NCBI GenBank assembly: GCA_026982475.1
Contig: JALSHB010000177.1
Coordinates: 1-48,582 of the forward strand
Reading direction: 5' to 3'
Length of the DNA stretch: 48,582 nt
Source of the DNA: Chromatiales bacterium
GTDB taxonomy: Bacteria > Pseudomonadota > Gammaproteobacteria > SZUA-152
The position numbers and the translations under genes were made by a program. This document shows positions 1-48,582 of this stretch, piece after piece. The notes under the pieces are model-generated. The model did no database searches and had not been told where the DNA came from. It was given only the letters and a program-made list of their open reading frames with translations. The number at the start of each line of letters is the position of its first letter. Position 1 is the stretch's first letter.

Positions 1-31
1 GGTGGGATGAGGTTCTTTGTTTTGAAAAATC

Positions 32-320
32 GTATCTATTCACCACAGAGGCACAGAGAACACAGAGAATGCATCAGTGGGAGGCAATGCCCCGGGTGGC
101 GATGTGACCTGCCCCGACGACCTGGCATTTCATTTCTCCGTGAACGCCGTGTCTCTGTGGTGAATCCGGGGACGTTGGCACCGGAGGCCGGACCACGATA
201 TCCAACGCAAAGGGCGCAAAGGTTTTCTGAAAGGATTTCCTTTGCGCCCTCTGCGTTTCATTCCATTCCCGGCATGAACCTGAAGAGCCTTTCTCTGTGC
301 CTCCGTGTCTCTGTGGTGAA
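32..320. repeat. Interspersed palindromic repeat, copy A (GTATCTATTCACCACAGAGGCACAGAGAA...TTTCTCTGTGCCTCCGTGTCTCTGTGGTGA)
   Basis: Near-identical blocks at 4332-4640 and 5085-5406; ends are inverted repeats of each other; internal hairpins. Confidence 0.9.
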
Positions 321-347
321 AAACAAAACCCCCTGAAATCGAACGGT

Positions 348-3300
348 ATGTCTGAATCCACACGTCACCACCTGGGCGCCCTGTACGACGCCCTTGACAC
401 CTGCCAGACCGCCGACCGCCCGGCGTTGCGCAAGCGCCTGCACGGGCTGCGCCATGCCCTGCGGGCGGGGCGCGATACGGGCAACCGACTGGAGGCGGTG
501 AAAAGGGACATCGATGCCTCGCGCGCTCGCGTGGCGCAGCGGTGCGAAAACCTGCCCGCCGTCAGCATCAACGAAGACCTGCCCATCGGCGGCCGCTGGC
601 GTGATATCGCCGAGGCCATCGAGCAACATCAGGTGGTGGTGGTGGCCGGCGAGACCGGCTCCGGCAAGACCACCCAGCTGCCGAAGATCTGCCTTGCGCT
701 GGGCCGAGGCTGCGCCGGGCTCATCGGCCACACCCAGCCGCGGCGCATCGCCGCGCGCAGCGTCGCCACGCGCATCGCCGAGGAGTTGAATACCGAACCG
801 GGCCGGGTGGTGGGCTACAAGGTGCGCTTTTCCGATCACACCCGCCCCGAGTCCAACATCAAGTTGATGACCGACGGCATCCTCCTGGCCGAGCTGCAGG
901 GCGACCGCCTGCTCAGCCAGTACGACACCCTGATCATCGACGAGGCGCATGAGCGCAGTCTCAACATCGATTTTCTGCTCGGCTATCTCAAGCGTCTGCT
1001 GCCCAGACGCCCCGACCTCAAGCTGATCATCACCTCGGCCACCATCGACACCGGCCGCTTTGCCGCGCATTTCAACCACGCGCCGGTGATCGAGGTCTCC
1101 GGCCGCAGTTATCCGGTGGAAATCCGTTATCGGCCGCTGCAGGGTGACGATGACGAAAAGGACCGCGACCAGCAGCAGGCCATCCTCGATGCGGTGGACG
1201 AGATCGCCGCCCTCGACAGCCGTGGCGACATCCTCATCTTCCTCAGCGGCGAGCGCGAGATCCGCGACACCGCCGAGGCCCTGCGCAAGCACCATCCGGC
1301 GCACACGGAGATTTTGCCGCTGTATTCGCGCCTCAGCGCCGTGGAGCAGAACCGCGTGTTCAAGACCGGCGCGCGGCGGCGCATCATTTTGGCTACCAAC
1401 GTGGCGGAGACCTCGCTCACGGTGCCCGGCATCCGCTACGTCATCGACCCCGGTACCGCGCGCATCAGCCGCTACAGCACCCGCAGCAAGGTGCAGCGCC
1501 TGCCCATCGAAAAGATCGCCCAGTCCTCGGCCAACCAGCGCGCCGGGCGCTGTGGGCGTGTCGCCGCCGGCGTCTGCATCCGTCTCTATTCCGAGGAGGA
1601 CTTCCTGGCCCGGCCCGAGTTCACCGAGCCGGAACTGCGCCGCACCAATCTCGCTTCAGTCATTTTGCAGATGCGCCAGCTGGGCCTGGGCAACCCGGAG
1701 GAGTTCCCCTTCATCGACCCGCCGGACCGGCGTTTCATCCACGACGGCTACCGCCTGCTGCACGAACTGGGCGCGCTGGACGCGCACAACCAGCTCACGC
1801 CCCTGGGCCGGCAGCTGGCGCGCCTGCCGCTGGATCCGCGCATCGGCCGCATGATCCTCGAGGGTAGCCGGCAGGGCTGCCTCAGCGAGGTGCTGGTGAT
1901 CGCCAGCGCCCTGAGCATCCAGGATCCGCGCGAGCGTCCGCAGGACAAGCAGCAGCAGGCCGACGAGCAGCACCGGCGCTTCGCCGATGAGCACTCGGAT
2001 TTCGTCACCCTGCTCAGGCTGTGGAACCACTACGAGGAGCAGCGCAAGCACCTCTCCAACAGCCAGCTGCGCAAGTATTGCCGCAAGTCCTTTCTCGCCT
2101 TCATGCGCATGCGCGAGTGGCGCGAGACCTGGCAGCAGCTCAAGACCCAGGCCCGCGATATGGGCCTGGACCTGAACCGCGAGCCGGCCGATTACGCTGC
2201 GCTGCACCGCGCCCTGCTGACCGGCCTGCTGGGCAATCTCGGCAACCGGCTGGAGGAAGAGGACCGCAAGCCACCGGCGGTGAAGGGACGAAGTGTGCGG
2301 CCGCGCAAGGGGCCGCAGAAATACCAGGGCGCACGCAATTCAGTGTTTTATCTGTTTCCCGGCTCGGCGGTGGCGAAGAAGCGCCCCAAGTGGATGATGG
2401 CGGCGGAGATCGTCGAGACCAGCCGGCTCTACGCGCGCGGTATTGCCCGCATCGAGCCGGAGTGGATCGAGCCGCTGGCGCGACATCTGGTCAAGCGCAG
2501 CTACACGGAACCGCGCTGGGACGTGAAGCGCTCGCAGGTCACGGCGCTGGAGACGGTGAGCCTGTACGGGCTGGTGATCCAGTCCGGCAAGCGTGTGCAC
2601 TTCGGCCCCGTCGATACCCCGGTGGCGCGCGAGATCTTCATCCGCGAGGCCCTGGTGCAGGGCAACTACCGGCCGCCCGCGCGGCGCGGCCAGAAGGGCG
2701 CCGAGCCGGCCTTCCTGCGACACAACCGCGCCCTGATCCGCGAGGCCGAGGACATCGAGGCGCGCGGCCGCCGTCGCGACGTGCTGGCCGACGAGGAGGC
2801 ACTGTTCGCCTTCTTCGACCAGCGCATCCCCGAACACATCCACGGCGGCGCGTCCTTCGAGAAGTGGCGCCGCGAGGCCGAGAAGGCCGAGCCGGGGCTG
2901 CTGAAACTGCCGCGCGAGCTGGTCATCCACCCCCAGCGTGCCGGCCTCGGTGACAGCGACTATCCCGGCGAGATGAACGTCAACGGCGTGCGCCTGCACC
3001 TGCGCTACGGCTTCAACCCCGGTGGCGAGGACGACGGCGTCAGCGCCCTGGTGCCGCTGGGCGCCCTCAACCAGCTCGATCCCGCGCCCTTCGAGTGGCT
3101 GGTGCCGGGACTGCTGGTGGAACGCGTCACGGCCCTGCTCAAGGGCCTGCCCAAGCCCATTCGCAAGGCCCTGGTGCCGGTGCCGGATACCGCCGCCTCG
3201 CTGGTGCGGCGGCTGTCCGACGGGCCGCGCGAGGGCAGCCTGCTCGACGCCCTGACGCAGCTGCTGAAGCGCCACCACGGTGTCGCGGTGCCGGCCGACG

Positions 3301-4319
3301 CCTGGCCGCACGAGACCCTGCCCGACCACCTGCGCATGCGCTACGAGATCATCGACGCCGAGGGCAAGACCGTCGGCCACGGTCGCGACCTGGCGGCCTT
3401 GCAGGCGCAGTTCGGCGCCCACGCCAGCGACGACTTCGCGCAGACCCTGGAACGCCATCACTGGGAGCGCGAGCACATTCGTCGATGGGACTTCGGCGAC
3501 CTGCCCGCGTTCGTCGAGATCGAGCGTGCCGGCAGCCTGTTTCGCGCCTTCCCGGCGCTGGCGGTGCAGGCCGATGGCAGCCTCGCCATCCAGCTCTTCG
3601 ACGCCGAGGCGCGCGCCGCCAAGGCCCACCGCGCCGGCCTGCGCGCGCTGCTGGCCCTGACGCTCGCCAAGCCCTGCAAATACCTGCGTCGCCACCTGCC
3701 GGACATCGACCGCCTGTGCCTGCAATACGTGGCTGTCGATGATTGCGAATCCCTCAAGGACGACCTGCTGGCACTGATCATCGACCGCTGCTTCTTCCGC
3801 GATGGCTTTGCCGTGCGCGAGCAGGCCGAATTCGAGTCGCTGATCGAGACCCACCAATCCGCTTTGCTGACAGAGGCCAATGCGGTGGGAAAACTGGTCG
3901 CCGACATCATCGGCCGCCACCACGCGGTGCAGAAGCGCCTGCGTGGCCAGCTGCCCCTGCAGACCATGGATGCGGTGAAGGACATCCAGCAACAGCTTGC
4001 GGCACTGGTGTATCCACACTTTCTCATCGAAACCCCCTTCGAATGGCTGCAACACCTGCCCCGTTTTTTGCAAGCGGTGGAACAGCGCATCGAGAAACTG
4101 CAGCAGATGCCCGCGGCGGACAGGGAGCGGATGGCGAAGCTGCGGCCGTTTCTGCTGGCCTGTCAGAAAAAAATGGCCGCCGGGGAAAACCCCCATCCTG
4201 CCCTGATCCAGCTGCGCTGGATGCTGGAGGAATACCGGGTTTCGGTTTTTGCGCAGGGCTTGAAGACCTCGCAACCCGTTTCGCCAAAACGGCTGGAGGA
4301 GGTGATTTCGCAATTATGA
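348..4319 (+). CDS. hrpA: ATP-dependent RNA helicase HrpA (DEAH box)
   Basis: GETGSGKTTQLPKI Walker A, DEAH (IIDEAHERSLN), SATID, QRAGRCGR motifs; long HrpA C-terminal region. ATG at 348 preferred because upstream ORF codons lie in the repeat. Confidence 0.95.
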   Translation: MSESTRHHLGALYDALDTCQTADRPALRKRLHGLRHALRAGRDTGNRLEAVKRDIDASRARVAQRCENLPAVSINEDLPIGGRWRDIAEAIEQHQVVVVAGETGSGKTTQLPKICLALGRGCAGLIGHTQPRRIAARSVATRIAEELNTEPGRVVGYKVRFSDHTRPESNIKLMTDGILLAELQGDRLLSQYDTLIIDEAHERSLNIDFLLGYLKRLLPRRPDLKLIITSATIDTGRFAAHFNHAPVIEVSGRSYPVEIRYRPLQGDDDEKDRDQQQAILDAVDEIAALDSRGDILIFLSGEREIRDTAEALRKHHPAHTEILPLYSRLSAVEQNRVFKTGARRRIILATNVAETSLTVPGIRYVIDPGTARISRYSTRSKVQRLPIEKIAQSSANQRAGRCGRVAAGVCIRLYSEEDFLARPEFTEPELRRTNLASVILQMRQLGLGNPEEFPFIDPPDRRFIHDGYRLLHELGALDAHNQLTPLGRQLARLPLDPRIGRMILEGSRQGCLSEVLVIASALSIQDPRERPQDKQQQADEQHRRFADEHSDFVTLLRLWNHYEEQRKHLSNSQLRKYCRKSFLAFMRMREWRETWQQLKTQARDMGLDLNREPADYAALHRALLTGLLGNLGNRLEEEDRKPPAVKGRSVRPRKGPQKYQGARNSVFYLFPGSAVAKKRPKWMMAAEIVETSRLYARGIARIEPEWIEPLARHLVKRSYTEPRWDVKRSQVTALETVSLYGLVIQSGKRVHFGPVDTPVAREIFIREALVQGNYRPPARRGQKGAEPAFLRHNRALIREAEDIEARGRRRDVLADEEALFAFFDQRIPEHIHGGASFEKWRREAEKAEPGLLKLPRELVIHPQRAGLGDSDYPGEMNVNGVRLHLRYGFNPGGEDDGVSALVPLGALNQLDPAPFEWLVPGLLVERVTALLKGLPKPIRKALVPVPDTAASLVRRLSDGPREGSLLDALTQLLKRHHGVAVPADAWPHETLPDHLRMRYEIIDAEGKTVGHGRDLAALQAQFGAHASDDFAQTLERHHWEREHIRRWDFGDLPAFVEIERAGSLFRAFPALAVQADGSLAIQLFDAEARAAKAHRAGLRALLALTLAKPCKYLRRHLPDIDRLCLQYVAVDDCESLKDDLLALIIDRCFFRDGFAVREQAEFESLIETHQSALLTEANAVGKLVADIIGRHHAVQKRLRGQLPLQTMDAVKDIQQQLAALVYPHFLIETPFEWLQHLPRFLQAVEQRIEKLQQMPAADRERMAKLRPFLLACQKKMAAGENPHPALIQLRWMLEEYRVSVFAQGLKTSQPVSPKRLEEVISQL

Positions 4320-4331
4320 GTTGCAAATAAA

Positions 4332-4640
4332 GTATCTATTCACCACAGAGGCACAGAGAACACAGAGAATGCATCAGTGGGAGGCCATGCCCCGGGTGGC
4401 GATGTGGCCTGCTCCGACGATCTGGCATTTCATTTCTTGGTGAACGCCGTGTCTCTGTGGTGAATCAGGGGACGTTGACACCGGAGGCCGGGCCACGATA
4501 TCCAGCGCAAAGGTTTTCTGACAGGATTTCCTTTGCGCCCTCTGCGCCTTTGCGGCCTCTGTGTTTCATTCCATTTCCGGCATGAACCTGAAGACCCTTT
4601 CTCTGTGCCTCCGTGTCTCTGTGGTGAGCTGAATAGTTAC
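4332..4640. repeat. Interspersed palindromic repeat, copy B
   Basis: Direct sequence match to copies A and C, same orientation; begins GTATCTATTCACCACAG and ends TGTGGTGAGCTGAATAGTTAC. Confidence 0.9.
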
Positions 4641-4787
4641 CAAATAAGCTGCATATTGAGTGACTTGGGGGGAACACTTGAAGTGTTTCTTAAAAATACA
4701 TACCAGCCTTTAAAATCTGCGATTCGAATGACGCTATGGTTTCGGCCGATAGGGTGAAAAATCCTGAAAATATCGGGGGAAAGCTAA

Positions 4788-5018
4788 ATGTCTATTGATA
4801 ATCGGAACTTATATGTTAATCGGGAAAAATCGCTTGCAGTCAGCCAAAAATTGACTAATATCAAGATTAAGTGTTGCCCTGAAATGTCATTTGATCCAAC
4901 TCGAGTCTGCTCGGGGCCACAATGTAGATGCGGTGTGACGTCCACTCGACTGGAAATCCTAAAGCATCTCAGGGGCTGCCACCTGGACATCAGGTTCAAG
5001 ACAGCAGGGCAATACTAA
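4788..5018 (+). CDS. Small cysteine-rich hypothetical protein (76 aa)
   Basis: ORF preceded by a GGGGG Shine-Dalgarno-like run about 8 nt upstream and followed closely by a strong hairpin terminator; lies between repeat copies B and C. Confidence 0.45.
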   Translation: MSIDNRNLYVNREKSLAVSQKLTNIKIKCCPEMSFDPTRVCSGPQCRCGVTSTRLEILKHLRGCHLDIRFKTAGQY

Positions 5019-5044
5019 AATTCATTTGTGTCACCACAACCCGG

Positions 5045-5074
5045 AGAGCCGTTCAGTCGAGCGGCTCTTTTTTT
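5045..5074 (+). terminator. Rho-independent terminator AGAGCCGttcagtcgaGCGGCTCTTTTTTT
   Basis: Inverted arms GAGCCG/CGGCTC followed by a T-run. Confidence 0.8.
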
Positions 5075-5084
5075 ATGTGCGATT

Positions 5085-5406
5085 GTATCTGTTCACCACA
5101 GAGGCACAGAGAACACAAAGAATGCATCAGTGGGAGGCAATGCCCCGGGTGGCGATGTGGTCTGCCCCGACGACCGGGCATTTCATTTCTCCGTGAACGC
5201 CGTGTCTCTGTGGTGAATCAGGGGGCGTTGGCACCGGGGGCCGAACCACGATATCCAGCGCAAAGGGCGCAAAGGTTTTCGAAAGGATTTCCTTTGCGCT
5301 CTCTGAGTCTTTGCGGCCTCGGCGTTTCATTCCATTCCCGGCATGAATCTGAAGAGCCTTTCTCTGTGCAGCCGTGTCTCTGTGGTGAGCTGAGCTGAAT
5401 AGTTAC
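5085..5406. repeat. Interspersed palindromic repeat, copy C
   Basis: GTATCTGTTCACCACAGAGGCACAGAG...CTGTGGTGAGCTGAGCTGAATAGTTAC; matches copies A and B. Confidence 0.9.
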
Positions 5407-5592
5407 GTGCGATTTTTCATTCCTGAATCGATGCGCGGAGGGTTGTGATGAGGGATCCGGTCAGGCGGGTTTTTTTTCCGTTGCTCGTGGGCGCCCCGGT
5501 TGTCGAAGGTGAAGCTGAAAATGATGTGCGGGGCGCCAATGGTTCTGCGCCTCTGCGCGCCGTATCCATGCATGCCGGGATTCAGGCGGCGA

Positions 5593-6075
5593 TCAAGCGT
5601 CTTTCATGTCGAGAAACATGAGGCCGCACTGTTTTCCGGTGTGGACCACCAGGCAGCAGGCGCGAAGCCCCATGCCGGGAGGGGCGGTATTTGCGGGCAG
5701 GTCCACCTCGACGACGTCGCCTTCATGCAGGTTCAGCTTTCCGCATTCGACGCCGATGCCCCGTGCGTTCACGTCGCAGGTGCGCGTGGTGCCAAGGTCC
5801 TTGCCTCGCCGGTGCAGGCGAACGTCCTGCCTCGCTGTGCGGCGCCGGTCCCTGCGATGTTCCGATGGGTAGCAGGACGGGCAGGTTGTCGCGCTCTTTC
5901 TTCGCCAGTCGCTGAGTGTGTCACTCGCGACAAGACGAGGGTGCTCTGCCGTGTTGTTGGCGGAGGTGGTGTTCGTATCTCGCCGTTTTAAGTCTTCGAT
6001 TTTCGGAAAGGCCTGATAGGGCCCGGCAATCTTGCGGATGGGTGGGGGGTATATATCGGGGTTTGCTCTAGCCAT
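5593..6075 (-). CDS. PilZ domain-containing protein
   Basis: C-terminal RRTARQDVRLHRRGKDLGTTRTCDVNARGIGVEC...VEVDLP pattern typical of PilZ; SD-like GAAGGA upstream of the ATG. Confidence 0.6.
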   Translation of the reverse strand: MARANPDIYPPPIRKIAGPYQAFPKIEDLKRRDTNTTSANNTAEHPRLVASDTLSDWRRKSATTCPSCYPSEHRRDRRRTARQDVRLHRRGKDLGTTRTCDVNARGIGVECGKLNLHEGDVVEVDLPANTAPPGMGLRACCLVVHTGKQCGLMFLDMKDA

Positions 6076-6359
6076 GACCTGAATCCTTCTTTGTTGAATT
6101 TCAAAAATTTAACAAATGGTAAAGATTTCTCTGGGGCGACTGGGCGTGCAGAGTCGAACACAGACAGGTTTTCTGCGCTGCTACCCTGGTTACATTTGGC
6201 TTGTTTTTTTCTGTTTCCCGCTAACTGTAGTTGGGTTTTGTTATTTGGCTACCCCTGTCCACAGGTAGGAGGACGGGACTCAACAGAAGTTCCATTCGCA
6301 GGCGGGTTTTCGGCCGGAGAATGGGGGCAGCGGGTTGCGGCGGGAAGGATCGGGAGGGC

Positions 6360-8420
6360 TTACTGCTGATGCCGCTGCACGGGTTCCATGTGTGTGTCCA
6401 GGCGCACATCTTGTTGGCCCAGGCGGCTGGCATAGATGATGGTGTAGGCCAGGACGTTGCTGACGTATTCGCGGGTCTCGCGGTAGGGGATGGTTTCGAT
6501 CCAGCGATCGGCCTCCATGCTGGTGTCTTCCGGCAGCCATTTTCTGACCCGTCGCGCACCGGCGTTGTAGGCCGCCGTGGCGAGCACGGTCTGGTTGTCG
6601 AAGCGTTCCAGCATCTTTGCCAGGTGGCCGGTGCCCAGCTTGAGGTTGGTCTCCGGTTGCAGCAGGGTGCTGCGGCCGCGGTAGCGCACCTTCAGGCTGC
6701 GCGAGATACGCTTGGCGGTGGCCGGCATCAGCTGCATCAGGCCCGTTGCGCCACGTGAGGAGAGGGCGTCCCTGACGAAGGCGCTCTCGCGGCGGATGAC
6801 GCCATAGGTCCAGGCCGCCTCCAGGCCCTTGGTGGCCGACAGGGCGAGGACTTCCTCTTTGAACAGCAGCGGGAAGCGCAGCTCCAGGTCGTCGCGATAG
6901 GTGGTGCTGGCCATGGTGAGGATGGACTGTTCGTTCCAGCCCCATAGCTGGGCCAGCTTGGCGGCCTGCAGGCGGCGGGTTTCGTCCAGTTTCTGCATCG
7001 CGGAGCGCCATTCGCGGCGGGCTTCGAGGCGCCGGTCCAGCTGAAAAAGCTCGGCGGCGCGGCGAATGTCCGGTTGTTCCTGCAGGACGAACAATTCGGC
7101 GGCGCTGGGTTGGTAGGGCTGGGCCTGTAGGGGGTAGGGCAGGGACAGGCGGTCCGCGGCCAGGAAGCCGTAATAGTTGCGCCGTTTGGCCAGTTGGCTG
7201 AGCAGGGTTTTGGCGTCGTCTTCCCGCCCCAGCTCCGCCAGGGCCCGGGCGCGCCAGTAGCGCCAGCGGTCGGTCTGTCTCTGTGTTTCAGGCATGGCGT
7301 CGATGGCGAGTCGTACGGTTTGCCAGTGCTGGTTGCGAATCGCGGCGCGTACCCGCCAGCTGCGTGATGTGTTGGTCTGGTATTGCCGCGGGATGCGCCT
7401 GAACCAGGCTTCGGCATTGGGCTGGTGGCGCAGTGCCAGGGCCAGGGCGATGCGGCGGTAGAGTGTGCCGAGTTCGTCTTCGTCGAGCGGGATTTGCTCG
7501 CGGACCTGTGTGGCGTGAGCCTGCCAGAACGCGATGGCCTTTTGCGGATCGTGGCGGATCAGGCGTTGCAGGGTGGCGATGAGGATGGCCTTTGCCTTGG
7601 GGTGGGGTTCGAGCAGTTCCTTGTAGCGCCGCGGCAGCTGGGCGGGGTAGCGGTGCAGGCCGATCCACAGTTGCGCCCTGTGGCGATCCCGGGCCGGCAG
7701 TTGGCGGGCGAGGTAGCCAGCCAGCTGGCGGCGCCCCTGTCCCAGCGCCAGTTCGATGCGCTGCCAGAGCAGTTCATCGCTCATCTGTCCGGCGTCACGC
7801 CAGTGCGCGAATACGCCGTCGCATTCGCGGGGTTGGGAGCGGGCGCTGAGCCACAGGCGCTGGATGTCTGCATAGACCGTCTGGGTTTCGCCGTTGTGCA
7901 GGCGCGCGGTGAGGTAGTGGCACTGCAGGGTGACGTTCTGGGTGGGGCGATAGTAGTGCAGGTAGGTTTGCCAATCGCGCCGCTTTGCCGCGCGCCTGAG
8001 TACCTGGCGGCGCAGGCTGTCGGCGATGGGCAGGGTGGCGTAGTCGTCGAGAAAGCGGTCGATTTCCCGCTGGCTGGCGTGCTGCAGGCGATGCTTGAGG
8101 TCCTGGTATCGGAGGTAGGGGTAGAGGGGGTAGTCCTCGAGACGGGGCAGCAGTTCGCGGAAGCGCGGCAACTGGCGCTGTGCCAGGGCTTGCTCGGCCT
8201 GCAGATACAGGGCGCGTTGCGCGGCGCGCTCGTCGGCCCGGTAGCCGAGCACCCGTGAGATCATGTCGGCGCGGAATTGTGCGTCGTTGTCCGCGGCGAG
8301 GGACGGCGCCGTGGTCTGCGCCGGCTGCGTATCGCGCACCAGGGCATGGTTTGCCATGGGTGCGAGCAGCGCGGTCAGGACGAGGGTGCGGATGAGTATC
8401 TTTCGTCTGCCGGCCTTCAT
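6360..8420 (-). CDS. slt: Soluble lytic murein transglycosylase
   Basis: C-terminal SLT domain (GVIRRESAFVRDALSSRGATGLMQLMPATAKRIS... TAAYNAGARRVRKWLP), long alpha-helical N-terminal part; start chosen at MKAGRRKILIRTLVLTALLAPMANHA (signal peptide). Confidence 0.9.
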   Translation of the reverse strand: MKAGRRKILIRTLVLTALLAPMANHALVRDTQPAQTTAPSLAADNDAQFRADMISRVLGYRADERAAQRALYLQAEQALAQRQLPRFRELLPRLEDYPLYPYLRYQDLKHRLQHASQREIDRFLDDYATLPIADSLRRQVLRRAAKRRDWQTYLHYYRPTQNVTLQCHYLTARLHNGETQTVYADIQRLWLSARSQPRECDGVFAHWRDAGQMSDELLWQRIELALGQGRRQLAGYLARQLPARDRHRAQLWIGLHRYPAQLPRRYKELLEPHPKAKAILIATLQRLIRHDPQKAIAFWQAHATQVREQIPLDEDELGTLYRRIALALALRHQPNAEAWFRRIPRQYQTNTSRSWRVRAAIRNQHWQTVRLAIDAMPETQRQTDRWRYWRARALAELGREDDAKTLLSQLAKRRNYYGFLAADRLSLPYPLQAQPYQPSAAELFVLQEQPDIRRAAELFQLDRRLEARREWRSAMQKLDETRRLQAAKLAQLWGWNEQSILTMASTTYRDDLELRFPLLFKEEVLALSATKGLEAAWTYGVIRRESAFVRDALSSRGATGLMQLMPATAKRISRSLKVRYRGRSTLLQPETNLKLGTGHLAKMLERFDNQTVLATAAYNAGARRVRKWLPEDTSMEADRWIETIPYRETREYVSNVLAYTIIYASRLGQQDVRLDTHMEPVQRHQQ

Positions 8421-8696
8421 GTCTGTGTTGGCTCGGCGCCAGGTGCTCGCCGATGTGCGGGTCCCTTGTCTGTATAGCGTCTGTTTCGAGACACGGCTGA
8501 AGCCTGCCGCGAGGCGGCGTTGGGCCATTTCCTGCAAGACGCAGGTGTCTCTTATTTTTAACAGATAATGGCGGGTTTGTACGATAAAAAATAATTTCCG
8601 ACTGTGTCGATAATCTATTGACGGGCAGGGGTATTTGCGGCCAACTTAGGGGCAGGTCTAATCTCTGCGAAAGCGCGCAGGTTTCCGGGAGCTTGA

Positions 8697-9542
8697 ATGG
8701 AGTCATTCCTTGCCCAACCCCCCGTGCAGTCGGCGCTGGCGCCCTTCGTGGCGAGCCTGGTGCTGGCCGTGGCCCTGCTGCGTGCGCCGGCCCGCTGGCA
8801 GGGGCTGGCCATTGTCGCTGGCTTGCTGCTGGCGGTGTTGCTGATCCTGGGTCCGGCGCTGACGCCGCTGACGTCGACTCGCAAGATCGTTGTCGCCAGT
8901 CTGGGTCTGCCGCTGCTGGCCATGGCGCTGGATCTTTCACCCTTGCGCTGGCGGACAGGGGTGGGGATCGTCGTCTTCGCCGCCGTGCTGGCCCTGCTGT
9001 GGGTGCTGTGGCCCGTGCTGATGCGGGGGGCGCCTGGCGAGGACGTGCTGCTGGGTGGCGGTCTGGCGCTGTATGTGGCGGCGCTGCTGATGGTCTTTGC
9101 CCGCCTGGGCCAGTGTTGCGCGCGCCTTGCCGGTGCGGCGCTGGGGGTTGCCGTGGCCACCGGCGTGGCGGCGGTGTTGGCGGCGTCGGCGCTGTATGGC
9201 CAGCTGGCCTTTGCCCTGGCGGCCGCCGTCGGCGGTCTCACGGCGCTGCGCCTGTGGCGCCCCGGGCTGGAGGGCGGCGCGGGCTGTTTCGGCCTGGGCG
9301 GCGCCATGGCGGTGGCCGTGCCGCTGGCCCTGCTGGGGGCGTCGGCGTCGGTCTATGCCCGCCTGCCGGTGATGGCCTTGCCCCTGCTGGCCCTGTCGCC
9401 ATTGCTGGCGCTGGCGCCCTTGGCGACGCAGCGGCCTGCCTGGCTGCGTGTCGTCGTCGCCGGCCTGCTGAGCCTGGCGCCTTCGGCCGGCGCCGTCTAC
9501 CTGACCTGGCAGGTGGCGGGCGCCGGTGCTGCCGGGTATTGA
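8697..9542 (+). CDS. Multi-pass integral membrane protein of unknown function
   Basis: 281-aa ORF, almost entirely hydrophobic segments; no family recognised. Confidence 0.6.
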   Translation: MESFLAQPPVQSALAPFVASLVLAVALLRAPARWQGLAIVAGLLLAVLLILGPALTPLTSTRKIVVASLGLPLLAMALDLSPLRWRTGVGIVVFAAVLALLWVLWPVLMRGAPGEDVLLGGGLALYVAALLMVFARLGQCCARLAGAALGVAVATGVAAVLAASALYGQLAFALAAAVGGLTALRLWRPGLEGGAGCFGLGGAMAVAVPLALLGASASVYARLPVMALPLLALSPLLALAPLATQRPAWLRVVVAGLLSLAPSAGAVYLTWQVAGAGAAGY

Positions 9543-9610
9543 CCTGAATCTATGGATTCAGGATTGATTCAACCGTCGTTCATCAACAATCTCCAAGGAG
9601 GAGCGCAATC

Positions 9611-10192
9611 ATGTCCCTTTCTTTGTCGAAGACCCTGAAAACCGCTGCCGTCGCGCTGGCGCTGTGCGCACTGCCGGCCATGGCCGCGGCCGACACGTAT
9701 ACCATCGATCCTTCGCACACCTACCCGAACTTCAAGATCGACCACCTCGGTTTTTCCACCCTGCATGGGCGTTTCAACAAGACCACTGGGCGCATGAGCA
9801 TGGATCGCGCCAAGGGCACGGGGTCGGTGGAGATCGTCATCGATGCGGCCTCCATCGATACCGGCCATGGCAAGCGCGATGACCACCTGCGTTCGCCGGA
9901 TTTCTTCAATGTCATGGAGTTTCCGCAGATCACTTTCACCTCGGATACGGTGAAGTATGTGGGCGAGGGCGCCACGGTGACGGGGGATCTGACCATCATG
10001 GGCGTGACGCGCAGCGTGACCTTGGAGGTGCCGCGCATCAATTGCGGAACGCACCCGTTCAACAAGAAGGAAGTGTGTGGTTTCAATGCCACTACCCGCA
10101 TCAAGCGTTCCGATTTCGGCATGAACTACGGGCTGCCGGGCATCGGTGACGAGGTCAGTCTGGATATTGAGGTGGAGGCCTTCAAGGATTAG
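9611..10192 (+). CDS. yceI: YceI family periplasmic protein
   Basis: Signal peptide, then YTIDPSHTYPNFKIDHLGFSTLHGRFNKTTG...; SD AAGGAGGAG upstream. Confidence 0.9.
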   Translation: MSLSLSKTLKTAAVALALCALPAMAAADTYTIDPSHTYPNFKIDHLGFSTLHGRFNKTTGRMSMDRAKGTGSVEIVIDAASIDTGHGKRDDHLRSPDFFNVMEFPQITFTSDTVKYVGEGATVTGDLTIMGVTRSVTLEVPRINCGTHPFNKKEVCGFNATTRIKRSDFGMNYGLPGIGDEVSLDIEVEAFKD

Positions 10193-10301
10193 GTGTTACA
10201 GGGCATACTAGTCCCACTTTCCTGTCCCGCAGACGCGGGGCAGGGATGGCTCTTGCCTGAACCTACGGTTTCAGGCCTTGAACTATGGGGGACTCAGACA
10301 C

Positions 10302-10610
10302 ATGCCTGTCACTTCGACGGTTTCCGCAGACGGTAAGGAAGTCATCATCAAGGTCACCGGGCGCTTCGACTTTGCCGTGCAGAATGAATTCCGTGATTGC
10401 TATCACGGCGTCGGCCCGGACGACGGCGTCCGTTTCAGCATCGACATGAGCAAGGCGAGCTACATGGACAGCTCCGCGCTGGGCATGCTGCTGATGATGC
10501 GTGAGCACCTGGGCGGCAACAGTGCCAACATCACCATCAGTCATTGTTCGGCCGATATCAGCAACATCCTCACCGTCGCCAATTTCCAGAGCCTGTTCAA
10601 GATCGCCTGA
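10302..10610 (+). CDS. STAS-domain anti-anti-sigma factor-like protein
   Basis: FSIDMSKASYMDSSALGMLLMMRE motif containing the phosphorylatable Ser; upstream of the SpoIIE-type phosphatase; GGGGG SD. Confidence 0.8.
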   Translation: MPVTSTVSADGKEVIIKVTGRFDFAVQNEFRDCYHGVGPDDGVRFSIDMSKASYMDSSALGMLLMMREHLGGNSANITISHCSADISNILTVANFQSLFKIA

Positions 10611-10679
10611 TTTCATTCTGCAGTCCAACAACCGATCATTCCTCAAGCCGACAGACCCCTGGCAGCCCAAGATAGACGG

Positions 10680-12395
10680 ATGAGTGAAAATACCCTGACC
10701 GTGCTGGTGGCCGACGACGATGTGACCAATCGCCTGTTGCTCGAAGCCATCCTGCACAAGGAGGGCTATGACGTCATCCACGCCGAAGACGGCCGCGAGG
10801 CGGTGGAGGTCTTCGAGCGCGAACGGCCGGACCTGGTGCTGATGGATATCCGCATGCCGGAGCTGGACGGCTACCAGGCCACGGAGCTGATCAAGGCCAT
10901 GAGTGGCGATGTGTTTGTGCCGGTGATCTTCCTCACCGCCAACTCGGACGTCGACAGTATGGTCAGGAGCGTCGAATCCGGCGGCGATGATTTTCTCGCC
11001 AAGCCCTACAACCGCATCCAGCTGCAGACGCGCATCAATGCCCTGATGCGCATCCGCGAGCTGTACAGTACCGTGCGCCAGCAGCGCAACGAGCTGATCC
11101 AGCACCAGAAGCGTCTCGAACGCGAGCGGCAGATGGCGAAGCGCCTGTTCGCCAATATCATTCACACCGGCTCGCTGGACCAGCCTAACATCAAGTATCT
11201 GCTGTCGCCGATGTCGCTGTTCTCCGGCGATATCCTGCTGGCGGCACCCAAGCCGTCCGGCGGATTGCACGTCATTCTCGGCGACTTTACCGGCCATGGC
11301 CTCGCCGCGGCCACGGGGGCGTTGCCGGTGTCCAGTATCTTTTACGGCATGACCGCAAAGGGTTATTCGATCGCCGAGATCGTGACCGAGATCAATACCC
11401 GGCTGAAAACCATTCTGCCCGTGGACATGTTCCTGGCCGCCTGCCTGATCGACATCGACACCACCACCCACACGCTTACCGCCTGGAATGGCGGACTGCC
11501 GCCGCTGGTGGTCTACGATGCAAGGCAGCTGACGGTCAGCCAGCGCATTCCCTCCCAGCATCTGCCGCTGGGCATCATCGATGGCGAAAGTTTCAGCCGT
11601 CGCGTGGAGGTGGTGGGAATCCAGCAAGGGGACCGGATCTATATCTGTTCGGACGGGGTGCTGGAGACGCAGAACCAGCAGGGCGAGATGTTCGGGCGGG
11701 ATCGTTTCAACGCCCTGTTCGAGGCCGGGCTGGCGCCGCAGGAACTGTTCGACACCATACTCGGCCAGCTGTCGGAATTTCAGGCGGGCAGCCTCCAGCA
11801 GGATGACGTCACGCTGTTGGAAATCTGCTACGACCAGACGCTGCTGGAGCAGCGCACCGGCACCCTGGAAGAGGAAGAGAGTGGCCGCGGGCGCATCTCG
11901 GCGGCCCCCGCGTCCTGGGGGATGAGCCTGACCCTCAGCGCCGGGCTGCTGAAAGACCTGGACCCGCTGCCCTTGCTGATCCAGGCGCTGATGGACCTGC
12001 AGGGTTTTTGCGGCCAGCGTCAGCAGCTCTACACGGTGTTCTCCGAGCTGTATTCCAACGCGCTCGAACACGGCCTGCTGGGACTGGACTCTTCACTCAA
12101 GGCGAACGCCCGTGGTTTCGTCGAGTATTATCAGACGCGGGAGCAGCGGCTGGCGGTGCTGAGCGAGGGCGAGATCCGCATCGACATCCGCCACCAGCCC
12201 GAGGCCGGGGGCGGCCGGCTCATTATCGATGTCGAGGACACCGGCGATGGCTTCGATGTCGATTCCGCCCTGCTGCCGCTGACGGAAAACCTCGGTCATG
12301 CCGGCCGGGGTATCCAGCTGTTACGCTCCATCTGCGACGAGGTGACGTTCCAGGGCAAGGGCAACCGGGTTCAGGTTGTCTATCGTTGGCAGTGA
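10680..12395 (+). CDS. Response regulator receiver - PP2C (SpoIIE-type) phosphatase - HATPase three-domain protein
   Basis: REC (VLVADDDVTNR...LVLMDIRMPELDG), SpoIIE (SGDILLAAPKPSGGLHVILGDFTGHGLAAA), C-terminal GHKL-type region (ELYSNALEHGLLGLD ... DTGDGFD). Confidence 0.85.
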   Translation: MSENTLTVLVADDDVTNRLLLEAILHKEGYDVIHAEDGREAVEVFERERPDLVLMDIRMPELDGYQATELIKAMSGDVFVPVIFLTANSDVDSMVRSVESGGDDFLAKPYNRIQLQTRINALMRIRELYSTVRQQRNELIQHQKRLERERQMAKRLFANIIHTGSLDQPNIKYLLSPMSLFSGDILLAAPKPSGGLHVILGDFTGHGLAAATGALPVSSIFYGMTAKGYSIAEIVTEINTRLKTILPVDMFLAACLIDIDTTTHTLTAWNGGLPPLVVYDARQLTVSQRIPSQHLPLGIIDGESFSRRVEVVGIQQGDRIYICSDGVLETQNQQGEMFGRDRFNALFEAGLAPQELFDTILGQLSEFQAGSLQQDDVTLLEICYDQTLLEQRTGTLEEEESGRGRISAAPASWGMSLTLSAGLLKDLDPLPLLIQALMDLQGFCGQRQQLYTVFSELYSNALEHGLLGLDSSLKANARGFVEYYQTREQRLAVLSEGEIRIDIRHQPEAGGGRLIIDVEDTGDGFDVDSALLPLTENLGHAGRGIQLLRSICDEVTFQGKGNRVQVVYRWQ

Positions 12396-12426
12396 CTTAA
12401 TCGACGGGAAGAGGAGATTCAAGGTG

Positions 12427-12747
12427 ATGTTGAAAGCGGTGTTCGAGGGCCAGGTCTACCAGATAACGATTCCACCAGAGGTGATGCGCGATGGCGTGGA
12501 CTTTTTCCGGCGCATGAATGCCGACATGGACCGGGGTTGGCAGATGGGGCGTGAGTGGGTGGAAAATCCCGATGCCGTGCAACGCTGCCAGATCGCCGCC
12601 GACAAGCTCGTCGATGCCATCCATGGCGAAAACGAGACCCTGGCCAGTCTGATGGCCGGCTATATCGTCACCCAGTGTCCGGGAACGCGGGAGGTGCGCA
12701 TTGCCACGGACGGAGAGCCGATGGAGACGGAACTGATCGGCGCCTGA
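12427..12747 (+). CDS. Conserved-looking hypothetical protein
   Basis: ORF with GAGGAG upstream of ATG, immediately downstream of the partner-switch gene. Confidence 0.6.
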   Translation: MLKAVFEGQVYQITIPPEVMRDGVDFFRRMNADMDRGWQMGREWVENPDAVQRCQIAADKLVDAIHGENETLASLMAGYIVTQCPGTREVRIATDGEPMETELIGA

Positions 12748-12784
12748 ATCGGGCGGCCGATGGCGAGCAGGCCTTCGCGGACGC

Positions 12785-12813
12785 TTTACAGTATTAGAGG
12801 TTTCTAATATTAT
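12785..12813 (+). promoter_or_regulatory. Candidate sigma70 promoter with embedded palindrome: TTTACA-N17-TATTAT, TATTAGA-ggtt-TCTAATA in the spacer
   Basis: -35-like TTTACA 12785-12790, -10-like TATTAT 12808-12813, perfect 7-bp dyad 12792-12809, upstream of the rhodanese gene. Confidence 0.55.
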
Positions 12814-12842
12814 CCCCGTATTCCCGACACTATGGAGTGGTT

Positions 12843-13175
12843 ATGTTTTTTGGCAATGTGAAAGAAATCAACGCCCCGGAACTCGGCCAGTGGCTGCAGG
12901 ACGAGGCGGACACCTTCCGCATCATCGATGTGCGGGAAATGGTCGAGATTGCCCAGGGCACGATCCCCACGGCCGAGCCCATGCCACTGGCGACCCTGCC
13001 GGTGCGCATGAACGAGCTGGATCGTGACAAGAAGACGGTCATCATCTGCCGCAGCGGCGCGCGCTCCGCGCAGGCCTGCCAGTTTCTGCAGCAGCAGGGC
13101 TACGACAACGTCTACAACCTGCGCGGCGGCATGATCGGCTGGGCGCACCAGTCGCTGCCCATCGTGCGGCCCTGA
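12843..13175 (+). CDS. Rhodanese-like domain protein
   Basis: FRIIDVREMVEIAQGTIPTA ... TVIICRSGARSAQACQFLQQQGYDNVYNLRGGMIGW (CxxGxR active-site loop). Confidence 0.85.
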   Translation: MFFGNVKEINAPELGQWLQDEADTFRIIDVREMVEIAQGTIPTAEPMPLATLPVRMNELDRDKKTVIICRSGARSAQACQFLQQQGYDNVYNLRGGMIGWAHQSLPIVRP

Positions 13176-13379
13176 TCGACGCGGCGTGGATGGCGGGGCA
13201 GGTTCCGTTGCGGGGCCTGCCCCTTTTGCGTACATGGCGCGGAAGACTTTGACTTGCCGCCGCCGGCTCTATAAGGTTGCGCCTCCGTTGTGGCGCCGCC
13301 GTGGCGGTTGCCCGTACCGACATCGATTTCCTGCTGACCAAGTGGTCTCTCGTAGCGATCACCACTGGAGATAATTCTC

Positions 13380-15305
13380 ATGCCTACCATTACCCTTCCC
13401 GACGGTTCCAAACGCGAATTCGATCATCCCGTCACGGTGCGCGACGTCGCCGCCGACATCGGTCCCGGCCTGGCCAAGGCCGCCCTGGCCGGCAAGGTCG
13501 ACGGCCGCCTGGTCGACACCTCCTTCGTCATCGATCACGACGCCGAGCTGTCGCTGATCACCGACCGCGACGAGGAGGGCCTGGAGATCATCCGCCACTC
13601 CACCGCCCACCTGCTGGCGCAGGCCGTCAAGGAACTGTTCCCCGAGGCCCAGGTGACCATCGGCCCGGTGATCGACGATGGCTTCTATTACGACTTCGCC
13701 TACGAGCCGGGTTTCAGCCCCGAAGACATGGCCGCCATCGAAAAGCGCATGAAGGAGCTGGTGAAGCAGGACATTCCGATAGAGCGCAGCGAGATGCCGC
13801 GCGAGGAGGCGATCCGTTTCTTCGCCGACATGGGCGAGGACTACAAGGCGAAGATCATCGAGGACATCCCCGCCGGCGAGACGCTGTCGCTCTACAAACA
13901 GGGTGATTTCATCGATCTGTGTCGCGGCCCGCACGTGCCGTCCACCGGCAAGCTTAAGTCCTTCAAACTGATGAAGCTGGCCGGCGCCTACTGGCGCGGC
14001 GACGCGAACAACGAGATGCTGCAACGCATCTACGGCACCGCCTGGGCCAGCAAGAAGGACCTCAAGGCCTACCTGCACCGCCTCGAAGAGGCGGAGAAAC
14101 GCGACCACCGCCGCCTTGGCCGCCAGCTCGACCTGTTCCACACCCAGGAAGAGGCGCCGGGCATGGTGTTCTGGCACGACCACGGCTGGACCGTCTACCA
14201 GCAGGTGGAACAGTACATCCGTCGCGTGCTGTGGGAGAACGGCTACCAGGAGGTGAACACCCCCAAGCTGGTGGACCGCTCCCTGTGGGAGAAGTCCGGC
14301 CACTGGGAGAAATTCCGCGACGACATGTTCACCACCGAGTCGGAGAACCGGGTCTACGCCGTCAAGCCCATGAACTGCCCCTGCCACGTGCAGATCTACA
14401 ACCAGGGCCTGAAGAGCTACCGCGACCTGCCGTTGCGCATGGCCGAGTTCGGCTCCTGCCACCGCAACGAGCCCTCCGGCACCCTGCACGGCCTGATGCG
14501 CGTGCGCGCCTTCACCCAGGACGACGCGCACATCTTCTGCACCGAGGAACAGATCCAGGACGAGGTGTCCGTCTTCATCGACCTGTTGTTCCGGGTCTAC
14601 CGCGACTTCGGCTTCGAGGACGTGATCATCAAGCTGTCCACCCGTCCCGGGCAGCGCGTGGGCAGCGACGCGGTCTGGGACAAGGCCGAGCACGCCCTGG
14701 AGAAGGCCCTCAACGACAAGGGCCTGGACTGGGACCTGCAGCCGGGCGAGGGCGCTTTCTACGGGCCGAAGATCGAATTCTCCCTCAAGGACTGCCTGGG
14801 CCGCGTGTGGCAGTGCGGCACCATCCAGGTGGATTTCTCCATGCCCGGCCGTCTCGACGCCCACTACATCGCCGAGGACGGCAGCAAGCAGGTGCCGGTG
14901 ATGCTGCACCGCGCCATCCTCGGATCCCTGGAGCGTTTCATCGGCATTCTCATCGAGGAATACGCCGGCGCCTTCCCGGCCTGGCTGGCCCCGGTGCAGG
15001 CGGTGGTGATGCCAATTACCGATAAACATGCCGAATATGCGCAAGAAGTCGAAAAAGGCTTGCGGAATCAGGGTTTCAGGGCCATTTCGGACTTGAGAAA
15101 TGAGAAGATCGGCTTTAAAATCCGCGAGCACACTTTACAGAAGATCCCTTATCAGCTGATCGTCGGCGATAAGGAAGTGGAAAATCATACCGTGGCCGTG
15201 CGCACGCGCAGCGGGAAAGACCTCGGCAGCATGGACCTCGACCGGTTCATGGAGGGCCTCTCCGGCGAGATCGCGAGTCGCGGCCAACGTGTTTTGGAGG
15301 ATTGA
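13380..15305 (+). CDS. thrS: Threonyl-tRNA synthetase
   Basis: Full-length TGS + catalytic + anticodon-binding architecture ([35 protein letters not shown]). Confidence 0.97.
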
Positions 15306-15308
15306 AGC

Positions 15309-15827
15309 ATCGCTCAAGAAAAGAAAGTGCGCCTGAACGAGAGTATCACGGCGCCACAAGTCCGCCTCATCGGCGCGGACGGCGAACAGGTCGGCGTGGT
15401 CTCGCTGGCCGAGGCGCAGCAGGCCGCCGAGGAGGCGGAGCTGGATCTCGTAGAGATCGTGCCCAACGCAGCACCTCCTGTCTGCCGCATCATGGATTAC
15501 GGCAAGTTCCTGTTCGAAGAGAACAAGAAGCGCCACGCGGCAAAGAAGAAGCAGAAGCAAGTGCAGGTCAAGGAAGTCAAGTTTCGTCCCGGGACGGACA
15601 TCGGAGACTATCAGGTCAAACTACGCAACCTGAAACGTTTCCTCAACAACGGAGACCGGGTCAAGGTGACCCTGCGTTTTCGTGGGCGCGAAATGGCCCA
15701 TCAGGAGCTCGGCCTCAAGCTGTTGCAGCGGGTCGAGGAAGATCTGAAAGATATCGGTAACGTCGAACAGCGCCCGAGAATGGAAGGTCGTCTGATGGTC
15801 ATGGTGGTGGCGCCCAAAAAGAACTAG
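15309..15827 (+). CDS. infC: Translation initiation factor IF-3, start codon ATC
   Basis: In-frame ATC GCT CAA GAA AAG AAA GTG CGC CTG AAC, with GGAGG about 8 nt upstream; the ORF track starts late at GTG 15327. Confidence 0.9.
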
Positions 15828-15943
15828 CCACGCCGCTGTCGGTCGGGCATTAGGCCGCCTTGATCGCCAGTCGAAAGCGCGTGTTTTAAAATCCGGGGAT
15901 GCACGGTCGTCGTTGCAGGCCCCATCAAATGCGGAGTTATTCC

Positions 15944-16141
15944 ATGCCTAAGATGAAAACCAACCGTGGCGCTGCCAAGCGTTTCAAACGCACGGCGTCC
16001 GGCGGACTCAAGCGCAACCAGTCGCACCGCCGCCATATTCTCACCAAGAAGAGCACCAAGCGTAAGCGTCAGCTGCGTTCGCCGAACATGGTTCATGATT
16101 CGGACGTGCGCATGATCAACCGCATGCTTCCGTACATCTAA
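15944..16141 (+). CDS. rpmI: 50S ribosomal protein L35
   Basis: [45 protein letters not shown]. Confidence 0.97.
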
Positions 16142-16166
16142 CCGCTCAACGCAAAGGTAAAGAATC

Positions 16167-17697
<1,531 letters not shown>

Positions 17698-17734
17698 GGC
17701 TTGATTGTCCGCGACAGCTTATTACTTGTAGCAT

Positions 17735-17799
17735 TTGTGGGAGCGGCTTCAGCCGCGAAGAGATAACAACCTTGTTTTGCGGCTGAAGCCGCTCCCACA
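17735..17799. repeat. REP-like inverted repeat GTGGGAGCGGCTTCAGCCGCGAA ... TTGCGGCTGAAGCCGCTCCCAC
   Basis: Long near-perfect inverted arms in the pheS-pheT intergenic region. Confidence 0.85.
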
Positions 17800-17807
17800 G
17801 AAGTTCC

Positions 17808-17839
17808 GTAGCCCGGGTTGAGCGCAGCGAAACCCGGGG
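17808..17839. repeat. REP-like palindrome GTAGCCCGGGTTGAGCGCAGCGAAACCCGGGG
   Basis: Inverted CCCGGGTT/AACCCGGG arms; adjacent to the previous REP. Confidence 0.75.
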
Positions 17840-17930
17840 TGAATGGCATGTTTTTCTTTGCGTTCATTCGCGTTCATTCGCGGACTGAACATACATTGTT
17901 CCGGCCGCGCCGGACTAGGGAAACAAAGAG

Positions 17931-20309
17931 ATGAAGTTCAGTGAACATTGGCTCCGCGAATGGGCCAATCCCGGCATCGGCACCGATGAATTGGCCCACC
18001 TGCTGACCCTCGCCGGGCTGGAAGTGGAGGCCGTCGAGCCCGTCGCCGGCGACTTCAGCCAGGTGGTGGTGGGGCAGGTGACGGCCATCGAGCCGCATCC
18101 CGACGCCAGCAAGCTCAAGGTCTGCCGCGTCGATGTGGGCGGAGACGAGCCCCTGCAGATCGTCTGCGGCGCGGCCAACGTGGCGGTGGACCTGAAGGCG
18201 CCGGTGGCCCTGGTGGGCGCGCGCCTGCCCGGTGGCATGAAGATCAAGAAGGCCAAGCTGCGGGGCGTGCCGTCCTTCGGCATGCTGTGCTCCGAGGCCG
18301 AGCTGGGCCTGGCGGAAAGCGCCGACGGCCTGATGGCCCTGCCCGCCGATGCCCCGCTGGGCGTGGACATCCGCGACTACCTGCAGCTCGACGACCGCAG
18401 CATCGAGCTGGGCCTGACCCCCAACCGAGGCGACTGCCTGAGCATCGCCGGCGTGGCGCGCGAGGTGGGCGTGGTGGCGCGTTGCGAGGTCAAGGCGCCC
18501 GAGGTGGCGGAGATCGCGCCGGCGACGGATGCCAGCTTCCCGGTGCGGGTCACGGCCCCTGATGACTGTCCGCGCTATGTGGGCCGCGTCATCACGGGTA
18601 TCGACCCACAGGCGGTGACCCCGCTGTGGATGCAGGAGGCCCTGCGCCGCAGCGGCCTGCGCAGCCTCGGCCCGGTGGTGGATGTCACCAACTTCGTGAT
18701 GCTGGAGCTGGGCCAGCCCATGCATGCCTTCGATCTCGACCGTCTCGACGGCGGCATCCATGTGCGCCATGCCACGGCCGGGGAGGGGATCACCCTGCTG
18801 GACGGACAGGCCATCGACCTCGATGCCGGCACCCTGGTGATCGCCGACGAAAAGGCCCCGCAGGCCCTCGCCGGCATCATGGGCGGGCAGGATTCGGCGG
18901 TGAGCGAGGCCACGCGCAACCTGTTCCTCGAAAGCGCCTTCTTCAATCCGCTCTGCGTGGCGGGACGCGCGCGCAGCTTTGGCCTGCACACCGACTCCTC
19001 GCATCGCTTCGAGCGCGGCGTCGATCCGCAGCTGCAGCGCCGCGCCCTGGAACGCGCCACCGATCTGCTGCTGAAAATCGTCGGCGGCCAGCCTGGCCCG
19101 GTCACCGAGCTGACGCAGGGCGAGCGTTTGCCGAAGCAGCCGGCCATCACTCTGCGCCGTGCGCGCATCGTGCGCATTCTCGGTACCGAGATCGCGGATG
19201 CGGAAGTGGAGGACATCCTCGGCCGCCTCGGCATGCAGCTGACGGCCACGGAAGAAGGCTGGCGTGTGGTGCCGCCCAGCTTCCGCTTCGACCTCGAAAT
19301 CGAGGTGGACCTGATCGAGGAGCTGGCGCGCATCCATGGCTATGAATCGCTGCCCAGCAGCCGTCCACAGGCCAGCATCGCCATGCAGCCGCAGCCCGAG
19401 GGGCGGGTGCCGCTGGCACGCCTGCAGCAGATCCTCGTCGATCGCGGTTATCACGAGGCCATCACCTACAGCTTCGTTGAGCCGGGCCTGCTCGAGGCGC
19501 TGGATCCGCAGGCCACCCCGGTACGCCTGTCCAACCCCATCTCCGAAGACATGTCGGTGATGCGCACCAGCCTCTGGCCGGGCCTGGTGAAGACCCTGGC
19601 CTACAACCTCAACCGCCAGCAGGATCGTGTCCGATTATTCGAGACTGGCTTGAAGTTTGTGCGCCAAGCCGATGAATTGGCTCAGGAAAAGTGCATTGCT
19701 GGTCTGGTTTCTGGTGCGCTGTATCCCGAGCAGTGGGGCGAGGCCGGGCGCGCGGTGGATTTTTACGACCTCAAGGGCGATGTGGAGGCCCTGCTGGCCA
19801 CTCTCGGCAAGGCTGGCGGCATTCGTTTCACCGCGCAAACGCACCCGGCGCTGCACCCGGGGCAGTCGGCGCGCATCCTCCTCGATGACCAGGCGATTGG
19901 CTGGATCGGCGCCATTCACCCCGCCATCGAAAGGGAAATCGGCATCAATCAGCGCGCCTACGTGTTTGAACTGTCGCTATCGTGCTTCGATCAGGCGGCG
20001 GTCCCCCGCTTCACGCCGGTGTCCCGTTACCCTGCCATTCGCCGCGATCTGGCCCTGCTCGTCGACCGTGGGGTGAGCGCCGCCGAGCTGGAAAAGGTGG
20101 TTCGCGCACATGCCGATCCGACCCTCAGGGACTTCCACCTGTTTGACGTCTATGAAGGCGAAGGTATTGATTCAGGAAGAAAAAGCATTGCATTCGGCTT
20201 GACCTTCCAGGATCAGTCACGCACACTCGAGGATGGCGATATTGACCGTGCCTTGTCACGGATATTGTCGGCGCTGACCGACAAACTGGGTGCAACGCTG
20301 AGAGAATAA
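17931..20309 (+). CDS. pheT: Phenylalanyl-tRNA synthetase beta subunit
   Basis: [39 protein letters not shown]; full-length 792 aa; downstream of pheS. Confidence 0.97.
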
Positions 20310-20325
20310 TGAGAGATTGAGGTGT

Positions 20326-20628
20326 ATGGCGTTAACCAAAGCGGACATGGCCGAAAGGCTGTATGAAGAGCTGGGCCTCAACAAGCGTGAGGCCAAGGAA
20401 ATAGTCGAACTGTTCTTCGCGGAAATCAGGGATGCCCTGGAGGCCGGACAGCAGGTCAAGCTGTCGGGCTTTGGCAATTTCGATCTCAGAAGCAAGAACG
20501 AACGTCCCGGACGCAATCCCAAGACCGGCGAGGAGATCCCCATCTCCGCACGTCGTGTCGTGACCTTCAGGCCTGGCCAGAAACTCAAGGCCAGAGTAGA
20601 GGCCTATGCTGGAAGCAGCCAACAATAA
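20326..20628 (+). CDS. ihfA: Integration host factor subunit alpha
   Basis: [88 protein letters not shown]. Confidence 0.97.
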
Positions 20629-20962
20629 CGAGTTACCCACCATCCCCGGCAAGCGCTACTTCACCATTGGCGAAGTCAGCGAGCTGTGTGGGGTCAAGCC
20701 GCACGTACTGCGTTACTGGGAGCAGGAGTTCCCCCAGCTGAAACCCGTCAAGCGCCGCGGCAATCGCCGTTACTATCAGCGCCATGACGTTCTCATGATC
20801 CGCCAGATCCGCAGTCTGCTGTACGAACATGGCTTCACCATCGGCGGCGCCCGCCAGAAACTCGATGGCGGCGAGGCCAGGGAAGACGTCAACCACAGCC
20901 GACAGATCATCCGCCAGATGGTCAGCGAACTCGAAGAACTGCTGGAACTGCTGCGCCGTTGA
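20606..20962 (+). CDS. MerR family transcriptional regulator
   Basis: [48 protein letters not shown]; conserved position after ihfA. Confidence 0.9.
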
Positions 20963-21084
20963 ATTCGGCCTTGCCCTGCGGCTCTCTTTTTTTCACAAAA
21001 CCGTTTTCTATCTGTCGACCGCTGGGGTAGAATACGCCGCTCTGAATCGCCGCCAATGGGTGATTCAGGCAGAAGTTTCTTGTT

Positions 21085-21161
<77 letters not shown>

Positions 21162-21336
21162 TATTTTTCAGCAGCGGAGTGTCCTGCTCCAATCCCTGCA
21201 AGCATCACCTTTACCCTTCGTATTTTCCCCTGCCACGGCCAGGGCGCGGCTTTGCGCTGTCTCGCCGCTTCTTGTTCCCCATCTTCCGCCATCTTCCCCT
21301 ATCGCTGGGTTTTCGCCGGCATGCCGGGCGGAACGA

Positions 21337-22278
21337 TCAAGGGAGATTTTCCGGGTATTGCACATAGCCCGCCTTGACGGCGATGGCCTGGCCTTGTGCC
21401 GAACGGGCGAAGTCGAGGAAGGCGCGCAGGGCGGGGGGAATTTCCCGTCCGGGCGGCAGATTGTAGGCAATGGCCAGGGTGCGACTGAGGGGGTATTGCC
21501 CGCGGCGGATATTCTCCGCGCTGGGGGCGATGGCGGCCTCGCCGTTGCGCGCGGCCACGGGCAGGGCGCGCAGGCCGGGGTCGCGCAGGGTGCTGCTGGC
21601 GAAGCCGATGGCGGCCCGGTCGTGGCCAATGGCGGCCTGTACGCCGCCGGGGCCGGGCAGGGCCTTGAAGTCCGCGCGGAAGTCTCCGCCGCACAGCGCC
21701 TTGTGGCGAAACAGGTAGTAGGCCCCGCTGTCGTCGCTGAGGCCGACGGCCTCGATGGGCAGCCGCGCCAGCTCGCCAGCCACGCCCAGATCGTCCCAGC
21801 GGCGGATGGGCTTGGGGGCGCCACAGCGGCGGGTGCGGGAGTAGATGGCGTCGAGCTGGGGCAGGCTGATGCCTGCCAGTGGGTTGGCCGTGTTGACGAA
21901 GATGGCCACGCCATCGCGCGCTACCGGGGTGGTGCGAGGTGGATAGTTGTAGCGGTCGATGAATCGCTGTCGCTGGCCCGGGCTCAGGGGCTGGCTGACC
22001 AGCACGGCGTCGGCGCTGCCATTGAGCAGGGATTCCAGGCCCACGGCGCTGCCGGGATCGGCAAGGGTGATCACGACGGCGGGTTGGTGCTCGCGGAAGG
22101 CTTCGGCCCACAGGCTTGCCAGGTTGGAGAGGGCAGTGGAGCCGGTGAGGGTGAGCCGGCCCGTGACCGGCGCCTGGTTCGCGGCCGTGGCCGGCGTTGC
22201 GGAAGACAGCACCAGCAGGGCGAGCAGCATGATCCGAAGGATCGGCAGGCCTGTGGCTGGAGGGGGTGTGGCTGACAT
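21337..22278 (-). CDS. PstS-like phosphate/anion-binding periplasmic protein
   Basis: LTLTGSTALSNLASLWAEAF...ITLADPGSAVGLESLLNGSADAVLVSQPLS; NPLAGISLPQLDAIYS; signal peptide. Confidence 0.8.
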   Translation of the reverse strand: MSATPPPATGLPILRIMLLALLVLSSATPATAANQAPVTGRLTLTGSTALSNLASLWAEAFREHQPAVVITLADPGSAVGLESLLNGSADAVLVSQPLSPGQRQRFIDRYNYPPRTTPVARDGVAIFVNTANPLAGISLPQLDAIYSRTRRCGAPKPIRRWDDLGVAGELARLPIEAVGLSDDSGAYYLFRHKALCGGDFRADFKALPGPGGVQAAIGHDRAAIGFASSTLRDPGLRALPVAARNGEAAIAPSAENIRRGQYPLSRTLAIAYNLPPGREIPPALRAFLDFARSAQGQAIAVKAGYVQYPENLP

Positions 22279-22288
22279 GGTGTGCTCC

Positions 22289-24757
22289 TTATTTCGTGCG
22301 GCCGAAGGTGTGCAGGGGGCGCTGCAGGCGGGCGAGAAAGCCCCGGTGACGCGGTGTCTTCCGCTCCATGTGGCGGTAAATCTGTACCTTGACCCAGTCG
22401 GTGAGCAGGGCGGAGGCGAAGGAGTAACCCCAGATGAGGGCGATCTCCGGCCAGGTGATGGGGGTGATGAGGCCGAAGCCGTAGGCCGCCAGCAGGGTGG
22501 CCGCCAGCTTGGTGACCACCGCCGACCAGACCATGACGGGCGCCGGCCAGGGCCGCTCCCAGAAGTGGCCCTTGGTGCGCGCCACGAACAGCACCAGGTG
22601 ACCGGCGACGGCCATCTTCAGGAACACGTAGGTCTGAATCTGCGACACGTCCAGATGCATCCAGTCCATGGCGATCAGCAGCATGCCGAAGCTGCCGACA
22701 ACGCCGACGATGCCCATGGCGGTGGCCACGGTGATCACCTGCTGCATGTTCCAGCGCACCGGCTTCTTCTCCAGGCCGGTGTGGTCGTAGGCGATGGTCA
22801 TGATGGGCACGTCGTTGAAGAAGGCCAGCAGGATGATCATGATCGCGGTGATGGGATAGAAGTCGAAGAAGATCATCGCCAGGACGACGAAGAACATGAT
22901 GCGGATGGTCTCGCTGATGCGGTAGATGGCATAGGCGTTCATGCGCTCGAAGATGCGCCGTGCCTCTTCGATGGCGTGGGTGATCACCGACAGCCCCGGC
23001 GCGGTCAGCACCAGGTCGGCGGCGGCGCGCGCGGCGTCGGTGGCGCCGCTGACGGCGATGCCCACGTCGGCCTGCTTGAGGGCCGGGGCGTCGTTGACAC
23101 CGTCGCCGGTCATGCCGGTGATGTGGTTGCGTTTCTGCAGGATCTTGACGATGGCGAACTTGTGCTCGGGGAACACCTCGGCGAAGCCATCGGCCTTTTC
23201 CACCGCCTCGATGCTGGCGCGGTGGTCCTTGCCGTCGTCGTCCACGGGCAGCGCGTCGGCGCGCAGGATGTTGTTGCCCAGGCCCAGCTTGGCGGCGATC
23301 TGTCTGGCGATGGCGAGGTTGTCGCCGGTGACCATCTTCATGCTGACGCCATAGGCGCGGGTGCGGGCGATGGTCTCCGCCGAGTCCTCGCGCGGCGGAT
23401 CGAACAGGGAAAGGATGCCGAGGAAGGTCCAGCCGGCCGCGCCGCTGTCCTTGCGCGCCACGGCGAGGGCGCGGTAGCCCTGTTCGGCGAAGGCGTCGAC
23501 GACCCGCTGTGCGCGTTCCCGCATCTCGCCCGACGACAGGCCAGCCATTTCCATGATCACCTGTGGCGCGCCCTTGGCCACCTGGAAGGTGCTGCCGCTG
23601 GCGTCCTGGACGGTCGCCTCGGTGCGCTTGTGCACCGGGTCGAAGGGCACGAAGGCGGTCTGGTGGAAGGTCTTGAGGCGCTCCTTGTCCGCCAGCCCTT
23701 CCAGCACCGCCTCGTCGATGGCGTCGCGGTCTTCCTCGCGTGAGGCCAGCGACGCGGCCAGCAGCACCTCCTGGGTATCGCGGGCGTGGAAGACCTCGAT
23801 CTCGCCCAGGGTCAGGCGGTTCTGCGTCAGGGTGCCGGTCTTGTCCGAGCACAGCACGTCCATGCTGGCCATTTCCTCGATGGACTCCAGACGGGTGACG
23901 ATGGCCTTGCGCTTCGACAGCGCCATGGCGCCCGCCGCCATGGTCATGGACAGCACCGCCGGCATGGCGACGGGAATGGAGGCAACGGTGAGAATGAGGG
24001 CGAACTGCACCAGCTCCAGCCAGTCCATGCCGCGGTGCAATTCGACGATCATCAGAATCGCCACCAGCGCCAGACTGACGTAGATGAGATAGTCGCCAAT
24101 GGTCAGTACCGCCTTCTGGAAATGGGACACGGTCTTGGCCTGTTGCACCAGGCTGGCGGTCTTGCCGAAACGGGTGTTGGCGCCGGTGGCGGCGACCTCG
24201 GCCAGCACCTCGCCCTGTTTGACCACGGTGCCGGAGAAGGCCTCGTCGCCGGTGCGCTTGGTGACCGGCAGGGACTCGCCGGTGAGCGCCGACTGGTCGA
24301 CGCTGAGATAGTCGCCGTCCACCAGCCTGACATCGGCTGGGATCACGTCACCCAGGCGGATGCGCACGATGTCGCCCGGTACCAGCAGCTTGGCGTCGAT
24401 CTCCCGCCACTGGCCGTCGCGCAGCACCCGGGCCTTGAGGGCCAGCTGCTTCATCAGCGCCGCCACCGCGTTGCCGGCCGTGTACTCCTGCCAGAAGCCA
24501 ACCGCGGCATTGAAGATCAGCAGGGCGACGATGATCCAGAAATCGGCCCAGTGCTGCACCAGGGCGGAGAGCACGGCCGCCACCTCGATCATCCACGGGA
24601 TGGGACCCCAGAAATAGCCCAGCAGGCGCCGCAGGGTGGAGACCTGTTTTTCCTCCAGGGCGTTGGGCCCATACTGCGCCAGGCGTCGCGCCGCCTCCTC
24701 GCTGCTGAGGCCCTGATCGGGCGCGGTGCCGGTGATGCTCTGCGTGGAATCTGTCAT
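22289..24757 (-). CDS. P-type ATPase, plasma-membrane proton-efflux (P3A) type
   Basis: CSDKTGTLTQNRLTL, TGESLPVTKRTGDE, GDGVNDAPALKQADVGIAV; start MTDSTQSITG with AGGAGG upstream. Confidence 0.9.
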   Translation of the reverse strand: MTDSTQSITGTAPDQGLSSEEAARRLAQYGPNALEEKQVSTLRRLLGYFWGPIPWMIEVAAVLSALVQHWADFWIIVALLIFNAAVGFWQEYTAGNAVAALMKQLALKARVLRDGQWREIDAKLLVPGDIVRIRLGDVIPADVRLVDGDYLSVDQSALTGESLPVTKRTGDEAFSGTVVKQGEVLAEVAATGANTRFGKTASLVQQAKTVSHFQKAVLTIGDYLIYVSLALVAILMIVELHRGMDWLELVQFALILTVASIPVAMPAVLSMTMAAGAMALSKRKAIVTRLESIEEMASMDVLCSDKTGTLTQNRLTLGEIEVFHARDTQEVLLAASLASREEDRDAIDEAVLEGLADKERLKTFHQTAFVPFDPVHKRTEATVQDASGSTFQVAKGAPQVIMEMAGLSSGEMRERAQRVVDAFAEQGYRALAVARKDSGAAGWTFLGILSLFDPPREDSAETIARTRAYGVSMKMVTGDNLAIARQIAAKLGLGNNILRADALPVDDDGKDHRASIEAVEKADGFAEVFPEHKFAIVKILQKRNHITGMTGDGVNDAPALKQADVGIAVSGATDAARAAADLVLTAPGLSVITHAIEEARRIFERMNAYAIYRISETIRIMFFVVLAMIFFDFYPITAIMIILLAFFNDVPIMTIAYDHTGLEKKPVRWNMQQVITVATAMGIVGVVGSFGMLLIAMDWMHLDVSQIQTYVFLKMAVAGHLVLFVARTKGHFWERPWPAPVMVWSAVVTKLAATLLAAYGFGLITPITWPEIALIWGYSFASALLTDWVKVQIYRHMERKTPRHRGFLARLQRPLHTFGRTK

Positions 24758-24796
24758 TGCCTGTGTCCTCCTCTGAGGATGCATATTTCCCGTTAG

Positions 24797-26224
24797 TCAG
24801 TCTTGCTTGTCCGGCAGCAGCCGATCGAATTCCCTGTCCAGCTCGCCATGCAGGTAGTGCTCACCCCGGCGCAGCAGCGACAGCTCTCGCAGCACGAAGC
24901 CGCGTCGGCTCACGCCGCGATAGATCAATTCCACCAGCAGGCTGCCGCCGAGGACGACGAAGGTGCCATAGAAACTGCTGCGGTTGGTGTGCCACTGATA
25001 AACCAGCAGCAGGACGAATACCGAGGCAACGACGACGAAGCCCGCGGCAATGATCAAGGCGTTGCCGCCATACTGTTGTTTCAGCCGCCAGTGGGCGTAG
25101 AGCACGAAAAGATAGATCACCATGAACACCCCGCTGGTGATGGAGGCGATGCCGTTGAGGTTGAAGGCCAGGGCAAACACGATGCCGAGGGCGGCGGTAA
25201 AGTAGAGGCCCTCGCTGGAGCCGAACCACAGCTTGCGATTGAACTTGCGCGGCAGCTCGCCGTCGCGGGCCAGGGCATAGGCCACGTTGGCGCCACCGAA
25301 CAGGGTGGCGTTGAGGGCCGAGGCGATGGAGAACAGCGCGCCGAGGGAAACCAGCAGAAAGCCGCTCTGGCCGAGGAAGGGCTCGGCGGCCACGGCGAGG
25401 GCGTTGTCCTGCGCCTTGATCAGATCGGCCAGGCTCAGATTACCCACCGCCACCAGCGCCACCAGGATATAGACGACGCTGACGATCAGAATGCTCAGAT
25501 AGATGGCGCGGGGCACGTTGCGCTCGGGGTCGCGCATCTGCTCCGAGGCATTGGTAACCAGGCCAAAGCCCATGTAGGAAAGGAAGAAAATGGCAATGGC
25601 ATTGATGCTGCCGTCGAGGGCCGAGGGCGTGAAGCGGGGTGTCACCAGTTCTGGTTGGATGCTCCACACGCCCAGTACCACGAACAGGCCGAGGATGGAC
25701 AGCTTGACGATGACGATCACCAGTTCCGCCTTGCCGACCGCCGACGAGCCGAGGATACCGAGGGCCAGAAACGTCAGCACCACGCCCACCTCGGTGACGG
25801 CATTGGCCAGCGGCGTGGGGGGGATGTGCAGGAAGGGCAGGAAATAGCCGGCAAAGCCCTTGGCGAACAGGGCGATGGAGACCACGTAGGTCAACCAGAA
25901 CAGAAAGCTCAGCGCCCCGGTCAATACCCCGTCGCCCAGGCCCTTGAGGATGAACTCGATGGGCCCGGCATCGGAGATGATGCGCCTGCCGAGGGTGGCG
26001 TAGGAATAGGCCACCAGCAGGGCGACCAGCCCGGAAAGCACGAACACCAGTGGCAGATTGGGGCCGGCCAGCTTTGCGCCAAGGCCGAAGATGGAGAAGA
26101 TGCTGGCGCCCACCATGGTGCCCACGGCCAGCGCCACCACCTGCCACAGCCCCATTTTCTTGCCGCTGTCGCTGCCCGATGCTGTTGAGGTATTTGCTGT
26201 CGAGGTGTCGTTGTTGACCGGCAT
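24797..26224 (-). CDS. APC family amino-acid permease
   Basis: KMGLWQVVALAVGTMVGASIFSIFGLGAKLAGPNLPLVFVLSG, multi-TM; start at MPVNNDTST. Confidence 0.85.
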   Translation of the reverse strand: MPVNNDTSTANTSTASGSDSGKKMGLWQVVALAVGTMVGASIFSIFGLGAKLAGPNLPLVFVLSGLVALLVAYSYATLGRRIISDAGPIEFILKGLGDGVLTGALSFLFWLTYVVSIALFAKGFAGYFLPFLHIPPTPLANAVTEVGVVLTFLALGILGSSAVGKAELVIVIVKLSILGLFVVLGVWSIQPELVTPRFTPSALDGSINAIAIFFLSYMGFGLVTNASEQMRDPERNVPRAIYLSILIVSVVYILVALVAVGNLSLADLIKAQDNALAVAAEPFLGQSGFLLVSLGALFSIASALNATLFGGANVAYALARDGELPRKFNRKLWFGSSEGLYFTAALGIVFALAFNLNGIASITSGVFMVIYLFVLYAHWRLKQQYGGNALIIAAGFVVVASVFVLLLVYQWHTNRSSFYGTFVVLGGSLLVELIYRGVSRRGFVLRELSLLRRGEHYLHGELDREFDRLLPDKQD

Positions 26225-26243
26225 TTTATATCTCGTGAGTCCG

Positions 26244-26324
26244 GCAGGGTGGGCATGTTTTCCGTGCCCACCTGCCATCCGAACAATGCGCCCCGCGTGG
26301 GCGCGAAACATGTGCCCACCCTGC
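26244..26324. repeat. Intergenic inverted repeat GCAGGGTGGGCATGTTTTC ... GAAACATGTGCCCACCCTGC
   Basis: Arms read directly as near reverse complements; located upstream of the permease. Confidence 0.75.
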
Positions 26325-26427
26325 AAGTAGCCACGGTTCATCCCGGCACAGGGGTCCCTTGGCCCAGAAAATCATTTCCATCGCCTTGGAACCCTGCAAG
26401 GATTTTCCTTGCGGTCCCGGCACTCAT

Positions 26428-26470
26428 CCCATTGCTGCATTCTCTGTGTTCTCTCTGCCGCTGTGGCGAA
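26428..26470 (-). repeat. Degenerate end of the hrpA-flanking repeat family
   Basis: cccattgctgcattctctgtgttctctctgccgctgtggcgaa aligns with the reverse complement of the repeat left end, cccactgatgcattctctgtgttctctgtgcctctgtggtgaa. Confidence 0.7.
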
Positions 26471-26523
26471 GAGAGGCTTTTCTGCCTTTCCGGTCCTCAT
26501 GGCGGGCCGTCATGGCGCTTTTG

Positions 26524-26970
26524 TTACTCGGAGGCGGCGGGAATGAGCCATTTTCCCCGCACGAGTCGAACATGGAGTGGCGTGTTCTTGTTGGCGCCAC
26601 TGGCGTCGCCTAACTCGAAATAGATCCCCCAGGCATGGCAGGCGAAACCGTCGAAGGGGGATGAGCTCCAGTAACCGCCGCTGGCGGTATTGGGGAAATA
26701 ACCCTGGTCGATGCAGGTGCCGGGGCAGTTTTTCCTGGGTTCGAGGAGACTGTGGAGTTCGAAGGCCTGCGGCAGTCGCCAGTCGTCATGGCCACAAAGC
26801 CTTGTCGCATTGACGGCGTCGAATGGCTGGGGATGATCAGGGGGAGTGACGTCCGGGCAGCGGGCCTGTTCGTCATCGACTGCGCTGGTGAAACCGGCGC
26901 AACCGGAAAGACCTGCCATCGACAGGGCCAGGCCGGCCAGCCAGCTCATGGGCCTCAGGGTCTTGATCAT
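26524..26970 (-). CDS. DUF1566 (Lcl_C)-like lipoprotein
   Basis: Lipobox LSGC; WRLPQAFELHSLLEPRKNC...GYFPNTASGGYWSSSPFDGFACHAWGIYFELG...VRLVRG. Confidence 0.75.
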   Translation of the reverse strand: MIKTLRPMSWLAGLALSMAGLSGCAGFTSAVDDEQARCPDVTPPDHPQPFDAVNATRLCGHDDWRLPQAFELHSLLEPRKNCPGTCIDQGYFPNTASGGYWSSSPFDGFACHAWGIYFELGDASGANKNTPLHVRLVRGKWLIPAASE

Positions 26971-27065
26971 TATGTGTTCCAGGCTGTCCGTTCCATTGAC
27001 TGGCACCGATGCTATTCCCGGTGGCCCGCCCCGTCTGCTACCTGGGTTGCACCTCCGGGATGGCG

Positions 27066-28931
27066 TCAGGGATGCTGCGGATACAGGGGGTTCAGTACGT
27101 CGTCCTGCGCGGGGGGGTGGTGTCTTTCTTCCGGCAGGCCGTGCCGGAAGGCGTCCCACAGCGCGGCGCCGTTCCATGTCCTGCCGTCGGCGGCATAGAG
27201 GCTGCGGTCCAGTTCGAGGAGGAGGGGCTGTCCCGTTGCGATGCGCGCCGCCAGGGCGCCGAGGCTGCGCGGCGGGTCGTCGGGCCACTCGGCCCGGGCG
27301 AGGTCCAGCAGCGCCTGGGCGGCGGCGCGCCGGTGATTGCCGGCGCAGGCCTGCTGCAGTGCCCGCAGGGCGGCCTTGCGCTTGGCGCGATCCGTTGCCT
27401 GGCGACGGCCCGGGGCGTTGCTCGGATGGCCGGGCGGACGCCGCCGCGCGTAACGGGCCCACGCCGCCGCCAGCAGCACCACGGCGAGCAGGGCCCCGCC
27501 CGCGGCCAGCAGCCAGGTCGTTACGGGCGTCGTGGACGGCGGCTGACTGGCCGGCGTGGTTTCCGGCTTCGCGCCGGAGGCGTGTGTGGCGGGTGCCGGC
27601 GGGGGCGCGGCCGGCGACGAGCCGGGAGCACCCGGCAGCACCTCGATCTGCCAGGCGGGCAGGGTGGTGCTGGCCGGCTGGTCGTGGCGCGTGTCCCACC
27701 AGTCGACGGTGATGGGCGGCACCTCCAGGGTGCCCGGCGCGCCGGGGATGTAGGTGAAGGTCTGGCGGCGCACACCGTAGATGGTCTGGCCGTCGGTGCG
27801 GTTTTCCTGCTGCGAGGCCTCCGGGTAGATGCGGGCGCCGGCCGGCGCGGCGAGGCGCAGGTCGGGGATCTGCGAAGCGGACAGGCCCCGGGCCTGGAGG
27901 GTGATGGTGCGCGAGACCGGCTCGCCGACCTTGAGTTGCGGCGGGTCTTCCGTCCAGCTGTCCGTCAGCGTGACCGCTTCGGCCGGCAGCCAGTTCTGTC
28001 CCGCCGCGGCGGGGCGGGGCTTGATGGTCAGGTCGATGGCGCGGCCGCGAACGTGGACGGGCTGGGTCGGCCGGGCAAAGGGGTCGTCAAACAGGCCGCC
28101 GCCGAGGCGGTTGCGGAAGAACGGGTCGTTGGCGAAGGGGCTGTTTTCGAGGAATTCTTCCATCGGACTGCGCGGCCGGCGCGCGCGCGCCGCTTGCGGA
28201 AGCGCGATGCGACCACGGAAGCTGGCCGGCGGGATGTGCAGATCGCCACTCTTTTCCGGCGAGATCACATAGTTGCGTTCGATGACGTGGTACTGGCGGC
28301 CGTCGCGCACGGTGTCGTAGCGCCGGTCCTCGCCAAGTCGCTCGACCACGGCGTTTTCCGGTTCGGGGGCCTGGATTTCACCCGCCTGCAGGCGGTCGTC
28401 ATAAAACAGGCGCAGGGTGTAGGGGATCTGCTGCTGCACATAGACCGGCTTGCCGCGGGTGGCGGTCTCCGTTTCGATGAAGACATGGCGGCCGGCCCGG
28501 GCGGTGGTTTGCTGCGGCGCCTCGCTGACCGTCAGGGGAATGGGCGAGGTCTTTTCCCCGCCGACCTCGAGGGACGGAACCCGCAGCTGGCCGAGGCGGC
28601 GCGGTTGAAGCTGCACCTGCCAGCGGGTGGTGTCGCTGCGGCGGCCGTTGATGATGGTCACCCGGGTGCTGGTTTGGGTGCCCAGCACCTCGAAATCCTT
28701 TTTCAACGGGCCCAGGTCCGGTTGCAGGCGCGACGACGGACCGTCGCGCTCGATGGTCAGCGTGAACGTGTCGCCCTCGTAGACCACGCTGCGGTCGAGG
28801 CTGGCGCGCACCGCCGCCATGCCGGGCGTGGCCACGGCCAGCAGCAATACCAGCGCCAGGCCGATGACGATGTGTGTCAGGTGGCTGGTCCAGCCCAGCA
28901 GTCGCGTGGTGTGGTCCACCCGCATTTTCAT
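27066..28931 (-). CDS. batD: BatD-family (oxygen tolerance) protein
   Basis: Signal/TM, VYEGDTFTLTIERDGPSS, VEVLGTQTSTRVTIINGR..., C-terminal TM; downstream of BatA/BatB genes. Confidence 0.85.
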   Translation of the reverse strand: MKMRVDHTTRLLGWTSHLTHIVIGLALVLLLAVATPGMAAVRASLDRSVVYEGDTFTLTIERDGPSSRLQPDLGPLKKDFEVLGTQTSTRVTIINGRRSDTTRWQVQLQPRRLGQLRVPSLEVGGEKTSPIPLTVSEAPQQTTARAGRHVFIETETATRGKPVYVQQQIPYTLRLFYDDRLQAGEIQAPEPENAVVERLGEDRRYDTVRDGRQYHVIERNYVISPEKSGDLHIPPASFRGRIALPQAARARRPRSPMEEFLENSPFANDPFFRNRLGGGLFDDPFARPTQPVHVRGRAIDLTIKPRPAAAGQNWLPAEAVTLTDSWTEDPPQLKVGEPVSRTITLQARGLSASQIPDLRLAAPAGARIYPEASQQENRTDGQTIYGVRRQTFTYIPGAPGTLEVPPITVDWWDTRHDQPASTTLPAWQIEVLPGAPGSSPAAPPPAPATHASGAKPETTPASQPPSTTPVTTWLLAAGGALLAVVLLAAAWARYARRRPPGHPSNAPGRRQATDRAKRKAALRALQQACAGNHRRAAAQALLDLARAEWPDDPPRSLGALAARIATGQPLLLELDRSLYAADGRTWNGAALWDAFRHGLPEERHHPPAQDDVLNPLYPQHP

Positions 28932-28998
28932 GAAAGCTTCTCCAAGGTTGGGTCTCTTTGCTGTCGTTTTTCCATTCGTTACCAGACGCTGGCCGACG

Positions 28999-31044
28999 TT
29001 ACCAGGGCTGCGCGCTGCCGGTGCCTTCGCGCTGCGCGCGTTGTTGATACTGGTACTGGAACTTGCGCCGCAGCAGGCCGCCGGGGTCGTCGGGAATGCG
29101 CCGCAGCCACTGTTCGGCGGCCATCCGTTCCTCGTTGCCGAGGGCCCTGGCGCGGGTCGGCTGGCCGTTTGTCGCCGGCATCGGCTGGCGGGGCGGGGAC
29201 TGGCCGTTTGGTGTTTGTGTCACGGCCGGTTCTTGCTCCGGCTCTTGCGGCTGTCCTTCCGCGCCGGCGTGGGCGGCCGGCTGCGCTTTCTCCGCGGCCT
29301 CGCGGGCCTTTTTCTCGTCCAGCGCCCTGGCGGCATCGGCAAAGCTGTTTTGCCCGTGCTTCGCATCGGGCGTGGCCTCGCCTTGCTCGCCCGGCTTGTC
29401 CGGGGTGGCGGCCTGGCCGGCCTTGGCCTGCCCGTCCTGTGCGGTTTGCTCGCCCGATTTCGCCGCTTGTTCCTGCCCGGACGGTTCGTCCGCTTTGGCC
29501 TGCGTGTCCTGGGCGGAGGGTTCGCCAGGCCGGGACGACGGATTCTGGTTAGACGATCCTGCATCCCGAGCATTCTTGCCCTGTTGTGACTGCTGGCCCG
29601 GTTTGTCGCCCTTGTTTCCCGCTTTTTCGTTGTCCGGGGCTTGCTGATCCTGCGATTGCCCGTTCTCTTGTTGCCGTTGCCGGCGCAGCAGGGCCTCGAC
29701 CGCCGCCTTGTTGGCGCGTGCGTCGGCCAGCGTGGGGTCGGCCTTCAGGGCCTTGTCGTAGGCGGCGATGGCCTCCGGGTAGCGTCCCAGTCTGGCCAGC
29801 GCATTGCCACGGTTGTAATCGGCCGTGGCGCCGCTGGCCCGGGAGTAGGCCGCCAGCGCCTGCGCGTAGTTGCCGCGCCGGTATTCGGCGGCGCCGCGCA
29901 GCAGCGGGTCTTCGGCGAGCTGGCTGGCGCGTTCGTAGTCTTTGGCGGCGAGGGCCTCGACCGCCTGCTGGTCGGGACGCAGCCAGAGATCCTCCCAGCC
30001 GGCGGCCATGGCCGGCTGCGGCGGCGACAGCACGCCCACCAGCAGCACCAGGCCAAGCAGCCAGCCGCGGCGGAAGGCCAGCGCCGCCAGCGGCAGCAGC
30101 AATACCACCAGCCAGGGACCGCGGGACTGCCAGTCCTGCCCCTGCGTGTCGCCGGCGATGGGGTTTTCGGCGCGCATGGGTGTGGCATCGGCGAGCAGGG
30201 CGTCGATGTCGCTGTCGCTGCTGCTGAAGCGGCGATACTGGCCGCCGCCGGCCTCGGCCACGGCCGCCAGGGCGCGGCTTTCCAGCGCCGGCAGGATCAT
30301 GCGGCCGTCCTGGGTGCGCAGCCGTTGTCCCTGGGCGTTGGTCAGCGGCTCGGGGCTTTGCGTGCCGACGCCGAGCACCGAGACGCGGTAGCCCTTGCGG
30401 TGCAGTCTTTCGGCCGCCGCGCGCGCCTTGTCGCCATCGACGCCGTCGGCCAGCAGCAGGATCTGGCCATGCAGAAGCCCCGCCTGCCGCAACAGCTCCC
30501 CGGCCTTTTGCAGGCCGAGGTCGGCGCGACTGCCCTGCACCGGCATCAGCTCTGGGTCGAGGGACTTGAGCAGGGCGCGGATGGTGTCCACGTCGCGGGT
30601 CAGCGGGGTGACGGTGAAGGCATCGCCGGCGAATACCACCAGTGCGGTCTGGCCTTCGTCGTCGCGGGCGAGGATGTCTTCGATCTTGAAGCGCGCCCGC
30701 GCCAGCCGCGAGGGTTTGAGGTCGCGGTCGAGCATGGAGCGCGACAGGTCGAGGACGATGACCCGCGCGGCGCTGGTCTGCAACAGCGGCCGCGGCTGTT
30801 TTTCCCACACCGGATCGGCCAGCGCCAGGGTGGCGATCAGCCAGCCCAGGCCGAGCAGCCATAACACTAAGTGGCTGGCCCTCTGTCTCTGCCTCGTGAG
30901 CAGCAGGGCCTGCAGGGGGGCGTCGATGACGCGGGTCCAGGGGTTGTCGCCCGCCGCCGCGTGGCGCAGGCGCCACAGCAGCAGCGCCAGCGGGATCAGC
31001 GCCAGCAGCCACAGGGGCTGGAGAAAATGGAAGGATTCAGGCAT
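28999..31044 (-). CDS. BatB/BatC fusion: VWA domain followed by TPR repeats and low-complexity C-terminus
   Basis: ARVIVLDLSRSMLDRDLKPSRL (MIDAS DxSxS), then YRRGNYAQALAAYSRA.../YNRGNALARLGRYPEAIAAYDKALKADP TPRs. Confidence 0.85.
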   Translation of the reverse strand: MPESFHFLQPLWLLALIPLALLLWRLRHAAAGDNPWTRVIDAPLQALLLTRQRQRASHLVLWLLGLGWLIATLALADPVWEKQPRPLLQTSAARVIVLDLSRSMLDRDLKPSRLARARFKIEDILARDDEGQTALVVFAGDAFTVTPLTRDVDTIRALLKSLDPELMPVQGSRADLGLQKAGELLRQAGLLHGQILLLADGVDGDKARAAAERLHRKGYRVSVLGVGTQSPEPLTNAQGQRLRTQDGRMILPALESRALAAVAEAGGGQYRRFSSSDSDIDALLADATPMRAENPIAGDTQGQDWQSRGPWLVVLLLPLAALAFRRGWLLGLVLLVGVLSPPQPAMAAGWEDLWLRPDQQAVEALAAKDYERASQLAEDPLLRGAAEYRRGNYAQALAAYSRASGATADYNRGNALARLGRYPEAIAAYDKALKADPTLADARANKAAVEALLRRQRQQENGQSQDQQAPDNEKAGNKGDKPGQQSQQGKNARDAGSSNQNPSSRPGEPSAQDTQAKADEPSGQEQAAKSGEQTAQDGQAKAGQAATPDKPGEQGEATPDAKHGQNSFADAARALDEKKAREAAEKAQPAAHAGAEGQPQEPEQEPAVTQTPNGQSPPRQPMPATNGQPTRARALGNEERMAAEQWLRRIPDDPGGLLRRKFQYQYQQRAQREGTGSAQPW

Positions 31045-32065
31045 GGGACACCTCCGCGGATTCTGCCCGGCGGGACGCGCTGGCCGCGCGCCCGCGGTAG
31101 GCGGCGGCGAGGGCGATCAGCACGCTGAGCAGCAGCGCGAGGCCCAGTGGCCAGGCATACAGCTCGTCCACCGGCCGCCAGGTCTGCTGGTCTTCGGAGA
31201 GCGGCTCGATGCGATCCAGCAGGTCGTAGATCTGCATCAGGCGGGCGGTGTCGTGGGCGCGGAAATAGCGTCCGCCGGTCTTGTCACTGATGGCCTGGAG
31301 GGTGGCCTCGTCGAGGTCGCCGGTGGCCACCCGGCGTGGGCCGAAGGGTGTCTGCACCACCATTTCGCCGCTGCCGATGCCGATGGTGTAGATGCGCACG
31401 CCTTCGTGGGCGGCCAGGTCGGCGGCCTTGAGCGGGTCGACGTTGCCGGCGGTGTTGGCGCCGTCGGTGAGCAGGATCAGCACCCGGTTGCTGGCCGGTT
31501 CCTGGCGCAGGCGCTTGATGGCCAGGCCGATGGCGTCGCCGATGGCGGTCTGCTGGCCAGCGAGGCCGATCTGTGCCTCGTCGAGCAGGGTGCGCACGGT
31601 GTTGCGGTCGAAGGTCAGGGGCGCCTGCAGGTAGGCCTCGTCACCGAACAGGATCAGGCCGATGCGGTCGCCCTTGCGTTGCTCGATGAAGTCGCCGGCG
31701 ACGATCTTCACCGCGCCGAGGCGGCTCAGCTGGCGGCCGCGGATCGGCATGTCTTCGTTCTGCATGGAGCCGGAGATGTCCACCGCCAGCATCAGGCTGC
31801 GGCCGCTCACCGGCAGGTGCACGCTCTCGCCAATCAGCTGCGGGCGCGCCGCCGCCAGCACCAGCAGCAGCCAGGCGGCGACGGCCAGCGCCAGCCGCAG
31901 GCGGGGGCGCTGGCTGTGGGGGGCTTGCAGCGTGTCGCCCAGGGCGGCGTAGAAGGGCAGGCGCAGCGCCGCCGGCTCGCGGCGCGCGGCGCGCGGCAGC
32001 AGCATGGCCAGCAGCGGCAGGGGCAGGGCGGCGAACAGCCAGGGCCAGGCGAATTCGATGTTCAT
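31037..32065 (-). CDS. BatA-like VWA domain protein
   Basis: SLMLAVDISGSMQNEDM MIDAS motif, ILLTDGANTAGN, TM segments at both ends. Confidence 0.85.
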   Translation of the reverse strand: MNIEFAWPWLFAALPLPLLAMLLPRAARREPAALRLPFYAALGDTLQAPHSQRPRLRLALAVAAWLLLVLAAARPQLIGESVHLPVSGRSLMLAVDISGSMQNEDMPIRGRQLSRLGAVKIVAGDFIEQRKGDRIGLILFGDEAYLQAPLTFDRNTVRTLLDEAQIGLAGQQTAIGDAIGLAIKRLRQEPASNRVLILLTDGANTAGNVDPLKAADLAAHEGVRIYTIGIGSGEMVVQTPFGPRRVATGDLDEATLQAISDKTGGRYFRAHDTARLMQIYDLLDRIEPLSEDQQTWRPVDELYAWPLGLALLLSVLIALAAAYRGRAASASRRAESAEVSHA

Positions 32066-32066
32066 G

Positions 32067-32546
32067 TCAGTGATCCGTGTTCTTTCTTATCCAGTCACGC
32101 AGCAGGGCGCTGAGCGCCGCCACGTCCACCTCGCCGGGCAGGGCGGGACGATAGGGGCCGCTGGCCAGCACTTCGCCGGGCCCGTGGGTGAAGCGCCCGT
32201 CGCCGCCGGTGTCGTCGAGAAAGCGCAGCCAGTCGGCGCCGCTGAGGCGGGCGACCTTGCGGCGGGGATGGCGCATCAGCGCCAGGCGGCGCAGCAGGAT
32301 GGAGAGTTCCGCGAGGCTCTGTGGCGTGACTTCGTGGCTTTGGGTCAGCGTGTCGAGCCTGGCGAGGATGCGCTGGCGTTGACGATGCAGGCGGTAGCGG
32401 CGCAGGGCGATGCGGCCCAGCCACGTCAGCAGCGCCAGGGATATCGCGGCCACCAGCCACCAGCCGGGGGCCGGGGGCCACCAGCCGGGCGCGGCGGGCA
32501 GGTGGATGTCGCGCAGTTGCAGCGCCGTCTGGCCGGCCGGGTTCAT
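32067..32546 (-). CDS. DUF4381 domain protein
   Basis: LQLRDIHLPAAPGWWPPAPGWWLVAA... ILLRRLALMRHPRRKVARLSGADWLRFLDDTGG; position within the Bat operon. Confidence 0.8.
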   Translation of the reverse strand: MNPAGQTALQLRDIHLPAAPGWWPPAPGWWLVAAISLALLTWLGRIALRRYRLHRQRQRILARLDTLTQSHEVTPQSLAELSILLRRLALMRHPRRKVARLSGADWLRFLDDTGGDGRFTHGPGEVLASGPYRPALPGEVDVAALSALLRDWIRKNTDH

Positions 32547-33559
32547 GCGGCGTTCTCCCGTGCGGGGGCGGCCGGCGTCGCGCCGAGCTGGCGCAGGGCG
32601 TGGGCCACGTCGTCGTCGGTGGACAGTTGCAGCAGCGGGATGGCGCGGCGGCGCATGAGGTCGCGCAGGCGGCGCTGATGGCGGGCGAAGACGTCGGCAT
32701 AGGCCTGGCGTGCGCCGCGCGAACGGGTGTCGAGGATGCCCGTGTGGCGGCCATCGCTGACGGCGTAGCGCGCCGGGGGCGGCGGCGCCTGTTCCAGGGC
32801 GTCGAGGATCTGGATGGCGACGAGGTCGTTGTGCTGGCGCAGCCGCGTCAGGTGCTTGCCGGTCTCGTCGCCGATGCCGAAGAAATCGCTGAGCAGGAAG
32901 ATCAGGCTGCCGGGCCGGCTGACCCGGCGCAGTCGCGCCAGGGCCGTGTCGAGCCCGTGCGGATGGGGCGGCTGCTGGCGGTTTTGCAGCGGGTCGCTCT
33001 GCGCCACCAGCTGACGGATCAGGCGCAGCACGCCGTGCTTGCCGCCACGCGGCGGCAGTTCGTGATGTTCGCCGTTGAACAGCAGGGCGCCGATGCGGTC
33101 GCCGTGGGCAGCGGCCGCCCAGGCGATGAGGCTGGCGGCGCGCGCGGCGATCACCGATTTGAGCGCCCCGCGGCTGGCGAAGAACATGCCGGGGTTGAGG
33201 TCCACGCACAGCACCACCGGGCGCTCCCGCTCTTCCTGGTAGAGCTTGGTGTGCGGCCGGCCGGTGCGCGCGGTGACCCGCCAGTCCATGCTGCGGATGT
33301 CGTCGCCGGGCTGGTAGATGCGCGATTCCTGATAGTCCATGCCGCGGCCGCGAAAGCGCGAGGCGTGGCCGCCGGCGAGCTGTGCGCGGGCCGGCTGGCG
33401 GCGGCCGAGGTCGAGCTTGCCGGCCTGCCGGCGCAGGGCGATCAGCGTGTCGAGGCTGGCGTGGGTGGCCGGGTTGATGGCCTGCCCGGGCAGGGCGTCG
33501 TCGGTGGCAGGCCCATGGGCGTCTTCGCGGCGCGCCAGGAATCGCGCGAACAGTCCCAC
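32543..33559 (-). CDS. DUF58 domain protein
   Basis: FRGRGMDYQESRIYQPGDDIRSMDWRVTARTGRPHTKLYQEERERPV. Confidence 0.9.
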   Translation of the reverse strand: MGLFARFLARREDAHGPATDDALPGQAINPATHASLDTLIALRRQAGKLDLGRRQPARAQLAGGHASRFRGRGMDYQESRIYQPGDDIRSMDWRVTARTGRPHTKLYQEERERPVVLCVDLNPGMFFASRGALKSVIAARAASLIAWAAAAHGDRIGALLFNGEHHELPPRGGKHGVLRLIRQLVAQSDPLQNRQQPPHPHGLDTALARLRRVSRPGSLIFLLSDFFGIGDETGKHLTRLRQHNDLVAIQILDALEQAPPPPARYAVSDGRHTGILDTRSRGARQAYADVFARHQRRLRDLMRRRAIPLLQLSTDDDVAHALRQLGATPAAPARENAA

Positions 33560-33560
33560 C

Positions 33561-34562
33561 TCAGGCCACCGGGATCAGCGTCAGCAGTTCGCGGATCACG
33601 TCGTCGGCGTTCATGCCCTCGGCCTCCGCTTCGAAGGAGATCAGCACCCGGTGACGCAGTACGTCGACGGCCACCGCCTGCACGTCGGCCGGCGAGACGT
33701 AGTCACGGCCCTCCAGCCAGGCATGGGCGCGGGCGCAGCGGTCGAGGGCGATGGTGGCGCGAGGGCTGGCGCCGTAGCTCACCCAGCGCGCCAGCGCCGG
33801 GCTGTAGGGCGCCGGGTCGCGGCTGGCCAGCACCAGTTGCACCAGGTAGTCCTCCACCGGTTCGGCCATGTGGATGGCCAGCACCTCCTGGCGGCCAGCG
33901 AAGATCTGCGCCTTGCTCAACGCGACCTCGCTCGCCGCCGGGGCGGTGTCTTCGCGGCCGGCCTGCTCGCGGGCCAGTTTGAGGATGGCGTGTTCCGCCC
34001 GGGCGTCGGGGTAGCCGATGCGCACGTGCATCAGAAAACGGTCCAGTTGTGCCTCGGGCAGGGCGTAGGTGCCTTCCTGCTCGATGGGGTTTTGCGTGGC
34101 CATCACCAGGAACGGGCGCGGCAGGGGATAGGTATGGCGACCGACGGTGATCTGTTTTTCGCCCATCGCCTCCAGCAGCGCCGACTGCACCTTGGCCGGG
34201 GCGCGGTTGATTTCGTCGGCGAGGATCAGGTTGTGGAACAGCGGCCCCGGCTGGAAGTGGAAGTCGCCGGTTTCCGGGCGGTAGATGTCGGTGCCGGTGA
34301 GATCGCTGGGCAGCAGGTCCGGGGTGAATTGCAGGCGGTGAAAATCGCCTTCCAGTACCGCCGCCAGCTCCTTGATGGCGGTGGTCTTGGCCAGTCCCGG
34401 GGCGCCTTCCACCAGCAGGTGGCCGTCGGCCAGCAGGGCGATGAGCAGGCGCTCGATCAGTGCCTGCTGGCCGATGATGCGCCCTTGCAGGTGCTGGCGC
34501 ACCTGGCGAAAGACCGCCTGGGCGTGGCTGTCGGAGGTGAGCGGGGTGATGTCTGCCGTCAT
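33561..34562 (-). CDS. MoxR family AAA ATPase
   Basis: GHLLVEGAPGLAKTTAIKELA, DEINRAPAKVQSALLEAMGEKQITV. Confidence 0.93.
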   Translation of the reverse strand: MTADITPLTSDSHAQAVFRQVRQHLQGRIIGQQALIERLLIALLADGHLLVEGAPGLAKTTAIKELAAVLEGDFHRLQFTPDLLPSDLTGTDIYRPETGDFHFQPGPLFHNLILADEINRAPAKVQSALLEAMGEKQITVGRHTYPLPRPFLVMATQNPIEQEGTYALPEAQLDRFLMHVRIGYPDARAEHAILKLAREQAGREDTAPAASEVALSKAQIFAGRQEVLAIHMAEPVEDYLVQLVLASRDPAPYSPALARWVSYGASPRATIALDRCARAHAWLEGRDYVSPADVQAVAVDVLRHRVLISFEAEAEGMNADDVIRELLTLIPVA

Positions 34563-34594
34563 GTCATGGGCTCCTTGGGGTTGAGGGGCTGGCC

Positions 34595-34912
34595 TTATCC
34601 GGCCGGGTTTTCATCCACTGCGTTGATAATGACGCTGTCGTGAATCAGGCCCTGCTGGGCATCGGCGAGGGCCTGGATGGCCTGCTGGCTGTCCTTGTCG
34701 GACAGGGATTTGAGGGCGGATTCCACGTTTGCAAGCGTCGCCGATATGGGCATGTCGACGTAGCGGTATTGCAGGCCGATATCCACGGCCTTGAGGATGA
34801 GCGGGCCATCCTTGCCATCGTTGGCCAGGTCGATGGCGTGACCGAGTTTCTTCAGGCCTTTGGCGATGTGGCTGGTCGTGTCGGTGTTGTCTTCGATGAC
34901 GATGATGCGCAT
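34595..34912 (-). pseudogene. Chimeric ORF: response-regulator N-terminus fused to YfdX-family C-terminus
   Basis: MRIIVIEDNTDTTSHIAKGLKKLGHAIDLANDGKDG (OmpR-type REC start) then YRYVDMPISATLANVESALKSL...ALADAQQGLIHDSVIINA (YfdX-like). Confidence 0.65.
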
Positions 34913-35237
34913 GGTGTCGTTCCGGGCCGCTGGAATTGATCTATCCTTGATATGGACAGATTCTGCCCGCATAGGTTTTAGAGGGCGGCATAGACAGACA
35001 CCAGAATCCTCAGGGCCAGAAGACAATTACCGTGACAACTGCATCAGGTTGAAGGCGGAGGTGACTGGTCGATGGTGCGCTCGCCAAGGCGGGCGGCGAC
35101 TGAACACGGCCTGTCCAGATGGCCGGGTCAATACCATCGATTGCCGACGTAAACTCACCGGGGATTCGGCTGTCGAAGCAGTCCCGGTTGACGCATTTTT
35201 CCCATTCACCCTTTGCAGGCTAAGGAGTCAGGCGCGG

Positions 35238-37169
35238 ATGAAGAAGGCAGAGTTCACCCCCCCGGAAAAGAAGCCGGATATCGACATCAACAAGCCTGCG
35301 GACTTCAAGCCGGGTGGCGGCTTCTGGCATCGGCCCAGTTCGGCGCTGTGGCTTTATCTGATTTTCCTCCTGGTTTCGCTCTATTTCTGGCAGGGGGCGG
35401 AAGAGGTGCAGCGCACCGAGATCCCCTACAGCGAGTTCCTGCAACGCGTGGACAAGGGCGAGGTCGTCGAGGCGGTGGTGAGCGAGAAGATCATCACTGG
35501 CACGCTGACGGAGACCGACCCCAAGACCGGCAAGCCGCGCCGCTTCGTCACCGTGCCGCTGTGGAACAACGACCTGGCCAAGGAGCTGGAAGAGAAGGGC
35601 GTCAAGTACACCGTGCGCCCGAGCAACGACTGGCTGAGCAGCTTCCTCTTCAACTGGGTGCTGCCCTTCGGCCTGCTGTTCCTGTTGTGGGGCTGGATGG
35701 CCAAGCGCATGGCTGGCGCCGGCAAGGGTTTCCTCAATATCGGCAACCATATCCGCATCCACCCGGAAGGCGATGTGAAGGTGACCTTCGATGACGTTGC
35801 CGGGGCGGAAGAGGCAAAGACCGAACTCAGCGAGACCATCGCCTTCCTACGTGACCCCACGGTGCTGCAACGACTCGGCGGTCATGCGCCCAAGGGGGTG
35901 TTGCTGGTGGGGCCGCCCGGCACCGGCAAGACCCTGCTGGCGCGCGCCGTGGCCGGCGAGGCCCATGTACCATTTTTCAATATCAGTGGTTCCGAGTTCA
36001 TCGAGATGTTCGTCGGCATGGGCGCGGCGCGGGTGCGCGAGCTGTTCGAACAGGCCCGGCAGAAGGCGCCCTGCATCATCTTCATCGACGAACTGGATGC
36101 CATCGGCGGCGCGCGCGGCATGGCCCCGGTGATGACCGGCGGCCACGACGAGCGCGAACAGACCCTCAATCAGCTGCTCACCGAGATGGACGGCTTCGAC
36201 CCCTCCGTGGGCGTGGTGGTGATGGCCGCCACCAACCGTCCCGAAATCCTCGACAAGGCCCTGCTGCGCGCCGGCCGCTTCGATCGCCAGATCGTGGTCG
36301 ACAAGCCGGACCTGGAGGCGCGCCTGGCAATCCTCAAACTGCATACCAGGAAGCTGAAAATGGCCGATGACGTGGACCTGCGCGTGGTGGCCCAGCGCAC
36401 CCCGGGCTTCGTCGGCGCCGACCTGGCCAATATCGCCAACGAGGCGGCGATCCTGGCCGTGCGTTACAAGCACGAGGCCGTCACCATGGCCGACTTCGAG
36501 GCCGCCATCGACCGTGTCATCGCCGGGCCGGAGAAAAAGAACCGTGGCCTGAGCGCGGCGGAAAAGCGCCGTGTCGCCTTCCATGAATCGGGGCACACCC
36601 TGGTGGCGGAAAACGTGCCCACCGGCGAGCCGGTGCACAAGGTCTCCATCATTCCCCGCGGCGTGGCGGCGCTGGGCTATACGCTGCAACTGCCGGTGGA
36701 AGAGAAATTCCTTTCCACGGAAAACGAACTGCGCGATCAGATCGCCATCCTGCTGGGCGGCCGGGTGGCCGAGGAGATCGTCTTCGGCGATGTCTCCAGC
36801 GGCGCCTCCAATGACCTGGAGCGCGCCTCGGAGATCGCCCGCAACATGGTGACCCGCCTGGGCATGAGTGAAAAACTGGGACCGCTGACCTGGGGAATCC
36901 ACCGGGAGTTGCAGTTTCTGGGGCAGAGCAGCGAAGAGCGGAATTTCAGCGAGGAGACCGCACGACTGATCGATGCCGAGGTCAGAAGGCTGGTCGAGGA
37001 GGGCCGCCAGCGGGCGATGGAGATCATTACCGGACAGCGCGCCATTCTGGATGACCTGGCCCATGCGCTGGAAGAAAAGGAAGTGCTGGACGGCGAGGAG
37101 GTGGAAGCGATCATCCGCCGCCGAAAGGAAACCGGGAAAGGCGAGAAAAACGAGGAGCGTAGAGCATGA
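35238..37169 (+). CDS. ftsH: ATP-dependent zinc metalloprotease FtsH
   Basis: [42 protein letters not shown] zinc motif; N-terminal TM segments. Confidence 0.93.
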
Positions 37170-37894
37170 ACCCCGCGTCGGCTTTTTTCGATGAAAGTAT
37201 CCGCTGTCTGAAACGGTCGCCGCTTTTTCGCGGCCTGGCGCCGAGCGCCATTGCCGACATGGTCTCACGCTGCCGGCGCGAGACCTGGAAGCGTCGCCGC
37301 CAGCTGCCCATGGAGGAGACCTGGAAGCGCTTTCATATCCTGCTCTCGGGACGGGTGCGCCTCAGCCGCGGCAATCCCGAAAACGGCCGCATGATCACGC
37401 TGTTCCTGCTCGGCCCCGGCGAACCGTTTTGCATCTTCAGCCTGCTGGATGGCAAGCCCCACGAGGTGATGCTGGAAACCCTGGATGACGTCAGCCTGCT
37501 GAGCCTGCCCATGAACGAGGCCCGCCAGTGGCTCGATGCGCACCCGGAATTCAATCGCCAGCTGTTGCCCTACCTGGGCGAGCAGATGTGCAGCCTGGCC
37601 GGACTGGCCTCGGACCTGGCCTTGCACGATACGGAGACGCGCCTGGCGCGGCTGATCCTGCGCCATGTGGATTCGGATTCGCCGCAGCAGCACGTCACGC
37701 CGCGGCTGATCAATGACCTCTCCCACGAATCCCTGGCCGAGATGATCGGCAGCGTGCGGGTGGTGGTCAATCGCCAGCTGCAACACTGGAAACAGGAAGG
37801 CATCGTCGATGCCCATCGCGGCCACCTGGAGGTGGAGGCCTTGCAGGAGCTGGTGAGACGGGCCGAGGAACTCCCTCACAAGGTGCCGGCCTGA
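37166..37894 (+). CDS. Crp/Fnr family transcriptional regulator
   Basis: Cyclic-nucleotide-binding-like fold (FHILLSGRVRLSRGNPENGRMITLFLLGPGEPFCIFSLLDG) + HTH (INDLSHESLAEMIGSVRVVVNRQLQHWKQEGIV); ATGA overlap with ftsH. Confidence 0.9.
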   Translation: MNPASAFFDESIRCLKRSPLFRGLAPSAIADMVSRCRRETWKRRRQLPMEETWKRFHILLSGRVRLSRGNPENGRMITLFLLGPGEPFCIFSLLDGKPHEVMLETLDDVSLLSLPMNEARQWLDAHPEFNRQLLPYLGEQMCSLAGLASDLALHDTETRLARLILRHVDSDSPQQHVTPRLINDLSHESLAEMIGSVRVVVNRQLQHWKQEGIVDAHRGHLEVEALQELVRRAEELPHKVPA

Positions 37895-38588
37895 TGTTGT
37901 CCAATGCGCATTCCCGCGGCGTCGTCGACGTCAAGGATCTGCTGCGCCATTCGCCGCTCTTCGAAGGGCTGGACGATGCGGTGCTGGACGAGATGCTGAG
38001 CCATTTCCGCCGCGAGACCTGGCGGCAGGGCCGTCAGGTCGATGGCCAGCAGTGCGGTGAGCGCTTTCACATCATCCTCGCCGGGCGGCTGAAAATGGGG
38101 CAGATCAATGCCGACACCGGCAGAATGGTGACCCTGTTTCTGCTCCAGCCGGGCGATGCTTTCGATGTCATCAGCCTGCTGGACGGCCAGCCCGACCCCC
38201 TCATCTTCGAGGCGCGGGATGATCTGATGATGCTCTCCACGCCGATGCAGGAGGCGCGCCGCTGGATCGAGCGTTGCATGACACGGAAACCCGCCTCGCG
38301 CGTCTGATCCTGCGTCATGTCCAGCACGAAGAGCCGGGCCAGCCCCTGCGTCTGATTCACAACCTTTCCCACGAGGCCCTGGCGGAGATGATCGGCAGCG
38401 TGCGGGTGGTGGTCAACCGCCAGCTGCAACACTGGCAACGCGATGGCGTGGTGGTGACCCGGCGCGGTGAACTGATCATCAAGGAACTGGAGACATTGCT
38501 GAAAAAGGCCATGCACCTTTCACCCTTTCCCCATTCCTCTCCTTCTTCCCGCTCTCCCCATTCCTCCCACCATTCATCGCCCTCGTAG
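37894..38588 (+). pseudogene. Second Crp/Fnr paralog, disrupted by an internal deletion/frameshift
   Basis: N-part frame 37894-38307 and HTH-part frame 38274-38588 are both homologous to 37166-37894; about 82 nt missing at the junction near 38272. Confidence 0.75.
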
Positions 38589-38621
38589 CTCCTCCTCCAC
38601 GCGGGTTTTTCCCGTCTGGTG

Positions 38622-38664
38622 TGTAACCCTGGTAGCAGAAAAAATGCGGTGTGGCGGGTAACAA
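38622..38664 (+). promoter_or_regulatory. Candidate class II Crp/Fnr-type promoter: TGTAACCCTGGTAGCA-N21-TAACAA
   Basis: Dyad 38622-38637, -10-like 38659-38664; same geometry as sites at 43626 and 47165. Confidence 0.45.
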
Positions 38665-38723
38665 TCGACTATCGCCAGATTGTCGAATGCCGATGATGGA
38701 CGCAGGCGGGGAAAAACAGAAAG

Positions 38724-39239
38724 ATGGTTGAGGAAAACAGTTGTGTTGCGGTCTACGACAATCATCTCCAGGCCGAGGAGGCCGTGCGGCAGTTGCTGGA
38801 ACAGGGCTTCGCGGCCGACAAGCTGTCCATCGTCGGCAAGGGCTACCAGCGCGAGGAACACCCCATCGGTTTTTACAATACCGGCGAGCGCATGAAATTC
38901 TGGGGGGCGCAAGGCGCCTTCTGGGGAGGTCTGTGGGGTCTGTTGCTGGGGGCGGCCTTTTTCTGGGTGCCCGGCCTGGGCACCGTGGTCATCGCCGGGC
39001 CACTGGTGAGCGCGCTGGTTACGGCGCTGGAAGGCGCGGCCGTGGTTGGCGGGCTCAGTGCCCTCGGCGCGGCGCTCTACAGCATTGGCATTCCCAGGGA
39101 CAGCATCATCCGCTATGAAACGGCCATCAAGTCGGACCACTACCTGCTCATCGTGCACGGCGACCAGAGTCAGGTGGAACAGGCCCACGAGGTACTGGCG
39201 GGCGGAGACGCCCGGGATGTGACGATTCATCTCAGCTGA
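38724..39239 (+). CDS. General-stress-protein-like membrane protein
   Basis: N-terminal CVAVYDNHLQAEEAVRQLLEQGFAADKLSIVGKGYQ, Gly-rich hydrophobic middle, SDHYLLIVHGDQSQVEQAHEVL. Confidence 0.65.
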   Translation: MVEENSCVAVYDNHLQAEEAVRQLLEQGFAADKLSIVGKGYQREEHPIGFYNTGERMKFWGAQGAFWGGLWGLLLGAAFFWVPGLGTVVIAGPLVSALVTALEGAAVVGGLSALGAALYSIGIPRDSIIRYETAIKSDHYLLIVHGDQSQVEQAHEVLAGGDARDVTIHLS

Positions 39240-39361
39240 TGAGCACCCCGTGGTGGCTTTCCCATCTTGCCTGGATCGGGGGCCTTCTTCTCGCCACCTT
39301 GTTGCTCGCGCATATCATCCGGCAGCATCGCCCGCCGTCCTCCACCCTGGCGTGGACTCTA
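39239..39361 (+). pseudogene. Possible N-terminal fragment of a cardiolipin synthase (PLDc_N) gene
   Basis: MSTPWWLSHLAWIGGLLLATLLLAHIIRQHRPPSSTLAWTL; TM + RxPxSTLAW motif, then unrelated sequence; 1-nt overlap with the upstream stop. Confidence 0.5.
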
Positions 39362-39503
39362 TCTTGCTTACTGCGGGATCTTTTTTCGCACGCATTTCGG
39401 CGTATGCTTGTCCTGAGCGGTAGTGGGCGCCGCATGGTCATTACGCCGGGCATGGCACGATGGTCACAGGCTTTCTGGCTGAAAACCTGTTTGGAGTGTG
39501 AAG

Positions 39504-39899
39504 ATGATCGAAAAACTGCAACCCGAGAAGGGCAATGTGATCGCCTTCAGATTGTGGGGGAAATTGCGCGATGAGGATTACAAGGAGTTTGTTCCTGAGA
39601 TCGAGGCACTGATCGAACGCCACGGAAAGATCCGTTTGCTGTTGCAACTGGAACACTTCCGTGGCTGGGACTTGCATGCCGCCTGGGATGACATCACCTT
39701 TGGCATCAGGCATTTCCGTGATCTGGAGCGCATTGCCGTGGTGGGTGATCCGGCGTGGGAAAAATGGATGGTGAAGCTGAGTGCGCCCTTCAGTGGGGCG
39801 AAAATCAGATTCTTCCCGGCCGATGAAATGCTCGCGGCCTGGGACTGGCTGCTCGACGACGCAGCGAAGCCCGCCACGGAGACGACGTCATGCAGATGA
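39504..39899 (+). CDS. SpoIIAA/STAS-like protein
   Basis: MIEKLQPEKGNVIAFRLWGKLRDEDYKEFVPEIEALIERHGKIRLLLQLEHFRGWDLHAAWDDITFGIRHFRDLERIAVVGD; GGAG SD. Confidence 0.8.
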   Translation: MIEKLQPEKGNVIAFRLWGKLRDEDYKEFVPEIEALIERHGKIRLLLQLEHFRGWDLHAAWDDITFGIRHFRDLERIAVVGDPAWEKWMVKLSAPFSGAKIRFFPADEMLAAWDWLLDDAAKPATETTSCR

Positions 39900-42409
39900 A
39901 CCATTACCTTCCCCGTGCGCTGCCCGAGCCGGTGAAGGGCCTGGCGACACTGGCGCTGGATCTGCGCTGGAGCTGGAATCACGGCGCTGACTCCCTGTGG
40001 TGTCAGGTGGACCCCAAACTGTGGGAGGCGACGGCCAATCCCTGGCTGATTCTGGAGACGGTCTCCGACCGCCGCCTGCAGGAGCTGGCCACGGATGCGG
40101 CGTTCCTCGAAAAGCTGAAGAAACAGCTCGATGCGCGCGAGGCCCACTTCGGAGAAAAATCCTGGTTTTCGGAATCCATCGATGGCGCTATTGATGGTTA
40201 TGTCGCCTACTTCAGCATGGAGTTCGGTATCTGTGAATCCCTGCCCATCTATTCCGGTGGCCTCGGCGTGCTGGCGGGGGACTATCTAAAGACTGCCTGC
40301 GATCTGGATGTGCCGTTGATCGGTATCGGCCTGCTCTACCAGCAGGGCTATTTCCGCCAGGCGCTGAGCGCCGCTGGCGAACAGATCGAATTCTATCCCT
40401 ACAACGACCCGACCATGCTGCCGGTGGTGCCGCTGCGTGACGATCAGGGTGAATGGGTGCGCATCAGTATCGAGCTGCCCGGTCGTTCCCTGCATTTGCG
40501 CAGCTGGCGTGCACAGGTCGGGCGCCGCTCGCTGTTGTTGCTCGACAGCAATGATCCACTCAATGATCCCGGCGACCGGGGCATTACCAGTGAACTCTAT
40601 GGCGGCGGCAAGGAGAAACGTCTGCAACAGGAGATGGTGCTGGGTATCGGCGGCTGGCGCCTGCTGGAAACCCTGGGCATACGCTGTCCGGTCTGTCACC
40701 TCAACGAGGGCCACGCCGCCTTCGCCATCCTGGAGCGGGCGCGTTACCACATGCAGCGTGCCGGGGGCAGCTTTGCCGAGGCGCTGCGGGCCACCCGCGC
40801 CGGTAATTTGTTCACCACCCACACGCCGGTGGAGGCGGGCTTCGATCGTTTCTCACCACAATTGGTCAGACAATATTTTCAATCCATGGCCAGCGAGCTG
40901 GGGATCGGCATCGATGCCCTGCTGGCGCTTGGCCGAAGCCATGCAACGGCCGTGGACGAGCCTTTCAACATGGCCTATCTGGCCCTGCATGGCGTTGGTG
41001 CGAGCAATGCCGTGAGCCGTCTGCACGGTGAGGTCAGCCGGCGCATCTTTTCGCCCTTGTTCCCCCGCTGGCCGGAGACCGAGGTGCCGGTCGGGTACGT
41101 CACCAATGGTATTCATGTGCCGAGCTGGGATTCGCCGGAGGCGGACTCCCTGTGGACCGAGGCCTGTGGCAAGCATCGCTGGCGCGGCACCCTGGAAACC
41201 GTGGAGACGGATTTCCGCCAATTGTCGGACGCCACATTGTGGGCCTTTCGTTCCCATGGCCGTCAGCGACTGGTGGCCTGGCTGCGGCATCGCCTGGTGC
41301 ATCAGTACCGTGGTCGCGGCTCGGAGGAATCACGCAGCCGGGAGTATGCCGGCGCCCTCGAACCCGATGCACTGACACTGGGCTTTGCCCGTCGTTTTGC
41401 CGAGTACAAGCGGCCCAATCTGTTGCTGCACGACCCGCAACGGCTGGTGCGCCTGCTCACCAATCGTGACCGGCCGGTGCAGCTGGTGATCGCCGGCAAG
41501 GCCCATCCGCGTGACGACATCGGCAAGGGCATGATTCGCGAATGGCAGCAATTCCTGGCGCACAATGGCCTCTGGCAACAGGTGGTGTTTGTCGAAGACT
41601 ATGACCTGCAGGTGGCGGCACAGCTGACCCAGGGCGTCGATGTGTGGATCAATACCCCGCGCCGCCCATGGGAGGCGAGCGGCACCAGCGGCATGAAGGT
41701 GCTGGTCAACGGCGGGCTCAATCTGTCGGAGCTGGATGGCTGGTGGGCCGAGGCCTGGGCGCCGGAACTGGGCTGGGCGCTGGGCGATGGCCAGGAGCAT
41801 GCCGATGTCGCGGCCTGGGACCGGGCCGAAACCGAACAGCTTTACCGCCTGCTGGAAGAAGAGGTGGTGCCGTGTTTCTACCAGCGCGACGAAAATGGCA
41901 TTCCCCTGGCGTGGGTCAGTCGCATGCGTGAAAGCATGGCCCGCCTGACCACGCAATATTCCACCAATCGCATGCTGCGTGAATACACCGAGAAGTACTA
42001 CGTGCCCCTGGCCCGGGATTGGCGGCAACGCGAAAGCGAGCCGGCCATGGCCGCGGAACTGGAGGCGTGGCACCAGCGCCTGCAACAGCACTGGCCGCGC
42101 ATTCACTTCGGCAACGTGATGACGCAGGAAGACGATGGCGGCTGGCGGGTCGAGGTGCAGGTCTATCTCGACGACATCCCCGTCCAGGCCGTGAGCGTCG
42201 AGCTGTACGCCGACGCCAGTGATGGCGGCGAGCCGCTGCGCCAGGTGCTGACGCGCGGCGCGGCGCTGGCCGGCTCGGCCAATGCCTGGCTGTATACCGG
42301 CCACGTCAGCGCCGGGCGGCCGTTGTCCGACTACACCCCACGCATCATTCCGGCACATCCACTGGCGAAGGTGCCGCTGGAGGCGAACATGATCCTCTGG
42401 TATCGCTGA
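39890..42409 (+). CDS. glgP: Alpha-glucan (glycogen/maltodextrin) phosphorylase, GT35
   Basis: YFSMEFGICESLPIYSGGLGVLAGDYLKTACDLDVPLIGIGLLYQQGYFRQ; EASGTSGMKVLVNGGLNLSELDGWWAEA. Confidence 0.92.
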   Translation: MQMNHYLPRALPEPVKGLATLALDLRWSWNHGADSLWCQVDPKLWEATANPWLILETVSDRRLQELATDAAFLEKLKKQLDAREAHFGEKSWFSESIDGAIDGYVAYFSMEFGICESLPIYSGGLGVLAGDYLKTACDLDVPLIGIGLLYQQGYFRQALSAAGEQIEFYPYNDPTMLPVVPLRDDQGEWVRISIELPGRSLHLRSWRAQVGRRSLLLLDSNDPLNDPGDRGITSELYGGGKEKRLQQEMVLGIGGWRLLETLGIRCPVCHLNEGHAAFAILERARYHMQRAGGSFAEALRATRAGNLFTTHTPVEAGFDRFSPQLVRQYFQSMASELGIGIDALLALGRSHATAVDEPFNMAYLALHGVGASNAVSRLHGEVSRRIFSPLFPRWPETEVPVGYVTNGIHVPSWDSPEADSLWTEACGKHRWRGTLETVETDFRQLSDATLWAFRSHGRQRLVAWLRHRLVHQYRGRGSEESRSREYAGALEPDALTLGFARRFAEYKRPNLLLHDPQRLVRLLTNRDRPVQLVIAGKAHPRDDIGKGMIREWQQFLAHNGLWQQVVFVEDYDLQVAAQLTQGVDVWINTPRRPWEASGTSGMKVLVNGGLNLSELDGWWAEAWAPELGWALGDGQEHADVAAWDRAETEQLYRLLEEEVVPCFYQRDENGIPLAWVSRMRESMARLTTQYSTNRMLREYTEKYYVPLARDWRQRESEPAMAAELEAWHQRLQQHWPRIHFGNVMTQEDDGGWRVEVQVYLDDIPVQAVSVELYADASDGGEPLRQVLTRGAALAGSANAWLYTGHVSAGRPLSDYTPRIIPAHPLAKVPLEANMILWYR

Positions 42410-42467
42410 GGCTTTGCGGCGCACGGTTTAAGGACAGAGATTTCCGGGGTCGTGAGGCATAAGAGCC

Positions 42468-43148
42468 ATGACGCGTGAGCGCTACCTGACAGCGAAACAG
42501 GCCCGCGAATTCTACAACCGCATGGGCAGGCGCCAGGACTGGCAGCGCTTCTACGAGGGCCGCGCCATCGACGCCTTGCTGCAACACGGCGGATTTGCAC
42601 AGGCCACGGCGGTGTTCGAACTGGGCTGCGGCACCGGCGCCCTGGCGGAGGAATTGCTCAGCCATCACTTGCCGCCGCAGGCGACCTATACCGCCGTGGA
42701 CATCAGCCCGGTGATGGTGTCGCTGACGCGCCGGCGTCTGCGGCCATTCGGCGAGCGGGTGCGGGTGTTCGAGAGCGACGGAACCTTCGACTTTTCCCGT
42801 TATGCCGAGCGCTGCGATCGTTTCGTCGCGGTCTATGTGCTGGATCTGCTGTCGCCCGAGGCCATTCAGCAGGTGCTGGATCAGGCGCACGCCATGCTGG
42901 ATCGGCAGGGCAAGCTATGTCTGGTTACACTGAGCGAAGGCTGCACACCGTTGTCGCGCGCCGTTATTCGCCTGTGGCGGGGCGCAAGGCGCATCAGTCC
43001 CCTGCTGGTCGGTGGCTGCCGTCCTTTGCGGCTGGCGCCTTGTCTGTCCCCGGAACGCTGGCGCATCGACGTTGACCAGACCCTCAGCGCCGCGGCGGTG
43101 CCCTCGGAGATCGTCGTGGCAAGCCCAACGGACGAGGCAGGGGCGTAG
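42468..43148 (+). CDS. Class I SAM-dependent methyltransferase
   Basis: VFELGCGTGALAEELLSHHL, TAVDISPVMVSLTRRRL. Confidence 0.85.
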   Translation: MTRERYLTAKQAREFYNRMGRRQDWQRFYEGRAIDALLQHGGFAQATAVFELGCGTGALAEELLSHHLPPQATYTAVDISPVMVSLTRRRLRPFGERVRVFESDGTFDFSRYAERCDRFVAVYVLDLLSPEAIQQVLDQAHAMLDRQGKLCLVTLSEGCTPLSRAVIRLWRGARRISPLLVGGCRPLRLAPCLSPERWRIDVDQTLSAAAVPSEIVVASPTDEAGA

Positions 43149-43151
43149 CCG

Positions 43152-43565
43152 TCAGAAGTACATGCCCGGCGGCCCGCCGCGAACCATGATCCAGTGCACC
43201 TCACCCATCATCATCCAGCTCATGAGGATGAAGCCGATGATGCCCAGCAGCGCCATCACCAGCGCCGCCAGCAGGGCGCTGCCGAAATTGTCGATCTCGA
43301 AATCCTTCACCATCGCCGCGGTCAGCCACAGGGTGAAGGCGTTGATGACCAGGGCGAACAGGCCGAAGGTGAGCACCGTCAGCGGCAGGGTCAGTATCCA
43401 CAGCAGCGGGCGGATGAAGGCATTGACCAGGCCCAGCACCAGGGCCGCCCACAACAGGCCACCCGTGGAGTGCGCGCGCACCCCCGGCACGATGCGGGTG
43501 ACGATCCATAGTCCCGCCGCCGTGACCAGCCAGATGAAGAGAAGGCCTGTCAGCATGGGTTTCAC
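43152..43565 (-). CDS. Phage-holin-family (PF04020-like) 4-TM membrane protein
   Basis: IVPGVRAHSTGGLLWAALVLGLVNAFIRPLLWILTLPLTVLTFGLFALVINAFTLWLTA. Confidence 0.8.
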   Translation of the reverse strand: MKPMLTGLLFIWLVTAAGLWIVTRIVPGVRAHSTGGLLWAALVLGLVNAFIRPLLWILTLPLTVLTFGLFALVINAFTLWLTAAMVKDFEIDNFGSALLAALVMALLGIIGFILMSWMMMGEVHWIMVRGGPPGMYF

Positions 43566-43598
43566 TCCTGGTTTGCGATGTGATTTTTTCCAGTCGCC

Positions 43599-43668
43599 AG
43601 TGTAGCCGCAGACGGCACGACGCTGTGCAACCTGGGTTACAGATGCCGGCCGCGCGCGGTGCTAGTGT
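43599..43668. promoter_or_regulatory. Divergent class II-type promoter pair sharing one dyad TGCAACCTGGGTTACA (43626-43641)
   Basis: Plus: N21 then TAGTGT (43663-43668). Minus: N21 then TACACT (43604-43599). Confidence 0.55.
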
Positions 43669-43697
43669 GCTCAGGGTTCGATGCCGGAGACAAAAGG

Positions 43698-43967
43698 ATG
43701 GAGGTGGCCGTGGCGCGTTACGATTTTTCCGCGGACGCGCGTGCGCAAATTGGCGGGCACGAGCATGGCCTGCTGAAGATCGTCTACACCAAGGCGGAGC
43801 ACAAGGTGGTGGGCGTTCATGTGCTGATGGAAGGTGCCTCCGACCTGATGGGCGAGGCGGCCCTGCTGGTGCGCCACGGCCTGCCGCTGGAGGCCATCGC
43901 CGTGGCCATCCACCCTCACCCGACATTGACCGAGTCCTTTGCACAGGCCGCGTGCATGAACCACTAG
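43698..43967 (+). pseudogene. C-terminal fragment of a dihydrolipoamide dehydrogenase / transhydrogenase-like flavoprotein
   Basis: VARYDFSADARAQIGGHEHGLLKIVYTKAEHKVVGVHVLMEGASDLMGEAALLVRHGLPLEAIAVAIHPHPTLTESFAQAA = Pyr_redox dimerisation domain only. Confidence 0.75.
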
Positions 43968-44254
43968 TGCTCTTTCAAGGTAATAACACGGATTCAGTTG
44001 GTCTGTCAGCGTTCAGGGCAAGGCGCGCCTCGCAGCGAATGGCCTTAGTCCTTTGCAAGAGGCGCACCAACAGTAGGCGCTTTAGGCGACGCGGCCATGG
44101 ACGCTGACAGGCCAACCCTTCGGGCGCTCCTGTGGTGTCCCGCGCCCACGTTGCAGTGCTTGACAAGGGGAACAGCCATTGCCTGCGCACTGCGCCTTGC
44201 CGCGAAACACCACAGGAACGCTGAGTCCGTGTTATTACCTTGAAAGAGCACTAG
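43964..44254. mobile_element. MITE-like/foldback element with 34-bp terminal inverted repeats
   Basis: CTAGTGCTCTTTCAAGGTAATAACACGGATTCAG ... CTGAGTCCGTGTTATTACCTTGAAAGAGCACTAG (1 mismatch); subterminal regions also inverted-similar; no transposase. Confidence 0.85.
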
Positions 44255-44299
44255 CAAGCCCCATGATGAAGAGCTAACTGAAAAAAGGAGACGTTTGCC

Positions 44300-45325
44300 A
44301 TGACGACGCAACAGCAACTCCAGGCCACCATCGAACAGATGGTGCAGACGGGCAAGGGCATTCTCGCCGCCGATGAAAGCCTGCCCACCATCGCCAAGCG
44401 TTTCGCCCTCATCGGCGTCGAATCGACACAGGAGAACCGCCGTGCCTGGCGCGCCCTGTTGTTCACCGCGCCGGGCATCGAGGATTACATCAGTGGCGTG
44501 ATCGAGTTCGAGGAGACCCTGAGCCAGACCACCGACGACGGCACGCCACTGCCCGAGGTGTTGGCGCGGCGTGGCATCGTCCCCGGCGTCAAGGTGGACA
44601 AGGGCAAGGGGCCGCTGGCCCTGTCGCCGGGTGATCTCATTACTTATGGTCTCGATGGCCTGGCGGAACGATTGCAACAATACAAGCAGCAGGGTGCGCG
44701 CTTTGCCAAGTGGCGCGAGGTCTATCCCATCGGCAGGCACAACCCCTCGTCGCTGGGCATCACTGCCAATGCCGAGATGCTGGCGCGCTATGCGGCGGTC
44801 TGCCAGGAACAGGGCATCGTGCCCATCGTCGAGCCGGAGGTGTTGATGGATGGCGACCACAGCCTGGCCCGTTGCGCCGAGGTGACCGAGGCGGTGCAAA
44901 AGGAAATCTTTCATGCCCTGCACCGCCACCATGTCACGCTCGAACACATGGTGCTCAAGCCCAACATGGTGCTGCCAGGGAAGGACTGCCCGCAACAGGC
45001 CAGCGCCGAAGAGGTCGCCGCGGCCACGGTGCGGGTGCTGCGCCGCTGTGTGCCGGCGGCGGTGCCGAGCATCAATTTTCTCTCCGGCGGCCTGAGCCCG
45101 GCGCAGGCCACGGCCAATCTCAACGCCATCAATGCCGGTTTCCCCCTTGAACCCTGGCTGCTGTCGTTTTCCTATGGCCGGGCGCTGCAGCAGCCGGTGC
45201 TGCAGGCCTGGCGGGGCAGGGCGGAGAATGTGCCGGCGGCGCAGCGGGCGTTGCTCAAGCGCGCGCGGCTCAATGGCGCGGCGCAGCGGGGGGAGTACCA
45301 GGCGTCCATGGAGGAAGATGACTGA
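44300..45325 (+). CDS. Fructose-bisphosphate aldolase class I
   Basis: MVQTGKGILAADESLPTIAKRFALIGVESTQENRRAWRALLFTAPGIEDYISGVI; LEHMVLKPNMVLPGKD; INFLSGGLSPAQATANLNAIN. Confidence 0.95.
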   Translation: MTTQQQLQATIEQMVQTGKGILAADESLPTIAKRFALIGVESTQENRRAWRALLFTAPGIEDYISGVIEFEETLSQTTDDGTPLPEVLARRGIVPGVKVDKGKGPLALSPGDLITYGLDGLAERLQQYKQQGARFAKWREVYPIGRHNPSSLGITANAEMLARYAAVCQEQGIVPIVEPEVLMDGDHSLARCAEVTEAVQKEIFHALHRHHVTLEHMVLKPNMVLPGKDCPQQASAEEVAAATVRVLRRCVPAAVPSINFLSGGLSPAQATANLNAINAGFPLEPWLLSFSYGRALQQPVLQAWRGRAENVPAAQRALLKRARLNGAAQRGEYQASMEEDD

Positions 45326-45337
45326 TGGGCGAGCTGC

Positions 45338-45499
45338 CGATGGGACCAGGCCGAGCTGCTGGCCTGGCACGGGAAAACGGGCAATCCGCCACGCACCATC
45401 CTGATCCACGGTGAAAAGGGCGCGATGGCGCACTTCGCCGCTCTGCTCGACGACACCCGGGTGGAGATGCCGGCCAATGGTGAGCAGATTGCCCTTTGA
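45338..45499 (+). pseudogene. C-terminal fragment resembling an RNA-processing metallo-beta-lactamase-fold exonuclease
   Basis: In-frame RWDQAELLAWHGKTGNPPRTILIHGEKGAMAHFAALLDDTRVEMPANGEQIAL*; not a listed ORF because no start codon. Confidence 0.6.
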
Positions 45500-45526
45500 T
45501 CTTGCCGAAAAACCGACGGGCGCCCG

Positions 45527-46336
45527 ATGACGCCGTGCCAGGGGGGGGCGAAGCGGCCCACGCGGACCCTGCTGGCCGGTTTCTTTACCGGCTTCGGGGG
45601 CGGCCTGGCCAGTCTCGGCGGCGGCACCCTGCTGATCCCCCTGCTGACCGACTGGCTGGGGCTGAGCCAGCACGAGGCGCGGGGCACGGCCATGGTGATC
45701 GCCGGCTTTACCGCCATCAGCGGTGCGCTGGGCTATGGTCTGCATGCCAGTGTGCAGTGGGACACCCTGCTATGGACCGGCATTCCCGCCCTGATCTGTG
45801 CCCCGCTGGCGGCGCGGTTGTCGGTCAACTGGCCAGAGTCGACCCTGCGCCGGCTGTTCGCCGTTGTGCTGCTGCTGGGCGCCGTGGCGCTGGTTCTGCG
45901 CGGCAGTGAGCCGGCCAGCGGCTTTGCCAGTGGCTGGCCCGATCTCTGGCTGGTGCTGGTGGGCGTGATTGCCGGTGTGGTCGCGGGGGTGGTGGGCATC
46001 AGCGGTGGGCCGGTGCTTGCACCCCTGTTCGTGCTTGGTCTGGGCATGCCCCAGCAGATGGCGCAAGGCTCTTCACTGACCGCCCGTCTGCCAGCCATCG
46101 CCAGCAGCATCTGGGAGAACCAGCGTGAAGGCCTGATCTGCTGGCGTCTCGTGCCGCTGCTGGGGCTGGGCGATGTGGCCGGTACCCTGATGGGTACGCA
46201 GCTGGCCCTGTGGCTGCCCGAACATCAGTTGCGCTATGCCTTTGCCCTGCTGCTGGTGGTATTGGCCGTGCACGAGCTGGCCGGTCGGCCGGCCCAGCCC
46301 GGTGTCGCTCACCGCCCCCACGGCACCTATCCCTGA
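45527..46336 (+). CDS. Sulfite exporter TauE/SafE (TSUP) family membrane protein
   Basis: FTGFGGGLASLGGGTLLIPLLTDWLGLSQHEARGTAMVIAGFTAISGA; IAGVVAGVVGISGGPVLAPLFVLGLGMPQQMAQGSSL. Confidence 0.85.
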   Translation: MTPCQGGAKRPTRTLLAGFFTGFGGGLASLGGGTLLIPLLTDWLGLSQHEARGTAMVIAGFTAISGALGYGLHASVQWDTLLWTGIPALICAPLAARLSVNWPESTLRRLFAVVLLLGAVALVLRGSEPASGFASGWPDLWLVLVGVIAGVVAGVVGISGGPVLAPLFVLGLGMPQQMAQGSSLTARLPAIASSIWENQREGLICWRLVPLLGLGDVAGTLMGTQLALWLPEHQLRYAFALLLVVLAVHELAGRPAQPGVAHRPHGTYP

Positions 46337-46456
46337 GGCCTCGTCAACGACCATTCTGGTGTGACAGGTGGTGGCACAAATTGCGCTGTGGTTGTCCCTG
46401 TGTGCTTCATTGTGTGAGGGTCAGGCGGGCTGTCGCGTATTTCTTTCGCGCTGAAC

Positions 46457-46699
46457 TCACGGCTTTGGCCGGGCGTTGTCCCCGCCAGGGCGTGGTGGCC
46501 CCGGCTCATCCTTCACGTCTCCTTGCGAGGATGGCGGGGCCGCCGAGTCCGTCCCGGATTCCAGCGCCAGCAACCGCGCATCGATGTCGGCCATCAACTG
46601 TTGATAGGCCTCCATGCCGATCATGCCGCGGCGCCAGGTTTCCAGGACCCGGGATTTCTCGAATTGCAGCATGCGCCGACGGCTGGGTGGTCTTGCCAT
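46457..46699 (-). CDS. Small hypothetical protein (charged helical, resembles a transporter C-terminal tail)
   Basis: MARPPSRRRMLQFEKSRVLETWRRGMIGMEAYQQLMADIDARLLALESG; could be an independent small ORF or a fragment. Confidence 0.45.
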   Translation of the reverse strand: MARPPSRRRMLQFEKSRVLETWRRGMIGMEAYQQLMADIDARLLALESGTDSAAPPSSQGDVKDEPGPPRPGGDNARPKP

Positions 46700-46760
46700 G
46701 GGCACTATCTCAGGTTATGGGATGTGTCGGCTCCCTGCGCTTGCCCAGGGATCCTCGGCA

Positions 46761-47084
46761 TCAGTCATGAATGACGATACGCCGGGTTTCCGTCTCGATG
46801 TCCACCACCTGAGCGGCCTCATGGGCGGCTTTCGCCAGTTCCGCCAGCGCCGTTTCGTCATTTGCCCGGGCCAGGGCCTTGAGGGTGTCTTCGGCGTGGC
46901 AGTCGATGTGCTGACCGGCAAACTTGCCGGGCTTGCAGCCGCAGGCGGGGGCATCGATGGCCATGTCGAAATCCACCGGCATTTGCAGGATTACCGGCTC
47001 GGCGTGGCGCACCTGCGCGAGGGCCTTCTTGGCCGTGATCGGGCCTTGCCAGTCGAGGGCCGGCATGTTGCTGTAGTCGCGCAT
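46761..47084 (-). CDS. Hypothetical protein with cysteine cluster
   Basis: MRDYSNMPALDWQGPITAKKALAQVRHAEPVILQMPVDFDMAIDAPACGCKPG; AAGGAG SD 8 nt upstream of the ATG at 47084. Confidence 0.65.
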   Translation of the reverse strand: MRDYSNMPALDWQGPITAKKALAQVRHAEPVILQMPVDFDMAIDAPACGCKPGKFAGQHIDCHAEDTLKALARANDETALAELAKAAHEAAQVVDIETETRRIVIHD

Positions 47085-47136
47085 GATGATTCTCCTTGTG
47101 TTGGCGGGTATGGCGGGGTGTTGGAGGATGCGGTCC

Positions 47137-47207
47137 ATTGTATCCCGGTCAATTCTTCATGGAGTGCAACCTAAGTTACTGACGCCGGTGGTTCCTTGTC
47201 CTATGGT
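47137..47207. promoter_or_regulatory. Divergent class II-type promoter pair sharing dyad TGCAACCTAAGTTACT (47165-47180)
   Basis: Plus: N21 then TATGGT (47202-47207). Minus: N22 then TACAAT (47142-47137). Confidence 0.55.
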
Positions 47208-47285
47208 TCGATTATTGTTGGTCCGCACGGGAGTTCAGTACAGGGGAAAGGCCGATCGATAAAACGGGCACAAAGGAGGCAGGCT

Positions 47286-48341
47286 ATGGAATCGGATGCA
47301 TTGAAGAAGATGCTGCGCGACATACTGCTGGCGCGGGCCTTCGAAGAGCGGGCGGCGCAGGAATACGCACAGGGCAACATCGCCGGCTTTCTGCATCTCT
47401 ATCCGGGCGAGGAGGCGGTGGGCGTCGGTGTGCTGCATGCGGCGGAACCGGCGGACTATGTCGTTTCCACCTACCGTGAACACGTCCACGCCTTGGTGCG
47501 CGGCGTGCCGGCGCGGGTGGTGATGGCCGAGCTGTTCGGGCGCAAGACCGGCTGCAGCGGCGGCATGGGTGGCTCCATGCACCTGTTCGACCGCGAACGC
47601 CGCTTCATGGGCGGCTATGCCATCGTCGGCGAAACCTTCCCCGTCGCCACCGGTATCGGTTACGCCATCGCCATGCGCGAACTCCCGGAGGCGGTGATCT
47701 GCTTCTTCGGCGACGGCGCCGTCAACCAGGGCACCTTCCACGAAAGCCTCAACATGGCGGCGTTGTGGAAACTGCCGGTGCTGTTCGTGTGCGAGAACAA
47801 CCATTACCAGATAGGCACCGAGATCCATCGTCACTCGGCAGTGGCCGAGGTCTACAAGCGCGCCTGTGGCTATCGCATCCCGGCGCGCCGGGTCAACGGC
47901 ATGGACGTGCTGGCCGTGCATCGGGCCACCGCAGAGGCCCTGAGGCAGGTCCGCGCCGGCAACGGTCCACAGTTTCTCGAATGCGAGACCTACCGTTTTC
48001 GTGGCCATTCCATGGCCGATCCCGGCAGCTATCGCCCCAAGGTGGAATTGCAGGCCTTCGAAAAAGGCGAGGATCCGGTAAAGATCGCCATTGCCGAGAC
48101 CGTGGCCACCTATCCCTCGGCAGAGCAGATTGCGGCTGTGGGCAGCGATAATATCGACAACCTGATGGGTAGCCTGCACAGCGGCGGACACTTTCCGCCC
48201 GAGCATCTCGATGCCATGCAGGCGGCAATCGCCGCCGAGGTGGAGGAGGCCGTGCGTTTCGCCAGCGACAGCCCCGAACCGACCCTGGCCGATGCCGAGG
48301 CGGCCCTGGACTGCAACCGTCACGGGGAGGTGCTGATCTGA
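47286..48341 (+). CDS. pdhA: Pyruvate (or acetoin) dehydrogenase E1 component alpha subunit
   Basis: [81 protein letters not shown]. Confidence 0.93.
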
Positions 48342-48582
48342 TGACGACGCCAATTCATTACTGGCAGGCGCTCAATCGCGCCCTCGACATCGAGCTGGCC
48401 GCGGACGACTCTGTCATCGTGCTGGGTGAAGACGTGGGACTCTACGGCGGCAGTTACCGTGTTACCGAAGGGCTGTATGCCAAGTATGGTGAGTGGCGGT
48501 TGCGCGATACGCCCATTTCCGAGGGCAGCTTCACCGGCCTCGGTGTCGGCGCGGCGCTGGTCGGCCTGCGCCCGGTGGTGGA
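48341..48582 (+). CDS. pdhB: Pyruvate (or acetoin) dehydrogenase E1 component beta subunit, truncated by window end
   Basis: Start overlaps the pdhA stop (ATGA); [50 protein letters not shown]. Confidence 0.9.

Follow-up and report, generated by a model that had tools for sequence, protein, structure and literature searches.

In cyanobacteria, the regulator NtcA binds GTAN8TAC boxes centred at about -41.5, with a -10 element of the form TAN3T, and single sites possibly serving two divergent genes have been reported for it as well (PMC3898017). Activation of two divergent promoters from one target has also been described for CRP in E. coli (El-Robh and Busby 2002, as cited in PMC3105977 and PMC5499769), and 11 natural divergent cases with a single CRP site are on record in that species (PMC3105977). 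In M. tuberculosis, the Crp/Fnr protein Cmr acts from a single site on the divergent genes cmr and rv1676, where it is autoregulatory and both activates and represses (PMC5499769). Finally, published work on bidirectional promoters of E. coli, whose start sites are spaced far more tightly than those predicted below, found that switching on one direction tends to go with repression of the opposite one; where there is -10 symmetry, the overlap of the two promoters is at the -10 element (PMC12825309).

Here we describe a dyad at 43626-43641 of a gammaproteobacterial contig of 48,582 nucleotides, the whole of which was analysed and is called the window below. Judging from its sequence context, this dyad is very probably the site of one Crp/Fnr dimer, most likely encoded at 37166-38588, which would act in class II fashion in both directions. 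The locus resembles cyanobacterial class II NtcA promoters in its type of box, its predicted centre near -41.5, its TAN3T -10 elements and the recognition helix of the candidate binder. It differs from them in that this regulator is only distantly related to NtcA (NtcA, TIGR03697, is its best NCBIfam profile, yet with 52 bits against a cut-off of 245 the curated model is not reached), in the extra conserved positions of the box (TGYWACC/GGTWRCA) and in the genes concerned, which are of carbon/energy and stress types. As with E. coli CRP, one CRP-type dimer is predicted to serve two divergent promoters, but the recognition sequence is another, the predicted centring is -41.5 on both sides, and the arrangement is conserved over species and repeated at further loci. 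The case of Cmr is similar in combining a Crp/Fnr protein, a single site and divergent genes, whereas the dyad at 43626 is not located at the gene of its regulator. Promoters with -10 symmetry likewise send divergent transcription off one compact element; here, in contrast, the predicted starts are ~83 bp apart and only the activator site would be shared. Divergent activation by one dimer is thus already known from E. coli and M. tuberculosis, and the dyad at 43626 would be a natural, conserved addition belonging to a regulon undescribed in the literature searched, in which we found no matching description of a TGTAAC/GTTACA Crp/Fnr motif and nothing relevant on such a Crp/Fnr regulon island.

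Geometry of the dyad and its flanking genes

The dyad (TGCAACCTGGGTTACA, assigned to neither strand) has arms that pair at 6/7 positions by sequence reading, with one C/A mismatch and the central TG left uncounted. On the plus strand it is followed, after 21 nucleotides (N21, 43642-43662), by TAGTGT (43663-43668), which is preceded by TGC as in an extended -10. On the minus strand, it is followed after another N21 (43605-43625) by TACACT (43599-43604). Both elements had been pointed out in a sequence-only reading of this locus and are letter-exact. Transcription is predicted to start at ~43675 (+) and ~43592 (-), which would place the dyad centre (43633.5) at -41.5 both ways; the same reading had proposed this centring, and the spacing, kept at N21 on both strands in five relatives, predicts it. 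Two properties of the site point in the same direction: a centre at about -41.5 over the -35 position, typical of class II Crp/Fnr promoters, is indicated by the spacing and by a regulon-wide peak of offsets, and a -10 at the proper distance on both strands, as expected of a single divergent site, was found at this locus, in relatives and at further sites. The plus-side -35 position matches TTGACA at 2/6 positions, so that an activator would be expected and activation is favoured over repression. A scan for sigma-70 promoters returned nothing at the dyad, as expected where promoters have no -35. The CRP consensus TGTGAN6TCACA was also tried and rejected, with 11 matches at up to two mismatches over the whole window, i.e. 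chance level, and none at the dyad.

In the mechanism that we propose, one Crp/Fnr dimer would occupy the dyad and contact polymerase via either face, recruiting it in class II manner toward the membrane protein gene on the minus strand or the flavoprotein remnant on the plus strand. Because the centre lies 41.5 bp from both predicted starts and both -10 elements stand at 21 nt, one dimer could serve either orientation, and with starts only ~83 bp apart two polymerases may hinder each other.

The minus-side gene (43152-43556, -) encodes a membrane protein of family PF04020 (Phage_holin_4_2); its holin-like name derives from Pfam and there is no sign of phage. It had been thought to start at GTG 43565 with a 5' UTR of ~27 nt, but the Shine-Dalgarno sequence AGGAG (43569-43565) overlaps that codon, so ATG 43556, located 8 nt downstream of AGGAG, is probably the start and the 5' UTR would be ~36 nt. 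What had been called the flavoprotein-aldolase side does lie on the plus side, but no intact flavoprotein is found there. The gene at 43698-43967 (+) is a dihydrolipoamide-dehydrogenase-like remnant with the C-terminal dimerisation domain only (PF02852), and an inverted-repeat element of ~290 bp (43964-44254, unstranded) lies between it and a class I fructose-bisphosphate aldolase gene (44300-45325, +). Six other copies of this element, nearly complete and 85-96% identical, are present in the genome, and it is likely a MITE. In the relative G004, a full-length homologue of 470 aa, closest to dihydrolipoyl dehydrogenase although slightly under the cut-off, directly follows the same predicted promoter (L027:17337-18749). 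By comparison ~1.1 kb is absent from the window, through deletion or assembly error; the remnant retains its promoter. The aldolase gene has its own upstream box in G004 and G006, with a PTA-like gene in between in the latter, and none was found upstream of the aldolase gene of the window.

Conservation in related deep-sea bacteria

We aligned the locus in register over seven sequences, namely the window, G004, G003, G006, G001, L085 and L092, the relatives being described as related deep-sea bacteria. The dyad was kept in all of them (6/6 relatives) and both N21 spacings in 5/6, the sixth (G001) having the minus element at N21 and, on the plus strand, TATAAT two nucleotides farther out (N23). 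The left element stands at exactly N21 in 7/7 sequences, as TACACT, TACAAT, TATAAT or TACAGT, and the right one in 6/7, as TAGTGT, TAGTAT or TAGCAT. Pairwise identity reached 95% in the dyad, was 83% for the left -10 and 61% for the right one, and fell to 56–59% in the spacers and 30–39% in the outer flanks; given the identity of the spacers, shared ancestry accounts for part of this conservation. On the left, the window, G001, G004, G006 and L085 have the gene of a PF04020 membrane protein, only a partial PF04020 match is left in G003, and the left partner in L092 had no confident identity and no holin match. On the right, G004 carries the full-length flavoprotein, G006 the beginning of one, and the other relatives different genes. 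For example, a phosphoketolase gene (XFP_N) lies behind the same box in L092 (L092:5132), which suggests an acetate-type carbon route within the regulon. In L085 the flavoprotein gene is found elsewhere, behind a separate box that has TAATGT at N21.

These comparisons bear on the view that the site is a promoter toward the membrane protein gene only, the plus element being a leftover of the decayed flavoprotein or a coincidence. The plus-side gene is indeed a remnant in the window, conservation is higher for the minus -10 than for the plus one, and G001, which has no flavoprotein gene behind the site, keeps the minus element at N21 and has the plus one at N23. However, TAGTGT stands at N21 on the plus side in G003, G004 and G006, with the full-length flavoprotein behind it in G004; L085 has TATAAT and TAGTAT at N21, one on each side; and the separate flavoprotein gene of L085 has a box of its own. 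We consider a one-direction promoter unlikely. The earlier proposal of one dimer for two promoters gains support, at the level of sequence, from the conservation of N21 and from the recurrence of the layout at 47165 and at a relative's site.

A tandem Crp/Fnr pair as candidate binder

Two genes of Crp/Fnr-family regulators stand in tandem behind FtsH, ~5 kb from the dyad. The first (Crp1, 37166-37894, +) is the candidate activator and has the recognition helix IGSVRVVVNRQL. The second (Crp2, 37894-38588, +) is broken, its ligand domain and HTH lying in different frames and a stretch being missing, whereas several relatives have an intact copy; errors in assembly are another possible outcome of tandem repeats. 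With both Crp2 and the flavoprotein broken, the circuit may be decaying in the genome of the window. Membership in the superfamily is indicated by a cNMP-binding-type sensor (PF00027) and an HTH_Crp_2 domain (PF13545), both above cut-off. The helix MIGSVRVVVNRQLQHW is invariant across all seven aligned Crp1/Crp2 copies and aligns with the recognition helix of cyanobacterial NtcA. This NtcA-like helix goes together with a GTAN8TAC-type box, one arm of which is degenerate at 43626 (GCA for GTA).

Among 143 genomes of the class, the motif of the dyad (derived below) was found in 4/4 genomes with a strong orthologue (E < 1e-100) and in 19/139 others, a split with a chance of ~5e-4 as calculated by hand. 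Furthermore, in two of these four, G093 and G097, a motif site directly adjoins the Crp genes. Against the link, the motif was found without a detected Crp orthologue in G005, a fragmented genome, in G012, and in G015, which retains a Crp remnant, and a Crp gene was found without the exact motif in G017, G019 and G021. Taken together, the association of motif and orthologue, the likeness of helix and box to those of NtcA and the Crp-adjacent sites make Crp1/Crp2 the likely binder of the dyad.

The site could instead repress overlapping promoters, or be bound by another regulator encoded elsewhere. Polymerase could be blocked by a protein sitting over the -35 region, repression by NtcA is likewise known where its boxes lie downstream of -35 (PMC3898017), and the identity of the binder is something that we infer. 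On the other hand, the plus-side -35 position, with its 2/6 matches to TTGACA, leads one to expect an activator, the constancy of the N21-22 spacing over promoters agrees with class II activation, and the motif clusters around Crp1/Crp2-type genes. Repression or a different binder thus appears quite improbable next to activation by the Crp/Fnr pair.

Motif copies on the contig and in the wider regulon

With up to three mismatches, the 16-mer TGCAACCTGGGTTACA had 5 matches in the window against 0.09 expected, and their alignment yielded the motif TGYWACCNNGGTWRCA. Exact copies of TGYWACCNNGGTWRCA in the 3.0-Mb genome (n = 4; 6179, 27036, 38622 and 43626) all fall on the 48.6-kb contig, which makes up 1.6% of the genome and yet carries every one of them. 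The copy at 38622-38637 (TGTAACCCTGGTAGCA, +) precedes a YflT-domain gene (38724-39239) and has the -10-like AACAAT at N22; its counterparts in close relatives are TGTAACCCTGGTAGCA with mostly GACAAT or GATAAT at N22. The copy at 27036-27051 (-) has TAGCAT at N21 and precedes a lipoprotein-like gene. The one at 6179-6194 (-), with a soluble lytic transglycosylase-like gene on one side and an ORF (5593-6075) on the other, has no TANNNT at N21-22, which we counted against our best explanation. A weaker fifth copy (TGCAACCTAAGTTACT, 47165-47180, unstranded) is a second two-way dyad, with TATGGT at N21 (+) and TACAAT at N22 (-), between the gene for PDH E1 alpha (47286-48341, +) and an ORF ending at 46761 (-); this layout was found on both sides in G004 as well (L026:8264). 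Overall, TANNNT stands at N21 in 3/5 copies: 27036 (-), 43626 (both) and 47165 (+).

A dyad with TANNNT at N21-22 on both sides occurred once in the window and in 0 of 300 dinucleotide shuffles, by a 6-of-8 pair count whose threshold was chosen after the site had been seen; a 7-of-8 count missed the dyad since its centre and one arm position are unpaired. A wider survey covered 405 kb, made up of the window and the surroundings of Crp1 relatives in named assemblies; the assemblies with the closest of these relatives indicate that the organism is an uncultured gammaproteobacterium. The palindromic motif TGYWACYNNRGTWRCA had 46 exact occurrences, compared with 0 in the reversed control. Over 101 flanks of 51 unique sites, offset 21 had 16 instances of TANNNT and offset 22 had 10, where other offsets had ~1.3 each, counts that are not independent because many sites are orthologous. 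A chance palindrome with chance -10-like hexamers is extremely unlikely, for although TANNNT by itself is common (~1.3% per offset and flank), the retention of both spacings in relatives already disfavours it, as do the excess of matches in the window, the restriction of the motif within the genome, the reversed control and the shuffles.

The two-way layout was thus observed at three unrelated loci: 43626, 47165 and L082:7835. In our best explanation, the dyad at 43626 belongs to a local regulon whose genes are of glycolytic, PDH and stress types. We give about even chances to the broader proposition of an unreported gammaproteobacterial Crp/Fnr pair with an NtcA-type code, whose local regulon uses symmetric single-dimer promoters (-41.5 on both sides) as a repeated design, the two-way box being kept while the partners on one side (flavoprotein, phosphoketolase, others) are swapped in evolution. 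Two-way class II sites with fixed spacings in several species would be test objects for the sharing of polymerase by one dimer, and the regulon would link an uncharacterised Crp/Fnr pair of uncultured Gammaproteobacteria to genes of glycogen, glycolysis, PDH and acetate types. Moreover, the defined motif offers a handle for finding the signal to which the regulator may respond, and the recognition-helix code could be tested directly on this NtcA-like box, which occurs outside cyanobacteria.

Two of these loci deserve further description. The dyad at L082:7835, in G006, has a lipoprotein-like gene on one side and the group of FtsH and Crp genes on the other, so that the regulators would be self-controlled there. 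At 47165, the minus -10 covers the first ATG of the minus-side ORF (47138), which therefore probably begins further in, at ~47084; this ORF is small and conserved and had no Pfam hit.
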